The position numbers and the translations under genes are program-made. From Deltaproteobacteria bacterium (GTDB taxonomy: Bacteria > Myxococcota > Myxococcia > SLRQ01), in contig JARGFU010000017.1 in NCBI GenBank assembly GCA_029210625.1, positions 1 through 64,000 of the forward strand: DNA of 64,000 nt, in the 5' to 3' direction. Below, one piece after another: positions 1 to 64,000 of the stretch (position 1 is its first letter; each line of letters opens with the position of its first letter). A model generated the notes under the pieces. It ran no database searches and had not been told where the DNA came from. It saw only the letters and a program-made list of their open reading frames with translations.

Positions 1-123
1 ATGGGCTCGAGGCGAGGGCCGCTGGCAAGACACTCCAGGCGACTGGCGCTTTGCGCCGTCTCGACCCGACACAAGCACGGCGCGGGAAGTCCACCGGCCC
101 GAGCTCCAGGTGGAAACGCGGCG

Positions 124-468
124 CTACTTCTTGGGTTTGCCCGAGCGCAGGAGCACCAGGAGCAGGGCCAGTCGGCCGGTGGCCTTCACCGAGTGGGGCA
201 GGTGGGCGGGCATCCGGGTGTAGAAGCCCGGCCCGACCGGGTGCTTCTCGCCGGCCAGATCGATCTCGCCCTCACCCTCGAGGACGTGGAGGAGGGCGGG
301 GACGGCGGCGGTGTGCTCGGTGAGCTCCTGCCCGGCGTCGAAGCCGAAGAGCACGACCCGGGCGTCGTCGCCGGCGTAGAGGGTCTTGCTGACGATGCCG
401 CCCTCGGAGAAGTCCAGGGCCGCGTTGACGTCGAAGACCGTTGCCTCGCCTTCCCAGCTCTTGCTCAT
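124..468 (-). CDS. small cupin-domain protein
   Basis: A 114-residue single-domain protein with the layout of a small cupin barrel. An early strand pair (VVLFGFDAGQELTEHTA) is followed by an LHVLEGEGEID motif and a PAHLPHSV segment, matching the two conserved cupin motifs that usually hold a metal with His/Glu residues. The first motif has only one clear histidine (ELTEH), so the metal site may be incomplete. There is no signal peptide, so it is probably cytoplasmic. Its ATG overlaps the stop of the GH57 gene by 4 bp, making it the last gene of the alpha-glucan operon. A regulatory or sugar-binding role is possible, but the substrate cannot be read from sequence. The 123 bp downstream to the window edge contain no recognisable gene. 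Confidence 0.8.
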   Translation of the reverse strand: MSKSWEGEATVFDVNAALDFSEGGIVSKTLYAGDDARVVLFGFDAGQELTEHTAAVPALLHVLEGEGEIDLAGEKHPVGPGFYTRMPAHLPHSVKATGRLALLLVLLRSGKPKK

Positions 469-2932
469 GACGGTTCACTCTCGATCCGGGCGAGCTCGCC
501 CTCGGTGGTGGGGGGGGGATCGAGGCTCGGCATGATGCCCAGCCTCTCGGCGAGGGCAGCGTGCGCCTCGCGCCAGCGTCGCGCCACCTCGTCCTCGTCC
601 AGCATCCGCGAGCCGAACGCCTCGGCCAGAGCGCAGACCAGGTTCTGGGCCTCGAAGACCTCGGGGGCCAGGCCCACGGTCTCGCAGAGGGCCAGCACTC
701 CGTCGAGGGCGAGGAGGTGCTCGGGATCGCCGGGCCTCGCCCGCAGGTCCGTGAGCGCGGCGTCCACCGCCAGGCGAGCCTCGGGCGCCAGGCGGTCGGT
801 GTCGAGGCCGAGGTCCAGGGCAGCGGCGGCCTTCGCGGCCTCCTCCCCGGCGGCCGTGTCCGGCGGGCTGTGCGAGAGGGCGTGGGCGAGATCGGCCTCG
901 AGCACCCAGCGTGCCGCCGCCTGCAGGGGCACCGGCAGGGGCACCTCCAGCCCGTGGAGGTAGCGCAGCAGGCCCGCGTGGCTGCGGTAGAGCTGCCGCA
1001 GCGCCATCGAGGCCTCGCGCAGGGGGTTCTCCAGCACCCGGCCGAGGACCCTCCGCCGCTCGTCCCGGAAGAGGGAGCCCAGGGAGTGGTGGGTGCCGCC
1101 GAGGTGGGCGTCGAAGAGGCGCACCACCCCCGGCAGGTCGCCCTGCTCGAAGGCCTCGACCAGCGCGACCTCGAAGGCGCGCCAGGCGCCGTCGTCGAGG
1201 CGGTCGTGCACCGAGGCCGAGAGGTTGTGGTCGCCGAAGTGGATCACGCCGAAGTCGACCTGCCGCTCGCGCAGGGTGACCGTCGAGCGCACCTTCAGGC
1301 GGCCGTAGAAGAGGGTGGCCTCGCCCAGGGTGCGGCGGTGGGCCGCCTCCGCCTCGACCGCGTAGCCGTAGACCTGCGCCGGGGGCTCCCCGGTGGCGAA
1401 GAGGGTGCTGACCGACCAGTGGGCGGCGACGTCGGCCAGGCGCACCCGCGAGGGGAGCACCCGGTGCTGGTAGATCGACGCCATCGAGCCGACCCCCGGC
1501 CGGTTGCTGCGCCCCTCCTGCAGGCGGGAGAGGAAGGCCGGCTCCAGGGTGGGGCCGAGGACCTCCTCGGCCATCTGCAGCACCCGGCTGGCGTAGCGCA
1601 GCACCTGCCGCGTCTCGATGCCCGAGGGGTCGTCGAAGAACCAGCCGCAGCTCGTGAACATCAGCATGGCGTGGCGCTGCAGCTCCATCAGGCAGGCCAC
1701 GTCCGAGGCCTGCTGCGGGCCGAGGCGGGTGGAGGCGTGCTCCTCGAGGAAGGCCCGGAAGGTCTCGGGGCGCCGGTCGAGGACGACGTCGATCCAGCCG
1801 TCGCGGGCGGCCCAGGGGTCCTTCAGCAGCCGGACGGCCACCGGCTCGAAGCGGCGGGCGACCTCGTCGCGCAGCCAGTCGAGGGAGGTGCGCAGGGGCG
1901 CCCGCCAGGCCTGGTTCCAGCTCGGATCGCCGCCGGTGTGACAGCCGCAGTCCGCGCGCCAGCGCTCGATGCCGTGGGCGCAGGACCAGGAGGTCTCCTC
2001 GCGCAGCTCGACCTCCCAGGTCGGCGGGTTGGCGGCGAGGAAGGCGGCGTAGTTCGTCAGCTCGACGTCGGGGGCCGCCTCGAGGTGCTCGAGGGCCGAG
2101 GCCAGGGCCATGTCCCCGAAGCGGTGGTGGTGGCCGTAGCTCTCGCCGTCGGTGGCGATGTGCTCCAGCGGCGCGTCGGCCGGCAGGTGCCGGGCCACCT
2201 CGATGAGGCGCGTCGCGAACTTGCGGCCGTCGTCGAGGAGGCCCTCGAAGGCCACCGCCCGGGAGGTGGGGCCGTCGTAGAAGAAGAGGGCGATCGACGC
2301 GCCGGAGGGGAGCTTGCAGAGGTAGGGCCGCCCGATGGGGAGGGTGTCGGCGCTCACCTCCAGCCACTCGCTCTTGCCCACCGGCCGGATCCGGGCGGCC
2401 TGGTGCGGGGCGAGGACGGTGAACTTCAGTCCTTCCGCGGCCAGGGCCTCGAGGCTGGGGGTGTCGGCGGCGGTCTCCGGCAGCCACATCCCCTCCGCCT
2501 CCCGGCCGAAGCGCCTGCGGAAGTCGGCCAGGCCCCAGCGCACCTGGGTGAGGCGGTCGCGCCGGTTGGCCAGGGGCATGATGAGGTGGTTGTAGGCCTG
2601 CGCCATGGCGCTGCCGTGCCCGCCGAAGCGCGCGCGGGAGGCAGCGTCGGCGGCGATGATCCGGTCGTGGTCCTCGGGCCGGGCGCGCTGCATCCACGAG
2701 AGGAGCGTGGGGCCGAGGTTGAAGGAGAGGCGCCGGTAGTTGTCCTGGATCGCCCGGATCTTCCCCTCGCCGTCGAGGAGCCGCGCCGAGGCGTTGGCCC
2801 GGTAGCACTCGCTGTGGATGCGCTCGTTCCAGTCGTGGAAGGGCTCGGCCGAGTCCTCGATCTCCACCGCCTCCAGCCAGGGGTTCTCGCGGGGCGGCTG
2901 GTAGAAGTGACCGTGGATGCAGACGTAGCGGC

Positions 2933-2936
<4 letters not shown>
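465..2936 (-). CDS. GH57 glycoside hydrolase with DUF3536 region
   Basis: An 823-residue cytoplasmic enzyme of glycoside hydrolase family 57, the family of retaining alpha-glucan enzymes (amylopullulanase, 4-alpha-glucanotransferase, branching enzyme). The N-terminus has the family start [41 protein letters not shown] segment follows at about residue 150, then DGESYGHHH at about residues 261-270, which is characteristic of the DUF3536-linked subgroup. The C-terminal half is the long helical DUF3536 part. Its start overlaps the malQ-glgB stop by 4 bp (ATGA) and its own stop overlaps the cupin start, so the three genes are probably translated together. Glycogen or maltodextrin processing is the likely role; exact specificity (debranching versus transfer) is not determined. 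Confidence 0.9.
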
Positions 2937-6916
<3,980 letters not shown>

Positions 6917-6956
6917 TCTATACTCATTCGTCCCCCGGGGAAGGCCCGGGTAGCCC

Positions 6957-7565
6957 TCAGGCCAGGGCTGCCTCCAGGGCGCGGCCGGCCTCGCGCACCG
7001 AGGCCTCGAGGTCGATGGCGCCCGGCTCGAAGTAGGCCTGGGTCACGATGCCGATGACCTGCCCCACCAGGAGGGTGGCCAGGGCCTTGCGGCGCCGCTC
7101 CGAGAGCCGGGGGGCGAGCTCGGCCAGGAGCCGCTCGGAGCGCTGGCGGTAGCCCGCGTAGAGGAGGGCGTTGATCTCCCGCGCGGCCGGATCGTGCTGC
7201 AGCCGGCTCCAGAAGGCGAAGAGGATCGCGCAGGCCGCGCCCTCGGAGAGGAAGCCGTCGACCATCGCGCGCACGGCCGCGCCGAGGCGGCCCCGGCCCC
7301 GGGCGCTCTCCTTCACCTTCCGGTCGGCGTTCCGGTCGATCCGCTCGACGGCCCGCTCGAGGAGGGCGAAGACGATCTCGTCCTTGCCGGCGAAGTGGTA
7401 GGTGATCACGCCGCGGGTGTAGGTGAGGCGGCCCTCCAGGGCGGCGACGGTGAGGCCCTCGAGGCCCCCGGCGACGACCAGCCCCTCGGCCGCGTCGAGG
7501 ATTTCCTCCCGGCGCAGCTCACGCACCGAGCCCGGCCGCGGCGGGGTGGAGCCGAGCTCAAGCAA
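6957..7565 (-). CDS. TetR/AcrR-family transcriptional regulator
   Basis: A 202-residue regulator. The N-terminal helix-turn-helix is clear: [20 protein letters not shown], then [21 protein letters not shown], a typical TetR recognition helix with the YHF end. The remainder is the helical ligand-binding and dimer domain. TTG is the likely start, because GAGGAG lies seven bases upstream and the gene then overlaps the stop of the oxidoreductase by 8 bp; a GTG at codon 14 (7526) is the alternative. Co-transcription with the flavoprotein and the palindrome over their shared promoter (9219-9232) suggest autoregulation together with the enzyme. The ligand is unknown; by context it could be a lipid or terpenoid. 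Confidence 0.92.
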
Positions 7566-9207
7566 CCTTCTGCTCCTCGAGGTCGGCGGGCCGGTGGTGG
7601 GCGGGCCAGGTCTCCGGGGCGTCGCAGGGGAGCAGCTCGATCGGCTTGCCCTGCTGCTTGAGCAGCTCGCGGGTCCGCAGCCGCAGCACCGAGCTCGCGG
7701 CGGCCAGGCCCGAGAGGGTCGCCCCGGCCACGCCGTGACCGAGGGTGCTGGCGCCGCAGCAGAAGAGCCCCGGGATCTCGGAGCGGATCGGGAAGGAGAA
7801 GGGGCCGAGCTGATCGAGGGTCTTCTCGATGCCGTAGAAGTTGCCCTCGGTCGCCTCGACGTAGAAGCGGTTGGTCAGCGGCGTGCCGATCTCCTTGAAG
7901 ACGGCGTGGGCCCGGGCGCCCGGGAGGATCCGCTCCACGCCGGCGAGCATCTGGTCGGCCAGGCGGGCCTTGAGGGCGTCGTAGGCCGTCGGGCGGTCGC
8001 CGTGCTGGCTCGCCTCCCAGGCGGTGAAGGCCGAGTAGGGGGCCATGGCGAAGGCCTCCAGGGTGTGCAGGCCGCCGTAGCTCTTGGAGGGATCCTTGAG
8101 GGTGGTGAAGGTGACGAAGAGCCCGGGGGGCGTGCCGCCCTGCACCAGCCAGCGCGGCGCCTGCCCGGAGTAGATCGTCTCGAGGTCCGGCGTGTCGGAG
8201 AGCCAGTAGTTGCCCGAGTCGAGGCCGTGCTCCCGTGGGTCGACGTCGAGGGCGGCGAAGAGGCTGACCCCCGAGCCTGAGTAGCGGGTGCGCTTCAGCT
8301 TGCGCTGCAGCTTCCCGGAGAGCTCCGAGGGATCGAGGAGGCGCTCGAAGGTCACCCGCGGATCCGCGTTCGAGATCACGACGTCGGCGCCGATGGTCTC
8401 GCCGTCCTCGAGCCGGACGCCCACGGCCCTCCGCCGGTCGCCGCTGCCCTCCAGGAGAATGGCCTCGACCTTCGCGCGCATCCGGATCTCCGAGCCCGCT
8501 CGCTTCAGGGCGCGGACGAAGGCCCGGGGCAGGGCGCGGGCGCCTCCCTTGGGATAGAAGCCGCCGTCGAAGTAGTGCCGCATCACCATCGCGTGCAGCG
8601 CCGTGGAGGCGCGGCTCGGCGGCAGGCCGTTGTCGCCGCTCTGCACCGCGAGGATCGCGCGGAGGAAGGGATCCTTCACGTTGGACTCGATCGTGGACTT
8701 CAGGCTGCGCAGGCCCTTGCGGGCGAAGGTGGAGACCTCCGTCCGCCGGGAGAGGAGGTCCTTCGGCCGGCGCAGGGTGCTGACGGCGTCGACCGCCGAG
8801 CCAACCGCGTCCAGGGTCTCGACCACCCGCCGGGCTCCGGCGGCCTCACTCGGGAAGTGGTCGGCCAGGCGCTGGATCAGCCGCTCCTTGCCCCGCGGGT
8901 AGTCGAAGGCGCGCTCGCCCGAGCGGACGTGGTCGTAGCCCTCGGGGTTCAGCTCGAGGAAGGTGAGGTCGTCGGAGACCCCCAGCCCCTCGTAGATGGC
9001 CCGCATCCGCTGCCCCTCGCCCAGCTCACCGATGTAGTGCACGCCGGGCGAGAAGCTGAAGCCGTCCAGGGTGAAGGAGTGGCACCAGCCGCCGGGGAGG
9101 TAGTGCTGCTCGAGGACCAGGACCTTGCGGCCGGCCTGGGCCAGGGCCACCGCGGCGGTCAGGCCGCCGGCCCCGCTTCCGATGACGATCACGTCGTAGT
9201 CGCGCAT
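7558..9207 (-). CDS. FAD-dependent oxidoreductase of the CrtI / CRTISO / retinol saturase group
   Basis: A 549-residue flavoprotein. The N-terminus is a Rossmann dinucleotide-binding motif (VIVIGSGAGGLTAAVALAQ) followed by VLEQHYLPGGWCHSF, as in phytoene desaturases, carotenoid isomerases and all-trans-retinol 13,14-reductase. Near the C-terminus, GLFCCGASTLGHGVAGATLS is the second FAD-contacting motif. No other carotenoid gene lies nearby, so a polyene substrate is only an inference; related proteins also act on other hydrophobic molecules. A perfect TATAAT box ends eight bases before the ATG and there is no Shine-Dalgarno between them, so the transcript may be leaderless or nearly so. The gene is followed by an overlapping TetR gene. 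Confidence 0.88.
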   Translation of the reverse strand: MRDYDVIVIGSGAGGLTAAVALAQAGRKVLVLEQHYLPGGWCHSFTLDGFSFSPGVHYIGELGEGQRMRAIYEGLGVSDDLTFLELNPEGYDHVRSGERAFDYPRGKERLIQRLADHFPSEAAGARRVVETLDAVGSAVDAVSTLRRPKDLLSRRTEVSTFARKGLRSLKSTIESNVKDPFLRAILAVQSGDNGLPPSRASTALHAMVMRHYFDGGFYPKGGARALPRAFVRALKRAGSEIRMRAKVEAILLEGSGDRRRAVGVRLEDGETIGADVVISNADPRVTFERLLDPSELSGKLQRKLKRTRYSGSGVSLFAALDVDPREHGLDSGNYWLSDTPDLETIYSGQAPRWLVQGGTPPGLFVTFTTLKDPSKSYGGLHTLEAFAMAPYSAFTAWEASQHGDRPTAYDALKARLADQMLAGVERILPGARAHAVFKEIGTPLTNRFYVEATEGNFYGIEKTLDQLGPFSFPIRSEIPGLFCCGASTLGHGVAGATLSGLAAASSVLRLRTRELLKQQGKPIELLPCDAPETWPAHHRPADLEEQKVA

Positions 9208-9215
9208 GGTCAGGA

Positions 9216-9251
9216 ATTATAACGCGCGTTATGAATTCACAACAGCCGTTA
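9216..9251 (-). promoter_or_regulatory. promoter with palindromic operator upstream of the flavoprotein-tetR operon
   Basis: On the minus strand a perfect -10 hexamer TATAAT lies at 9221-9216. Possible -35 boxes upstream are TTGTGA (15-bp spacer) or TGTTGT (17-bp spacer). Overlapping the -10 is the perfect 14-bp palindrome ATAACGCGCGTTAT at 9219-9232. A second, imperfect copy (CAACAGCCGTTA, 9240-9251, 8 of 12 positions shared) is centred 20 bp further upstream, close to two helical turns. The arrangement fits a repressor, most simply the adjacent TetR protein, blocking polymerase. Binding is inferred. Confidence 0.7.
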
Positions 9252-9331
9252 CAATCCCGGCCCCGGTCGGGCCGGGGGAGGGAGGGGCGCGCTCTCTTGC
9301 TGCCGGGCGCCGGTGATGGGTAGTAGGGCGC

Positions 9332-10075
9332 ATGCCGACCTCACCGGATCTCTCGCTCCTCGTGCCCTGCTACGAGGAGGAGGCGAGCCTGGAGGAGACC
9401 CTCCGCCGCCTGGTGGAGCACCTCGAGGCCTCGCGCTGGTCCTGGGAGCTGATCGTCGTGGACGACGGCTCCCGGGACGGTACCGCGGAGATCGCCCGCA
9501 CCTTTGCCGGCCGCGATCCCCGGGTGGTCGCCGCCGGCTACCCCCGCAACCGGGGCAAGGGCGGCGCCCTGAAGGAGGGCTTCGCCCGGGCCTCCGGAGC
9601 GAAGATCGCCTTCGTCGACGCCGACCTGGCCTACGGCCCCGAGGCGATCGACGCGGTGGTGGAGGCCCTCGAGGGCGGGGCGCGCTTCGCCGCCGGGGAG
9701 CGGGTCAGCGACGCGGGCTACGGCCCGGCGCGCCGCCTGGCCAGCGCCCTCTTCGGCGCGCTCCTACGCCAGCTCTTGCCCACCGAGGATCGGGACACCC
9801 AGTGCGGGCTGAAGGCCTTCGAGGCCGAGGCCGGCCGCCGCCTCTTCGAGGGGCTGCGCGAGGAGGGCTTCGCCTTCGACGTGGAGCTCTTCGTCCTCTC
9901 CCGCCTCTCCGGCCTGCCCGTGGCGCGGGTGCCGGTCGAGATGCGGCACCGCGCCGAGTCGCGGGTGCGCCTCGGCCGGGACAGCCTGCGGATGGCCCGG
10001 GCCCTGGCGCGCATCCGCTGGCGGCTGCAGCGGGGTGAGTACGCCGCCACCCTCGAGGCGCTGGCCGCGCCATGA
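9332..10075 (+). CDS. GT2 family glycosyltransferase, dolichyl/polyprenyl-phosphate mannose synthase type
   Basis: A 247-residue GT-A fold glycosyltransferase. SLLVPCYEEEASLEETLRRL and LIVVDDGSRDGT form the nucleotide-sugar site. FVDADLAYGPEAI holds the metal-binding DxD, and DTQCGLKAFEAEAGRRLF matches the acceptor region of DPM1/ALG5-like enzymes, which move a sugar from a nucleotide donor to polyprenyl phosphate at the inner face of the membrane. There is no C-terminal membrane anchor, as in soluble DPM1. The next gene, a multi-spanning GT39-like protein, starts within its stop codon, so the product of this enzyme is probably the donor used by that transferase outside the membrane. Confidence 0.9.
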   Translation: MPTSPDLSLLVPCYEEEASLEETLRRLVEHLEASRWSWELIVVDDGSRDGTAEIARTFAGRDPRVVAAGYPRNRGKGGALKEGFARASGAKIAFVDADLAYGPEAIDAVVEALEGGARFAAGERVSDAGYGPARRLASALFGALLRQLLPTEDRDTQCGLKAFEAEAGRRLFEGLREEGFAFDVELFVLSRLSGLPVARVPVEMRHRAESRVRLGRDSLRMARALARIRWRLQRGEYAATLEALAAP

Positions 10076-11775
10076 TGTGCGCCCTGAAGGCTCACCGGCT
10101 CGCGGCCGCGGGCGTCGGCCTCGCCCTCCTCTTGCAGGCGGGCCTCGGCCTCTTCAACTTCGCCGGGGAGTTCAACCGCGGGCACAACGGCTGGAACACC
10201 TCCGCCTACCACCAGTCCGCCAAGAACACCTGGCGCTGGGGGGTGCTCTTCCCGCTGCAGTACGACACCGGGGTCACGCCGCCCCGGCCCGACGAGCTCT
10301 ACACCCACCACCCCCTGGGGATGCACCTCCACAACACCGCCGCCTACGGCCTCTTCGGAGACGAGACCTGGGTGGTGCGCGGCGTGATGGCCCTGCAGGG
10401 CCTGCTGGTGGTGCTCGCCCTCTGCGTCCTGCTCTGGTGGCTCTGGAGCCCGGGGGCGGCGGCGATCGCGGGGCTCGTCTACGTGGCGATCCCGATCAAC
10501 GCCATCTACCTGAACATGGCCAACCACTCCTCGGGCTTCCTCGCCTGGGGGCTCGCGGCCCTCGGCCTGCACCTCGCCGCGCTGCGGGCCCTCGCCCGGG
10601 GCGAGCGCCGGGCCGCCCGCCGGTGGCGGCTGGGCTTCCTCCTGGCCTTCGTGATGGCCGCCCTCTGGGACTGGCCGGCGGCCTACCTCGCCGCCGGCGT
10701 CTCCCTCCACCTCCTGGGCCTCGCCTGGCGGCAGCGTCGGCAGGAGGGCGGCGAGACCCGCGAGCACCTCCTCCACCTCCTCGTCTTCCTCCTCGTCGGC
10801 CTCGCCACGGTGGCCACCCACGCGATCCTCGTCGAGCTCTTCGCCGGCGGGCTCGGTGAGCTGGCCTCCACCGCCGAGGCGCGGGCGACCCCCCCCTGGT
10901 CCCGCTGGGCCTACCACCTGCGGGTGGTGCCGCCCATCGCCATCGGGTGGTTCCTCCTGGGCGCCGGGCTCCTCTGGGCCGCGCGCTTCGCGCGGCGCGT
11001 GCGGCGCGGGGAGGTGCGCGATCGCGATCTCGTGCCCCTGATCTTCGGGGTGGGCGGGCTGATCCACTACCTGGCCTTCCCCTGGAGCGCGGTGGTCCAC
11101 TCCTACTGGGCCTGGACGATGCTCCCCTTCTTCGCCATCGCCGCGGCCGACCTGCTGCCGGCGGCGTGGCCCCGGAGCCGCGCGACCCGGGCGAGCGCCC
11201 TCGCCCTCGCGCTCGCGATCGTCGGCACCTACGCCCACGCCGCCATCCTCGTCCCGGCCGGGCGAGAGGTGGGGGGCGCCCTCTGGTTCGTGCGCCGCGT
11301 CCGCGACGAGCCGATCCAGACCTACTGGGGCGGCTACCCCGAGCTGCGCCTGGCGCGCTGGGTGCGGGCGGCGACCGACCGCGAGACGGGGGTGCTCGTC
11401 CACCGCGCGATCCGCGAGACGATCCCGGAGCCCCGCTTCTTCATCACCCTCGACCGCGAGTACCGGGAGGTCGGCAACGTCCCCTCCGTGGCGCCCCGCT
11501 CACCGGTAGAGCGCTGGGTCTTCGTCGCTCCGCTGAGCGCGGTGCCGCTCCCGCGGCGGGCGGCGCTCGCCGCCCGGCACCCCTACCGGCAGGTGGACGA
11601 CTACTTCATGGTCGATCTCTCCCGGCAGGGGCGCGACATCGAGGTCTTCCGGACCGAGCCCGCCGAGGCGTCGCTCTTCCACCGCTTCTTCGTCGACGCC
11701 TGGGACCCGCCCCGGGAGTGGATCCCGGACGAGGCGGCCGAGGCCGAGCTCCTCCAGCTCATCGGGCCGAGCTGA
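10072..11775 (+). CDS. polytopic GT39-like (ArnT/PMT-type) membrane glycosyltransferase
   Basis: A 567-residue integral membrane protein with an N-terminal membrane segment (LAAAGVGLALLLQAGLGLF), a periplasmic loop, and about eight to ten further hydrophobic segments up to about residue 395. A soluble C-terminal part of about 170 residues follows. The general plan resembles GT39/ArnT-type enzymes that transfer sugars from polyprenyl-phosphate donors outside the inner membrane. The canonical acidic motif of the first loop is not obvious, so the family is assigned mainly from topology and the adjacent polyprenyl-phosphate sugar synthase, with which it shares an ATGA overlap. A second in-frame ATG follows immediately and could be the true start. 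Its 3' end overlaps the convergent MsrB-like gene by 17 bp. Confidence 0.7.
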   Translation: MMCALKAHRLAAAGVGLALLLQAGLGLFNFAGEFNRGHNGWNTSAYHQSAKNTWRWGVLFPLQYDTGVTPPRPDELYTHHPLGMHLHNTAAYGLFGDETWVVRGVMALQGLLVVLALCVLLWWLWSPGAAAIAGLVYVAIPINAIYLNMANHSSGFLAWGLAALGLHLAALRALARGERRAARRWRLGFLLAFVMAALWDWPAAYLAAGVSLHLLGLAWRQRRQEGGETREHLLHLLVFLLVGLATVATHAILVELFAGGLGELASTAEARATPPWSRWAYHLRVVPPIAIGWFLLGAGLLWAARFARRVRRGEVRDRDLVPLIFGVGGLIHYLAFPWSAVVHSYWAWTMLPFFAIAAADLLPAAWPRSRATRASALALALAIVGTYAHAAILVPAGREVGGALWFVRRVRDEPIQTYWGGYPELRLARWVRAATDRETGVLVHRAIRETIPEPRFFITLDREYREVGNVPSVAPRSPVERWVFVAPLSAVPLPRRAALAARHPYRQVDDYFMVDLSRQGRDIEVFRTEPAEASLFHRFFVDAWDPPREWIPDEAAEAELLQLIGPS

Positions 11776-12379
11776 GCCAAGCCTCCTGGCGATCGTGCTC
11801 CCGCGCCTCCCGGCGCACCCGCCGCGCCGTCTCCCGCGGCGTCTCGAAGTCCAGGGCCAGCGAATTGAGGGAGTGGCGCATCCCCGAGGTGGAGGGGCCG
11901 CCGGTGTAGGCGTAGCCGAGGTGCGAGCCGCAGCGGGCGCAGGTCAGCTGGATGCGGAGCGTGCCGTAGTTCCACTCGGCGCTGGCGTCGATGTTGGCGC
12001 CGTCGATCGCCCGCATGAAGGAGGGACGGCCGTCACCGGCGTCGAACTTGTCGCGCGAGTCGTAGAGGGGCAGGCGGCAGGCGGCGCAGAGGTAGGTGCC
12101 GCGCTGGTCGTGCTGCCAGAGGGCGCCGGTGAAGGCGCGCTCGGTGCGGCCCCCGCGCAGGACCGCGAACTCCTCCTCGGAGAGCCGGGTCTGCCACTCC
12201 TCCTCGGAGAGGCGGACCCGGCCGTCGGCCGAGGGTTTGAGCTCGACCCCCTCGTCCTCTTCGATCCCGTCGAGGCCATCGACGAGCTCGTCGAGGAAGC
12301 AACCACCGCAGAGTCCCGAGAGCGCCAGGCCGAGGACGACCTGACGGAGTCTGGCGAGGGGTCGGGCAGGAGCGTGCAT
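11759..12379 (-). CDS. MsrB-like lipoprotein lacking the catalytic cysteine
   Basis: A 206-residue protein with a lipoprotein signal (LGLALSGLCGGC) and a methionine-(R)-sulfoxide reductase B fold. The two zinc CxxC pairs are intact (CAAC and CARC), as are KFDAGDGRPSF and GSHLGYAYTGGP. The catalytic Cys of MsrB lies in RYCINS/RHCVN; here the codon reads TCC and the motif is RHSLNS. The substrate-contacting Trp of GWPSF is Arg. Methionine sulfoxide reduction by the usual sulfenic-acid chemistry is therefore not expected; it may be a binding or structural descendant. The start at 12379 is chosen because GAGAGGAG lies seven bases upstream; a Met nine codons earlier is possible. An acidic linker (residues about 30-50) separates the lipid anchor from the domain. 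Confidence 0.85.
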   Translation of the reverse strand: MHAPARPLARLRQVVLGLALSGLCGGCFLDELVDGLDGIEEDEGVELKPSADGRVRLSEEEWQTRLSEEEFAVLRGGRTERAFTGALWQHDQRGTYLCAACRLPLYDSRDKFDAGDGRPSFMRAIDGANIDASAEWNYGTLRIQLTCARCGSHLGYAYTGGPSTSGMRHSLNSLALDFETPRETARRVRREAREHDRQEAWLSSAR

Positions 12380-12505
12380 GGTCGGGCTCCTCTCTGCCGA
12401 GATCATCCCTCCTCGCGATCGGGGGTTTCAACGGGGTTCATGCCCCAGGGGCACACTCCGGGGGTGATTGTCCCCTCGCCGCCTCGCCGGGGTAGAGTGC
12501 CTCCC

Positions 12506-13147
12506 GTGATCCGCGTCCTCTTCCTCCTGGGCCTCGTCACGGGGGCCGGCTACCTGCTGGTCCCGGACGACGCGAACACCCTCCTGCGGGTCTCCCTGAA
12601 GGCGGCGCCCGTCCTCTGCCTGGCCGCGGCCCTGCTGCTGCGCGGGGGGCGGGGGGCGCCCACCCGGCTGATCCTGGTGGGCCTCGGCCTCTCGGCGGTC
12701 GGGGACGTGCTGCTCTCGCTGCCGGGCGAGGGGTACTTCCTGCCCGGGCTGGTCGCCTTCCTCCTGGCGCACCTCGGCTACATCGCCGCCTTCCTCTGGC
12801 ACGAGCGGCGCCTCGCGCCGCTGCGCCTGCTGCCCTTCCTCACCTGGGGCGCGGTGGCCGCCCTCGTCCTGGGCCCGAAGCTCGGCGAGATGCTGGTGCC
12901 GGTGATCGTCTACCTCTGCGTGATCCAGACCATGATGTGGCGGGCGGCCGCCCGCGACCTCTCCCTCCCCGCCGCGCGCCTGGCCCTGATCGGCGCGCTG
13001 ACCTTCGGGGTCTCGGACAGCGTGCTGGCCTTCGACCTCTTCCACACCCCCTTCGGGGCGGCGGACCTGATCGTCATGCTGACCTACTGGGCCGGCCAAC
13101 TGGGCATCACCGCCTCGGCGATGCAGGCGGCCGCGCCTCAGCGGTAG
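12506..13147 (+). CDS. YhhN family membrane protein (lysoplasmalogenase-like)
   Basis: A 213-residue polytopic inner-membrane protein with about eight hydrophobic helices, matching the length and pattern of the YhhN/TMEM86 family. Members include lysoplasmalogenases that cleave the vinyl-ether bond of lysoplasmalogens. The motifs VGDVLLSLPGEGYFLPGLVAFLLAH and GVSDSVLAFDLF match the conserved GD..L and SD family segments. The GTG at 12506 is used because upstream sequence in frame is Pro/Arg-rich and not membrane-like. It runs divergently from the MsrB-like gene and its 3' end overlaps the convergent zinc-ribbon gene by 10 bp. Enzyme activity is a family-based inference. Confidence 0.85.
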   Translation: MIRVLFLLGLVTGAGYLLVPDDANTLLRVSLKAAPVLCLAAALLLRGGRGAPTRLILVGLGLSAVGDVLLSLPGEGYFLPGLVAFLLAHLGYIAAFLWHERRLAPLRLLPFLTWGAVAALVLGPKLGEMLVPVIVYLCVIQTMMWRAAARDLSLPAARLALIGALTFGVSDSVLAFDLFHTPFGAADLIVMLTYWAGQLGITASAMQAAAPQR

Positions 13148-14049
13148 ACGCGGACGACCTTCCCCTGCCGGTCGAAGCGGACGTAGCCGCTCTCTCGCTC
13201 GGAGCTGGCGTAGATCCGCAGCGCGAGCGCGCCGTCGTGGTCGCGGTCGACGATCAGGTGAGTGACCTCGGCGCCCTCGTGACCCAGCCGGGAGAGGGCG
13301 GTCTCCTTCAGCTCGTCGAGGCGCTCGAGGGCCACCTGGCGGGGGTCGAAGAGGTAGGCCTCGAGGCGCTCCTTCTGCCTCCCCGAGAGGCGCACCGGCT
13401 CCCCCTCGCTGGCGGCCACGCCGCGGTAGCGGTAGCGATCGACGTGGCGGGGGTTCTCCGGGCTGCGGGCCTCGATCGAGGAGTGGCCCTCGTGCACGGT
13501 CAGCTCGAGGAGGGCCAGGGGCGCCCCGAGCTTCGCCTCGTAGGCGGCGAGGGCCTCGGCCACCCCGGCCGAGGAGAGGAGGGTGCCGGCGCCCTCGGGC
13601 CGGGCGCCTCCCACCTGCCGCTCGACGGCCTCGACCTGGGCGCGCGCCTGCTCGAGGGCCTGGGCGGCCTGCTGCAGGGCGCGCTCCGAGGAGGCCCGGG
13701 ACGCGGTGGAGGTCGTGACGGCGAAGCTCGTGCTCTGCTCGACGGCCCCTCCGGCGAGGGTGATCACGAAGACCACCACGCCCATCACCATCACCGCGAC
13801 GCCGGCGGCGACCGCCACGATGATCCGGCTGGCCTGCCGGGCCTGGTAGGGGAGGGGGCTCCCGGCGCCGGCCGCCGAGTGGGCCGGGGGCGTCCACTGC
13901 GCCGGGGGCTGCCAGCCGGCGGGGGTCTCCAGGGAGATCCGGGTGGCGCTGCCCACGGCGTTGGGGGTGCCGCAGTAGGCGCAGCGGGTCGTGCGGCTCT
14001 CGCCCTTCACGTCCAGGGGCGCCCCGCAGTGTCCGCACTCGACGATCAT
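13138..14049 (-). CDS. zinc-ribbon protein with one membrane segment, function unknown
   Basis: A 303-residue protein. The N-terminus is a four-cysteine zinc ribbon (MIVECGHCGAPL, then RCAYCGTPN). A Pro/Ala-rich linker and one transmembrane helix follow (IIVAVAAGVAVMVMGVVVF, about residues 77-98). An Ala/Gln/Glu-rich coiled-coil stretch (about 125-150) and a C-terminal domain of about 150 residues with no family I recognise complete it. The topology suggests a cytoplasmic ribbon and a periplasmic C-terminus. The ATG at 14049 sits directly before the ribbon; the reading frame stays open further upstream, but that sequence overlaps the divergent DUF4388 gene and is not protein-like. Confidence 0.75.
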   Translation of the reverse strand: MIVECGHCGAPLDVKGESRTTRCAYCGTPNAVGSATRISLETPAGWQPPAQWTPPAHSAAGAGSPLPYQARQASRIIVAVAAGVAVMVMGVVVFVITLAGGAVEQSTSFAVTTSTASRASSERALQQAAQALEQARAQVEAVERQVGGARPEGAGTLLSSAGVAEALAAYEAKLGAPLALLELTVHEGHSSIEARSPENPRHVDRYRYRGVAASEGEPVRLSGRQKERLEAYLFDPRQVALERLDELKETALSRLGHEGAEVTHLIVDRDHDGALALRIYASSERESGYVRFDRQGKVVRVYR

Positions 14050-14131
14050 GTCCCCGAGTATCCCCCCGCTTCCGGCCCCGGGTGAAGCTCCGGCCGGGCA
14101 GGGGGGCGCTCCGCGTGGTACAGATCGGGCG

Positions 14132-15673
14132 ATGGGCCTCTTTCCCCCTGCCAGGGAGGTGCTCGCCGCGGGCGCCGGCGAGCTCGAGGGCACGGCCTTC
14201 CCGCTGCTGCTGAACGCGATCGCCGTGCAGGCGCGCACCCTCTGCCTGGAGCTGAAGCACAACAACCTCGAGAAGAAGATCTTCTTCGAGGACGGAGTGC
14301 CCGTCGGCTGCGAGACCAACCTCCTCCACGAGACCCTCGGCCGCTTCCTCGTGCGGGAGGAGAAGATCACCGACGAGCAGTACCAGGCGGCCCTCGGGGA
14401 GTGCGCCTCGACCGGCGTCCGGATGGGCGAGTGGCTGGTCCAGCAGCAGCTGCTCGCGCCCTACGATCTCTTCCGGCTGATGCAGAAGTCCCTGGCGCTG
14501 AAGATCCTCGACGCCTTTCGCTGGTCCAGCGGGCGCTGGCGCCTGGCCCTGGACGCCGAGTCCGGAGCGACGCCGCTGAAGATCAACCCGGCGCAGCTGG
14601 TGCTGACCGGCTGCAGCAGCAGCCTGCTCTACACCACGGTCACCGCCGCCCTCGCCGCGGTCGCCGGAGAGCGCTTCGCGCTCGTTCCCTCACCGCCCCA
14701 CGAGCTCGGCAAGCTGAAGCTCTCGGGGAAGGACTCCCGCCTCCTCAAGGCCTTCGAGGCGGCGCCCGATCTGGGCTCGCTGCTGGCGACCAGCGCGCTC
14801 GACGACGAGGAGGTGCTGCGGCGCCTCTACGCCTTCCTCCTCCTGGGCTTCGTCGCCCCGGCCGACGAGGTCGCCCGGATGCCCTCACCCGGGCCGGCGC
14901 CCGCGGCCGCTCCCGTCTCCGAGGCGCCCGCCGCGCCCGCGCCCGTGCCGGCGGCCCGGCCGGGCCGCTCGCCGGAGGCGGTGCGCGACGAGGTGATGGG
15001 CCTCTTCCTGCGCTACCGCGATCTCGATCCCTTCGACCTGCTCGGTGTCTCGGAGGAGTCGAACTTCGCCGCGCTGCGGGAGGCCTTCCTCGCCTTCGGG
15101 GAGCGCTTCGCCCCCTGGTCCCTCTCCGCCTCCGGGGAGGTGTCCGCGGAGGTCGAGGAGAAGGCCGGCCTCCTCTTCCTGGCCGGCGCCCGGGCCTTCG
15201 CCGAGCTCGCCGACGCCGGCCGGCGCAGCGAGTGCGTCCGCCGCCGCCAGGAGCGGGCCGCCTCGAGGCAGGTGCGTCGCAAGGGCCCCGACTTCACGAT
15301 CCGCACCGACCTCCTCGACGGCGAGACCCAGTTCGGCAAGGGCCGGGCGCTCCTGGCGAAGGGTGAGGTGGCCGGCGCGATCGAGCACCTCCAGTACGCC
15401 GTGGACATCGACCCCCGGCCGCTCCACCGGGCCTGGCTGGGCTGGGCGCACCTGCGCCGCGGCGGCCCCGGCAGCGCCGAGGCGAGGGAGGCCGTCACCC
15501 TCCTGGAGGGGGCGGCCCGGGAGGCGCCCCGCGTCGCCGAGATCTTCTTCTTCCTGGGGTCGGCCCGGCGGGCGGCGGGCGACCTCGAGGGGGCAGCGGC
15601 GGCGCTGCGCCGGGCGGTGCAGCTGGCACCCGAGCGCGCGGACTACGCGAAGGCCCTGGCCGAGCTGGCCTGA
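14132..15673 (+). CDS. DUF4388 - J-like - TPR protein
   Basis: A 513-residue cytoplasmic protein. Residues 1 to about 235 contain a DUF4388 (PATAN-related) domain, recognisable from LCLELKHNNLEKKIFFEDGVPVG and later ALKILDAFRWSSGRWRLA. A Pro/Ala linker follows (about 250-285). Then comes a region resembling a J-domain start (YRDLDPFDLLGVSEESN, then LREAFLAFGERFAPW) but lacking the HPD signature, and finally TPR repeats (about 390-513). DUF4388 proteins in Myxococcota and relatives accompany gliding, polarity and signalling systems; what this one does is not evident. The start at 14132 follows a divergent gene by 82 bp. No signal peptide. Confidence 0.8.
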   Translation: MGLFPPAREVLAAGAGELEGTAFPLLLNAIAVQARTLCLELKHNNLEKKIFFEDGVPVGCETNLLHETLGRFLVREEKITDEQYQAALGECASTGVRMGEWLVQQQLLAPYDLFRLMQKSLALKILDAFRWSSGRWRLALDAESGATPLKINPAQLVLTGCSSSLLYTTVTAALAAVAGERFALVPSPPHELGKLKLSGKDSRLLKAFEAAPDLGSLLATSALDDEEVLRRLYAFLLLGFVAPADEVARMPSPGPAPAAAPVSEAPAAPAPVPAARPGRSPEAVRDEVMGLFLRYRDLDPFDLLGVSEESNFAALREAFLAFGERFAPWSLSASGEVSAEVEEKAGLLFLAGARAFAELADAGRRSECVRRRQERAASRQVRRKGPDFTIRTDLLDGETQFGKGRALLAKGEVAGAIEHLQYAVDIDPRPLHRAWLGWAHLRRGGPGSAEAREAVTLLEGAAREAPRVAEIFFFLGSARRAAGDLEGAAAALRRAVQLAPERADYAKALAELA

Positions 15674-15756
15674 AGCGCGGCCGGAGTTGCGAGATCGGCG
15701 CGGGGTGGCCATGCTGCTGCCCCTCCCACCGGAACCCCTGCCTCGAGAGATCCATC

Positions 15757-16524
15757 ATGTCGCGCCTGCTCCCCGCCGGACTCGCCCTCGCCCTCCTCCT
15801 CTCCCTCGCCACCGGCTGCCCCGGCGAGAGCCAGCCCCGGCACCTCCTCTTCGACCAGGGCCACGGCCAGCGCTTCACCATCGAGCAGGAGGGGGACCTC
15901 CAGCTCGGGCGCTTCGCCGAGACCTTGCGGGGGGAGGGCCTCGAGGTCGCCTCCACCACCGAGCCGATCACCCCCGAGCTCCTCGCCGGGGTCGACGCCC
16001 TCGTCATCTCGGGGCCCTTCAAGGCCTACAGCCCCGCCGAGGGCAAGGCGGTGAAGGCCTGGGTCGAGGGCGGCGGCCGCCTGGCCATCATGCTCCACAT
16101 CGCGCAGCCGGTGTGGGGCGTGCTCGGGGACCTCGGGGTCGAGGTCGCCAACGGCGTGGTGCGCGATCCCAAGCACCAGCTCGACGAGAAGGCCATCAAC
16201 TTCCGGGTCCCCGACCTGACCCAGCACCCCCTCAACGCGGGCCTGGAGAGCTTCAACCTCTACGGCGGCTGGCCCCTGCGCCCCGCCAGCGAGAAGGCGC
16301 AGGTCCTCGCCTTTACCGACGCCGGCGCCTGGGTCGATCTCGATCGCGACCAGAAGCTCGGGCAGGGCGACGCCGTGCAGAGCTTCGGGGTGGTGGTCGG
16401 CGGTGAGCTCGGCCAGGGGGCCTTCGTGGTCTTCGCCGACGACGCCATCTTCCAGAACCGGTTCCTGGTCGACGAGAACCTGAAGCTGGCGAAGAACCTC
16501 GGCGCCTTCCTCGGCGCCCGCTGA
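15757..16524 (+). CDS. DUF4350-type lipoprotein
   Basis: A 255-residue protein with an N-terminal lipoprotein signal (LLSLATGCPGES). The body is a flavodoxin/class I amidotransferase-like fold: HLLFDQGHGQRF, ALVISGPFKAYSPAEGKAV and WVEGGGRLAIMLH, as in DUF4350 and ThuA-like proteins, which typically lack catalytic residues. Lipidated and probably periplasmic. It is followed by a strong GC hairpin and then the multihaem cytochrome gene, so co-function is possible but not shown. No enzymatic activity is proposed. Confidence 0.75.
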   Translation: MSRLLPAGLALALLLSLATGCPGESQPRHLLFDQGHGQRFTIEQEGDLQLGRFAETLRGEGLEVASTTEPITPELLAGVDALVISGPFKAYSPAEGKAVKAWVEGGGRLAIMLHIAQPVWGVLGDLGVEVANGVVRDPKHQLDEKAINFRVPDLTQHPLNAGLESFNLYGGWPLRPASEKAQVLAFTDAGAWVDLDRDQKLGQGDAVQSFGVVVGGELGQGAFVVFADDAIFQNRFLVDENLKLAKNLGAFLGAR

Positions 16525-16536
16525 GGCCGAGTGCAC

Positions 16537-16561
16537 CTCCGGGGCCCCCTCCGCCCCGGAG
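16537..16561 (+). terminator. GC-rich hairpin after the DUF4350 gene
   Basis: CTCCGGGG and CCCCGGAG form a perfect 8-bp stem around a 9-nt loop, beginning 13 bases after the DUF4350 stop codon. There is no T-tract, so intrinsic termination is uncertain; it may act as a Rho-dependent end or an mRNA 3' stabiliser. The 16562-16767 stretch that follows presumably contains the cytochrome promoter, but no clear -35/-10 pair was found. Confidence 0.45.
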
Positions 16562-16767
16562 CACGGGGTCGCCCGACCGTCTGGAGTCCCGGACGAGGTT
16601 GAGGCTATGCTGCCGCCGCTCCCTCCACCGGCACCGATCGCGGCGCCGGTGATCTCCCCCTTCTGGCCGGGTCGAAATGGCGAAAGGGGGGGGCGGGAGC
16701 TGCGGTACGAGCATCTCGGCCCGAGGATGGGTCATCGAGCGTCAGGCAACTATCAGGAGGAGAGATC

Positions 16768-17601
16768 GTGTCGAAGAAGGCAATCCTGTGGGCGAAGCTG
16801 TCGGTGTTCCTCTGCGTGGGAGCGCTCTGTCTCCAGGCCGCTCCGGCGAGCGCCCAGCTCTCCGACGGCGACTGCGTGAAGTGCCACGCCAAGCCGCCGG
16901 CCGACATCAAGGAGGCCGGCCTGGCCCACAAGACCGACATCGGCTGCCAGGACTGCCACGAGGGGCACCGCCCCGCGAGCAAGAACAACATCCCCCAGTG
17001 CAGCAACTGCCACGAGGGTGAGAAGCACTTCGAGCTGAAGGGTTGCCTCAACTGCCACACCAACCCGCACCGCCCGAAGGACATCACCCTCGGCAAGAAC
17101 GTCACCGACGCCTGCCTGACCTGCCACACCGATCAGATGGATCAGCTCAAGTCGTTCAAGAGCAAGCACTCCCTGAAGGCCTGCTCCTCCTGCCACGACA
17201 AGCACGGCAAGATCCCGGCCTGCGTGAGCTGCCACCAGCCCCACTCCAAGGACATGGGCGACGACCAGTGCGGCGTCTGCCACCAGGCGCACCAGCCCCT
17301 GAACGTCACCTACGCCGACGGCACCGACTCGAAGCTCTGCGCCTCCTGTCACGCCTCGCCCTACCAGCTGCTGCAGAGCAACGGCACGAAGCACACCTCG
17401 AAGGTCTGCGCGAGCTGCCACCAGTCGAAGCACAAGGCCATGCCCACCTGCCAGCAGTGCCACAAGGTGCCGCACCCGGCGGGGATCATGAGCAAGTTCC
17501 CGAGCTGCAACCAGTGCCACAAGATCGCGCACGATCTGAACAACTGGACCCGCGGCGCGGAGCCCGCCAAGAAGCCGGCGGCGAAGAAGAAGGGCCGGTA
17601 G
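16768..17601 (+). CDS. periplasmic dodecahaem c-type cytochrome
   Basis: A 277-residue secreted protein with a Sec signal peptide ending in APASAQ (about residue 28). It carries twelve CxxCH haem-attachment motifs in order: CVKCH, CQDCH, CSNCH, CLNCH, CLTCH, CSSCH, CVSCH, CGVCH, CASCH, CASCH, CQQCH and CNQCH. That is about one haem per 20 residues, the density of wire-like electron carriers. Additional histidines are plentiful for bis-His ligation. The C-terminus is a Lys/Ala-rich tail. The start is GTG with AGGAGGAGAG just upstream. No partner porin or quinone oxidase lies nearby. A periplasmic electron shuttle or buffer is the likely role. Confidence 0.93.
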   Translation: MSKKAILWAKLSVFLCVGALCLQAAPASAQLSDGDCVKCHAKPPADIKEAGLAHKTDIGCQDCHEGHRPASKNNIPQCSNCHEGEKHFELKGCLNCHTNPHRPKDITLGKNVTDACLTCHTDQMDQLKSFKSKHSLKACSSCHDKHGKIPACVSCHQPHSKDMGDDQCGVCHQAHQPLNVTYADGTDSKLCASCHASPYQLLQSNGTKHTSKVCASCHQSKHKAMPTCQQCHKVPHPAGIMSKFPSCNQCHKIAHDLNNWTRGAEPAKKPAAKKKGR

Positions 17602-17643
17602 CGGCGGCCCGGCGGCGGTCCCCTCGCGGGCCGCCGCCACGCT

Positions 17644-18378
17644 TCAGAGCGAGGCGGCGAGCGTGCGCAGCACCTCGCTCGCCCCCTCTTCGATCACCGC
17701 CCCGTGGCCGGGGACGAGGCGGACGACCTCGCCGCTCTCCGCCTGGGCGGCGAGGAAGTCGCGGTAGGCGGCGCGGCTCCGGCTGACGCGCATCATGAGG
17801 CGGCCGATGAGGGTGACGCGTGGGCCGCCGGTCGAGCCGAGCACCCGCCCGTAGAGCCACCACCACAGGCCCGGCTGGTGGGGGAGGTTGAAGAGGCTGT
17901 CGGCGAAGATCAGGCTCAGGCCGTCCTCGCTGCGCACGATCATCGCCCCCTCGACGTGGCGCTCGGCGTCGAAGTGGGAGAGCCTCACCGTCCCCTCGGG
18001 GTCGAGGCTCTCGAAGTCGTCGTAGGTGCCGTGGACGGCCTGCACCTTGGCGGCGACCATCTTGCGGGCGGGCACCGGGCAGATCACCTTCAGGCCCGGG
18101 TAGCGCTCGACGTAGCGGGCAGCGTCGAGGCAGTGCCAGCCGTTGGGGACGATCAGGAAGGCGGGCTGGCCCAGGGCCTCGAGCGCCTCCATCCCCGCCT
18201 CGTCGAGGGCGATGGCGCTGTGCAGCGCCAGCTTCCCCTCGCTGGTGCGAGCGACGCTCATCACGCGCCGCAGACCCATCTTCGGGAGCGCGCCCTCGAC
18301 CCGCCAGAGGTTCTCGGCGAGCGGCTCCAGCGCGCCATGCTCGAGGACCTTCCACTCCCGCTCCAGCGCTCGGCTCAT
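17644..18378 (-). CDS. DUF4336 (metallo-beta-lactamase-like) protein
   Basis: A 244-residue cytoplasmic protein of the DUF4336 type. LENLWRVEGALPKMGLRRVM and HSAIALDEAGMEALEALGQP open the domain. FLIVPNGWHCLDAARYVERYPG and LIFADSLFNLPHQPG follow, and RLVPGHGAVI occurs near the C-terminus. The layout resembles the metallo-beta-lactamase fold, with the usual HxHxDH cluster replaced, so hydrolase activity is uncertain. The ATG at 18378 is preferred over one seven codons upstream because GGGAGG lies before it. The 166-bp inverted-repeat element ends 23 bp upstream of this start, between it and the DUF3592 gene. Confidence 0.75.
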   Translation of the reverse strand: MSRALEREWKVLEHGALEPLAENLWRVEGALPKMGLRRVMSVARTSEGKLALHSAIALDEAGMEALEALGQPAFLIVPNGWHCLDAARYVERYPGLKVICPVPARKMVAAKVQAVHGTYDDFESLDPEGTVRLSHFDAERHVEGAMIVRSEDGLSLIFADSLFNLPHQPGLWWWLYGRVLGSTGGPRVTLIGRLMMRVSRSRAAYRDFLAAQAESGEVVRLVPGHGAVIEEGASEVLRTLAASL

Positions 18379-18400
18379 GATCGTGCCTCCCGCTGGCATC

Positions 18401-18566
18401 CTAAACCAGAGATCATGATTCCCGAACAGCGGATGGCGCCGCGGACGTGCCCGGATGCAAGGAAGGGTGAGGGAGCCTAGCCTTAGCTAGGTGACCGAGG
18501 CCTGACGCCGCAGGCGGGTGCGGCCTGCAAGCCAGGCGTGATCGGGAATCGTGATTTCTGGTTTAG
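18401..18566 (+). mobile_element. 166-bp MITE-like element, copy 1 (IS630-type ends)
   Basis: A non-coding element with terminal inverted repeats. The left end CTAAACCAGAGATCATGATT... and the reverse complement of the right end agree at 25 of the first 28 positions. Both ends read C-TA-AACC and GGTT-TA-G, which is what insertion with TA duplication into a CTAG site would leave. IS630 itself is known to prefer TA within CTAG. Inside are a CCTAGC-CTTA-GCTAGG hairpin and a GCAGGC/GCCTGC hairpin. The copy at 49143-49308 is the same length, inverted, and differs at three positions only. It lies 20 bp after the DUF3592 stop and 23 bp before the DUF4336 start. No transposase is encoded. Confidence 0.85.
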
Positions 18567-18585
18567 GGTGGGGCGGTCGGGGCCG

Positions 18586-19464
18586 TCAGGCGAGGAGCAG
18601 CCAGGCGAGGAAGACCATCAGGGCGATCCCCGGCCGCAGCAGCAGGCCGATGACCCGGCCGGCGGAGGCGGCGACGATCCCATCCGAGGCGTCCTGCTGG
18701 AGGTGCGCGCCGATCAGATCGAGGGGGACGGCGCGCGCGGGCTTGCGGGGATCGAAGAGGATGGCCTCGGTGGACTCGTCCTCGAGGGCGGCGGTCTCGT
18801 GGGTGCGGACCGAGAAGGTGTGATCCGAGCCCTGGCGATCGAAGTACTCGAAGACCAGCTCGTAGACCGGCTGCTCGTTGATCCGGGTGTTGGTCGGCTT
18901 CTTCAGCTTCAGCACGGCGCGGGTCGCCTCGCCGTGGACCAGGAGGTCCTGCCAGCGGCCCTGGACGCGCAGGCGGGTCACGACGAAGGCGAGCCCGATG
19001 ATCGGGAAGAGGAGTACGAAGAGCACCGCGGCCCCGAAGAGGGAGCGGCGGGCGCCGACGATCACCGCCGCCTCGGGGTGGTCGGGGAAGTCGAGGACCG
19101 TCACCGCCTGCCCGACCTGGTAGTCGTAGCCGCCGGTGACGTAGCTGACGACCTCCTGCTGCTCGCCCCGGCCGTCGGGGTAGCGGGCGCGCAGGGCCAT
19201 CACCGGCTGCTCGTTCACCGAGGCCGAGGTGCCCTCGATGGCCACGAGCTCGCCGGGCCGGCGCCGGGCGTCCTCCTCGTCGAGGAGGAAGGAGCCGAGG
19301 TCCGCGTTGCCCACGAAGACCGCGGTGCCGATCAGGCCCATCGCCAGGAAGGCCCAGCCGATGAGCTGCACGGTCCCCGAGAAGAGGACGACGATCCGGG
19401 CGCCGAGGGAGACGCGGCGCGGTGGCTCACGCAGGGCTTCGAAGGAGAGGTCGCTGGCGGGCAC
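18586..19464 (-). CDS. DUF3592 membrane protein
   Basis: A 292-residue protein with hydrophobic segments near the N-terminus (IVVLFSGTVQLIGWAFLAMGLIG), in the middle (LFGAAVLFVLLFPIIGLAFVV) and at the C-terminus (VIGLLLRPGIALMVFLAWLL). Two extracytoplasmic beta-rich parts lie between them, with paired motifs (NEQPVMALRARYPDG and NEQPVYELVFEYFDRQG) typical of DUF3592 proteins. The two similar motifs suggest an internal duplication. The start is GTG. No enzymatic role is known for the family. The MITE-like element follows its stop codon. Confidence 0.75.
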   Translation of the reverse strand: MPASDLSFEALREPPRRVSLGARIVVLFSGTVQLIGWAFLAMGLIGTAVFVGNADLGSFLLDEEDARRRPGELVAIEGTSASVNEQPVMALRARYPDGRGEQQEVVSYVTGGYDYQVGQAVTVLDFPDHPEAAVIVGARRSLFGAAVLFVLLFPIIGLAFVVTRLRVQGRWQDLLVHGEATRAVLKLKKPTNTRINEQPVYELVFEYFDRQGSDHTFSVRTHETAALEDESTEAILFDPRKPARAVPLDLIGAHLQQDASDGIVAASAGRVIGLLLRPGIALMVFLAWLLLA

Positions 19465-19503
19465 GGGGCCCAGGATAGCCCAGGCCGCTTCCGCGGAGGT
19501 GGG

Positions 19504-20121
19504 CTAGAGCTCGCCGAGGGCCTCGAGCATGCCCTTGACCTGCTTGCGGTTCGCCGGACGGGCGGAACGCTCGCGCGAGGGGGCCGGGCGCGCCTCCGGG
19601 GCCGCGCGGGCGGCCGGGGCTTCCGGCTCCGGATCCGGGAGCACGATCGCGGTGGGCCTCGCGCGGGCCGGGCTCGGCTCGGTGGAGGCGGCCGCCGGGC
19701 TCCAGCTGGCCAGCGGCTCGTAGCGGCGCGGCTGGGTCGCGGCCGGGGGGGTGTAGGTGGAGCCGAGGGCCAGGTAGCGGTCGCGCGCCTCGCGCGCCTC
19801 CCGCTCGTGCCCGACCGACTCGAGGGTGTTCGCCAGCAGGCGCCAGACATCCGGGCGCTCGGGGTGGGCGCGGGCGGCCTGCCGGAAGAAGGGCAGGGCG
19901 GCCTCGGGCATCCCCTTGCGCACCAGCCCCTCGGCGAAGGCCAGCTGATCCTCGAGGTCCAGCTCCTTGCCGCTCTTGCGGGTCACCGGCGGCGCCCGGG
20001 AGGTGTCGATCTCCCCCAGGAACCTCGCGTCGTCCTCGAAGGAGCCGGAGGCGAGGGCCGCCGCGGGCAGCAGGGCGAGGGAGAGCAGGGTCAGGGTCTG
20101 GAAGGCGGGGAGGAGACGCAT
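19504..20121 (-). CDS. exported TPR protein
   Basis: A 205-residue protein with a Sec signal peptide (LLSLALLPAAALASG). One or two TPR-like helical pairs follow at about residues 55-125 (FAEGLVRKGMPEAALPFFRQ, then HPERPDVWRLLANTLESVGH), with a long Pro/Ala/Arg-rich tail. TPR pairs in the periplasm usually mediate protein contacts. It is upstream of, and in the same direction as, the DUF3592 gene (39 bp apart). The 185-bp gap on its 5' side, shared with a divergent lipoprotein gene, contains no recognised promoter. Confidence 0.65.
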   Translation of the reverse strand: MRLLPAFQTLTLLSLALLPAAALASGSFEDDARFLGEIDTSRAPPVTRKSGKELDLEDQLAFAEGLVRKGMPEAALPFFRQAARAHPERPDVWRLLANTLESVGHEREAREARDRYLALGSTYTPPAATQPRRYEPLASWSPAAASTEPSPARARPTAIVLPDPEPEAPAARAAPEARPAPSRERSARPANRKQVKGMLEALGEL

Positions 20122-20306
20122 GCCCCTGGTAGGAGCAGAGATCGTGCCAGGGAGTTGGCACGCCTGGCAGGTCCCGGCCTGCGCCCCGGATCATGGAATT
20201 CCGGTGGCTTGGCAGATCGGGACCCGGCTCACTCCGGCGGGCCTGAGGGGTGCCGACCCCCGGGATCGGGGCCTGGATCCCGCGACCTGGTCTAGGATGC
20301 CGGGCC

Positions 20307-21029
20307 ATGAGCTCCCCTCGCCGCACCCTCCTCGCCCTCCTCGCTCTCGTCGTGCTCGCCGGCCTCGGGGGCTGCCCGGGCGGCGACCCGGAGGGATCGT
20401 CCGCCGACGCGGCGGGCGACCAGGATGGTGGGGTGAGCGATGCCGGGCCGGGCGACGGCGGGGAGCGCGACGGGGGAGCGGATGCCGGCCCCAGCTGCGA
20501 TCCCCTCGCGGCCGCCTGCGTCTCCGACGTGGCCGACTTCGGCACCCTCTTCACCCGCAGCAACGGCCGGGCCGACGGAACGCTCCTCGCCATGGTCCGG
20601 CCGGGGGACACCGGCTGCGCCCTCTACAACAACGACCACGCGGTGCTGCAGCTCTCCATCCAGGGTCACATCCAGCGGCTGGTGGTCGCCCTGGATGGGG
20701 TCGGGGTGCACGCGATCGCCGCGCCCCTCGTCGGTCCTCCCTACCAGGAGGGCTGGCACGAGAACGTGACGGTGGACTACCCGGGCGACCTGGGGGTGCA
20801 CGCCGCCGACTTCGAGTCGGTCACGATGGACGGGGCGGTGGCCTTCCTCTGCGCTGCGCTCACCGAAGGCGCGCCGGTCTCGGTCTTCGCCTACTGCGAC
20901 GGCGCCTACCCCTCCAGCGCGCATCAGATCCACCGGAACGACAACTACCCGGACGGGGCCATCGTCGTCGCCCCGGACTCCGGCGACCCCACCTGGCTGC
21001 TCTTCCGCTACGACGGTCAGCAGTTCTAG
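20307..21029 (+). CDS. lipoprotein of unknown function with Gly/Asp-rich linker
   Basis: A 240-residue predicted lipoprotein (LALVVLAGLGGCPGGD) starting at the Met before SSPRRTL. The lipid-anchored Cys is followed by a flexible Asp/Gly/Ala linker (about residues 25-60), then a compact domain with paired cysteines. No family was recognised. The linker style recurs in several surface lipoproteins in this window and is typical of Myxococcota. The upstream in-frame extension is not signal-like and was excluded. Confidence 0.75.
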   Translation: MSSPRRTLLALLALVVLAGLGGCPGGDPEGSSADAAGDQDGGVSDAGPGDGGERDGGADAGPSCDPLAAACVSDVADFGTLFTRSNGRADGTLLAMVRPGDTGCALYNNDHAVLQLSIQGHIQRLVVALDGVGVHAIAAPLVGPPYQEGWHENVTVDYPGDLGVHAADFESVTMDGAVAFLCAALTEGAPVSVFAYCDGAYPSSAHQIHRNDNYPDGAIVVAPDSGDPTWLLFRYDGQQF

Positions 21030-21093
21030 CCCGCCGCCGGGCCGCGCTACGATGGAGCGGCGCCCGGTCGTCACCGGGGCGAGGAGGCGAGGC

Positions 21094-21390
21094 GTGGCCC
21101 AGAACGACCGGCCGGAGGCGGGGCGCTACGAGGTGCGGGTGGAGAAGGGAGCGCCGCGAGGCGATCTCTACGAGCTCGAGCAGCGCACCCGCTTTCACGT
21201 CATCGACCGGCGCTCGGACCAGGTGGTCCTCACCTTCGAGGGGTTGATGGAGGCCAGCCTGAGCACGGACGGCGGAGGGTGGGGCGACGCCTCCTACTCC
21301 GGCGTGGAGGAGGTCCTCGTCGCTCCCGGCGGCACCTCGGTCCTCGTCCGCCACCACGACGGCCGCGAGGAGGAGGTGCCGCTCCCCTAG
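21094..21390 (+). CDS. small hypothetical protein
   Basis: A 98-residue protein without signal or membrane segments, alternating charged and beta-forming residues (YEVRVEKGAPRGDLYELEQ, then QVVLTFEGLMEASLS). GTG at 21094 is chosen because GAGGAGG lies six bases upstream; an ATG at 21052 is the alternative. Its stop overlaps the convergent MltD gene by 4 bp. No family recognised. Confidence 0.6.
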   Translation: MAQNDRPEAGRYEVRVEKGAPRGDLYELEQRTRFHVIDRRSDQVVLTFEGLMEASLSTDGGGWGDASYSGVEEVLVAPGGTSVLVRHHDGREEEVPLP

Positions 21391-23111
21391 GGAGCGATCC
21401 GGAGCTGCTGACCGATCTTCAGGTCGGTGGGATCCTCGATGGCGTTCCACGCCTGGATCTCCTCGACGGTCACGCCGTACTTGCGGGAGAGCTGCCAGAG
21501 GGTCTCGCCGGCGGCGAGGGTGTGGAAGCGGACGGGCTCGGCCTCGGCCTGCTTCACCGGGGCGTCGGCGGCGGGCTTCAGCCGCAGGCGCTGGCCGACC
21601 GCGAGGTCGACCTTGGGGCCGCAGTCGAGCTGGTTGAGCTCGCAGAGGGTGCGGGTCGTGAGGCCGTGGTGGCGGGCGATGGACCAGAGGCTCTCGCCCC
21701 GCTCGACGTGGTGGAACTCGGGGAGGGGGCCGCGGCGGATCAAGGCCGCCGCCCGGGGGGGCGGCGCGCTCTGCCCCGGAATCTGCAGCTTCTGCCCGGG
21801 CCGGATCGAGCCGGGATCGGCGAGCGCGTTGGCGCGGATCAGGGCGTCGGTGGAGAGCCCGTAGCGGCGGGAGATACCCCAGAGGGTCTCGCCGGCCTCG
21901 ACCACGTGCACCCTCCCGGCCTGGTGCAGGCTCGCCACCGGGAGGCTCTCGCGCAGGGTCTCGAAGCGCTCCCCGGAGCCGGGGGGGAGCTTGAGCCGGA
22001 AGGGGGGATCGCCGACGGGCACCGGCGGGGTGATCCACTTGCGCAGGGAGGGGTTGGCCTCCTTGAGGGCCTCGACCGGGACCCCGAGGGCGTCGGCCAC
22101 GTCGGTGAGGGCCCGGGGCCGGCGCACCTCCACCACGTCGTAGGTGAAGGCGTCGAGGACCGGGGCCGGGCGCTGGAAGCCGAAGGCCTCGGGGTAGGTG
22201 CCGATGATCGCCGCCGCGACGATCTTCGGGACGTAGCGGCAGGTCTCGGTGGGGAGCGCCTTCTTGCGGCAGAGCGACCAGTAGTCGTCGTCGCCCAGGC
22301 GGGTGATCGCGCGTCCGACCCGGCCGGGCCCGCCGTTGTAGGCGGCGAAGGCGAGGAACCAGTCGTCGAACTCGCCGTGGAGCCAGGAGAGGAAGCGGGC
22401 GGCGGCCTCGGTGGAGGCCTCGGGATCGCGGCGCTCGTCCACCCACTCGTCGATCCGCAGGTCGTACTCGAGGCCGGTGGGCTTCATGAACTGCCAGAGG
22501 CCCACGGCGCTGGCGGAGGAGTAGGCGTGGAGCGAGTAGCCGCTCTCGATCATCGAGAGGAAGACCAGATCCCGCGGGACGCCGGCCCGGGCGAGGTGGC
22601 GCTGGAGGAAGGGGATGAGGCTGCCGCTGCGCTGCAGGTAGCGCTCGAAGTGCTTCCGCCCGCTCCCCTCGCTGAAGTAGTGGATCAGCTCGCGCACCTC
22701 GTCGTTGAGCACCAGCGGGATGTCGAAGATCCGCTGGGCCACCCGCAGGTCGAGGGCCGCCAGCCCCTGCTGGCCGCTCGCCAGGCCCGGGGAGGGGGGA
22801 GGGCAGCCAGCGCAGAAGTGGGCCGGCCCGAGCGAGGGGAAGAGGGCCGCCTGGGCGCGCAGCGCCAGCGGGCTCCCCGCGGGCAGCCGGCAGGCCTCGT
22901 CCCAGGCCGCGCCGCCGACCTCGGCCGGGGTGGGGAGGAGCCCGACGCTCAGGACTCCCGCGCCGGCCGCGCCCGCGCCCGCCGCCGCCGTGGCGGCGAC
23001 CGAGGAGGTCGCCGGGGTGGCGCCCTCGTCGGGGGCGGCGTCGGTCTGGGCGCGCGCGGCGAGCGGCAGCGCGAGGAGGAGTCCGGGGACGAGGAGGCCC
23101 AGGGACCTCAT
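21387..23111 (-). CDS. mltD: MltD-type membrane-bound lytic murein transglycosylase with LysM repeats
   Basis: A 574-residue exported enzyme. A signal peptide (LLLALPLAARAQ) and Ala-rich spacer precede an SLT domain (about 165-300) with the catalytic Glu in LVFLSMIESGYSLHAYS, then AVGLWQFMKPTGLEY and AFAAYNGGPGRVGRAI. Three LysM repeats follow (HVVEAGETLWGISRRYG, HHVERGESLWSIARHHG, HTLAAGETLWQLSRKYG), which bind glycan chains. MltD cleaves peptidoglycan to 1,6-anhydro-muropeptides. The start overlaps the stop of the haem-fusion gene by 4 bp (ATGA), putting it last in an envelope operon. The gene symbol is by domain order. Confidence 0.9.
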   Translation of the reverse strand: MRSLGLLVPGLLLALPLAARAQTDAAPDEGATPATSSVAATAAAGAGAAGAGVLSVGLLPTPAEVGGAAWDEACRLPAGSPLALRAQAALFPSLGPAHFCAGCPPPSPGLASGQQGLAALDLRVAQRIFDIPLVLNDEVRELIHYFSEGSGRKHFERYLQRSGSLIPFLQRHLARAGVPRDLVFLSMIESGYSLHAYSSASAVGLWQFMKPTGLEYDLRIDEWVDERRDPEASTEAAARFLSWLHGEFDDWFLAFAAYNGGPGRVGRAITRLGDDDYWSLCRKKALPTETCRYVPKIVAAAIIGTYPEAFGFQRPAPVLDAFTYDVVEVRRPRALTDVADALGVPVEALKEANPSLRKWITPPVPVGDPPFRLKLPPGSGERFETLRESLPVASLHQAGRVHVVEAGETLWGISRRYGLSTDALIRANALADPGSIRPGQKLQIPGQSAPPPRAAALIRRGPLPEFHHVERGESLWSIARHHGLTTRTLCELNQLDCGPKVDLAVGQRLRLKPAADAPVKQAEAEPVRFHTLAAGETLWQLSRKYGVTVEEIQAWNAIEDPTDLKIGQQLRIAP

Positions 23112-24808
23112 CGCCCGGCCTCTCCCCCGGGGCCGGGAGGCTGCTGCTCCCCCGCGGCGGGCGCCTCCCGGGCGGCGTCCTGGCCGTGGCCCGGTCCGAG
23201 GATCTTGGCCCGGTAGGCGGCGGGCTCGAAGTCGGGGCTGTGCAGGCCGCGGTGGCACTGACGGCAGAGCCCGGCGGGGGGCTCCCGCCGGATCGAGGCG
23301 GCGTCCTGCTCCCGGACGTGGGTGCTGCCGGGGCCGTGGCAGGCCTCGCACTGGACGCCGCCGGCGCCCAGCCCGGCGTAGGCGCGCTCGATCAGGTGGA
23401 GGCGGCAGACCCCGCCGTCGCGCTGCCAGCCCGTGAGGTGGCAGCCCACGCAGTCGAGGTCGGCGGTCTTCTGATCCTGGACCAGGGTCAGCCAGGCGGT
23501 CGCGTGGGAGGTCGTCCGCCAGAAGGCGGTCGCCTCCGCGTGGCAGCCCTCGCAGGTCCCGCCGCCGACGTAGCTCGGGCCCCCGTCCGGCGGCTCCGGG
23601 CAGGGGCGGCCCCGCTCCCGGGAGTGGGCGAGGTTCACCTCGGCCACCGTCTCGTCGTAGCGCTGGATCAGCTCCCGCGCCCACTCCGCCTCGGCCAGCG
23701 AGGCCTCGACCGCCTCGAAGCTCACCCGGAAGGCCGGCGCCCCCTCGGGCCAGGGCTCCCCCGCGAGGGCGGCGGTGATCTCCTCCCGGAGCATCCTCAC
23801 CTTCTGGCGGTAGAAGGAGCTCGACTCCTCGTCCCCGGCCTCCTGGGCCGCCCGGGCCTTCTCCTCGAAGCGGGCGATGCGCTCGGTGAGATCGGCCGGC
23901 GGCTCGCTCGCGGGCGTCGTCAGCATCCGCGGGCGCACGCGCGGGGTCTTCCCGGAGGGCGGCCCCCCCGGCAGGCGCAGCTCGATGACGGCCAGGCCCC
24001 GGCCCTGGCTCAGGAGCCGCACGATGGGGACGGCGCCGTCGATGACGCGGGCCTTCTCCCCGTCCTTCACCGAGTCGTAGCCGGAGACCACGATCAGATC
24101 GACCCCGCCCTCCACCAGGGGGGCGATCCGGCGTGCCGTCGCGGCGCCGGTGGTCATCAGCAGGACCGAGAAGTCCGGGCGAGCGCCGGTGCCGATGGCC
24201 GAGGCGATCAGGCGCCGGATCCGCCCGGCGAGCACCCGGTCGCTCTTGCCGCTCTCGGGCAGGTCGTCGAGCGCGGCCTGGGCCACCAGGATCCGCTCGG
24301 AGCCGAGCGGGAAGATCTGGGCGTTCACCGCGTTGCCGGGCTCGGAGAGCTCGGCCTCGTCCCAGCGCCGCGCCAGGGAGGGCAGGAGCTTGCGGTCGGA
24401 GGGCGCCACCACCGTGTGGACGTCGAGCTGGCGCAGCACGTCGATGATCGTCTGGTGCTTGGCCCGGGCCTGGACCTCGGCCGCGCCGGCGTCGGCGCCG
24501 GACTCGGCTTCGCCTCCCCCGAGGGTGTGGCCGGCGTCGAGGAAGAGGGTGGGGCCCTCCCGGGAGAGGGCCTCGATCCGTCCGGCGGTGCGCGCCAGGC
24601 CCCCGAGCATGTCCTGGACGCAGCCGCAGGGCTCCAGGTAGCCGCGCAGATCCGAGAGCACCACCAGCCGCACCGGCGTGTCGTGCGACGCCGCCGGCAC
24701 CTCGTCCGCGCCGCCCGCCGGCGTCTTGCAGGCCGGCAGGGCGAGGAGGAGCAGGCTCAGGCCCGCGGCGAGGCGGGTACTCAGAGGCAGGAGTTGTTGG
24801 GCACGCAC
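23108..24808 (-). CDS. UshA-like metallophosphatase-fold / tetrahaem cytochrome fusion lipoprotein
   Basis: A 566-residue lipoprotein (LLLLALPACKT). Residues about 45-330 resemble the UshA-like (5'-nucleotidase-type) family whose signature is YLEPCGC...GGLAR; here LSDLRGYLEPCGCVQDMLGG. The metal motif DxH of true metallophosphoesterases reads SDLRG, so hydrolase activity is doubtful. The C-terminal part carries four CxxCH haem sites (CEGCH, CVGCH, CEACH, CRQCH) and extra histidines, like cytochrome c554-type modules. The GTG at 24808 overlaps the previous gene by 28 bp and lacks a clear ribosome site; the start is uncertain by several codons. It probably passes electrons at the outer face of a membrane. 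Confidence 0.85.
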   Translation of the reverse strand: MRAQQLLPLSTRLAAGLSLLLLALPACKTPAGGADEVPAASHDTPVRLVVLSDLRGYLEPCGCVQDMLGGLARTAGRIEALSREGPTLFLDAGHTLGGGEAESGADAGAAEVQARAKHQTIIDVLRQLDVHTVVAPSDRKLLPSLARRWDEAELSEPGNAVNAQIFPLGSERILVAQAALDDLPESGKSDRVLAGRIRRLIASAIGTGARPDFSVLLMTTGAATARRIAPLVEGGVDLIVVSGYDSVKDGEKARVIDGAVPIVRLLSQGRGLAVIELRLPGGPPSGKTPRVRPRMLTTPASEPPADLTERIARFEEKARAAQEAGDEESSSFYRQKVRMLREEITAALAGEPWPEGAPAFRVSFEAVEASLAEAEWARELIQRYDETVAEVNLAHSRERGRPCPEPPDGGPSYVGGGTCEGCHAEATAFWRTTSHATAWLTLVQDQKTADLDCVGCHLTGWQRDGGVCRLHLIERAYAGLGAGGVQCEACHGPGSTHVREQDAASIRREPPAGLCRQCHRGLHSPDFEPAAYRAKILGPGHGQDAAREAPAAGEQQPPGPGGEAGR

Positions 24809-26169
24809 TGGAGGTTCGGGTTGGTGCCCCCCTCGTACTCCACCCGCCGGCAGGTGTAGCCGCTCGGGCAGGTGTCGGGGTTGTTCACGATGGAGCAGGC
24901 CTGCCCGCAGACCTGGGTCGAGATGTCCCGCCAGCCGGTGCTGGGGCACTCGACCCGGGTGACGCAGCGGTGGACCGCCGCGCAGAAGCCGTCGAAGGGG
25001 GGATTGCCGCATTGTGCGCTCGCCGTGCACGTCTCGCCGATGTTCAGACAGACACAGGTGTTGGAGGCCGTATCGCAGGCCAGGTCGTTGGTACAGTCCT
25101 GATCGCGCAGACATTCCACGCAACGATCCGCGATCAGGTTGCAGACCGGCCGGTCCGTCGGGCAGGTCGCCGAGGAGTCGCAGCCCTCGACGCAGGCGTT
25201 GGCCGTGCACTTGTAGCCGGGGTTGCAGTCGGTGGCGATCATGCACTCGACGCACGCACCGAAGGGTCCGGCGTTCGGATCGCAGACCGTCTGGTCCAGC
25301 GCGTCCGCGGGGGGGCAGTTCGCCGAGGAGGCGCAGCCCGAGACGCAGGTGGAGGGCCCCGGGTCGCAGACCCTGCCCATGGGGCAGTGGGTGTCGGTGA
25401 GGCACTCCACGCAGGTGCCCTCGGGGTTGCAGACCATGCCGCCCGGACACTGGCCGCCCTCGGTGCACTCCACGCACTGGCGGGTGGTGGGGTGGCAGTA
25501 GGGCCGGGCCGAGAGGGTGCAGTCGGTCGACTGGGTGGGCACCGTGCACTCCACGCACTGACCGGCGATCCCCGAGCCCGCGCCCTCGCAGCGCTGCCCG
25601 ACGGCGCAGTCCATCGCCTCGAGGCAGCCGGGCTGGCAGGTGTTCACGTTCTGGGGGTTGGCGCTGCCGTCGTCGCAGTGCTCGCCGTCCGCGCACTGGC
25701 CCGGGCCGGTGCAGGCCACGCAGCGCCCGGAGGCCGACTGGCACAGGGGGCGCAGCGGGTCGAGGCACTGGCTGTCGAAGGCGCACTCGGCGCAGCCGCT
25801 CACCCCGTTGTTGCAGATGAAGCCCACGTCGCACTCGTCATCGAAGGTGCAGGGCTCCATGCAGACGCCGGCGGTGGGCGGGCAGATGAAGTCGCCGCCG
25901 CAGTCGGCGTCCGAGCTGCAGACCTTCTGGGTCGAGCTCTTGCAGGTCTGATCGGTGTCGCAGAAGGTGTGGCCGGCGCAGATCGAGTTGCCGCAGTCGC
26001 CGGTCACGAGCGTGCAGATGCCCTCGACGCAGTCATGGTTGTCCGGGCAGTCGGTGTAGAGCGTGCAGGGAACCCCTGCGTCGTTCTTCCCGCCACCGCC
26101 GATTCCGGTGCAGCCCGCCGCCAGTCCGAGCAGCAGCAGGCACCCTCCACTGAAGATGATCCCTCTCAT
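24781..26169 (-). CDS. cysteine-rich repeat lipoprotein
   Basis: A 462-residue lipoprotein (LLLLGLAAGCTGIGGG) containing about a dozen imperfect repeats of roughly 30-40 residues, with spacing like C..D.DCP.G..C....GTCVEC. The cysteines are probably disulfide-bonded outside the cytoplasm. Repeats of this kind are abundant in Myxococcota surface proteins; their binding partners are unknown. ATG 26169 is the likely start, directly before the signal; one six codons earlier is possible. First gene of the operon leading to the haem fusion and MltD. Confidence 0.85.
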   Translation of the reverse strand: MRGIIFSGGCLLLLGLAAGCTGIGGGGKNDAGVPCTLYTDCPDNHDCVEGICTLVTGDCGNSICAGHTFCDTDQTCKSSTQKVCSSDADCGGDFICPPTAGVCMEPCTFDDECDVGFICNNGVSGCAECAFDSQCLDPLRPLCQSASGRCVACTGPGQCADGEHCDDGSANPQNVNTCQPGCLEAMDCAVGQRCEGAGSGIAGQCVECTVPTQSTDCTLSARPYCHPTTRQCVECTEGGQCPGGMVCNPEGTCVECLTDTHCPMGRVCDPGPSTCVSGCASSANCPPADALDQTVCDPNAGPFGACVECMIATDCNPGYKCTANACVEGCDSSATCPTDRPVCNLIADRCVECLRDQDCTNDLACDTASNTCVCLNIGETCTASAQCGNPPFDGFCAAVHRCVTRVECPSTGWRDISTQVCGQACSIVNNPDTCPSGYTCRRVEYEGGTNPNLQCVPNNSCL

Positions 26170-26237
26170 GGTCCCCAAGGCTACCAACTTCTGCGGATGG
26201 TTGCCGGATCCCTTCGGGTGGCCTATCTCCTCTCGCG

Positions 26238-27320
26238 ATGCCGGCCCCCCCTCCAGCCGCGCCCCTGCGCATCGGTAGCCTCGAGCTCTCCGGCCGCTTC
26301 TTCCTGGCCCCCCTGGCCGGGGTGAGCGACTGGCCCTTCCGCGTCCTGGCCCGGGAGCAGGGGGCCTCCCTCGCCTACACCGAGATGGTCTCCTCGGAGG
26401 GCCTGACCCGCGGAGGGGACCGCACCCACAGCTACCTCGAGCGCCCCGCCGACGAGGCGCCCTTCGCGGTGCAGCTCTTCGGGGCGCACCCGCCGACCAT
26501 GGCCCGGGCGGCCGCCGAGGTGGAGCAGCTCGGGGCGGACCTCATCGACATCAACGCCGGCTGCCCGGTGAAGAAGGTCTGCCGGGGGGGCAGCGGCGCC
26601 TCGCTGCTCCAGGAGCCCACGAAGCTCGCCGAGGTGATCGCCGCGATGGTGGCGGCGGTCTCGGTGCCGGTGCAGGTGAAGGTGCGCCTCGGCTGGGACG
26701 TCCACTCGATCAACGTCGTCGAGGTCGCCCGCCTGGCCCACGAGGCCGGCGCCGCGGCCATCGCCATCCACGGCCGCACCCGCTCGCAGGCCTACGAGGG
26801 CCACGCGGACTGGGGGCCCATCGCGAGGGTGAAGGCCGAGGTGCCCGGGCTCGTGGTGATCGGGAACGGGGACGTCACCGACGCGCCCACCGCCCTGCGG
26901 CGGCTGGCCGAGAGCGGCGTCGACGCCGTGATGATCGGCCGGGGCGCCTGCGGCAACCCCTGGATCTTCCGCGAGATCGACGCGCTCCTCGCCGGTCGGC
27001 CCGTGAGCGGCCCCACCCCCGCGGAGTGGCGGAGCGTCATCCGGCGCCACCTCGCGGCCCTCATCGAGCGGCGCGGCGGGGACGAGCGGCGGGCGGTGCG
27101 CGAGTTCCGCGGCCACCTGGGCTGGTACAGCCGGGGCCGCCCCGGGGCCAGCGCCTTCCGCGCCGGGATCGCCGAGCTGCACACCTCCCTCGACGTCGAG
27201 CGCGCCCTCGACCTCCACTTCCCCCCCGAGGCCTTCGGCAGCGGCGGGCGGCCGGAGGCCCCGACCCTCGACCCCGCGGAGGCCCTGGACGTGGGACCCC
27301 TCTCCCGGGCGTGGGGGTAG
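26238..27320 (+). CDS. dusB: tRNA-dihydrouridine synthase DusB-type
   Basis: A 360-residue FMN enzyme reducing uridine to dihydrouridine in tRNA. The TIM barrel has FFLAPLAGVSDWPFRVLAR, then DLIDINAGCPVKKVCRGGSG with the catalytic Cys of the NxGCP motif, and IAIHGRTRSQAYEGHADWG. VIGNGDVTDAPTALRRLAES and GVDAVMIGRGACGNPWIF form the phosphate-binding part. Length and motifs fit bacterial DusB. The C-terminal tail (about 45 residues past the usual end) is Pro/Glu-rich. Four bases separate its stop from the histidine kinase start, so the two are likely co-transcribed. Confidence 0.93.
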   Translation: MPAPPPAAPLRIGSLELSGRFFLAPLAGVSDWPFRVLAREQGASLAYTEMVSSEGLTRGGDRTHSYLERPADEAPFAVQLFGAHPPTMARAAAEVEQLGADLIDINAGCPVKKVCRGGSGASLLQEPTKLAEVIAAMVAAVSVPVQVKVRLGWDVHSINVVEVARLAHEAGAAAIAIHGRTRSQAYEGHADWGPIARVKAEVPGLVVIGNGDVTDAPTALRRLAESGVDAVMIGRGACGNPWIFREIDALLAGRPVSGPTPAEWRSVIRRHLAALIERRGGDERRAVREFRGHLGWYSRGRPGASAFRAGIAELHTSLDVERALDLHFPPEAFGSGGRPEAPTLDPAEALDVGPLSRAWG

Positions 27321-27324
27321 ACCG

Positions 27325-28326
27325 ATGCTCGAGGCGCTCCTCGCCGCTCTCCCCGACGGGATCCTCTCGGTGGACGCCGAGGGGCGGCTGGCGACCCTGA
27401 ACCCCGCTGCCCGCGAGCTCTTGCCCGGCGAGCTCTCCGAGGGCGATCGGTTGGCCGAGGCCGTGCCGGCCCTGGCGCCCCTCCTGGCCCGCGCCGTGGA
27501 GGAGCCCCTCCGGGGGAGCGTGCTCCTCGGGGGTTCACCGGTGGAGGTGCGGGGGGCGCCCCTGCCCGCCGGCGGCGCGGTGCTCTCCCTGCGGCCGCCC
27601 GGGCAGCTCGATCGCCGGGCCCACGAGGCCGCCGAGGCCAGCCGCTGGGCCTCCCTGGCCGCCGGCCTGGCCCACGAGCTGCGCAACCCCCTCGCCGGGA
27701 TCGAGGGCGCCGCCACCCTCCTCGCCCGCTCGGTGGAGGGCGAGCTGGCCCCTCTGGCCGAGGTCGTCACCAAGGAGTCGCGCCGCATCGAGGGCCTGGT
27801 GACCGGCCTGATGGACCTCGCGCGGCCCCGCCCGCCGGAGCCGCGGCCCACCGACCTCCACCGCCTGCTGGAGGAGGTCCTCCGGCTCACCGAGGCCAGC
27901 CTGCCCGCCGGGCTGCGGATCGAGCGGCGCTTCGATCCCTCCCTGCCGCCCCTCGAGGTCGACCCCGAGCACCTGACCCAGGTGCTGCACAACCTGCTGC
28001 GCAACGCCGTGGAGGTGCTGGCCCCGGCGGGAGAGGGCCGCATCACGGTGAGCACCGGGGTCGCGCTGGGCCTGCGCTCCGGTCCCCCCCACGCCCGCCG
28101 CAGCATGGCCCGCCTGGTGGTCCGCGACAGCGGCCCGGGCTTCGACCCCCGGGTGCTCGAGCAGCCCTTCACCCCCTTCGTGACCACCAAGCCCTCCGGG
28201 ACCGGCCTGGGGCTGGCCCTCTGCCGGCGCCTGATCGAGGCCCAGCAGGGGCTGATCGAGCTCGCCAACGACCCGGCGGGGGGCGCGAGGGTGCAGCTCG
28301 TCCTGCCCCTCTCGGCGCAGCCATGA
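27325..28326 (+). CDS. soluble PAS-histidine kinase, NtrB-like
   Basis: A 333-residue cytoplasmic sensor kinase. A short PAS domain (LPDGILSVDAEGRLATLNPAA) is followed by the H-box (LAHELRNPLAGIEGAATLLA, with the phosphorylated His), N-box (VLHNLLRNAVEVL), G1 (VVRDSGPGFDP) and G2 (TTKPSGTGLGLALCRRL). This is the order and style of NtrB. There is no membrane segment and no response regulator beside it, so the partner is elsewhere. It lies between dusB and bamD; whether it senses nitrogen or another cue is not visible. Confidence 0.9.
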   Translation: MLEALLAALPDGILSVDAEGRLATLNPAARELLPGELSEGDRLAEAVPALAPLLARAVEEPLRGSVLLGGSPVEVRGAPLPAGGAVLSLRPPGQLDRRAHEAAEASRWASLAAGLAHELRNPLAGIEGAATLLARSVEGELAPLAEVVTKESRRIEGLVTGLMDLARPRPPEPRPTDLHRLLEEVLRLTEASLPAGLRIERRFDPSLPPLEVDPEHLTQVLHNLLRNAVEVLAPAGEGRITVSTGVALGLRSGPPHARRSMARLVVRDSGPGFDPRVLEQPFTPFVTTKPSGTGLGLALCRRLIEAQQGLIELANDPAGGARVQLVLPLSAQP

Positions 28327-28376
28327 GGGGTGAGAGGTACCCAGGCCGGAGGAGCCGTGCTATCGCCCCTCTCGCG

Positions 28377-29327
28377 ATGCGTACTTCCCAGCCCGTTGCC
28401 GGTCCGAAGGCCCCCCTCCTCGCCCTCCTGCTCCTGCTCGGCGCGGCCGCCTGCGCCAGCGGCCCGAAGATCACCCCGACCCCCGGCACCGCCGGCTACG
28501 ATCAGGCCGCCGAGGCCCTCTACGAGTCCGCCCGCAAGGCGCTCGACTCGAGCGACTACCTCCACGCGGCCTCGCGCTTCCAGGAGGTGCGGGCGAAGTT
28601 CCCCTACACGAAGTACGGGCCCCTGGCCGAGCTCGGCCTTGCCGACACGGCCTTCGCCGAGGGCAAGTACCTCGAGGCGGTCGACGGCTACCGGGCCTTC
28701 GTGCGGGCGCGGCCCACCCACGAGGAGGCGGACTACGCCTCCTACCGGATCGTCCAGGCGCTGGCGAAGGAGGCCCCCTCGGACTTCTTCCTCTTCCCTC
28801 CCTCCCACGAGAAGGACCTCGCCGAGGTGAGGCAGGCGGTGGCCTCCGCGGACCGCTTCCTCTCGGCCTACCCCGAGAGCGAGTATCGCAAGGACGGCGA
28901 GGAGCTGCGCACGAGCCTGCGCCGGCGGCTCGCCGACCACGAGCTCTACGTCGCGGGCTTCTACCGCCGGAAGGGCAAGTGGAACGGCGTCGCCACGCGC
29001 CTCGAGCGGCTCCTGCAGGACTTCCCCGGGGTCGGGCTCGATAGCCAGGCCCGGGTGGCCCTGGCCGAGGCCTACCTGGAGGTCGAGCCGCCGCGCCTCG
29101 AGGAGGCGCGCGCCCAGCTCGAGCAGGCCGGGGAGCTGGCGGAGGAGCCGGGGCTGGCGGCGAAGGCGAAGCAGCTCCGCTATCGGATCGAGAATCCGCC
29201 GGCGGCGGAGCCGGCGAAGGAAGAGGCGCCGGAGGAGAGCGAGGCGCCCGTCACTCCCGCGGGAGAGGCCGTGGACGTGGACGTGGACGTGCACGTGGAC
29301 GGGGAGGATCCAGGCGCCGGAGAATGA
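28377..29327 (+). CDS. bamD: BamD-like outer-membrane assembly lipoprotein
   Basis: A 316-residue lipoprotein (LLLLLGAAACASG) with consecutive TPR-like helical pairs (YESARKALDSSDYLHAASRF, then YTKYGPLAELGLADTAFAE, and HEEADYASYRIVQALAKEA). This is the pattern of BamD/ComL, the essential lipoprotein of the BAM complex that inserts outer-membrane proteins. Longer than Escherichia coli BamD (245 residues) because of a C-terminal Glu/Ala tail that includes a repeated Val-Asp stretch encoded by a 6-bp microsatellite. The ATG at 28377 precedes the signal. Overlaps the next lipoprotein gene by 4 bp. Confidence 0.85.
   Translation: MRTSQPVAGPKAPLLALLLLLGAAACASGPKITPTPGTAGYDQAAEALYESARKALDSSDYLHAASRFQEVRAKFPYTKYGPLAELGLADTAFAEGKYLEAVDGYRAFVRARPTHEEADYASYRIVQALAKEAPSDFFLFPPSHEKDLAEVRQAVASADRFLSAYPESEYRKDGEELRTSLRRRLADHELYVAGFYRRKGKWNGVATRLERLLQDFPGVGLDSQARVALAEAYLEVEPPRLEEARAQLEQAGELAEEPGLAAKAKQLRYRIENPPAAEPAKEEAPEESEAPVTPAGEAVDVDVDVHVDGEDPGAGE
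29271..29300 (+). repeat. GTGGAC hexanucleotide repeat in bamD
   Basis: Five tandem copies of GTGGAC (the fourth is GTGCAC) encode a Val-Asp run near the BamD C-terminus. Unit length is a multiple of three, so slippage would change protein length without a frameshift. Confidence 0.85.
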
Positions 29328-29998
29328 CGCGGCCGGGCCCTCGCTCGCTCGTGCTGTTCGCCGCCCTGCTGCTGCCGGCCTGTGAGGGCTGCGAGCTGCT
29401 CACCGGACCGGAGCATCAGATCCGGCGGGAGCTCAAGCGGCTCGGCCAGGAGGGCTACCGGGGCGAGGGGCTCGAGGCGGACTTCGACCTGGCGATCAGC
29501 GCCATCCGCATCCAGGGGGAGCGCGCCGAGGTCTTCGCCCGGGTGGACGTGGAGGGGAGCTACCGCGGCAGCGAGGTGAGCTGCATCTGCGTCGAGCGCT
29601 TCTTCCTGCGGCGCGGCGAGGCGGGCTGGGAGCTCGAGGGCTTCCCCCTCGCGCGGCTGGCCGGGGTCACCGACGCCCTCGAGGCCCGGCGGCAGGCCTT
29701 CGAGGCCCAGGACGTGGAGGCCTACGGCCGCCTCCTCGGGCCCGGCTATGGCGGCGCGCCCGCGGAGCGCGACGAGGCGCTGGCCCGGCTGGCGAAGATC
29801 CTCTCCGGCAGCGGCACGGTGCGGCAGGAGATCCGCCGCCGGGTGCTGCGCATCGAGGCCCGCAAGGCGCAGGTCACCGAGGAGTTCCGCTTCGTCTTCG
29901 AGCTCGAGGGCCAGAGCCCGCGGATCGAGGAGGGGCGCGCCGCCTACGTGCTGGAGCCCACGAACGATGGGTGGCGCTTCGAGAGTGGGCTGTTGTAA
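29324..29998 (+). CDS. lipoprotein of unknown function
   Basis: A 224-residue predicted lipoprotein (LFAALLLPACEGC). The mature part has two alpha/beta modules. The second (QAFEAQDVEAYGRLLGPGYG, then YVLEPTNDGWRFESGLL) resembles the NTF2-like shape seen in many secreted stress proteins, but the family is not certain. It starts inside the bamD stop and is followed after 12 bp by a TPR gene, so it belongs to the bamD transcription unit. Confidence 0.7.
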   Translation: MTRPGPRSLVLFAALLLPACEGCELLTGPEHQIRRELKRLGQEGYRGEGLEADFDLAISAIRIQGERAEVFARVDVEGSYRGSEVSCICVERFFLRRGEAGWELEGFPLARLAGVTDALEARRQAFEAQDVEAYGRLLGPGYGGAPAERDEALARLAKILSGSGTVRQEIRRRVLRIEARKAQVTEEFRFVFELEGQSPRIEEGRAAYVLEPTNDGWRFESGLL

Positions 29999-30010
29999 CG
30001 TTCTCCTCCC

Positions 30011-30769
30011 ATGGATGAGACGCTGAAGCACCTCCTCGCGCTGGGTCGTAGCCACTATCAACGCAAGGAGTTCGGCCGCGCCGAACGCTACCTCACCCAG
30101 GTCGTCGAGCGGACCCAGAGCTTCGCCGACGTCTACAACATGCTGGGCGTGATCTTCCACGACCAGGGGCAGTTCGCGAAGGCCCGCCGGGCCTTCGAGG
30201 CCGCCCTGCGGCTGAACCCGGGCTACACCGAGGCCGCCCTGAACCTGGCCGTGATCTACAACGACATGGGGAAGTATCAGGAGGCCAAGGAGGTTTACAC
30301 CTCGGCCCTCTCGAAGAGCGCCTCGGCGCCCGGAGAGATGGATCCCTTCGTCAAGGGGAAGATCTCCAACATGTACGCGGACATCGGAGACGTCTTCGCA
30401 TCGAGCGGCCTCTGGCAGGAGGCCATCCGCGAGTACCGCCATGCCCTCGACCTCTGCCCCACCTTCGTCGACATCCGGATGAAGCTGGCCTCCGCCCTGC
30501 GGGACGCCGGCGAGAAGGAAGAGGCGGTGGCCGAGCTGCAGATGGCGGTCGAGCAGAAGCCCGGCTACCTGGCCGGCCAGATCGCGCTGGGCGTCGCCCT
30601 CTACTCGGCGGGCCGGGTGGACGAGGCGGTGGCCTCCTGGGAGGCGGTGCTGGACGCCAACCCCGGCAACCGCACCGCCGAGATGTACCTGAGCCTGGTG
30701 AAGTCCGGCGCCGACGCCGACGCGGTCGTGAAGGCCGGGGCCTCGGACGAGCCGGGCAGCACCGGCTGA
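30011..30769 (+). CDS. cytoplasmic TPR protein
   Basis: A 252-residue protein made almost entirely of tetratricopeptide repeats: [40 protein letters not shown] and [20 protein letters not shown], then a fourth unit after an insert (about 120-150) and further units to about residue 235. No signal or membrane segment. It probably serves as a scaffold. Genes on either side (lipoprotein, site-2 protease) are 12-13 bp away in the same direction. Confidence 0.8.
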
Positions 30770-30782
30770 ATCGAGCGAGTCG

Positions 30783-31421
30783 ATGGACGAAGGCGGTATC
30801 AAGGTCGGTCGGCTGCTGGGCTTCCCGGTCCAGATCCACCCGAGCGCCCTGATCCTGGGCTTCATCCTGATGATGCCCTACGTCCGCGCCGGGCAGGGGA
30901 CGATCGCCCTCTACCTGGTGGCGGCCATCGCCCTGTCGATCCTGCTCCACGAGCTGGGCCACGCCCTGGTCATCCGCGCCCTGGGCTGGGAGTCGGTGAT
31001 CGTCCTCCACGGCTTCGGCGGAGTGACCCTCTCCCGCTCCCGCCCCTCCCCCGGTCAGCAGATCGGCGTCAGCCTGGCCGGCCCGGCCGTGAACTTCGCG
31101 CTCCTGGCCGGCGCCTTCGTCGGGCTGCTCTTCTTCTCCACCGGAGCGGTGGCGCAGTTCCTCGACATCCTCTTCATGGTCAACCTCTTCCTGGGCGTCT
31201 TCAACGTCCTGCCGATCGTCCCCCTGGACGGAGGGCAGGCCTTCCGCTCGGTGCTGCGGATCTTCACCCCGCGCCGGGCCGACGTCGCCGCCGCCTGGGT
31301 CTCGATGGCCCTGACCGTGCCGATCCTCGCCTGGGCCGCCTCCCAGCGCTCGCTCTTCATGGGCCTGATCGCCCTCTTCCTCGTCTTCACCAACTGGAAG
31401 ACGGCGACGGGGCAGGAGTAG
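30783..31421 (+). CDS. site-2 protease family (M50) membrane metalloprotease
   Basis: A 212-residue polytopic protein with the zinc-binding motif LLHELGHALVIRALGW in a hydrophobic helix and the second conserved motif NVLPIVPLDGGQAFRSVL supplying the third metal ligand. This is the SpoIVFB-like short S2P form, without PDZ or CBS domains. Such enzymes cut membrane-embedded substrates, for example anti-sigma factors. The substrate is not identifiable here. Ends with a positively charged cytoplasmic tail. Confidence 0.9.
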   Translation: MDEGGIKVGRLLGFPVQIHPSALILGFILMMPYVRAGQGTIALYLVAAIALSILLHELGHALVIRALGWESVIVLHGFGGVTLSRSRPSPGQQIGVSLAGPAVNFALLAGAFVGLLFFSTGAVAQFLDILFMVNLFLGVFNVLPIVPLDGGQAFRSVLRIFTPRRADVAAAWVSMALTVPILAWAASQRSLFMGLIALFLVFTNWKTATGQE

Positions 31422-31539
31422 GCGAGGACCGCGCGCACCTGGACGCGCTCTGACGCAGTGAGCCGTAGCCCGCCTCCCGGGCCTCTATGGCCTTGGGAAC
31501 CGGTCCCTGCTATGGAAATCCTTCGGAGGATGGGGCTGC

Positions 31540-32445
31540 ATGGCTTTTGCGCTCAAGTTCATCAGTGGGAAGTACCAGGGTGGTGAGTTTCCGCTGCGCC
31601 CGAACCGAGAGATCGTCATCGGGCGGAGCTCCGAGCTCGACATGGTCCTCGTGGAGGACATGGTCTCGCGCAAGCACGCGAAGATCGTGACCAGCGAGTC
31701 CAACGTCGTCATCCAGGACCTCGGCAGCACCAACGGCACCTTCGTCAACGGCGAGAAGATCAAGAAGGCTCGCCTCAAGGAGGGCGACCGGATCCTCGTC
31801 GGCACCTCGATCCTGAAGCTCATCGCCAAGTCGAGCGGCGGGCCGGTGGACGAGGCCGAGGCCCGGGTGCAGATGGAGGAGGCGGCCAAGAAGGGCAAGC
31901 GCGACTCCACCATGTCCGGCCGCGTCGAGGACGTGCCGGTGCCCGACCTCCTCCAGCTCTTCCAGACCAGCAAGCGCAGCGGCGTGCTGGTGATCAAGGC
32001 CGAGCAGACCGGCCGCGTCTTCCTGCGCGAGGGCAGGGTCTACTACGCCGTGATCGGAGACGATCACGACCTCGGACCCCAGAAGGCCTTCAACCGGATC
32101 GTCGCCTGGGAGGAGGGCCGCTTCGAGCTCTCTCCGCCCTCGGACGAGGAGTTCATGATCGAGCTCGACGAGGCCCCCGAGGCCCTGATCATGGAGGCCC
32201 TGCGCCAGCTCGACGAGCTGCGCCAGGTGCGCCAGGATCTCCCCTCGGTCGACGCCGTGGTAGAGCTCGAGAAGCCCATCGCGGCGCCCCTCTCCGACCT
32301 CGAGCCGGACTACCTCGACGTCCTGCAGCTGGTGCACAACTTCACCACGCACCAGGACGTCCTCGATCAGTCCGAGCAGGGGGACCTGGAGACCTCGCAG
32401 ATCCTGGCCCACCTGATCCAGAAGGGCTACATCACCGAGGTGTGA
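31540..32445 (+). CDS. FHA - DUF4388 signalling protein
   Basis: A 301-residue cytoplasmic protein. The N-terminal FHA domain (about 1-100) recognises phosphothreonine, with VIGRSSELDMVLVEDMVSRKH, then VVIQDLGSTNGTFVNGEKI. The middle (about 125-225) is DUF4388: VPDLLQLFQTSKRSGVLVIK, followed by VFLREGRVYYAVIGDD. The C-terminus is helical. The pairing suggests a readout of Ser/Thr kinase signalling, as found in Myxococcota. A GGAGG lies 11 bases before the ATG. The 118-bp upstream gap separates it from the S2P gene and presumably holds its own promoter, although none was identified with confidence. Confidence 0.9.
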   Translation: MAFALKFISGKYQGGEFPLRPNREIVIGRSSELDMVLVEDMVSRKHAKIVTSESNVVIQDLGSTNGTFVNGEKIKKARLKEGDRILVGTSILKLIAKSSGGPVDEAEARVQMEEAAKKGKRDSTMSGRVEDVPVPDLLQLFQTSKRSGVLVIKAEQTGRVFLREGRVYYAVIGDDHDLGPQKAFNRIVAWEEGRFELSPPSDEEFMIELDEAPEALIMEALRQLDELRQVRQDLPSVDAVVELEKPIAAPLSDLEPDYLDVLQLVHNFTTHQDVLDQSEQGDLETSQILAHLIQKGYITEV

Positions 32446-32446
32446 C

Positions 32447-32463
32447 GGCCGGCGTCGCCGGCC
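32447..32463. terminator. perfect hairpin between convergent genes
   Basis: GGCCGGC-GTC-GCCGGCC: a 7-bp perfect stem immediately after the FHA gene stop and before the end of the convergent lipoprotein gene. No T-run on either strand. Probably a shared 3'-end structure. Confidence 0.5.
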
Positions 32464-32493
32464 GCCCCTCGGTCCTCGTCGGTCGGCTGACCC

Positions 32494-33891
32494 CTAGGGG
32501 GCCAGCAGGTCGCCGCTCACCGCCGTCGCCGGCGAGAGGGTCTCGGTGATCTGCCGCGCGCCGGGGTAGGGCACCCGCTTCACCGTGATCCGCTCCAGCG
32601 CCCACGCCTCCGGTGCGGTGACCGTGCTGCGCAGGTTGTTGGTCAGGGTGAAGGTGTAGTCGGTCAGGCCCTGGGTGTAGGCCGGCCGGGTCGCCCGCCC
32701 GTCGATGGCACCGGTGCTCGGGTTGAAGACCACGCCGGCGGCGTCGCGGTCGAGCTGCACCTGCCGGGGCGTGATGGCGCCGGAGGTGTTGCTGCACTGG
32801 GGCTCGATGGTGTCCTGGGTCCCGCCCGCGGCGTGGGAGGCCACCGGGTTCAGGTTGGCGTCCACCAGGATGACCGAGAAGGTGCCGGTCCCGCCGAAGG
32901 GGACGTCGAGGGCGAGGGAGCCGCTGGCGGTGCTCCAGAGGCCGAGGCCGGCGTCCACCGGGCCCTGCTCGGAGACCATGCCGGTGAGCAGGATCTTCAC
33001 CCAGCGCCAGATCCGGCCCTCGCCCACGGCGCCGCCGGCGGGGGTGTAGGAGCCGTTCTCGTCGGCGTCGAACCAGCTCTCGCCGGGGTTCCACATCCCG
33101 TCGTCGTTCTCGTCGAGGTAGGGCTCGCCCTGCAGGGCGTCGTGGGCGCCGGTGAGGGTGCCGTTGGTGTGGACCACCAGGGTGGCGAAGCCGTCCCGGG
33201 GGTTGCGGGTCTTGCCCGAGGCGGAGTCCAGCCAGCGGGGCTCGCCGTTGACCGCGTCCCCCTCGGGGGTCGTGTCCTTGGGCACCTGGCCCGGCGAGAG
33301 CACGAAGAAGATGTCGCCGTTCGCGTCGACCTCGAGGGTGCCGGTCTCGGTGAGCACACCGAAGCGGTTCAGATCGAAGGGGACGTCCACGCCGTTGCGA
33401 TCCCGGGCCGACACGTTGCAGGGCAGGCGCAGGTCGTCCTCCCCCGAGCGCGGCACGCCCACGTTGCTGGCCGTGCAGGAGAAGGAGAAGGAGGCGCCGT
33501 CGATCGGCGTGGGCTCGATCACCTGCACCGAGGTCTGGGCCTGCTTCTGCTTGCCGAAGAGGTCCTGGTAGGAGGCCGAGATCCGGTACTCGCCCTGGAC
33601 CACCGGGGCGTACCAGGTGACGGTGCCCTCACCGCCCACGGTGCGGATCGTCTCGGTGGTCGTCTCCTTGCCCTGCTCGAAGGTGCCGCCGGTGCAGGTG
33701 ACGTTGATGGTCGTACCGTCCTTCACCGGCTCGTCCAGCGCGATCGCGCGGACCGTGACGGTGGCGCTGCTGCTCCCGTCCCCGGGTACCTGCTGGGGAT
33801 TGACGCTGATGATCAGCGTGGAGTCGTTGCCGCCACCGCAGGCAGCGAGGAGGAGACCGATGAGAGCCCAGGATCGAGGTGAACGCTTCAT
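32494..33891 (-). CDS. lipoprotein with bacterial Ig-like domain
   Basis: A 465-residue lipoprotein (IGLLLAACGGGND). Residues about 25-115 look like a bacterial Ig-like (Big_1/invasin-type) domain: VPGDGSSSATVTVRAIALDE, then GEGTVTWYAPVVQGEYRISA. The rest contains calcium-binding-like Asp/Asn-rich segments (DENDDGMWNPGESWFDADEN) typical of extracellular adhesins. Probably surface-exposed. ATG 33891 sits just before the signal. The family of the C-terminal half was not recognised. Confidence 0.8.
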   Translation of the reverse strand: MKRSPRSWALIGLLLAACGGGNDSTLIISVNPQQVPGDGSSSATVTVRAIALDEPVKDGTTINVTCTGGTFEQGKETTTETIRTVGGEGTVTWYAPVVQGEYRISASYQDLFGKQKQAQTSVQVIEPTPIDGASFSFSCTASNVGVPRSGEDDLRLPCNVSARDRNGVDVPFDLNRFGVLTETGTLEVDANGDIFFVLSPGQVPKDTTPEGDAVNGEPRWLDSASGKTRNPRDGFATLVVHTNGTLTGAHDALQGEPYLDENDDGMWNPGESWFDADENGSYTPAGGAVGEGRIWRWVKILLTGMVSEQGPVDAGLGLWSTASGSLALDVPFGGTGTFSVILVDANLNPVASHAAGGTQDTIEPQCSNTSGAITPRQVQLDRDAAGVVFNPSTGAIDGRATRPAYTQGLTDYTFTLTNNLRSTVTAPEAWALERITVKRVPYPGARQITETLSPATAVSGDLLAP

Positions 33892-33979
33892 GATCACCGA
33901 ATTGTAGCCCACGGGGTTCGGAAAGGGCGAGAGGGTGGCCTCTTGCCCACAGGGGGGCGCCGGAGTTAGGACTCTAGGG

Positions 33980-34960
33980 GTGACCGTCATCTCAGCAACC
34001 GGCCTGCCCACCTCCCAGGACTTCAACGGGCGCAAGATCCTGGTCGTCGACGACGACCCGGCGGCGATCCGCTTCATCCAGGAAGGCCTTGGCTCCGGGT
34101 ACGACTTCCTCTCCGCCAACGACGGCGAGGCCGCCCTGGCCGCGGTGCGGGACAACCTCCCCGACATCATCCTCTGCGATGTCGAGATGCCCAAGATGAA
34201 CGGGCTGGAGGTCTGCCGGATCCTGAAGAACAACCGGCGCTTCTCCTTCATCCCCTTCATCCTGATGACCGCGCGCGAGGAGTCCTCCTTCAAGGTCGAG
34301 GGCCTCGACCTCGGCGCGGACGACTACCTCATCAAGCCCTTGAACCTCTTCGAGCTCGCGGCGCGCGTCCGCTCGATGCTCCGGATCAAGAGCCTGCAGG
34401 ACGAGCTGATCTCCACCAACGCCCGGCTGCAGGACATCAACGAGAAGCTCCACGAGCTCTCGATGACCGACACCCTCACCGGGCTCTACAACCGGCTCTT
34501 CTTCACCAAGCGCTTCGCCTACGAGTTCCAGCGCTCCGATCGCTACCGCTCGCCGCTGACCTGCGTGATGATCGACATCGATCACTTCAAGCAGGTCAAC
34601 GACACCCACGGGCACCAGGTGGGCGACACCGTGCTCAAGGGGGTCTCGAAGGTCCTGACCGCCGCGCTGCGCAAGGTCGACATCCTGGCCCGCTACGGCG
34701 GGGAGGAGATCGTCGTGGTCCTGCCCGAGACGCCCCTCGAGCGGGGCGCCGAGGTGGCCGAGCGCCTGCGCAAGTCGGTGGCCGAGGCGAAGTTCGAGCA
34801 CGACGGCCTCGCGAAGCCGGTCGGGGTGACCATCTCGGTGGGGGTCTCGGCGATCCCCGACGAGACGATCAAGAACGACGACGATCTGCTCCGGGTGGCG
34901 GACGCCGCGCTCTACCGGGCGAAGGAGCAGGGCCGCAATCGAGTCGAGATCGGGGCCTGA
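33980..34960 (+). CDS. response regulator - GGDEF diguanylate cyclase
   Basis: A 326-residue two-domain protein. The receiver domain (about 15-140) has ILVVDDDPAAIRF, the phospho-acceptor in DIILCDVEMPKMNG, ILMTAREESSF, and Lys in DDYLIKPLN. The GGDEF domain has DTLTGLYNRLFFTKRF and MIDIDHFKQVNDTHGHQVGD, and its active site reads YGGEEIVVVLPET. RKVD lies five residues before GGEE, fitting the RxxD product-inhibition site. GGEEI in place of GGEEF is conservative; diguanylate cyclase activity is likely. GTG 33980 is taken as start, but no good ribosome site supports it. Shares one base with the next gene. Confidence 0.9.
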   Translation: MTVISATGLPTSQDFNGRKILVVDDDPAAIRFIQEGLGSGYDFLSANDGEAALAAVRDNLPDIILCDVEMPKMNGLEVCRILKNNRRFSFIPFILMTAREESSFKVEGLDLGADDYLIKPLNLFELAARVRSMLRIKSLQDELISTNARLQDINEKLHELSMTDTLTGLYNRLFFTKRFAYEFQRSDRYRSPLTCVMIDIDHFKQVNDTHGHQVGDTVLKGVSKVLTAALRKVDILARYGGEEIVVVLPETPLERGAEVAERLRKSVAEAKFEHDGLAKPVGVTISVGVSAIPDETIKNDDDLLRVADAALYRAKEQGRNRVEIGA

Positions 34961-35388
34961 TGCGCCGCCGGTGGGCCTCGCGGATCCTTCCCGCGGCGCT
35001 CCTCCTGGGGATCGCGCTCCTCCCGGCCTGTGACGACACGCCCTCGCCCGAGGCCAGCCTGCGGGCCTTCATCGCCGCCGCCGCCGCGGGGGATCACGAT
35101 CGGGCCTGGGAGGGGCTCACCCCCGAGACCCGCCAGGCCGCCGACGTGATGGTGGCGGCCGTGCGCGAGGCCCTCCTGGCCGCCGGCGAGACCCCTCCCC
35201 GGGACGGCAAGGCGCTGATCTTCGGCCAGGGCCTGGAGATGATCCGGGAGGTGGAGTCGATCGAGGAGCTCTCCCGTGAGGGGGGCGTCGCCCGCCTGCG
35301 GGTGAAGGATCCGGGCGGAGAGACCGTGGAGCTCGAGATGCGCCTCCAGGAGGGGCGCTGGCGGCTCCACCTGCCGCTGGAGGACTGA
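34960..35388 (+). CDS. small lipoprotein of unknown function
   Basis: A 142-residue lipoprotein (LGIALLPACDDTPSPEASL). The mature part has an N-terminal helix (LRAFIAAAAAGDHDRAWEGL) followed by a beta-rich part ending in LEMRLQEGRWRLHLPLED. This order (helix with 'fixed number of steps' and terminal strands) resembles NTF2-like or DUF4878-type secreted domains, but the call is tentative. It is translationally coupled to the GGDEF gene (TGATG). Confidence 0.7.
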   Translation: MRRRWASRILPAALLLGIALLPACDDTPSPEASLRAFIAAAAAGDHDRAWEGLTPETRQAADVMVAAVREALLAAGETPPRDGKALIFGQGLEMIREVESIEELSREGGVARLRVKDPGGETVELEMRLQEGRWRLHLPLED

Positions 35389-35458
35389 AGGGGGTTGGCG
35401 CCCCGGGGCGCCGCTGTGCGATCCTCTCCCCCGTGACCCGCAGCCACGGGAGGGAACC

Positions 35459-36403
35459 ATGCGGCGCATCCTGCTTCCGATCTTCGCTTCGACCCTGCTC
35501 CTCTTCGCCTCGCCGGCCTGCGGCCCGGTCGACGACAGCGGAGGCGACGGCGGCGCGGACGGCTCGGTGACCGACGGGGGCGGCAGCGATGGTGGTACCA
35601 GCGACGGTGGCGCCAGCGACGGTGGAGGGACGACGGATGGCGGCACCACCGACGGGGGCGGCGGGGCCACCTGCACCGACGGCGTGCAGAACGGCGACGA
35701 GGAGGGCACCGACTGCGGTGGCTCCTGCCCCACGGCCTGCCCGACCACCTGCAGCGCCGGAGAGTGGCGCTGCCACGAGAACGACAGCCAGCAGTGCGTG
35801 GGCACCGACTGGGTGATGCAGGAGGACTGCGCGGCCACCCTGGAGGTCTGCGTCCCCGGGACCCCGCCCTCCTGCGGTGCGGTCAGCTGCAACCCGACCA
35901 TGGGGGCCGGCGACGCCTGCGGCGGAGTGCTCACCGGCGCCTGGACCTTCGCCGAGGCCTGCTCCGGGGACTCCTTCCAGGACACGGTCCGCCAGGCCTG
36001 TGCCACCGCCAGCGTCACCGCCGAGACCTTCCAGTACACCGGCTCCCTCCACTTCGACGGGCCGGGGGTCGGCCTGGTGGCGCGGGACATCGACGTCACC
36101 GCCTCGATCAGCCTCTCCTTCCCCAAGACCGACGTCTGCGCCCTGATGGGCTGCGGCACGATCGAGAGCACCCTCCAGCCCTACGTCACCACCGTCTCCT
36201 GCTCCGACGCGGTGATCACCTGCGAGTGCGACGTCACCGTGGTGAGCGCCACCCAGGACACGGCGGCCTACAGCGCCACCAACGGCACCGTCTCGATCGA
36301 CGGACGCACCTGGTACTACTGCGTCGACGGCGGCCAGGCCTCCTTCCGGGAGTACGGCGCCAACGCCACCGAGGACTTCTTCACCCAGGTCTACGTCCGC
36401 TGA
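35459..36403 (+). CDS. lipoprotein with SDGG-repeat linker and Cys-rich domain
   Basis: A 314-residue lipoprotein (LLFASPACGPVDDS). A linker of repeated (S/T)DGG units (about 25-65, DNA about 35540-35665) is followed by the motif CTDGVQNGDEEGTDCGGSCP, common in Myxococcota and some Bacteroidota surface proteins. A C-terminal beta-rich domain with paired cysteines completes it. The repeats at DNA level are imperfect 9-12-bp units, prone to length change. Role unknown; probably surface-exposed. Confidence 0.8.
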   Translation: MRRILLPIFASTLLLFASPACGPVDDSGGDGGADGSVTDGGGSDGGTSDGGASDGGGTTDGGTTDGGGGATCTDGVQNGDEEGTDCGGSCPTACPTTCSAGEWRCHENDSQQCVGTDWVMQEDCAATLEVCVPGTPPSCGAVSCNPTMGAGDACGGVLTGAWTFAEACSGDSFQDTVRQACATASVTAETFQYTGSLHFDGPGVGLVARDIDVTASISLSFPKTDVCALMGCGTIESTLQPYVTTVSCSDAVITCECDVTVVSATQDTAAYSATNGTVSIDGRTWYYCVDGGQASFREYGANATEDFFTQVYVR

Positions 36404-36461
36404 CGGCGACCGGCTGACGCCGGTTGCTTGCCGTCTGCCTTCGGCAGACAGCCGGCGCTCG

Positions 36462-36497
36462 AAAAAAGGAGGGCCAGTCGAACGACTGACCCTCCTT
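36462..36497 (-). terminator. intrinsic terminator of the tRNA-Gly gene
   Basis: On the minus strand, directly after the tRNA CCA end, AAGGAGGG-(T)-CAGTCG pairs with CGACTG-(G)-CCCTCCTT and is followed by a run of six T. A classic intrinsic terminator, and the only one in the window with a strong T-tract. Confidence 0.9.
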
Positions 36498-36572
36498 GGA
36501 GCGGGAAACCGGAATCGAACCGGCGACCCTCAGCTTGGGAAGCTGATGCTCTACCAACTGAGCTATTCCCGC
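36497..36572 (-). tRNA. tRNA-Gly (anticodon CCC)
   Basis: A 76-nt cloverleaf including an encoded CCA. The acceptor arm GCGGGAA pairs with TTCCCGC. The D-arm is AGCTCAGTTGGTAGAGC, the anticodon stem is TCAGC/GCTGA around loop TTCCCAA, and the T-arm is CCGGTTCGATTCCGG. Anticodon CCC reads GGG glycine codons, which matter in this GC-rich genome. Discriminator base is U. The tRNA is followed by a strong terminator. Confidence 0.97.
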
Positions 36573-36662
36573 ATCGAGGGGGGGAAGGTAGGCGGGGCCA
36601 CCGGAGGCGTCAAGAGGGTAGATTCCTGGGTCTGCCGCCGGCCACCTGCTAGGCTCTCGGGC

Positions 36663-37535
36663 ATGGCAGCACGGGGGAAGCAGGTGCTCGCTCTCTTCGC
36701 TCTCACGGCCGGGGTGCTCCTCTGGCCCGGACCGGCGAGGGCTGCCCCGCCGGTGAAGGTGGCCTGGATCCGCGGCGAGGCCTGGGCGCAGTCGGACAAG
36801 GCGCCGGCGCGCTTCTACCCGGGGAACCTCCTCGACGGAAAGGCGCAGACGGTCGCCTGCTTCGCCACCGACTCGCTGGCCGAGTCGACCTTCACGGTCG
36901 GCTTCACCGGCAAGGCCCAGGCGCGGGAGCTGAGGTTGGTCAACGGCGACGGCCGGAGCCCCGCCGCCTTCGGCAAGAGCGCCCGGGTCGCGAAGCTGAT
37001 CCTGCTCGAGCCCGAGTACCAGCGGGAGGTCCAGCTGGAGGACGACAAGAAGAAGCAGGTCGTCCGCCTCGATCCGCCGATCACCGCCGATCAGGTCACC
37101 CTGCGCATCGCCGAGGTCCACGGCGAGGGCGAGATGGTCTGCCTCTCGGACCTGATCTTCGTGGCCCGCGGCAAGCCCCTCTCGGGGGCGGCGTCCTATC
37201 CGAAGTGGAAGGGCCTGGCCTCGAAGATCCAGGGCGCCTGGGTCGCCGGCCCCGCGGGGGCCGCCGAGAAGTTCCTCACCCTGCGCCACGACGGCAGCTA
37301 CCGCTTCGTCCTGCGGCCGAACGACCCCGACCTGAAGGGCTTCGCGATCAACGGGCGCTGGACCCTCGTCGGCCAGAAGCTGACCTTGAGCGGCGGCGGC
37401 CCGCCCCTGGCCGCGCGGGTGAAGCACGCCCTGGTCGAGGACGACATGGGGGAGCCGATGCAGACCCTCACCCTGAAGGGCAGGGTCGCGGGCAAGAAGA
37501 CGATCGTCCCCGATCAGTACCGGGACAGGTTCTGA
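36663..37535 (+). CDS. exported protein with discoidin-like (NADase-type glycan-binding) domain
   Basis: A 290-residue exported protein with a Sec signal (VLLWPGPARAAPP). Residues about 30-180 form a discoidin-like fold: FYPGNLLDGKAQTVACFATD, then TFTVGFTGKAQARELRLVNG and VCLSDLIFVARG. This is the pattern of the glycan-binding domain annotated beside bacterial NADases. The C-terminal 100 residues (GAWVAGPAGAAEKFLTLRHD, then GRWTLVGQKLTLSGGG) resemble a lipocalin-like beta-barrel half. ATG 36663 is the start; upstream frame runs through the tRNA. Binding partner unknown. Confidence 0.7.
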   Translation: MAARGKQVLALFALTAGVLLWPGPARAAPPVKVAWIRGEAWAQSDKAPARFYPGNLLDGKAQTVACFATDSLAESTFTVGFTGKAQARELRLVNGDGRSPAAFGKSARVAKLILLEPEYQREVQLEDDKKKQVVRLDPPITADQVTLRIAEVHGEGEMVCLSDLIFVARGKPLSGAASYPKWKGLASKIQGAWVAGPAGAAEKFLTLRHDGSYRFVLRPNDPDLKGFAINGRWTLVGQKLTLSGGGPPLAARVKHALVEDDMGEPMQTLTLKGRVAGKKTIVPDQYRDRF

Positions 37536-37542
37536 CTCGATC

Positions 37543-37929
37543 TCAGTGAACGGCCGCGGCGAAGCCGCGGAAGTACTCGAGGATCTCGTCCAGGATCGGG
37601 TCGGCCCCCTCCGCCTGGAAGCCCTCGCCGCCATTGTCGAGCCAGACCCCGCCGCAGACCTCGCACATGGCGTAGGGGTAGGCGTGGTTGGTCGAGGCCT
37701 CGATGACCATCAGGTCGGCGAGATCCTCGGCGCAGGTCCCGGCGGGTTCGTCGAGGTTCACCCGGCCGCCGAGCGCGTCGAGGCCGGGCAGCCGGTTGCG
37801 CAGGAGGGCCCGCGAGAGCTCACCCGAGTCGATCCAGACGCCGTTGCATTCGGAGCAGCGGGCGAAGACCAGATCGTCTTCGGTCGCCAGCTCCTCCATC
37901 TCCATACCGCTACACTGCGGGCAGTCCAT
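37543..37929 (-). CDS. double zf-TFIIB-type zinc-ribbon protein
   Basis: A 128-residue protein with a zf-TFIIB-like ribbon: CPQC near the start, then CSECNGVWIDSGEL. A second, partly degenerate copy follows (a lone Cys in GTCAED, then CEVCGGVWLDNGGE). Proteins of this type are small zinc-binding factors of unknown role. The second copy may not hold zinc. Convergent with the discoidin-like gene (7 bp between stops). Confidence 0.8.
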   Translation of the reverse strand: MDCPQCSGMEMEELATEDDLVFARCSECNGVWIDSGELSRALLRNRLPGLDALGGRVNLDEPAGTCAEDLADLMVIEASTNHAYPYAMCEVCGGVWLDNGGEGFQAEGADPILDEILEYFRGFAAAVH

Positions 37930-38048
37930 CGTTCCTCCTCGCACCCAGGGGCGACGAGCCGTCGCTCGACCTCGGTGCTGGACGAAGCATACCCAGGCGC
38001 GCGCGGCCGGTTCAAGCCGCCTCCTGGGGGCCTCGCGCCGACCGGCGA

Positions 38049-39323
<1,275 letters not shown>

Positions 39324-39518
39324 CTGCAGCGGGCCTCCCGTGGTCCGCAGGGGGCCCGCCTGGGCTCCCGGCCGGGACCTCTCCCGGGTGGAGGTGAGCG
39401 AGTCGAGGACGGCGGTCTGGGTGGTCTGGAGCATCTTCCTGTCTTCGAATCGCAAGGCGAGTGCCAGCCCGGGCCCGAGGGGCGGGGTGACGCAAGGCCG
39501 CGAAATCACGGCGCTCTG

Positions 39519-39547
39519 GCTCTATCCCGGGGATCCGTGCGTGTCAA
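39519..39547 (-). promoter_or_regulatory. candidate sigma-70-type promoter for murA
   Basis: On the minus strand TTGACA (39547-39542) is a perfect -35 box. After a 17-bp spacer the -10 position reads TAGAGC (39524-39519), matching three of six consensus positions. It would start transcription near 39512, about 190 bases before the murA ATG at 39323. It lies in the prmC-murA gap, allowing murA expression independent of prfA-prmC. Confidence 0.45.
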
Positions 39548-39567
39548 CGCCGACACTGACGGGGCCG

Positions 39568-40437
39568 TCAGGCCCGCGCCACCAGGAGCCGATCGTGTCC
39601 CGCCAGGTCCCGCCGGACCTCGGCTGCGCTCCAGCCGAGCGCGAGGGCCTCGGCGCGCAGGGTCGGGCCCTGCTCCTCGCCGTGCTCGAGGAGGAGGTGC
39701 CCTCCGGGGAGGAGGAAGGCTCTGCCCTCCCGCAGGATCCGCCGGGAGAGGGCGAGGCCCTCCTCCGGGGCCAGCAGGGCCATCCGCGGCTCGTGCCGCA
39801 CCTCCGGGGGCAGGCCCTCCCAGCTCGCCGGAGCGATGTAGGGCGGGTTCGCGGTCAGGGCCGCGAAGCGCTCGCCCTCGGCGAGGGCCTCGAAGAGGTC
39901 GCCCTCCCGCTGCTCGTAGCGCTCGCTCACGCCGAGCTGCTCGGCGTTCTCGCGGGCCAGGGCCGCGGCGTCCGGCGAGAGCTCCACGGCCACCACCGAG
40001 AGGGTGGGGCGCTCGGCGGCGAGGGTGACGCCGATGCACCCGCTGCCGCTGCAGAGATCGAGCACCGGGTCCTGCCCACCACCGGGGATCAGGGCGAGGG
40101 CGGCGTCGACCAGCAGCTCGGTCTCGGGGCGGGGCACCAGCACCCGGCTGTCGATCCGGAAGCTCCGGCCGTAGAACTCGCGCCGCCCCAGGAGGTAGGC
40201 CACCGGCTCGCCGGCGGCCCGGCGCTCGACCAGGCGGCGGAAGGCGGCCCGCTCGTCCTCGTCCACCGGGCGGTCGTGATCGAGGTAGAGCTGGAGGCGC
40301 TCGCAGGAGAGCACCTCGGCCAGGAGCAGCTCGGCGTCGAGGCGCGGGCTGCTCGCCCCCTTCTTCTCGAAGAAGGGCGTCGTCCAGCCCAGCAGCTCCT
40401 TCACCGTCCAGCTGCCCGCGGGGGAGCCGGCGGTCAC
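39568..40437 (-). CDS. prmC: peptide chain release factor N5-glutamine methyltransferase PrmC
   Basis: A 289-residue methyltransferase that methylates the GGQ glutamine of release factors. The helical N-terminal domain (to about 85) is followed by the SAM-binding [17 protein letters not shown] and the substrate motif TANPPYIAP (NPPY). GTG 40437 overlaps the prfA stop by 4 bp (GTGA), so it is coupled to its own substrate's gene. Length matches the family. Confidence 0.95.
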
Positions 40438-41504
40438 GGACGGGAGGCCTTGAGCGCCTCGGCCTGGAAGTGCGTGCGGCAGGCGACGATGACGTCGTCG
40501 AGATCTCCGTCGAGCACGCCGTCGAGGTTGTGCCGGGTCAGGCCGATGCGATGATCGGTGAGGCGATCCTGGGGGAAGTTGTAGGTGCGGATCTTGTCGG
40601 AGCGATCGCCGGTGCCCACCATGCTCCGGCGCATCTCGGCGCGCTCGTCGTGGGCCTTCTGCTGCTCGGCCTCGAGGATGCGCGAGCGCAGCACCATCAG
40701 CGCCTTCGCCTTGTTCTTGTGCTGGCTCTTCTCGTCCTGCATCGCCACCGTGATGCCGGTGGGGAGGTGGGTGATGCGCACCGCCGAGTCGGTGGTGTTC
40801 ACGCTCTGCCCGCCTGGCCCGCTGGAGCGGTAGACGTCGATGCGCAGGTCGCTCGGATCGATCTTCAGATCGACCTCCTCGGCCTCGGGCAGGACGGCCA
40901 CCGAGGCCGCCGAGGTGTGGATCCGCCCCTGGCTCTCGGTCTCGGGCACCCGCTGCACCCGGTGGACCCCGCTCTCGAACTTCAGGTGGGAGTAGACCGC
41001 CTCTCCGGCCAGCCGGATCATCGCCTCCCGCACGCCGCCGCGATCGCTCTCGGAGACCGAGAGCATCTCGGCCTTCCACCGGTGGCGCTCGGCCAGCCGC
41101 AGGTACATCCGCATCAGGTCGCCCGCGAAGAGGGCCGCCTCCTCGCCGCCGGTGCCGGCCCGGATCTCGAGGATGACGTTCTTCTCGTCGTACGGGTCCT
41201 TGGGCAGGAGGAGGACCTCGAGCGCCTTCTCCAGGTTCTCCTTGCTGGCGCGCAGCTCGGAGAGCTCCTCTCGCGCCATCTCCAGCATCTCCGGGTCGCT
41301 CTCGGCCTCGAGGAGCTCCTCGGCGTCCTTGATCTGCTGGAGGACCGCGCGGGCCTCGCGCAGCTTGAGGACCAGCGGCTCGATCCCGGCGCGCTCCTTG
41401 GCGACGGCCTGGAACTCACCTGGCCTCGCAGCGAGCTCGGGCTGCGACATCTTTTCGGTCAGCTCGTCGAAGCGACGCTCGACGTTTTCGAGTTTGTCCC
41501 ACAT
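40434..41504 (-). CDS. prfA: peptide chain release factor 1
   Basis: A 356-residue RF1 that terminates translation at UAA and UAG. The GGQ motif lies in [20 protein letters not shown], and the preceding region has [33 protein letters not shown] begins the central domain. ATG 41504 ([12 protein letters not shown]) is the family-like start; upstream in-frame sequence was excluded. Divergent from cdd over a 59-bp, locally AT-richer spacer. Confidence 0.96.
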
Positions 41505-41563
41505 GGCCGCACCGTTAATAGCACGAAGAAAAATAATGGCTCGCGGATCCGGCCCCGCGTACC

Positions 41564-42010
41564 ATGACCTCCGTGGCAAGCGCCAAGCGAAAGCAGGGCA
41601 CCCCGGACCTCCGGGCCCTGGAAGACACCCTGGTCGAGGCCGCCCTCGAGGCCCGGAAGAAGGCCTATGCGCCCTACTCCGGCTTCCTGGTGGGGGCCGC
41701 CCTCCTGACCGAGAGCGGGGAGATCGTCGGGGGCTGCAACGTCGAGAACGCCTCCTACGGCCTCTCGATCTGCGCCGAGCGGACGGCGGTGGCCCGGGCG
41801 GTGGCCCAGGGGCACCAGCACTTCACCATGGTGGCGGTCGCCACCCAGAGCTCCCCCCCCTCGCCCCCCTGCGGCGTCTGCCTGCAGACCCTGGCAGAGT
41901 TCGAGACCGACCTGCGGGTCGTGCTGGTGAACCCCCAGGGTGAGCGCGCCCGCCTCCAGCTCACGACCCTCCTCCCGGTCCGCTTCCAGAAGAAGAGCCT
42001 GGAAGACTAG
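41564..42010 (+). CDS. cdd: cytidine deaminase
   Basis: A 148-residue zinc enzyme converting cytidine to uridine for pyrimidine salvage. [19 protein letters not shown] has the catalytic Glu and the first zinc Cys; [13 protein letters not shown] has the other two. Length fits the homotetrameric class. ATG 41564 or the GTG three codons later (41573) could start it. 60 bp upstream of the amidohydrolase gene, another deaminase-type enzyme, and probably in the same unit. Confidence 0.94.
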
Positions 42011-42070
42011 GCGGGGGCTCCCCCGATCCGGTAGCCCTCACCCCCGGATTGGGGCTACAAGGCTGCATCC

Positions 42071-43402
42071 ATGGACTTGCTCTTCTCCGGCGGCACCATC
42101 GTCACGATGGACCCCGAGCGGCGGGTGCTCGAGGGGGACCTCCTGGTCCGGGACGGCCGCATCGTCGCGCTGGGGGAGATCCCCGGCGAGGTGCTGGCCG
42201 CCGGGCACGGGCAGCGGCCCGTGGACTGCCGGGGCAAGATCCTCATCCCGGGCCTGATCCAGAGCCACGTGCACCTCTGCCAGACCCTCTTCCGGGGACA
42301 GGCCGAGGAGCTGGAGCTCCTGGACTGGCTGCGCGAGCGGATCTGGCCCTTCGAGGCGGCGCACGACCCCGAGAGCCTGCGGGTGAGCGCCGAGCTGGGC
42401 ATCGCCGAGCTCATCGCCGGGGGGACCACGGCCTGCCTGGACATGGGCACCGTCCGCCACACCGACGCCATCTTCGAGGCGGCCGAGGAGACCGGCTTCC
42501 GACTCACCGGCGGGAAGGCCATGATGGACGTGCGGCGGGGGCTGCCGGCGGGCCTCCGGGAGAAGACCTCCGACTCCCTGAAGGAGAGCGACCGCCTGCG
42601 AGAGCGCTGGGAGGGCGAGGCCGGGGGCCGGCTGCGCTACGCCTACGCGCCCCGCTTCGTCCTCTCCTGCACCGAGGAGCTGCTGCAGGGGGTGGCCGAG
42701 CGCTGCGCCGACGGGGCCCGGGTGCACACCCACGCCTCGGAGAGCCAGGAGGAGCTGGCGGCGGTGCGCGAGCGCAGCGGCCTGGACAACGTCGCCTACC
42801 TCGACCGCCTCGGCCTCACCGGTGAGCGGGTGGCCCTGGCTCACTGCGTCTGGCTCACCGCCCGCGAGCAGCGGATCCTCGCCGAGACGGGGACCCACCT
42901 CCTCCACTGCCCCTCCAGCAACCTGAAGCTGGGCTCGGGGCTGGCGAAGATCCCCGAGCTGGAGGCCCTCGGCGTGCACGTCGCCCTCGGCCCCGACGGG
43001 GCGCCCTGCAACAACAACCTCGATCAGTGGGTGGAGATGCGGCTGATGGCGCTCATCCACCTGCCGCGGGTGGGGCCGGCCGGCTTCCCGGCCCGCAAGG
43101 TCTTCGAGGCCGCCACCCTCGGGGGGGCGCGCGCGCTCGGCCTGGAGCAGGAGGTGGGCTCCCTGGAGGTGGGCAAGCGGGGCGACCTGGCGGTGCTCGA
43201 CCTCCAGCGCCCCGCGACCCTGCCCGGCGGGCAGGATATCTACAGTCGGCTCGTCTTCTCGGCGGGCCGGGATTGTGTCGAGACGGTGGCCATCGACGGC
43301 CAGATCGTGTTCGATCACGGGGTCTTCCTCACCCTCGACCGAGATCGGGTGCTGCGGGAGGCCGACGCCCACGCGAGAGCGATCGTCGGCCGGATCGGCT
43401 AG
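42071..43402 (+). CDS. amidohydrolase, MtaD/5'-deoxyadenosine deaminase-like
   Basis: A 443-residue enzyme of the ATZ/TRZ-type amidohydrolase superfamily. Metal ligands: HVH in LIPGLIQSHVHLCQTLF, His in ERVALAHCVWLT, and Asp in VALGPDGAPCNNNLD. THLLHCPSSNLKLGSG is the conserved loop of deaminases such as S-adenosylhomocysteine or 5'-methylthioadenosine deaminase. The neighbouring cytidine deaminase supports nucleoside salvage. Exact substrate not determinable. Confidence 0.88.
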   Translation: MDLLFSGGTIVTMDPERRVLEGDLLVRDGRIVALGEIPGEVLAAGHGQRPVDCRGKILIPGLIQSHVHLCQTLFRGQAEELELLDWLRERIWPFEAAHDPESLRVSAELGIAELIAGGTTACLDMGTVRHTDAIFEAAEETGFRLTGGKAMMDVRRGLPAGLREKTSDSLKESDRLRERWEGEAGGRLRYAYAPRFVLSCTEELLQGVAERCADGARVHTHASESQEELAAVRERSGLDNVAYLDRLGLTGERVALAHCVWLTAREQRILAETGTHLLHCPSSNLKLGSGLAKIPELEALGVHVALGPDGAPCNNNLDQWVEMRLMALIHLPRVGPAGFPARKVFEAATLGGARALGLEQEVGSLEVGKRGDLAVLDLQRPATLPGGQDIYSRLVFSAGRDCVETVAIDGQIVFDHGVFLTLDRDRVLREADAHARAIVGRIG

Positions 43403-43419
43403 CGCCAGAAGGTACCGCC

Positions 43420-43857
43420 ATGAAGAAGCTGAAGCTCGTCACCCTCCTCGTCGCCGTGGCGACCCTCGGCGCGATCGCCGGGAGCGCGGCCACCGCCGTC
43501 GCCGCCAAGACCAGCACCCGCTACCTGGTCTTCTTCGAGCCGGGGTCCTCCTGGAACTACGGCACCGGCATCCGCCTGCAGACCGGCTTCGCCAAGCACG
43601 TCGTCTACTTCAAGAAGGCCTTCAAGGCGAAGCAGGTGACCCACGTCGGCTCGGTGAAGGGCAAGAACCTCGTGCTGGCGCTCGGCCCGAAGGGCGCGAC
43701 CAAGGCCGACATGAAGGCCCTGGCCCAGGGCGATCCGATGGTGAAGGCCGGGGTGCTGAAGTTCGAGGTCCGGGACTGGACCCTCGACTTCGAGGGCGAC
43801 GACGAGGGGGGCTTCTCCGAGGACGAGCTCTCCGACGCCGATATAGAGGCGTACTAG
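43420..43857 (+). CDS. exported YciI-like protein
   Basis: A 145-residue protein with a Sec signal (LLVAVATLGAIAGSAATAVAA) followed by a YciI-related fold: TRYLVFFEPGSSWNYGTGIR, then THVGSVKGKNLVLALGP, and GDPMVKAGVLKFEVRDWTLD. YciI domains are usually cytoplasmic single-domain proteins. The C-terminal tail is strongly acidic (DDEGGFSEDELSDAD). Exported placement is unusual. ATG 43420 follows the amidohydrolase stop by 17 bp. Confidence 0.75.
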   Translation: MKKLKLVTLLVAVATLGAIAGSAATAVAAKTSTRYLVFFEPGSSWNYGTGIRLQTGFAKHVVYFKKAFKAKQVTHVGSVKGKNLVLALGPKGATKADMKALAQGDPMVKAGVLKFEVRDWTLDFEGDDEGGFSEDELSDADIEAY

Positions 43858-44007
43858 CGGGGGAGAGCTCCGCTCCCCCCCGCGGGCCCCCCCAGGGCGA
43901 GCCAGCGTGTACTCGGGACCGCTGCGCTGCGGCGGCTTCGCGCCGCCTTCGCGCGCTTCTGCCCGGGGTCGTCGGATCTCATTCGCGGGGGAGAGCTCCG
44001 CTCCCCC
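43857..44007. repeat. two identical 23-bp hairpin repeats between convergent genes
   Basis: The sequence GCGGGGGAGAGCTCCGCTCCCCC occurs at 43857-43879 and again, identical, at 43985-44007. Each can fold with GGGGGAG pairing to CTCCCCC. Between them lies another hairpin, GGCGGC-TTCGC-GCCGCC (about 43931-43947). The block separates the ends of the YciI-like and ppk1 genes and probably terminates both. Confidence 0.75.
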
Positions 44008-44016
44008 TCCTGGCGG

Positions 44017-46083
44017 CTAGCCGCCGCTCTTGAGCCAGAGGCGCAGGGACTCCTGGGCGCGGATCCGGCGGCCGGAGACCTCGCTGCGCAGCTCGTTCTT
44101 CAGCCGCTTGCCGTGGAGGAGGCGCGCCTTCTGGGTGTCCCGCCGGTGGAAGTCCAGGAAGGCCAGCAGCTCCTTCTTGATCTCCTCGTCGTAGATCGGG
44201 CAGCCCACTTCGAGCCGGCGGTCGAGGTTGCGCGGCATCCAGTCGGCGCTGGTCAGGTAGACCTTCTCGTCGCCGCCGTTGAAGAAGACCAGGATCCGGC
44301 TGTGCTCGAGGAAGCGATCGATGATGCCGGTGGCCTCCATCCGGGCCTTGCGCTTCTTGCCGGCGATGACCGGTGAGAACATCCCGCGGACCATCAGCTC
44401 GACCTCCACCCCGGCCTCGGCCGCCTCGTAGAGGCGGTGGGTCAGCTCGGGATCGGTGATGTTGTTGAGCTTCACGGTGATCCGGGCGCGCAGGCCGGCC
44501 TTCGCGTTCTCGATCTCCTGGCAGATGAGGCGATCGAACTTCCGCCGGGCGTTGAAGGGTGAGACGAGCAGGTGGCGGTAGCCCGAGACCTCGTAGGTGC
44601 CGGTGAGGAACTCGAAGACCCTCGCCACCTCCCGGGTGATCTTGCGGTTGGTGGTGAGCAGGACGTGGTCGCTGTAGAGGCGAGCGGTGGTCTCGTTGAA
44701 GTTTCCGGTGCCGATGCAGGCGTGGAGGTCGTCGCCCTTGCTGCTGCGCCGGGTGACGAGGATCAGCTTGGAGTGGACCTTCAGGCCCTGCACCCCCTGG
44801 ATCACCCGGACGCCCTCGCGCTGCAGCTCCTCGGACCAGTGGATGTTGGCCTGCTCGTCGAAGCGAGCCTGCAGCTCGATGACCGCCGTGACCTCCTTGC
44901 CGTTCTTCGCCGCGTTGATGAGGGCCTTGATGACGGAAGACTGCGAGGCCAGGCGATAGAGGGTGATCTGGATCGACCGCACCTTCGGGTCGATCGAGGC
45001 CTCCCTCAGCAGGTCGATGACGTGGGTGAAGGACTGGTAGGGGAAGTGCAGCAGGACGTCGCCCCGCTGCATGCGGGCGAGGATGCTGCTGGCGCCCTCG
45101 AGGGCGGGGTGGGGCGCCGGCACGTGCCGGCGGTAGCGCAGGTTGGCCTTGCCCACGGCCGGGAAGCGGATGAGGTCCTTGAGGTTGTGGTAGCGGCCTC
45201 CGGGCAGGAAGTCGCTGTCGCTCCCCTTGAGCCCCAGCTTGCGGGTGAGCAGGCGCCGCGTGTCGTCGGGCATCGAGCGGTCGTAGACGAAGCGCACCGG
45301 GTCGCCCGCCTTCCGCTTCTCCAGGCTCTTGGCGACCTTGTCGACGTAGCTCTCGAAGACGTCGTCGTCGATGTCCAGCTCGGCGTCCCGGGTGAGCTTG
45401 ATCGTGTAGGCCTCGGCTTCATCCACGCCGAGGGTGGCGAAGAGCACCACCAGGCGGTGCCGGATGATGTCGTCCAGCCAGATCAGGGTCGCGCCGCTCT
45501 TCGAGGGGAGCTGCACGAAGCGGGGGAGCAGGTCGGTGGGCAGCCGGATGAGGGCGTGGAGCGGCCGCTTGCCCGGGCGGCAGCGGTGGAGGCGGCAGGC
45601 GAAGTAGATGTCGTAGTCGTTTAGGTCCGGGACGTCGGCGACCTGGTCGAGCATCACCGGCATCAGGGTGGGCCGGACCTCCTCCTCGAAGTAGGTGCGG
45701 ACGAAGTCGGTCTGCGCCTCGTCGAGGGTGTTCTCGTCGACGAAGTGGATGCCCTCGGCGGCCAGGGCCTCGAGGGTGGCGGTGTGGGCGGCGTCCCGCC
45801 GCCGCTGCTGCTCGAGGACGATCCGGTTGATCTGCCTGAGGACCGTGGCCGGATCGTGAGGCACGTACTTGCGGGCCTGCTTGCCGAGCTTGGCCAGCCT
45901 CTTGAGGGTGGCGACCCGCACCCGGAAGAACTCGTCGAGGTTGGAGGAGAAGATGCCGAGGAAGCGGATCCGCTCCTCGAGAGGGACGAGGGGGTTCTCG
46001 GCCTCCTGTAGCAGGCGCTCGTTGAAGGAGAGCCAGCTGATCTCCTTGTTGCGAATCTCGTTCGAGTCCAACCCCAGGAGCAT
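44017..46083 (-). CDS. ppk1: polyphosphate kinase 1
   Basis: A 688-residue PPK1 that polymerises ATP gamma-phosphate into inorganic polyphosphate. Characteristic segments: SWLSFNERLLQEAENP and FFRVRVATLKRLAK in the N-domain, VRSIQITLYRLASQSSVIKA, then GLKVHSKLILVTRR with the autophosphorylated catalytic His, and a second HxK-like region (LEHSRILVFFNGGDEKVYLT). ATG 46083 begins MLLGLDSNEIRNKEISW. Divergent from the CHAD gene by 50 bp. Confidence 0.95.
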   Translation of the reverse strand: MLLGLDSNEIRNKEISWLSFNERLLQEAENPLVPLEERIRFLGIFSSNLDEFFRVRVATLKRLAKLGKQARKYVPHDPATVLRQINRIVLEQQRRRDAAHTATLEALAAEGIHFVDENTLDEAQTDFVRTYFEEEVRPTLMPVMLDQVADVPDLNDYDIYFACRLHRCRPGKRPLHALIRLPTDLLPRFVQLPSKSGATLIWLDDIIRHRLVVLFATLGVDEAEAYTIKLTRDAELDIDDDVFESYVDKVAKSLEKRKAGDPVRFVYDRSMPDDTRRLLTRKLGLKGSDSDFLPGGRYHNLKDLIRFPAVGKANLRYRRHVPAPHPALEGASSILARMQRGDVLLHFPYQSFTHVIDLLREASIDPKVRSIQITLYRLASQSSVIKALINAAKNGKEVTAVIELQARFDEQANIHWSEELQREGVRVIQGVQGLKVHSKLILVTRRSSKGDDLHACIGTGNFNETTARLYSDHVLLTTNRKITREVARVFEFLTGTYEVSGYRHLLVSPFNARRKFDRLICQEIENAKAGLRARITVKLNNITDPELTHRLYEAAEAGVEVELMVRGMFSPVIAGKKRKARMEATGIIDRFLEHSRILVFFNGGDEKVYLTSADWMPRNLDRRLEVGCPIYDEEIKKELLAFLDFHRRDTQKARLLHGKRLKNELRSEVSGRRIRAQESLRLWLKSGG

Positions 46084-46133
46084 AGGCACAGATCTGGAGC
46101 GGGGGGTAACATTCGGTACGGGTTGGCGATGCC

Positions 46134-47075
46134 ATGAGCGAGGTCGCGGAAAAGGCCCCCGGCGTGGGGGCGCTCGAGCTGGTGCCCGGCCGCCCGCTCC
46201 TCCCCGAGCTGCGGCGGGTGGCCCGGGAGCAGGTGGAGGCGAACCTGGACGAGCTCGCGGCGCGCGACCTGCCCGCCGACGAGCTGGTCCACGAGGTCCG
46301 CAAGCGCTGCAAGAAGGTCCGGGCCCTCCTGCGGCTGCTGCGCCCCGCGCTCGGCGAGGCGGTCTACCGCCGCGAGAACGCCGCCTTCCGCGACGCCTCA
46401 CGCCTGCTCGCCGAGTGGCGGGACGACGACGCCCTCCTGGAGGCCTGCGAGGCCCTCGAGGGCACGCTCGGCACGCCGGGCCTGCGCCGGAGTCATTCGG
46501 CCCTCGTGGGCCGGCTGCGCGCCCGGCGGGAGGCCCTGCGCGCCGACCCCGGGCACCTCGAGGAGCGGCTCGGCGCCTTCGCCCACGCGATGGACGAGGC
46601 CCGGCAGCGGATGGCCGGCTGGGAGCTGCGGGGCTCGGGCCGCAAGACCCTGCGCCGCGGTCTGCGCCGGACCTACGCCCGGGGGCGGCGGGAGCTCGCC
46701 CGCTGCGAGGAGGCGCCCGGCGAGGAGGCCTTCCACGGCTGGCGCAAGCGGGTGAAGTACCACGGCTACCACCTGCGCCTGCTCCAGGGCGCCTGGCCCG
46801 CGGGGCTGGCCGCCCGCCTCGAGCGGGTGAAGGCCCTCGGGCAGTGCCTGGGGGACCACCACGACCTCACCGTGCTGGGGCAGCGCGTGAGGCAGGAGGG
46901 TGGGCGCCTGGGCCTCGAGCCCCGGGCGCGCGGCGCCTACCTGCGCTTCCTGAAGGCCCGGCAGCGGGCCCTGGAGACCCGAGCCCTGGAGGAGGGCGCC
47001 TTCTTCTTCGTCGATCCCCCGGCGGCCGAGGCCCGGCGCCTCCTGGCCTACTGGGAGCTCGCGGGCCGGCGCTGA
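46134..47075 (+). CDS. CHAD-domain protein (polyphosphate-binding)
   Basis: A 313-residue helical protein of the CHAD family. Conserved His and basic residues occur in LVHEVRKRCKKVRALLRLLR and again in the duplicated half at HGWRKRVKYHGYHLRLLQG, with LGDHHDLTVL. CHAD domains bind polyphosphate through this basic cavity and can localise to granules. Position between ppk1, sixA and the PPK2 gene supports that role. No catalytic CYTH domain is fused. Confidence 0.93.
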   Translation: MSEVAEKAPGVGALELVPGRPLLPELRRVAREQVEANLDELAARDLPADELVHEVRKRCKKVRALLRLLRPALGEAVYRRENAAFRDASRLLAEWRDDDALLEACEALEGTLGTPGLRRSHSALVGRLRARREALRADPGHLEERLGAFAHAMDEARQRMAGWELRGSGRKTLRRGLRRTYARGRRELARCEEAPGEEAFHGWRKRVKYHGYHLRLLQGAWPAGLAARLERVKALGQCLGDHHDLTVLGQRVRQEGGRLGLEPRARGAYLRFLKARQRALETRALEEGAFFFVDPPAAEARRLLAYWELAGRR

Positions 47076-47079
47076 ACCC

Positions 47080-47589
47080 TCAGGCGTTCGCCGCCAGGTG
47101 ACGCAGCACCCGGGGAGGATGGAGGGCGAGGAGGTGGCCGGGGCCCCCCGGGTGCCACTCCACCTGGGCCGCGCCGGCCTTCTTGAGGCGCCAGGCGGGA
47201 TCCGCGCGCCCCAGCAGCCCGGCCAGGAGCAGGTCGAGGTGGGGGGCGTGACCCACCACCGCGATGATCCGGCACTCCAGCTCGGCGATGAGGGTGAGGG
47301 ACTGCGGGATCGAGCCGAAGGGCTCGAGGTGGGCGCTCTCGAGCTGCTCCACCTCGGCCTCGCCGCAGGCCTCGCGCAGGAGGTCGGCCGTCTGGCGGGC
47401 GCGCAGGTAGGGGCTCGAGAGGATCAGCCCCGGGGCGCCGGAGGCCAGCACCAGCCCCCGGGCCGCCTGCCGGGTGCGCTCGAGGCCCCGCTCGGTGAGG
47501 TGGCGCTCGGCGTCCTCGCGAGGGCAGCCCGGCTCTCCCCGCTCGATGGCGATCCCGTGGCGGAAGAGGAGGATGTGCTTGGGATCCAT
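47080..47589 (-). CDS. sixA: SixA-type phosphohistidine phosphatase
   Basis: A 169-residue histidine-phosphatase family protein: the RHG signature in LLFRHGIAIERGEPGC, LTERGLERTRQAARGL, LILSSPYLRARQTADLL, and the second catalytic His in IIAVVGHAPHLDLLLAGLL. SixA removes phosphate from phosphohistidine. The neighbourhood with polyphosphate enzymes recurs in many bacteria. The stop lies 4 bp from the convergent CHAD stop; the PPK2 gene is 14 bp upstream on the same strand. Confidence 0.9.
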   Translation of the reverse strand: MDPKHILLFRHGIAIERGEPGCPREDAERHLTERGLERTRQAARGLVLASGAPGLILSSPYLRARQTADLLREACGEAEVEQLESAHLEPFGSIPQSLTLIAELECRIIAVVGHAPHLDLLLAGLLGRADPAWRLKKAGAAQVEWHPGGPGHLLALHPPRVLRHLAANA

Positions 47590-47603
47590 GGGCTCTCCCC
47601 GGT

Positions 47604-49133
47604 CTACTTTCCGGCCTTCTTCCCCGGGGCCTTCTTGCGGGAGCGGGCGTCCTTCTTGCGCTTGCCGCGGCTCTCGAGGGCCGCCTCCATGCGCTCGATG
47701 ACGGTCTCGAGGACCTGCACCCGCGCGTGGCGCTTGTCGTCTCCGGCCACCAGGGTCCAGGGCGCATCGTGGGTGCTGGTGCGATCGACCATCTCGTTCA
47801 CCGCGGCCTCGTAGGCGCCCCACTTCTCCCGGTTGCGCCAGTCCTCGTCGGTGATCTTGAACTGCTTCCAGGGGGTCGCCTGCCGCTCCTCGAAGCGGCG
47901 CAGCTGCTCCTCCTTGCTGATGTGCAGCCAGAACTTGCACAGCACGATTCCGTGGTCGATGAGGTGGTCCTCGAAGGCGTTGATCTCCCCGAAGGAGCGC
48001 CGCCACTCGGTCTCGGTGGCGAAGCCCTCCACCCGCTCGACGAGCACCCGCCCGTACCAGGAGCGGTCGAAGATCCGCACCATGCCGTCCGCGGGGATCT
48101 CGCGCCAGAAGCGCCAGAGGTAGTGCTGCAGCTTCGCCTCGCCCTCGGGCGCGGCGATCCGGACGACCCGGTAGAGGCGGGCGTCGATGGGGGAGATCAG
48201 GCGGCGGATGGCGCCGCCCTTCCCGCCGGCGTCCCAGCCCTCGAAGGCGCAGACCGTCGCGATGCGCTGCTGGTAGAGCTCCCAGCCCAGGGCCTGCAGC
48301 CGGGTCTGGGCGGCGGCCAGCCGGGAGCGGTAGCCCTTCTTGGTGAGCTTCGCCGAGAGGTCCACGGTGTCGAGGATGGTGTGCCCGGCCTCGGCGGAGG
48401 GATCCCCCGAGGGCCGGGAGGGCTTCTCGGCGGCGTGGTCCAGGGCCCGGCGCGTGGTCTCGAGGATCAGCTCGGCGGCGGTGATGTCCCGGTAGAGGGG
48501 ATCGGTCGACTCGACCACGTGCCAGGGGCAGGCGCCGGTGTCGGTGATGCGGATCGCGCGCTCGGTCGCGGCCATCATCCGCTCGTAGTGCTTCGCGTAC
48601 TTCTTCGCCATCGGCGAGACGGTCCAGTTCTTCTTCTTCGACTCCTTGTGGCGCCTCTTCTGGGCGTCGGCGGAGAGGTGAAGCCAGAGCTTCACCAGGA
48701 TCGCGCCGCCGTCGCTGATGGTGCGCTCGAAGTCGGCGATCTGGTGCAGGCGCCGCTCGAAGCTCGCCTCGTCCAGCTCCTCGAAGCCCCGGCCATTGAT
48801 GGGGTCGGTGTACCAGCCGCCGAAGAGCACGCCGGTGCGCCCCCCCGGGGGGAGCTGCTGCCAGTAGCGCCAGGCCCAGGGGCGGGCCGCCTCCTGGTCC
48901 GTGAGCTGCCAGAAGCTCACGGTGTTGACGGTGCGCGCGTCGAGCCAGCCGGTCAGCTGATTGACCAGCAGGCTCCTCCCCGCGCCCTCGACCCCCGCCA
49001 CGAGGATGATGATCGGCCGGCCCGCCGCGGCAGCATCCTGCTGCGCCTGGACCAGCCCCATCCTCAGCTCCGGCACGCGCTTCTCGAACTGGGCCTTCGA
49101 GAGCTTGTGCCCCACCTCCGCAGCCTCGAACAT
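47604..49133 (-). CDS. pap: two-domain PPK2-family polyphosphate:nucleotide phosphotransferase (PAP type)
   Basis: A 509-residue protein with two tandem PPK2 domains. The second (about 260-480) has intact motifs: Walker A FEGWDAGGKGGAIRRLI, Walker B RIFDRSWYGRVLVERVEGF, and a Lys/Arg-rich lid. The first (about 20-240) has a degenerate Walker A, VAGVEGAGRSLLV, with Arg for Lys, and is probably structural, as described for two-domain PAP enzymes. These transfer phosphate from polyphosphate to AMP. The C-terminal tail is Lys/Arg-rich. The MITE-like element ends 10 bp before its ATG; GGTGG upstream would be the ribosome site. Confidence 0.92.
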   Translation of the reverse strand: MFEAAEVGHKLSKAQFEKRVPELRMGLVQAQQDAAAAGRPIIILVAGVEGAGRSLLVNQLTGWLDARTVNTVSFWQLTDQEAARPWAWRYWQQLPPGGRTGVLFGGWYTDPINGRGFEELDEASFERRLHQIADFERTISDGGAILVKLWLHLSADAQKRRHKESKKKNWTVSPMAKKYAKHYERMMAATERAIRITDTGACPWHVVESTDPLYRDITAAELILETTRRALDHAAEKPSRPSGDPSAEAGHTILDTVDLSAKLTKKGYRSRLAAAQTRLQALGWELYQQRIATVCAFEGWDAGGKGGAIRRLISPIDARLYRVVRIAAPEGEAKLQHYLWRFWREIPADGMVRIFDRSWYGRVLVERVEGFATETEWRRSFGEINAFEDHLIDHGIVLCKFWLHISKEEQLRRFEERQATPWKQFKITDEDWRNREKWGAYEAAVNEMVDRTSTHDAPWTLVAGDDKRHARVQVLETVIERMEAALESRGKRKKDARSRKKAPGKKAGK

Positions 49134-49142
49134 TCCACCACC

Positions 49143-49308
49143 CTAAACCAGAAATCATGATTCCCGAACACGCCCGGCTTGCAGGCCGCACCCGCCTGCG
49201 GCGTCAGGCCTCGGTCACCTAGCTAAGGCTAGGCTCCCTCACCCTTCCTTGCATCCGGGCACGTCCGCGGCGCCATCCGCTGTTCGGGAATCATGATCTC
49301 TGGTTTAG
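49143..49308 (-). mobile_element. 166-bp MITE-like element, copy 2 (IS630-type ends)
   Basis: Same element as 18401-18566, inverted, same length, 163 of 166 positions identical. Terminal repeats here match at 27 of 28 positions. The three differences all lie in the right-hand 40 bases of the reference orientation. Its outer TA dinucleotides are again embedded in C-TA...TA-G. The right end supplies the TAA stop of the small lipoprotein gene, and its left end is 10 bp from the start of the PPK2 gene. Confidence 0.85.
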
Positions 49309-49496
49309 CGCGCCGGCGCGTGCGGCGCAGCAGGCGGGCTGACGAGAAGACGCCCCTCTCCCGGGGGTGGGAGAGGGGCGGGACGGGCCTCGTCGAAGAC
49401 CTGGGACCGGCGATCGTGCTCCACGGGGAGGCAGGCGGCGGAGGTGAGGAGGACGAGGGCGAGGGCGAGGGTGGCGTCGAAGCGGGGGTTGAGCAC
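49305..49496 (-). CDS. small lipoprotein ending at the MITE boundary
   Basis: A 63-residue predicted lipoprotein: signal LALALVLLTSAACLPVEHD, then a short mature part rich in Pro/Ala. GTG 49496 has AAAGGAG eight bases upstream. The last codon CGC is followed by TAA, whose TA is the element's target duplication and whose final A is element sequence. Before insertion the site would have read CGC TAG, so the stop was kept. The C-terminal half is encoded across a strong CCCTCTCCC palindrome, and may be partly repeat-derived. Confidence 0.6.
   Translation of the reverse strand: MLNPRFDATLALALVLLTSAACLPVEHDRRSQVFDEARPAPLPPPGEGRLLVSPPAAPHAPAR
49351..49380. repeat. 12-bp-stem CCCTCTCCC/GGGAGAGGG palindrome
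   Basis: CGCCCCTCTCCC and GGGAGAGGGGCG pair perfectly around a 6-nt loop, inside the coding end of the small lipoprotein gene. Related, weaker palindromes occur near 57069-57096 and 58430-58469. Confidence 0.7.
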
Positions 49497-49568
49497 GGTT
49501 GGCTCTCCTTTCGCCCCCTTCAACACCGGGGCTTCGGGAAAGTGTCACCGGGGGTGCCGACTCCTCCT

Positions 49569-49997
49569 TCAGGGGCCCAGACCCACCCACTCGGCGCCGT
49601 CCTCGAAGACCTCGCGCTTCCAGATGGGGACGTCGGCCTTCAGGGCCTCGATGGCGTGGCGGCAGCCCTCGAAGGCCTCCGCCCGGTGCGGCGCGGCCAC
49701 CGCGATCACCACGGCCAGCTCACCGAGGCCGAGCACGCCCACCCGGTGGTGGATGGCGCAGCGGGCGCCCGGCCAGCGGGCCTCCACCTCGTCGGCGATC
49801 CGGCGCAGGACCCGCTCGGCCATCGGCCGGTAGGCCTCGTACTCCAGGCGCACGACCTGCTTGCCCCGGCTCTGGCGCCGCACCTGCCCCTGGAAGGTGA
49901 CGACGCCGCCGGCGCCGTCGTCGGTGACGCAGGCCTCGACCGCGCGCGGATCCAGCGGCGCGTCGAGGACGGCGATGGCGCCCGGATGCGCGCTCAT
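49569..49997 (-). CDS. moaE: molybdopterin synthase catalytic subunit MoaE
   Basis: A 142-residue large subunit of molybdopterin synthase, which inserts dithiolene sulfurs into precursor Z. Motifs: GGVVTFQGQVRRQSRGKQV, then LEYEAYRPMAERVLRRIADE, HHRVGVLGLGELAVVIAVAA, and the catalytic Lys region LKADVPIWKREVFEDG. Starts within the moaD stop (ATGA overlap). Confidence 0.95.
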   Translation of the reverse strand: MSAHPGAIAVLDAPLDPRAVEACVTDDGAGGVVTFQGQVRRQSRGKQVVRLEYEAYRPMAERVLRRIADEVEARWPGARCAIHHRVGVLGLGELAVVIAVAAPHRAEAFEGCRHAIEALKADVPIWKREVFEDGAEWVGLGP

Positions 49998-50242
49998 CCC
50001 CCGGCCACCGGGGGGATGATCGCCACCTCGTCGCCCTCCCGCAGGGGGGCGTCGTCGTCCACGAAGTCCTCGTTCACCGCCAGCCGGCAGCGGGGCAGCA
50101 GGCGCTCGAGCCCGGGCCACTCGGCCGCCAGCCGGACCCGCAGCGCGCCCACGTCGAGGCCCTCCTCGACGGCCAGTTCGGCCTCGCTCTGGCCTCCGGC
50201 GGCGTCCCGGGCCGCGGCGAAGAAGAGGATCTCAAGCTGCAT
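49994..50242 (-). CDS. moaD: molybdopterin synthase sulfur carrier MoaD
   Basis: An 82-residue ubiquitin-like protein ending in VAGG, whose terminal Gly is thiocarboxylated to donate sulfur. LEILFFAAARDAAGGQSE and DDDAPLREGDEVAIIPPVAGG match the family. Partner of the following moaE. Other moa genes are not in the window. Confidence 0.94.
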   Translation of the reverse strand: MQLEILFFAAARDAAGGQSEAELAVEEGLDVGALRVRLAAEWPGLERLLPRCRLAVNEDFVDDDAPLREGDEVAIIPPVAGG

Positions 50243-50341
50243 CGGGGGATGGTTGCACACCCCCTCCCGGACTGCCAAGATGACCGGACTGCCCCGGTTT
50301 TTTCACGGGTGAAACCTCCCGCCTCGCAAAGGGTCGTCTTC

Positions 50342-51967
50342 ATGGTTCTCCTGCGCCGCTTCGCCCTCCCTCTGCTCTTCTGCGCACTCCTCCTCGCCCC
50401 GGGCTGCCCCAAGAACAACGGCGACGGGGACGGCGGCACCCCCGACGCCTCGGGCGACGGGGGCGGGACCGACGGCGGCGGCGTCGACGCCGGACCCACC
50501 CTCTGCCGCTCCGACTACGAGTGCGACACCGGTGAGATCTGCGAGGACGCCACCGGCGACTGCATCGCCGGCAACGCCTGCAACCCCTCCCTGGGCTTCG
50601 CCAACTGCAACTTCCCCACCGACGGGGCGGGCTGCGGGATGACCGGGCCCGAGGACTGCGTCTGTGATCCGGCGGACAGCATCTGCCGCGAGCGCCGCAT
50701 CCTCTGCGAGCCCTGCGCGTCGAACGAGCAGTGCGGCAACCACCCCCTCTACGACCGGCCCGCCGACTGCGTCTCCTACGGCGGTGAGACGGTCTGCCTG
50801 GCCCCCGCGGGCACCCGCGGCTGCCCCCAGGGCTACGAGCCCGACGCCAACAACGTCTGCGTGCCGGCCGGCGGCGACTGCGCCTCGGTCTTCGCCTGCG
50901 TCGCCGACGCCGACTGCCCGCCGGCGCGGCCGATCTGCAACCTCTCCACCGGCACCTGCGCCAAGGGCTGCGTCTTCGACCTCGAGACCGGCGACTCGAC
51001 CTGCGCCAGCAACCAGGTCTGTCACGAGGACGGGAAGTGCCGCCTGCCCTGCGATCCGCAGAACGACAACTGCGCCGACTTCAACCCGGAGTTCATCTGC
51101 AAGGAGGACACCGGCGGGAACTGGCGCTGCCGCCACGACGGCTGCATCGACAACATCGAGTGCGAGGTCCCGCAGGACAGCCCCTACGTCGGCTTCTGTG
51201 AGCTCACCAGCCACGCCTGCGTCCTCGATCGCTGCCGCCCCGAGCGCACCGAGGCCGACGGCAGCAACCCCGACTGCAAGCTCCCCAACCGCTGTGACAA
51301 CAGCGGCGCCTGCGTGCCCATGACCTGCCTCGAGCGTGGCGGCGCCCCCCTGGCCTGCCTGCCCAACAACATCTGCTGCGGTGAGTGCCGCAACGTGCTG
51401 GGCAACCCCTCCCGCGACGCCTGCGATCCCTGGGCCTGCAACGGCTCCGAGACCCCGCAGGGCGAGCCGGCCCTCGACGGCTGCGTGATCGCCCCGAACC
51501 CGCCCTGGTGTCAGTCCTGCGGCGACGACGCCGAGTGCGCGGGCTCGAACCCGGTCGAGGATGCGCGCGACACCGGGAAGTGCCTGAACAACGTCTGCAG
51601 CCCCACCTGCCAGACCAACACCGACTGCCCGACCCTCTGGGGCTGCCAGTACCTCTTCGCGGGCTGCGATCCGACCCAGCCCGACCAGTGCGGCACCGGA
51701 GGCTCCTGCGTGGACGACGCCCCCTACGGGCCGCAGTGCACCAGCGACAACGACTGCAACACCGACGCGGGCCAGTCCTGCGTGGCCGACCCGGCCGACG
51801 GCGTGCAGAAGTGCCACGCGGCCTTCAACGTCTGCGACTGCACCTCGGGTGGAGCGCCCGCCGACACCAACTGCCCCACCGACACTCGCTGCGCCGAGAC
51901 CGGCTTCCAGAAGCACCGCTGCGTCGCGACCAAGGTCTGCCTCCCGGGCCAGGATCTCTGCCAGTAG
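50342..51967 (+). CDS. large cysteine-rich lipoprotein
   Basis: A 541-residue lipoprotein (FCALLLAPGCPKNNGDGD). An Asp/Gly linker (about 20-50) leads into numerous Cys-rich repeats of about 30-45 residues with DxDC and CxxxxxC spacing (for example RSDYECDTGEICEDATGDC). Similar in style to the lipoprotein at 24781-26169. Probably surface-exposed. ATG 50342 is directly before the signal. No specific function can be assigned. Confidence 0.85.
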   Translation: MVLLRRFALPLLFCALLLAPGCPKNNGDGDGGTPDASGDGGGTDGGGVDAGPTLCRSDYECDTGEICEDATGDCIAGNACNPSLGFANCNFPTDGAGCGMTGPEDCVCDPADSICRERRILCEPCASNEQCGNHPLYDRPADCVSYGGETVCLAPAGTRGCPQGYEPDANNVCVPAGGDCASVFACVADADCPPARPICNLSTGTCAKGCVFDLETGDSTCASNQVCHEDGKCRLPCDPQNDNCADFNPEFICKEDTGGNWRCRHDGCIDNIECEVPQDSPYVGFCELTSHACVLDRCRPERTEADGSNPDCKLPNRCDNSGACVPMTCLERGGAPLACLPNNICCGECRNVLGNPSRDACDPWACNGSETPQGEPALDGCVIAPNPPWCQSCGDDAECAGSNPVEDARDTGKCLNNVCSPTCQTNTDCPTLWGCQYLFAGCDPTQPDQCGTGGSCVDDAPYGPQCTSDNDCNTDAGQSCVADPADGVQKCHAAFNVCDCTSGGAPADTNCPTDTRCAETGFQKHRCVATKVCLPGQDLCQ

Positions 51968-52061
51968 CGCCGGCGGCCCCTCACTCCTCCTGGCCTTCCG
52001 CCGGCCCGTGAGCTGGCGGAGGCCCGAGCTCGGGCCCAGCTTCGAGGCCTGAAGAGCGCCC

Positions 52062-53870
52062 ATGTCTGCCCCGTCCATCAACGCGCCGAGGCGCCTGCGT
52101 GACGACTTCCGCCGCTACCGGGGGGAGTTCGTCCTGGGCTTCCTCGCGCTGCTGACCACCAACCTCCTGGCGCTCTCGATTCCCTGGCTCCTCGAGCAGG
52201 CGATCGACGCCCTGGCCAGCCCCGAGATGGGGGGCACCGGGGGCGGGGCCGCGGAGGCGGGCCGCTACGCCCTCTTCATCGCGGGGGTCGCGGTGCTGAT
52301 GGGGGGCGTGCGCACCCTCAGCCGGGTGGTGATCTTCAACGCCGGCCGCAAGATCGAGTTCGACACCCGCAACGCCCTCTTCGAGCACCTCTCCCGCCTG
52401 CCTCCCGCCCACTACCAGCAGATGAGCGTGGGCGACGTCATGAGCCGGGCGGTGAACGACCTGGGGCAGGTGCGGCTGATCTTCGGGCCGGGCATCCTCA
52501 ACCTGGTCAACACCTCGGTGGCCTACACCGTGGGCCTGGGGCTGATGTTCTCCATCGATCCCTGGCTGACCCTGGCGGCGCTGGCCCCCTATCCCCTGCT
52601 CCTGCTGGTGGTGCGCCGCTTCTCCTGGCGCCTCTTCCGCCAGTCCCGCGCGGTCCAGGAGAGCCTGGGCACCCTCTCGACCTTCGTGCAGGAGAACCTC
52701 GCCGGCCAGCAGGTGGTGAAGGCCTACAACCTGCAGGAGGAGATGAAGGAGCGCTTCGCCGGCCGCAACCAGCACCTCCTCGAGCGCAGCCTGGATCTGG
52801 CCTTCACCCGCGGGGCGATGGTCCCCATCTTCGGCCTGATCACCGGCCTCGAGACCCTGGTCGTGCTCTGGTTGGGGGGCAGCGCGGTCATCGACGGGCG
52901 GATCACCCTCGGGGCCCTGGTGGCCTTCAACGGCTACCTCGCCCACCTCACCTGGCCCACCATCGCCCTGGGCTGGATGCTCTCGGTCTGGCAGCGGGGG
53001 CTGAGCGCGATGGAGCGCCTCAACGAGATCTTCACCGCCGAGCCCACCTTGCGGGACCGGGACCCCGTCGCCCTCGAGGCCATCGAGGGGAGCCTCGAGG
53101 CCCGGGGGCTCTCCTTCACCTACCCCGGGGCCGAGGGCCCGGCCCTCACGGGGCTCTCCTTCCGCCTCGAGCGCGGGCATCGCCTGGGCATCGTCGGCCC
53201 CACCGGCAGCGGCAAGTCGACCCTGGTCGACCTCCTCCCCCGCCTGGCGGAGGTACCCCGGGGCCAGCTCTTCGTGGACGGCATCGACATCAACGATCTG
53301 CCGCTGAGCCTGCTGCGCCGCTCGGTGGGCTACGCCCCCCAGGAGCCCTTCCTCTTCTCCGACACCCTCCACGCCAACATCGCCTTCGCCCGCCCCGAGG
53401 CCAGCCGCGAGGAGGTCGAGCGGGCGGCGCGCCTGGCGGCGATCCACGAGGACATCGCCAGCTTCCCGGAGGGCTACGAGACGTTGGTGGGAGAGCGGGG
53501 CGTGACCCTCTCCGGTGGTCAGCGGCAGCGGGTGGCCCTGGCCCGGGCGATCCTCAAGGATCCGGCGGTGCTGATCCTCGACGACTCCCTCTCCTCGGTG
53601 GACGCCGACACCGAGGCCCGGATCCTCTCGGGCCTCGAGGAGGTCCTCGCCGGGCGAACGAGCGTCGTCGTCAGCCACCGGCTGGTGGCGGTGATGGAGT
53701 GCGAGACGATCCTGGTCCTCGAGGAGGGCCGGCTCGCGGCGGTGGGGGACCACGCGACCCTGCTCGAGCGCTCCGGCTTCTACGCCGAGCTCTGGCGGCG
53801 GCAGCGCCTCGAGTCGAGCCTGCAGGCGCTGGCCGCCGATGCCCTGGGAGATGGCGCCGATGTCGCTTGA
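52062..53870 (+). CDS. ABC exporter half-transporter, degenerate-site subunit
   Basis: A 602-residue half-transporter with six membrane helices (to about 320) and an ATPase domain: Walker [19 protein letters not shown]-loop APQEPFLFSDTL, signature LSGGQRQRVALARA, Walker B AVLILDDSLSSVDADTE, His in VVVSHRLVAVM. The residue after the Walker B Asp is Asp, not Glu, as in the non-catalytic half of heterodimeric exporters. It overlaps the next gene, its presumed partner, by 11 bp. Substrate unknown; drug or lipid export is typical. Confidence 0.92.
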   Translation: MSAPSINAPRRLRDDFRRYRGEFVLGFLALLTTNLLALSIPWLLEQAIDALASPEMGGTGGGAAEAGRYALFIAGVAVLMGGVRTLSRVVIFNAGRKIEFDTRNALFEHLSRLPPAHYQQMSVGDVMSRAVNDLGQVRLIFGPGILNLVNTSVAYTVGLGLMFSIDPWLTLAALAPYPLLLLVVRRFSWRLFRQSRAVQESLGTLSTFVQENLAGQQVVKAYNLQEEMKERFAGRNQHLLERSLDLAFTRGAMVPIFGLITGLETLVVLWLGGSAVIDGRITLGALVAFNGYLAHLTWPTIALGWMLSVWQRGLSAMERLNEIFTAEPTLRDRDPVALEAIEGSLEARGLSFTYPGAEGPALTGLSFRLERGHRLGIVGPTGSGKSTLVDLLPRLAEVPRGQLFVDGIDINDLPLSLLRRSVGYAPQEPFLFSDTLHANIAFARPEASREEVERAARLAAIHEDIASFPEGYETLVGERGVTLSGGQRQRVALARAILKDPAVLILDDSLSSVDADTEARILSGLEEVLAGRTSVVVSHRLVAVMECETILVLEEGRLAAVGDHATLLERSGFYAELWRRQRLESSLQALAADALGDGADVA

Positions 53871-55674
53871 CTCCCTCCGCGGCCTCGAGGACGAGCCCGT
53901 CCTCGGCAAGGCCTACGACGCCCGCCTGATCCGGCGCCTCTGGCGCTACGTACTGCCCTACCGCCAGCGCTTCGCCCTGGTGATGCTGCTCATCCCGGTG
54001 GCCTCGGCGGCGCAGCTGGCGCAGCCCTACCTGCTGAAGATCGCCATCGACGAGCACATCGCGGTGGGCAAGCTGGAGGGGCTGGGCCTGCTGGCCGGCG
54101 CGCTGATCGCCGCGCTCGTGGTGCAGCTGATGGTCACCTTCGCCGAGCTCTACCAGCTGCAGGCCCTCGGCGTGCGCTCGACGAACGATCTTCGGATGCA
54201 CGTCTTCTCCAAGGTGCAGCGCCTGCCCCAGCGCACCTTCCACCAGGTGCCCCTCGGCCGGCTGATGACCCGGATGACCAACGACATCGAGAACATCACC
54301 GAGATGTTCGCCGGGGGCGTGGTCACGATGATCGCCGACTTCGTCACCCTCCTGGGCATCGTGGCGGTGATGCTCTGGATCGACTGGAAGCTGGCCCTGA
54401 TCTCCTTCGCCGTCGTCCCGCCGCTGGCCTTCCTGGTGAACGCCTTCCGACTCCGGGCCCGGGAGGCCTTCCGGCTGACCCGCTCCCTGGTCTCGCGGAT
54501 CAACACCTACCTGCAGGAGAACCTCTCCGGCATGAGCGTCGTGCAGGCCTTCGTGCGGGAGAAGCACAACCTGGGGGTCTTCCGGCGGCTCAACGGCGAC
54601 TACCGGGACGCCTACTTCCTGGCCATCCGCTACGACGCGCTCCTCTACTCCGTGGTGGAGATGATCGGCTCGGTGGCCGTGGCCGGCATCGTCTGGTACG
54701 CGGCCGGCGACATCGCCTCGGGGGTCCTCACCTTCGGGGTGCTGGTGGCCTTCGTGGAGTACATCCAGAAGTTCTTCATCCCCATCCGGGACCTCTCGGC
54801 GAAGTACACCGTGATGCAGTCGGCCATGGCCTCGGCCGAGCGGGTCTTCGGTCTCCTCGACGCCGAGGTCGCGCCGGGCGGAGCGCTGGAGTCCCTCCCG
54901 CCCCTCGCCGACGCCCTGCGCTTCGAGGGCGTGAGCTACAGCTACGACGGCCGGGAGCGGGTGCTCCGCGGGGTCGATCTCGAGGTCCGCAAGGGCGAGC
55001 GGGTGGCCCTGGTGGGCGCCACCGGCTCCGGCAAGAGCACCCTCGTCCGCCTGCTGTTGCGCCTCTACGAGCCCGGCGGACCGCTCGCCCAGGGGACGAT
55101 CACCTTCGACGGACGGGACATCCGCGAGCTCGACCCTCGCTCCCTGCGCTCCCACTTCGCGGTGGTGCTGCAGGACGCCTTCCTCTTCCAGGGGACCCTG
55201 GCGGAGAACATAACGCTGGGCGAGGAGACCTTCACCCCGGAGGAGATCGCCGCCGCGGCTCGCGGCGCCCGGGTCGACGCCCTGGCGGCGCGTCGCAGCG
55301 AGGGGCTGCAGGCGGCCGTGGACGAGCGCGGCTCGAACCTCTCGGCGGGGGAGCGGCAGCTGGTCGCCTTCGCCCGGGCCCTGATCCGGGATCCCGAGAT
55401 CCTCGTCCTCGACGAGGCCACCGCCAGCGTGGACAGCGAGACCGAGGCCCTCCTGCAGGAGGCGATGGAGACCCTCCTCGAGGACCGCACCGCGATCATC
55501 ATCGCCCACCGCCTCTCCACCATCGAGCGGGCGGACCGGGTGGTGGTGCTCCATCAGGGCCGGGTGGTCGAGGAGGGACCCCACGCCGAGCTGCTGGCCC
55601 GCGGGGGCTACTACGCACGGCTCTACGAGTTGCAGTATGGAGGGGGCACGGAGACGAGCTCGAGGACGACATGA
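53860..55674 (+). CDS. ABC exporter half-transporter, catalytic subunit
   Basis: A 604-residue half-transporter. Walker A is [18 protein letters not shown]-loop [12 protein letters not shown], signature [14 protein letters not shown], Walker [18 protein letters not shown] with the catalytic Glu, and His in [11 protein letters not shown]. The signature LSAGE differs from LSGGQ but is accepted in some heterodimeric pairs. ATG 53860 (GGGAGATGG upstream) is preferred over 53839. ATGA overlap with the NUDIX gene. Confidence 0.92.
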
Positions 55675-56099
55675 TCGAAGGACATCGGAACCCGGTCCCC
55701 ACGGTGGACGTGATCATCGAGCTCGGCGCCGAGCGGAAGATCGTGCTCATCGAGCGCAAGAACGAGCCCCACGGCTGGGCGATCCCCGGCGGCTTCGTCG
55801 ACTACGGCGAGCGGCTGCCCGACGCCGCCCGGCGGGAGGCGAAGGAGGAGACGGGGCTCACCGTCGAGCTCGAGTGCCTGCTGGGGGTCTACTCCGATCC
55901 CGCCCGCGACCCCCGCCTCCACACCGTCAGCGCGGTCTACGTCGGCCGGGCCGAGGGCGAGCCGGTGGCCGACGACGACGCGGCCTCCCTCGCGCTCTTC
56001 CCGGCCGAGGCGCTGCCCGCCCAGCTCTGCTTCGACCATCGGCAGATCCTCGACGACTACCTCGCCTGGCGCGAGCGGGGGGAGCTGCCTCGGCCATGA
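55671..56099 (+). CDS. NUDIX hydrolase
   Basis: A 142-residue NUDIX pyrophosphohydrolase. The box is complete: [18 protein letters not shown] then KEETGL (G-x5-E-x7-REUxEExGU). Preceding strands [20 protein letters not shown] fit an ADP-ribose or nucleotide-sugar type, but the substrate is not resolved. Starts inside the ABC stop and its own stop overlaps the AMMECR1-like gene. Confidence 0.92.
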
Positions 56100-56566
56100 G
56101 CGCCCTGAACGATCGGCTGATGGCCCTGCTCGAGGCCGGCCCCCTCCCGGAAGGCGAGGGGTGGGGTGCGCTGGTGCGGCTGCGGGACGAGGGCGGCGAG
56201 CCCCTGGGCTTCGCCGGCCGCCTGCAGGGGGGCGCGGAGCTCCGGGCGACCGTGGCCGAGGCCGGCCGCCTGGCCCTCGAGGCCGACGCCCGCTTCGGCG
56301 CGGCCGGGCGCGAGGGCGCGATCGACGCGATCGAGCTCTACCTCGTGCGCGAGGGCGAGCAGGTGAGCGAGGCCGCGCCCCTGCTGCCGGGGGAGGGCGT
56401 GCACGTCGTGGGCGGCCACCGCCGGGCGGTCTACCTCTCCCCCCCCGGTCACTCGCCGGTGGAGGTGCTGCGGGGCGGCTGCATCGCCGCCGGGCTCCAC
56501 CCGAAGTCCTGGGAGGACGAGGCGGGGCCCCGGATCACGCGCCTGACCGTCCACCGCCTGGGCTGA
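56096..56566 (+). CDS. AMMECR1-like protein
   Basis: A 156-residue protein without signal. It resembles the AMMECR1 (AmmeMemoRadiSam protein A) domain: [20 protein letters not shown], then [20 protein letters not shown], and a C-terminal [20 protein letters not shown]. The conserved LRGCIG motif of the family is not present at the expected place, so the assignment is moderate. Coupled to the NUDIX gene by an ATGA overlap. Confidence 0.5.
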
Positions 56567-56616
56567 TCCGGCTTCCAGGCCTGGCAGCGCGGCGCCGCGA
56601 GCGGTAGCATGAGCCC

Positions 56617-57045
56617 ATGCTCAAGAAGGCAGCGGTCCTCTCGGGGGTGTTGTGGGTAGTGGGCTGCGGGTCGCCGACCATCAACGTCGTCGACCCCCTG
56701 GCGGTGGTGAACTGGTCGCCCCACGACGGCGCCACCTGCATCGATCCCGACTGGCCGGGGCTGACCCTCTCGGTCTGCCTCTCCCAGGCCCTCGACCCGG
56801 CCTCGGCCGGCTCGAACGTGAGCCTCCAGACCGTGGACGCCGCCGGCGCACCCGCGGGCGCCGTCAGCGCCACCGTGGCGCTGGCCTCGGGGGACGCCGC
56901 CTGCGCCCAGCTCACCGGCTTCACCCTCGATCCCGACACCGAGTACGCCATCGTCCTCGCCTCGGCCCTCGCCGCCGAGGACGGCACCGAGCTCGGCCAC
57001 CAGCTGATCTCGCGCTTCCGGACCCGCGACGCGAGCTGTCCCTAG
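56617..57045 (+). CDS. lipoprotein with Ig-like (Big_5-type) domain
   Basis: A 142-residue lipoprotein (SGVLWVVGCGSPTINVVDP). The mature part is a single beta-sandwich with LTLSVCLSQALDPASAGSN and TGFTLDPDTEYAIVLASAL, matching the 'functional-unit' Ig-like pattern used for extracellular proteins. Two extra Cys pairs may form disulfides. Confidence 0.7.
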   Translation: MLKKAAVLSGVLWVVGCGSPTINVVDPLAVVNWSPHDGATCIDPDWPGLTLSVCLSQALDPASAGSNVSLQTVDAAGAPAGAVSATVALASGDAACAQLTGFTLDPDTEYAIVLASALAAEDGTELGHQLISRFRTRDASCP

Positions 57046-57149
57046 GATCGACACCCTCCGACGGTCCTTCTCCCCCGGGCACTTCCGGAGGGGAGAGGGT
57101 GCCTCCGAAGCGGAGAGGGGCGTCGCTCTTCTCCAGGGGGGAGACCTCG

Positions 57150-58487
57150 GTGCGAATCTTGTTGGTGACGCCTGAGAACCGGTTCGTGAAGGCCTTCAGG
57201 CGAGGCCAGCTCAACAACTTCGCTCAGCTGACCATGCCCTACCTGGCGGGCTTCGTGGGGCCCGGCCACCAGGTGACCCTCGTCGACGAATACAACGACA
57301 CCGTCGATCTCGAGGGCCGGTGGGATCTCGTGGCGATCACCTGCAACACGCCCAACGCCCGGCACGTCTACCAGCTCTCGGCGGAGCTCCGGTCACGCGG
57401 CAGCACGGTGGTCCTCGGTGGGCCGCACGTGTCGCTGCTCCCCGACGAGGCGGCCGAGCACGCCGACGCCATCGTGGTCGGTGAGGCCGAGCATACCTGG
57501 CCCGAGCTCCTCCGCGACGCAGAGCGGGGTCGGCTCGCCCGGATCTACCGCTCGGAAGAGGCTCCCTCGCTCGAGGGTCTCCCCATCGCCCGGAGGGACC
57601 TGATCCGCCGGCGCCCCCTCCTCGGTTGCACGATCATCGCGACGAGGGGGTGCCCCCACCGGTGCCGGTACTGCAACCTGCGCCAGATCTACCACGACGC
57701 CCTGCGCTTCCGTCCGGTCGCCGAGGTCGTCGAGGAGGTGCGCGGGTTCCGCTCGCCCTTCTTCGCCTTCTGGGACGACCAGCTCTTCATGAATCGCACC
57801 TATGCGCAGCGTCTCTTCCAGGCGCTCGAGGGGCTCGGGCGCCGCTGGGCAGCGATGGTCACTCCGGCTAGCGCGCAGGACGACCAACTGCTGGCGGCGG
57901 CGGCCCGGGCCGGCTGCAGCTGCCTCTTCCTCGGGCTCGAGTCCATCTCGACCGGCAGCCTGAAGGGCGTGGGCAAGGGCTTCAACCGGGTCGTCGACTA
58001 TGGTGACATCGTCGGACGCATCCACCGTCACGGCCTCCTCGCGCAGGCCGGGATCGTGTTCGGTTTCGACGGGGACGATCCTGGCATCTTCGAGAGGACG
58101 CTGGATGAGGCCCGCCGGATCGGGATCGATGGGGCGACGGTGAGCATCCTCACGCCCTTCCCCGGGAGCCCGCTCTTCGAGGAGCTCGAGAGCGAGGGGC
58201 GCCTGCTCACGCACGACTGGAGCTACTTCAACGGGAAGACGGCGGTCACCTTCCGGCCCCGGAGGATGGACCCCGCCCAGCTCTGGGAGGGGTACCGGTG
58301 GTTCCGTCGGCGCTTCTTCTCCCGCCGGGAGATCCTGCGCCGCTGCCGTCGCTCGGGGGTGAGCCCCCTGACGTCCCTGGCGCTCAACTGGGGCTACCGG
58401 CGGACCCTCACCAGCGAGATCCCCGGCCACCCCCTCCCCGGCTCCGCGCCTCGGCCGAGGGGAGAGGGGAAAACGGAGCTCGGGTGA
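57150..58487 (+). CDS. B12-binding-domain radical SAM protein
   Basis: A 445-residue enzyme. An N-terminal cobalamin-binding domain (RILLVTPENRFVKAFRRGQL, then VDLEGRWDLVAITCNTPNA and VVLGGPHVSLLPDEAAEHAD) precedes a radical SAM core with the 4Fe-4S motif RGCPHRCRYCNLRQ (CxxxCxxC), GLESISTGSLKGVGKGFNRV, and IVFGFDGDDPGIF. GTG 57150 has AGGGGGGAG upstream. Such proteins methylate or rearrange unreactive carbons in lipids and natural products. No biosynthetic partner is adjacent. Palindromic CTCCCC/GGGGAG segments flank both ends. The last 20 residues look repeat-derived. Confidence 0.9.
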   Translation: MRILLVTPENRFVKAFRRGQLNNFAQLTMPYLAGFVGPGHQVTLVDEYNDTVDLEGRWDLVAITCNTPNARHVYQLSAELRSRGSTVVLGGPHVSLLPDEAAEHADAIVVGEAEHTWPELLRDAERGRLARIYRSEEAPSLEGLPIARRDLIRRRPLLGCTIIATRGCPHRCRYCNLRQIYHDALRFRPVAEVVEEVRGFRSPFFAFWDDQLFMNRTYAQRLFQALEGLGRRWAAMVTPASAQDDQLLAAAARAGCSCLFLGLESISTGSLKGVGKGFNRVVDYGDIVGRIHRHGLLAQAGIVFGFDGDDPGIFERTLDEARRIGIDGATVSILTPFPGSPLFEELESEGRLLTHDWSYFNGKTAVTFRPRRMDPAQLWEGYRWFRRRFFSRREILRRCRRSGVSPLTSLALNWGYRRTLTSEIPGHPLPGSAPRPRGEGKTELG

Positions 58488-58544
58488 CACCTCCGGGGCG
58501 CCGCGGTGTTCCAGGGGGTGAACACCAACCCCCTGGAGGTCGCC

Positions 58545-59306
58545 ATGCGCCTGCTCACCACCCTGCTCACCCTGACCGCTCTGCTCACCTCTGGCTGCGT
58601 CGTCCTCAACGGCGACGGTCACCCGATCGAGGAGCTCCGTCCCCTGCCGACCTTCACCGCCCTGGAGAACCGCTCCTTCCTGGAGGTGAGCCTCGAGAAG
58701 GGGCCCGGCGGCGAGGCCCGCGTCCGCTGCGACAGCAACCTGCTCGGGCACCTCGAGACCTTCGTCGAGGGTGACACCTTCGTCATCCAGATGGAGCCGG
58801 GCTTCACGGTCGGCCGCCACTCGGGCTGCACCCTCGAGGTCGCCACCCCCCGCCTCTCCTCGGTCACCTCCATGGGCTCCGGGAACGTCTCGGTCTGCGG
58901 TGCCCACCCCGACTTCCGGCGGGCCGCCTCGACCGGCAGCGGCGACCTGGAGATCTGTGGCGTCGAGGGCGACCGGATCGAGGTCTCCTCCAGCGGCTCC
59001 GGGGAGGTCTTCATCGGCGAGCTGATCGCTCCCGAGGTCGTGATCTTCCACTCGGGCTCCGGTGGCGTCCGCATCGAGGGCAGCACCGACGAGCTCCGGG
59101 TGGACAGCTCGGGCTCGGGCGCAACCGAGACCTTCGCGCTGCCCTGCCGGACGGCGCGGGTCCAGGCCACCGGCTCGGGCACCGTCGAGGTGAGCGCCTC
59201 CGAGTCCGTCAGCGGCAACCTCACCGGCTCCGGCGACCTGCGCGTGCGCGGCGGCGCCACGGTGCAGGTTGGCACTTCCGGCTCCGGCCGGGTGATCCAC
59301 GAGTAG
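58545..59306 (+). CDS. GIN-domain (DUF2807) lipoprotein
   Basis: A 253-residue lipoprotein (LTALLTSGCVVLNGDG). The rest is a right-handed beta-helix of repeated GSG turns (TSMGSGNVSVCG, STGSGDLEICG, SSSGSGEVFIG, HSGSGGVRIEG, SSGSGATET, ATGSGTVEVS, LTGSGDLRVRG), the DUF2807/GIN 'auto-transporter adhesin head' pattern. ATG 58545 has GGAGG before it. Probably periplasmic or surface-bound. Confidence 0.9.
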   Translation: MRLLTTLLTLTALLTSGCVVLNGDGHPIEELRPLPTFTALENRSFLEVSLEKGPGGEARVRCDSNLLGHLETFVEGDTFVIQMEPGFTVGRHSGCTLEVATPRLSSVTSMGSGNVSVCGAHPDFRRAASTGSGDLEICGVEGDRIEVSSSGSGEVFIGELIAPEVVIFHSGSGGVRIEGSTDELRVDSSGSGATETFALPCRTARVQATGSGTVEVSASESVSGNLTGSGDLRVRGGATVQVGTSGSGRVIHE

Positions 59307-59385
59307 CCCACGCCCGACACCGGGCATCCTCGAGGGTAGCCGGAGGGATCCGGTCACCCTCGACGCGTCGGTGAGCTCGGAAGGG

Positions 59386-60837
59386 TCAGTAGACCGGCTT
59401 GAGCCCGAAGGCCGTCGTCTTCGCCCGGCTGAAGACCTTCAGGGCCTTCATGAAGAGCCGGCGGGTCTTCGAGTCGACCTTCGCGATCTCCTCCCGGGGC
59501 ATCGCGTCGACCTTGCGGAGGATGTCGGCGAAGGCCGCGGCCATCCGGGTCAGGCGCTCCTCGTCGACCCAGCGGATGTTGTCGTCGTTGGTCAACAGGT
59601 AGACGGGGTTGCTGATGCAGTTGATCACCGGCACCCCCGCCTCCCACCAGTCACCGCCGTCGGTGGGCGGGTAGTCGCCCAGCGGTCCCTCGGCGGGCAG
59701 CGCCACGACCCGGGAGAGCTCCCGGGACGCCATGGCCTGCATCACCGCGTCGGTGACCGCCCGGTTGAAGGGCACGAAGACCCCGGTGGCCTCCGGCTTG
59801 CCGCTGTCCACCAGGGTGCCCCGCTTGTTCTCGATCGCCTCCCGGGCGATGTGCTCGATGCTGATCTCCAGCACCACGTCCGGCAGGAGGTCCTCGCGGT
59901 GCTTCTCGATGAAGGTCCGGGTGCCGATCGAGCCGTAGAAGTGCCCGGCCGAGAGCAGGATCACCAGCCGGCGCTTCAGATCGCGAGACTTCGCGAAGTG
60001 CCCGGCCAGCGCCAGCACCACCGCCACGCCGCTGGCGTCCTCCACCGGGGAGACGAAGGGGGCGTCGTGGTGACAGGAGAGGACGATGGTCTCCCCGCTC
60101 TGCCCCGGGACCTCGGCCACCAGGTTGTGGGTGAGGGCCTCCTCCCGCTTGCCGGTGAGGGTGAGCTTCGCCGCGGCGCCGGCGCGGGCGGCCTCGATGA
60201 GCGCGGCGCCCTCCGCCCGCCCGATCCAGAGGCCGGGCAGCGGCTTGTCGAGGATGTCCGCCTCCCGGAAGCCGTAGGGGGCGTACATCTCGGCGCTGCC
60301 CCCCGGCTGGTCGACCAGCACGCCCACGAAGCCGGCGGCGCCCTTGCGGGCAGCCAGGTGGTAGAGGTGCCAGCCCAGCCGCACCCAGGTGGCGGGGTGC
60401 TTCACCTCGGCCAAGCTGTCGTCCGGGTCGTGGACGCCCGAGGCGATCTTCAGGAGCATCGCCACGTCGAGCTCGGGGAAGCCGATCTCGGCCACCACGA
60501 TGGCGCCTCGCCAGTCGCCCCGCTGGAAGAGCTTGTGCCGGTCGGCGAAGACCAGCCGACCGCTGACGCCGGTGTCGGGGGTGAAGGCGGTGAAGGGGAT
60601 GGGGAAGCCCTTCAGGGAGAGCTTCTCGTCGTTGGCGCCCACCTCCAGGCCCCAGCGCTCCGCCTTGGAGTGGACGACCGGGATCGGCTCCCGCCGGACC
60701 CGCTCCAGGCCGAGGCTGCCGAGGGTGGCCATCAGCAGGTCCTCGTTGGTGCGTCCCGCGGGGCTGCCGGCCCGGCGGGGCCCGAGCCCGATCTGCTGGA
60801 GGATCCAGCGCCGCATCTGCTCCCGGTCGAAGTCCAT
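59386..60837 (-). CDS. M28-like peptidase family protein, metal site partly altered
   Basis: A 483-residue cytoplasmic protein. A PA-like insertion (about 100-250) precedes an M28-type core: ETIVLSCHHDAPFVSPVEDA with His and Asp ligands, then LVILLSAGHFYGSIGTRTF where the usual GEE of M28 (catalytic Glu plus a ligand) is absent. GDWWEAGVPVINCISNP and TNDDNIRWVDEERL follow. Aminopeptidase activity is therefore uncertain. There is no signal peptide, unlike most secreted M28 enzymes. Confidence 0.75.
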   Translation of the reverse strand: MDFDREQMRRWILQQIGLGPRRAGSPAGRTNEDLLMATLGSLGLERVRREPIPVVHSKAERWGLEVGANDEKLSLKGFPIPFTAFTPDTGVSGRLVFADRHKLFQRGDWRGAIVVAEIGFPELDVAMLLKIASGVHDPDDSLAEVKHPATWVRLGWHLYHLAARKGAAGFVGVLVDQPGGSAEMYAPYGFREADILDKPLPGLWIGRAEGAALIEAARAGAAAKLTLTGKREEALTHNLVAEVPGQSGETIVLSCHHDAPFVSPVEDASGVAVVLALAGHFAKSRDLKRRLVILLSAGHFYGSIGTRTFIEKHREDLLPDVVLEISIEHIAREAIENKRGTLVDSGKPEATGVFVPFNRAVTDAVMQAMASRELSRVVALPAEGPLGDYPPTDGGDWWEAGVPVINCISNPVYLLTNDDNIRWVDEERLTRMAAAFADILRKVDAMPREEIAKVDSKTRRLFMKALKVFSRAKTTAFGLKPVY

Positions 60838-60943
60838 CGTGTCCCTCGGCAGTCTACCCCGTCCCGGACCTGGCGCCTTCGCCGGGCGCGGCCCTCGCTC
60901 CCGGCCTATCTTCCGCCCACGCCCCCGGAAAGTGAATCGAGGA

Positions 60944-61408
60944 ATGAGCGAGCCCCCCCTGCGGGATCAAGAGATCGTCCTGGCCCTGCTGCGTCACGAG
61001 TGGGAGCGCCTGGAGGAGGAGCACTTGCGGATGCTCCAGCTCTTCCGGGCCCTGGAGGCGGCCCTCGATCGGGAGGGCGCGCTGGACGCGCTCGCCTCCC
61101 TGGAGCGCTGGCTGGGTCACCACTTCGACCACGAGGAGCGCCCCGGCGGCCTCTACGACGCGGTCGCCGCGCTGGCGGCCCCGCAGCGGGAGGCGGCGGC
61201 GGGCACCCTGGCCGAGCACCGGACCCTCGTCGAGTTGATGGAGAGGATCCGCCTCTCCCTGGAGGCCGAGCTGGAGGCGAACCCGGCGCAGATCGGCGAG
61301 CTCACGATGCAGCTCGGCCGCCTGCTCCGCGAGCACGAGGGACACGAGCGCCGCCTGGTCGCGGTGGTCCTCGGGCCGGACCCCGGCGGGGACCCGGAGC
61401 TCCCCTAG
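60944..61408 (+). CDS. hemerythrin-like domain protein
   Basis: A 154-residue four-helix protein with His/Glu spacing of hemerythrin: LRHEWERLEEEHLRMLQLFR, then LGHHFDHEERPGGLYDAV, LAEHRTLVELMERI, and LLREHEGHERRLVAVVL. Probably binds a di-iron centre and oxygen or NO. Convergent with the M20 gene (12 bp). Confidence 0.88.
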   Translation: MSEPPLRDQEIVLALLRHEWERLEEEHLRMLQLFRALEAALDREGALDALASLERWLGHHFDHEERPGGLYDAVAALAAPQREAAAGTLAEHRTLVELMERIRLSLEAELEANPAQIGELTMQLGRLLREHEGHERRLVAVVLGPDPGGDPELP

Positions 61409-61420
61409 CCCCTCCGCCGC

Positions 61421-62527
61421 TCAGCCGGCGAGCAGAGCCGCGTAGAGCCGCGCGGCCTCGACGGTCTCGGAGAGCGAGACGTGCTCGTCGGGGCGGTGGG
61501 CGACCTCCAGGGCTCCGGGGCCGCAGATGACCGGGAGGGTGCCGGCCTCGAAGAGGACCGGGCCATCGGAGTGGGAGCGGAACGCCCCGAGCTCCGGGGG
61601 CCGCCCGAGCGCGGCGAGGGCCTGGCGCAGGACCTCGAGGCGGGCGTCTCCTTCGCTGGTGGGCCAGCCGCCGGCCCAGAAGACCTCGGACTCCTCGAGC
61701 GAGCAGCCCGGGTGATCGGCGAGGACCCTGCGCCGGGCCTCCTCGATCCGGGCGCGCAGCGGGCCGTCGTCGATCCCCGGCGGCAGGTGGAGGTCGAGCA
61801 CGGCCTCGCAGCCGTCGGCCACCACGAAGAGCTCGCCGCCACCGGAGATGCGCCGGACGTTCACCCCGGCGCCCTCGATGGTGGAGGTGAGCCGGAGGAT
61901 CTCCCGCACCCAGTCCACCGTGGCGTGGATGGCGTTGGCGCCCTCCTCGGGGACCGCGGCGTGGGCCCGGGTGCCCTGACCCACCAGGGTCAGCTCCAGG
62001 AAGCCGTAGTGGCCGGGGCAGGGCAGGAGGCTGGTCGGCTCTCCGATCACGGTGAGGGGGGCGTCGAGCTCCCCGGCCCGCAGGAGGGCCTCGGCGCCGT
62101 CCCCGCTCTCCTCCTCGCCGACGAGGAGGGCGAGCAGCACGCCGCCCTGATCCTCGCCCGGCAGGCCGGCGGCCAGGAGGCAGCGCAGCGCCTCGACCAT
62201 CGCCACGCAGCCCGAGCGCATGTCGGCCGCGCCGAGGCCCCAGAGCAGATCGCCCTCGCGCCGCACCTCGCGGGGCTCCTCGGGATCGATGGTGTCGAGG
62301 TGACCCACCAGGGCGATGCGGGCAGGGCGGGCGCCGAGCCGCACCAGCAGGTTGGAGCGGCCGGGGGTCACCGGCTGGCGCCGCACCGGCGCGCCGATGC
62401 TCCGCAGCGCCGCCTCGAAGAGATCGACCGTGGGCCCCTCGGCGCCGCTGGGGCCCTCCACCCGCAGGGCGGCCTCCAGGAGGTGCTCGACCCTCCCCGG
62501 ATCGACCGCTCTCCAGGGTTCGTTCAT
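61421..62527 (-). CDS. M20 family metallopeptidase, ArgE/DapE-like
   Basis: A 368-residue dizinc hydrolase: ALVGHLDTIDPEEP (His and catalytic Asp), GLGAADMRSGCVAMV (bridging Asp), LLVGEEESGDGAEALL (base and Glu ligand), GEPTSLLPCPGHYGFLEL, and ALEVAHRPDEHVSL with the last His. This is the acetylornithine deacetylase / succinyl-diaminopimelate desuccinylase layout; which amide it cleaves is unknown. ATG 62527 overlaps the GNAT stop by 4 bp. Confidence 0.92.
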   Translation of the reverse strand: MNEPWRAVDPGRVEHLLEAALRVEGPSGAEGPTVDLFEAALRSIGAPVRRQPVTPGRSNLLVRLGARPARIALVGHLDTIDPEEPREVRREGDLLWGLGAADMRSGCVAMVEALRCLLAAGLPGEDQGGVLLALLVGEEESGDGAEALLRAGELDAPLTVIGEPTSLLPCPGHYGFLELTLVGQGTRAHAAVPEEGANAIHATVDWVREILRLTSTIEGAGVNVRRISGGGELFVVADGCEAVLDLHLPPGIDDGPLRARIEEARRRVLADHPGCSLEESEVFWAGGWPTSEGDARLEVLRQALAALGRPPELGAFRSHSDGPVLFEAGTLPVICGPGALEVAHRPDEHVSLSETVEAARLYAALLAG

Positions 62528-63054
62528 CGAGGGGGCTTCCTGCCCCTCCGGGCCCCTTTCTGCTCCTTCTCCGCGCGCCGGCGGGCGTAGGAGGGGTGGG
62601 TCTTGAGGTTCCGGGAGAGGTAGACGTGGGCCTGGGGGTTGCCGAAGCCGGCGTCCTCGAAGAAGCGCACCGCCGTGACGTTGTCGGGATCGGTGTCGAC
62701 GAGCATCATCCGGGCGCCCTGCTCGATGAAGATCTCGGTGAGCGCGTCGAGGAGGCGGCGGCCCACTCGCTCCTTGCGGCTGCGCGGCCGGACGGCGATC
62801 CAGGTGAGCCAGCCGTAGGCCCAGGGGCCTCCCCGCTTCTCGAGGAGGGTGCCCAGCACGAAGCCCACGATGCGGCCCTTCTCGTTCTCGGCGACCAGGC
62901 AGCTCTCGGAGTCCGAGGCGAAGGCCAGGGCCAGATCGAACTCGTCCCAGGTCCGGTGCAGGCTCGGCCAGGCCTCGGCGGTGAACACGCGCTCGCCGAG
63001 GTCGTAGACCTCGGGCAAGTCCTCCAGGGTCATCTCGCGGATCTCGATGGACAT
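62524..63054 (-). CDS. GNAT family N-acetyltransferase
   Basis: A 176-residue acetyltransferase. Motif A is WIAVRPRSRKERVGRRLLDA (R/Q-x-x-G-x-G/A loop, modified), preceded by GFVLGTLLEKRGGPWAYGWL and followed by VDTDPDNVTAVRFFEDAGFG. The C-terminus is basic. Translationally coupled to the M20 gene; N-acetylation and deacetylation of one metabolite is a possible pairing. Confidence 0.88.
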   Translation of the reverse strand: MSIEIREMTLEDLPEVYDLGERVFTAEAWPSLHRTWDEFDLALAFASDSESCLVAENEKGRIVGFVLGTLLEKRGGPWAYGWLTWIAVRPRSRKERVGRRLLDALTEIFIEQGARMMLVDTDPDNVTAVRFFEDAGFGNPQAHVYLSRNLKTHPSYARRRAEKEQKGARRGRKPPR

Positions 63055-63117
63055 CGGCGCAGAGGATCCGTCCGCGCCGCGGGCCGCGCAAGCGGAAACT
63101 CGACCCGAGGGCGCTCT

Positions 63118-64000
63118 TCAGCAGGCCTGCCCGCAGCAGTGCCCGCTCGACCAGGCCCACTGCAGGTTGTGGCCGCCCAGCTGCCCGGTCACGTCGACGC
63201 ACTCGCCGATGAGGTGGAGGCCCGGGACCTTCTTCGCCTCGAAGGTCCTCTGGGAGAGCTCGTCGGTGTCGATGCCGCCCCGGGTGACCTCGGCGCTGCG
63301 GTAGCCCTCGGTGCCCGCCGGCAGGAGCCTCCAGCGCTGGAAGGCGGCCGCGACCGCCTCCAGCCGGGCGTTGCTCTGTTGACCCACCTCACCCGTGAGG
63401 CTCCAGTGGGCACAGAGGGCCCGCGCCAGGCGCTTGCTCATCCCCTCTCCGAGGCAGCGCTCGAGGCTCCAGCGGGGGTGCTCGTCGCGCAGGCGCCTCA
63501 GGTCGGCCGCGAGGTCCGCCCCGGGGAGCAGGTCGATCTCCACCTCGCTGCCCGGGGTCCAGAAGGAGCTGATCTGCAGCACCGCCGGTCCGGAGAGGCC
63601 CCGGTGGGTGAAGAGGAGGCTCTCCTCGAAGCTCCGGCCGGCGCAGCGGATCCTCGCCGGCTGGGAGACCCCCGAGAGCTCCTGCAGGGGCTCGAGCAGC
63701 TCGGGGGGCAGGGTGAAGGGCACGAGGGCCGCGCGCCGCTCGACCAGGCGCAGGCCGAAGCTCTGCGCCAGGTCGTAGGCGAAGCCGGTCGCGCCGGCCT
63801 TCGGGATCGAGAGCCCCCCGGTGGCCACCACCACCGCCTCGGCCTCCACGGCGCCCCGGGAGGTCTCCACCCGGAAACCGGGGCTGCGCGCCGCGACCGC
63901 GCCGATGGTGACCCCGGTCTCGATCCGGACCCCGGCCCAGCCGGCCTCGGTGAGGAGCATCTCCAGGATCTCGCGGGCGGAGCCGTCGCAGAAGAGCTGC
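63118..64000 (-). CDS. HI0933/YhiN-type flavoprotein, 5' end outside window
   Basis: At least 294 residues of an FAD-dependent oxidoreductase of the HI0933 group, open through the window edge. The outermost residues read QLFCDGSAREILEMLLTEAG, a conserved family segment. VVVATGGLSIPKAGATGFAY and LFTHRGLSGPAVLQISSFW follow. HLIGECVDVTGQLGGHNLQWAW is the C-terminal FAD-binding motif. The N-terminal Rossmann motif is missing only because the window ends. 63 bp upstream of the GNAT gene on the same strand. Confidence 0.92.
   Translation of the reverse strand, partial: QLFCDGSAREILEMLLTEAGWAGVRIETGVTIGAVAARSPGFRVETSRGAVEAEAVVVATGGLSIPKAGATGFAYDLAQSFGLRLVERRAALVPFTLPPELLEPLQELSGVSQPARIRCAGRSFEESLLFTHRGLSGPAVLQISSFWTPGSEVEIDLLPGADLAADLRRLRDEHPRWSLERCLGEGMSKRLARALCAHWSLTGEVGQQSNARLEAVAAAFQRWRLLPAGTEGYRSAEVTRGGIDTDELSQRTFEAKKVPGLHLIGECVDVTGQLGGHNLQWAWSSGHCCGQAC

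Follow-up and report, generated by a model that had tools for sequence, protein, structure and literature searches.

Two near-identical 166-bp sequences lie on opposite strands of the window (the whole stretch of 64,000 nucleotides analyzed here) and raise the question of what kind of repeat they are, what has spread it, and what its interior represents. An earlier note had described them as copies of a candidate non-autonomous IS630-type MITE. Its description of the two copies was confirmed: they are equal in length and agree except at three positions (134, 141, and 151 of the element), their first 28 bp match the inverted last 28 bp at 25 (copy 1) and 27 (copy 2) positions, and C-TA-AACC and GGTT-TA-G form the boundaries of each. 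The features of the two copies are listed in Table 1.

Table 1. Features of the two copies of the element and their surroundings in the window.
Feature	Position	Strand	Remark
Copy 1 with flanking target bases C..G	18401..18566	+	Identical to five further genome copies
Mobile unit, copy 1	18404-18563		160 bp
Left TA target duplication, copy 1	18402..18403	.	From sequence
Right TA target duplication, copy 1	18564..18565	.	From sequence
Left terminal inverted repeat, AACCAGAGATCATGATTCCCGAACA	18404..18428	+	26 of 32 positions (CTA included) shared with the GAAC end of the G151 IS630-type IS
Right terminal inverted repeat (reverse complement AACCAGAAATCACGATTCCCGATCA)	18539..18563	-	25 of 32 positions shared with the GATC end of the G151 IS630-type IS
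Copy 2 with flanking target bases	49143..49308	-	98% identity to copy 1
Mobile unit, copy 2	49146-49305		
Gene left of copy 1, start facing the element	17644..18378	-	Codon-usage gene call
Gene right of copy 1, TGA stop 20 bp from the element	18586..19464	-	Codon-usage gene call
Gene with start 10 bp from copy 2	47604..49133	-	Codon-usage gene call
Conserved structured core, GGATGCAAGGAAGG..GAGGGAGC-hairpin-GTGACCGAGG..GACGC.GCAG	18453..18513	+	Covarying; in at least 40 of 195 genomes of the phylum
Apical hairpin GCCTAGC-CTTA-GCTAGGT	18475..18492	+	Fold; both bases of a pair changed in up to 12/26 sequences
GA of tandem G.A motif 1	18473..18474	+	Partner GA 18493-18494; G.A and A.G in 23/26 at two column pairs
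GA of tandem G.A motif 2	18469..18470	+	Partner GA 18497-18498; G.A 26/26, A.G 24/26
Structured core, copy 2	49196..49256	-	Model match on the - strand, 49181-49269

Copies of the element in the host genome

Further copies, which the earlier note had suggested looking for, are numerous in the host genome (G000; 6.1 Mb in 64 contigs): 21 near-full-length copies (91-100% identity, E ≤ 7e-62) and four one-end fragments were found, and six of the 21 are identical to each other. The element end pattern had 46 matches in this genome, compared with none for the reversed-pattern control, so the repeat far exceeds what chance would produce. Both C-TA and TA-G are intact in 17 of the full copies, and the remaining four have one base changed there. 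With the TA counted as target duplication, the mobile unit measures 160 bp; the repeat of 166 bp noticed earlier is real, but it is the shorter unit between the TA duplications that moves. This unit has inverted repeats of 25 bp and no gene was called inside it, which makes it a short non-coding sequence; a DDE transposase gene of its own, as in an IS630 insertion sequence, was not called within the 160 bp. It therefore combines the characters by which a MITE is recognized, namely a short non-coding sequence, terminal inverted repeats, a target-site duplication, and multiple dispersed copies. The view of the element as non-autonomous, recently multiplied, and provided with IS630-type ends at CTAG was borne out by the 21 copies, six of them identical, and by a 1,223-bp IS630-family IS with matching ends in related genomes (see below). 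Two near-identical copies only 31 kb apart could also have arisen by segmental duplication of one stretch of the genome, but the 21 copies are spread over many contigs with no flanking sequence in common, and this explanation is refuted.

Two copies (L011 and L019, at G000:C1:221409-221574 and 222905-223068) point the same way with only 1.3 kb between them, and L019 seems to have arisen by recombination between two subfamilies (its left part like L001, its right part like L020), which breaks pairs of its apical hairpin. Three solo ends, L024 and L027 (G000:C19:42001 and 70890) and L022 (C4:207665), start with CTAGACCAGA, not CTAAACCAGA; two of them precede genes by 47-79 bp, one of the two right at a TAG stop, and the solo ends may be older remnants or may have been co-opted near promoters. 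When flanks were joined, no convincing spanning ORF was obtained that would prove insertion inside a gene. The gene starting next to copy 2 has one relative, a distant locus in a groundwater MAG that gave no information on empty sites. In the phages, plasmids, and viral contigs searched, neither the whole element nor its core has a genuine relative, and the few pattern matches there were rejected as relatives because they have no core-like fold. An exact IS630-type end, TAAACCAGAGTTCGTGATTC, is present at position 14600 of the viral-labelled contig IMGVR_UViG_2911267057_000001 (L179).

Terminal repeats, transposase and target sites

The ends of the element were searched with TAAACCAGANATCANGATTCCCGA, allowing up to three mismatches, in 195 genomes of the phylum, and the reversed pattern served as control. 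This 24-base pattern was matched in eight of the 195 genomes (host included) and the control pattern in none. Most matches in G151 and G073 lie about 125 bp from contig ends, which is the mark of a longer multi-copy element. A complete IS of 1,223 bp, with C before TA at both ends, was indeed found in several genomes of the family of G151, and its transposase reaches 169-207 bits with the NCBIfam IS630 model NF033545 (cut-off 100) and also matches PF13358. The element agrees with the ends of the G151 IS at 26 of 32 positions on the left and 25 of 32 on the right, and the difference between GAAC on the left and GATC on the right is common to both. Movement by an IS630 transposase is thus suggested by the likeness of the ends. 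The earlier expectation of an IS630-type transposase with matching ends proved right for related genomes, which carry the 1,223-bp IS, but not for the host assembly (98% complete), where PF13358 was not found. The IS5/IS4-type transposase domains PF13586 and PF01609 were likewise not found in this assembly. Multi-copy IS are often missing from assemblies, and the host may harbor an IS630 that was not assembled.

The likeness between the element and the IS stops approximately 25 bp in from each end. Comparison of the interior with the 1,223-bp IS by blastn gave nothing significant, and the core model (see below) had no match on the IS or its other short derivatives. A plain MITE, i.e., an internal-deletion derivative of an IS630 whose decayed interior folds by chance, would account for the matching ends and for the fact that the same IS has further short derivatives; however, it is very improbable given where the likeness stops, the blank result of the core model on the IS and its derivatives, and a core that covaries and recurs behind unrelated ends in further genomes. 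Judged from these comparisons, the interior of the element is not IS debris. The other short derivatives of the IS630-type element, all of them without the core, include sequences of 113 bp (L137), 101 bp (L138), 284 bp (L140), and about 180 bp (L147 and L148).

Gene calls based on a codon model for which the window served as training set show that 12 of the 21 copies supply the TAA stop codon of a flanking gene. This concerns 16 gene ends (eight left and eight right, with four copies serving both sides), and in each the TAA is composed of the TA of the duplication and the first A of the element. The stop codons of the remaining genes in these flanks are TGA (22), TAG (15), and TAA (1). Profile matches run to the ends of the proteins (EttA, 556/556; hydroxyacylglutathione hydrolase, 248/248; RlmD, 432/432), indicating that insertion into CTAG changed a native TAG stop to TAA. 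From these intact gene ends, the ancestral C-TAG site appears to have been a stop codon, in four cases one common to two convergent genes. Outside the elements, 10 of the 14 CTAG sites in the window are TAG stops. Because CTAG here is mostly a stop codon, no extra stop targeting is needed, and targeting beyond the motif was rejected when the 12 of 21 insertions at stops were set against these 10 of 14 sites. Neither of the two copies in the window is at a stop codon. For one-sided flanking genes in the host genome, there was no orientation preference (four sense, four antisense), so a role of the element in the mRNA of its neighbors is unsupported, and a benefit of the hairpin to the element itself is the better guess.

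A structured core behind different ends

The fold of the element has a z score of -10, and its core follows the pattern 5' GA-N-GA-NN-GA-GC-hairpin-GT-GA-NN-GA-N-GA 3'. The tandem G.A mispairs are nearly invariant, while the intervening base pairs switch as units (GG/CC, CC/GG, CG/CG, and GC/GT; C/G, G/C, and T/G); the two base pairs that part motifs 1 and 2 switch from GG/CC to CC/GG between genomes. The element of the window has lost the third G.A step. In an alignment of 26 core sequences, which was built by sequence (MAFFT) and not fitted to structure, 96.2% of the cells are paired, compared with 71.7% in shuffled and no more than 40% in slid alignments, and 70 cells contain double changes, compared with 22.8. 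No Rfam family scored above its gathering threshold, and the only match there was a chance one (E 2.4). In many genomes, a second conserved tandem-GA step, GGACCGAG.../...CGACGGGAG, borders the terminal repeats on their inner side (L085, L088, L087, L095, L102, and the loci of the Anaeromyxobacter type introduced below) and is absent from the element of the window.

The two strands of the element are not equivalent. The fold energy of the + strand is -102.6 kcal/mol and that of the opposite strand -79.7 kcal/mol. Among the mismatches in the arms of 25 elements, G.U outnumbers A.C (68 vs 22) and G.A outnumbers T.C (152 vs 14), in a uniform direction; these 25 elements are not independent, and p-values calculated from them overstate the significance. 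The mismatch bias indicates a constraint on the single-stranded form of one strand, and RNA would most simply be its functional form.

The same core was found behind other ends. In G001, the other genome of the host's family, three loci resemble only the middle of the element and have other terminal repeats, and two end types are present side by side in this genome. A first covariance model detected the core in 14 of 195 genomes, and a second one, based on 26 diverse sequences, in at least 40 of 195 genomes and at least 30 of 90 genera, with at least 39 copies in the richest genome; the latter counts are lower bounds, as only part of the candidates were scored. At least ten different terminal repeats were distinguished by inspection of the outer arms, including GAGCGCCGATCAGGTT (G022, G084, and G093), GGGCCTGTCTTCAAACC (G185), GGGCCTGTTAACACTA (G006), GGGCCCGGGAACGGCCAAG (G114), and GAGCGCGTGAATC (G007 and G023). 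The total span stays near 160 bp, with 157-163 bp in the members of the Anaeromyxobacter type and 158-168 bp wherever the automatic boundary was clear. We take the genomes G007, G034, and G018 to be of the Anaeromyxobacter type and others to be Myxococcaceae, and hence the phylum to be Myxococcota.

Members of the Anaeromyxobacter type are flanked by a direct repeat of TCA or TGA, which in 7 of 11 cases is the stop codon of a gene. Joining of flanks revealed empty sites in G034, such as GGCTCAGG compared with GGCTCA-161 bp-TCAGG, where a single TCA corresponds to TCA-161 bp-TCA. Such empty sites show that these members really moved, with a 3-bp duplication unlike the TA of IS630; their terminal repeats, GAGC..GTGAATC, would be expected to match the ends of an IS with an IS5-type enzyme. 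It was also observed (L037-L062) that the TNA duplication reads TCA on the structured strand in 9 of 11 cases, which implies that these elements enter their target in a single orientation; in most cases, this is antisense to the gene whose stop codon serves as the site.

How one core came to stand behind so many ends can be explained in two ways. A single continuous family, whose ends diverged slowly alongside their transposases with no end swapping, is a real possibility, because elements with different end types remain near 160 bp in total length, which a single lineage would predict, and the arms change yet keep pairing. On the other hand, the TA duplication of the present element and the TNA duplication of the Anaeromyxobacter type point to different transposase families, and G001 carries two end types together. 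From the latter observations, we infer that ends have been exchanged rather than slowly diverged.

Two further explanations assign the conserved fold another function. One of them is mobility through the hairpin in a single-stranded form, either DNA or RNA (by an HUH-type mechanism or by reverse transcription), with no DDE transposase involved. The conserved strand-specific fold and the failure of our searches to find a transposase in the host assembly would agree with it; however, the duplications (TA, TNA) and the match of the ends to IS630 are hallmarks of DDE transposition, and no replication-strand preference was seen by eye among 39 copies in G007, so that such mobility is highly unlikely. 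The other regards the element as a domesticated structured RNA or bidirectional terminator that serves the host, the terminal repeats being only the base of the hairpin. It draws on the strong strand-specific structure and on how often copies are located where genes end or converge, but that location follows from the CTAG motif alone, and six identical copies at unrelated sites, presence or absence between related genomes with 3-bp direct repeats, and ends common to an IS all make domestication unlikely.

Proposed explanation and related elements

Taken together, the element is probably a non-autonomous MITE composed of two modules, IS630-type ends and a hairpin rod that is old and conserved. 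The outer module is an IS630-type terminal repeat that takes up some 25 bp on either side. An IS630-family transposase related to that of the 1,223-bp IS, which occurs in genomes that we take to be Myxococcaceae-like, presumably acted in trans to move the element into CTAG, duplicating TA. Since CTAG is mostly a TAG stop in this GC-rich genome and the element begins with A, insertion turns TAG to TAA and leaves the protein intact, even where two convergent genes use one CTAG. The inner module is the hairpin rod with tandem G.A pairs between covarying base pairs, maintained as the single-stranded structure of one strand; this form is most simply RNA, presumably produced by read-through from neighboring genes. 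In different genomes, the core is carried by elements of about 160 bp with different terminal repeats.

More tentatively, we propose a superfamily of satellites of about 160 bp, ERIC included, built around one strand-specific tandem-G.A hairpin. It may have persisted over phylum-level time by adopting the terminal repeats of whichever transposase was available, those of IS630 type duplicating TA and others TNA, with the hairpin selected as RNA or single-stranded DNA for the benefit of the element and with stop codons as safe landing sites. In the usual view, a MITE is the deletion leftover of one IS and its middle has no meaning, whereas here the middle is conserved and the ends vary, which suggests a satellite lineage that moves between transposase families. 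This would provide a lead on the origin of ERIC. The choice of site also accounts for the spread of such elements through GC-rich genomes with densely packed genes, where the target word is a stop codon and the first base of the element restores the stop.

ERIC (enterobacterial repetitive intergenic consensus, also named IRU or RU-1) has been described from Enterobacteriaceae and Vibrionaceae (PMC10969869) as a non-autonomous sequence of 127 bp with a TA duplication and a stem-loop containing A-G mispairs (PMC2229807, PMC2759123). Both it and the present element are imperfect palindromes of 100-200 bp that form a long stem-loop containing A-G mispairs, duplicate TA, and are non-autonomous, and both have the apex GGAGC-hairpin-GTGAC on the same strand. 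The core covariance model, when run on E. coli ERIC, placed its apex on the ERIC center and on the right strand (11.2 bits, E 0.05 in 1.7 kb). Local alignments of ERIC with the 26 cores gave a summed z of 5.5, a value not reached by any of 400 dinucleotide shuffles, and a low score on the opposite strand; since the 26 cores are related to each other, this is support and not proof. These results suggest a possible kinship between the core and ERIC. There are also clear differences: the apex alone scores with the covariance model, while the arms and ends of ERIC differ. The class of the host holds genomes that we presume to be Anaeromyxobacter- and Myxococcus-like, not Enterobacteriaceae or Vibrionaceae. 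In addition, no transposase is known for ERIC, whereas the ends of the present element match an IS630-type IS.

No description of this core family was found in the literature searched, a selection that did not extend to the primary reports of Chunjie and of ERIC in Yersinia. YPAL measures 167-168 bp (PMC2759123). Compared by description only, Correia/NEMIS, YPAL/RU-2, and Chunjie of Geobacter are likewise small palindromic MITEs that fold over their full length. Similar repeats may also occur in Geobacter, which lies outside the phylum to which the genome searches were confined. The RUP of Streptococcus pneumoniae, a non-autonomous sequence of about 107 bp with a TA duplication, is mobilized by IS630-Spn1 (PMC2229807). 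RUP has ends that resemble an IS630-family IS and thus provides a precedent for an IS630-mobilized MITE, but it has no known core or sequence in common with the present element, and its interior has not been described behind other ends. With IS630-family IS and ordinary MITEs, the element has in common its terminal repeats and its CTAG/TA target; it differs in having no transposase gene and an interior unrelated to the IS. The original reading as an IS630-type MITE was therefore correct as to ends and target, but it missed the conserved covarying core of non-IS origin, the link to stop codons, and the possible link to ERIC. The element is an IS630-ended MITE in form and unusual in kind, with a conserved structured core, changeable ends, and stop codons as landing sites.
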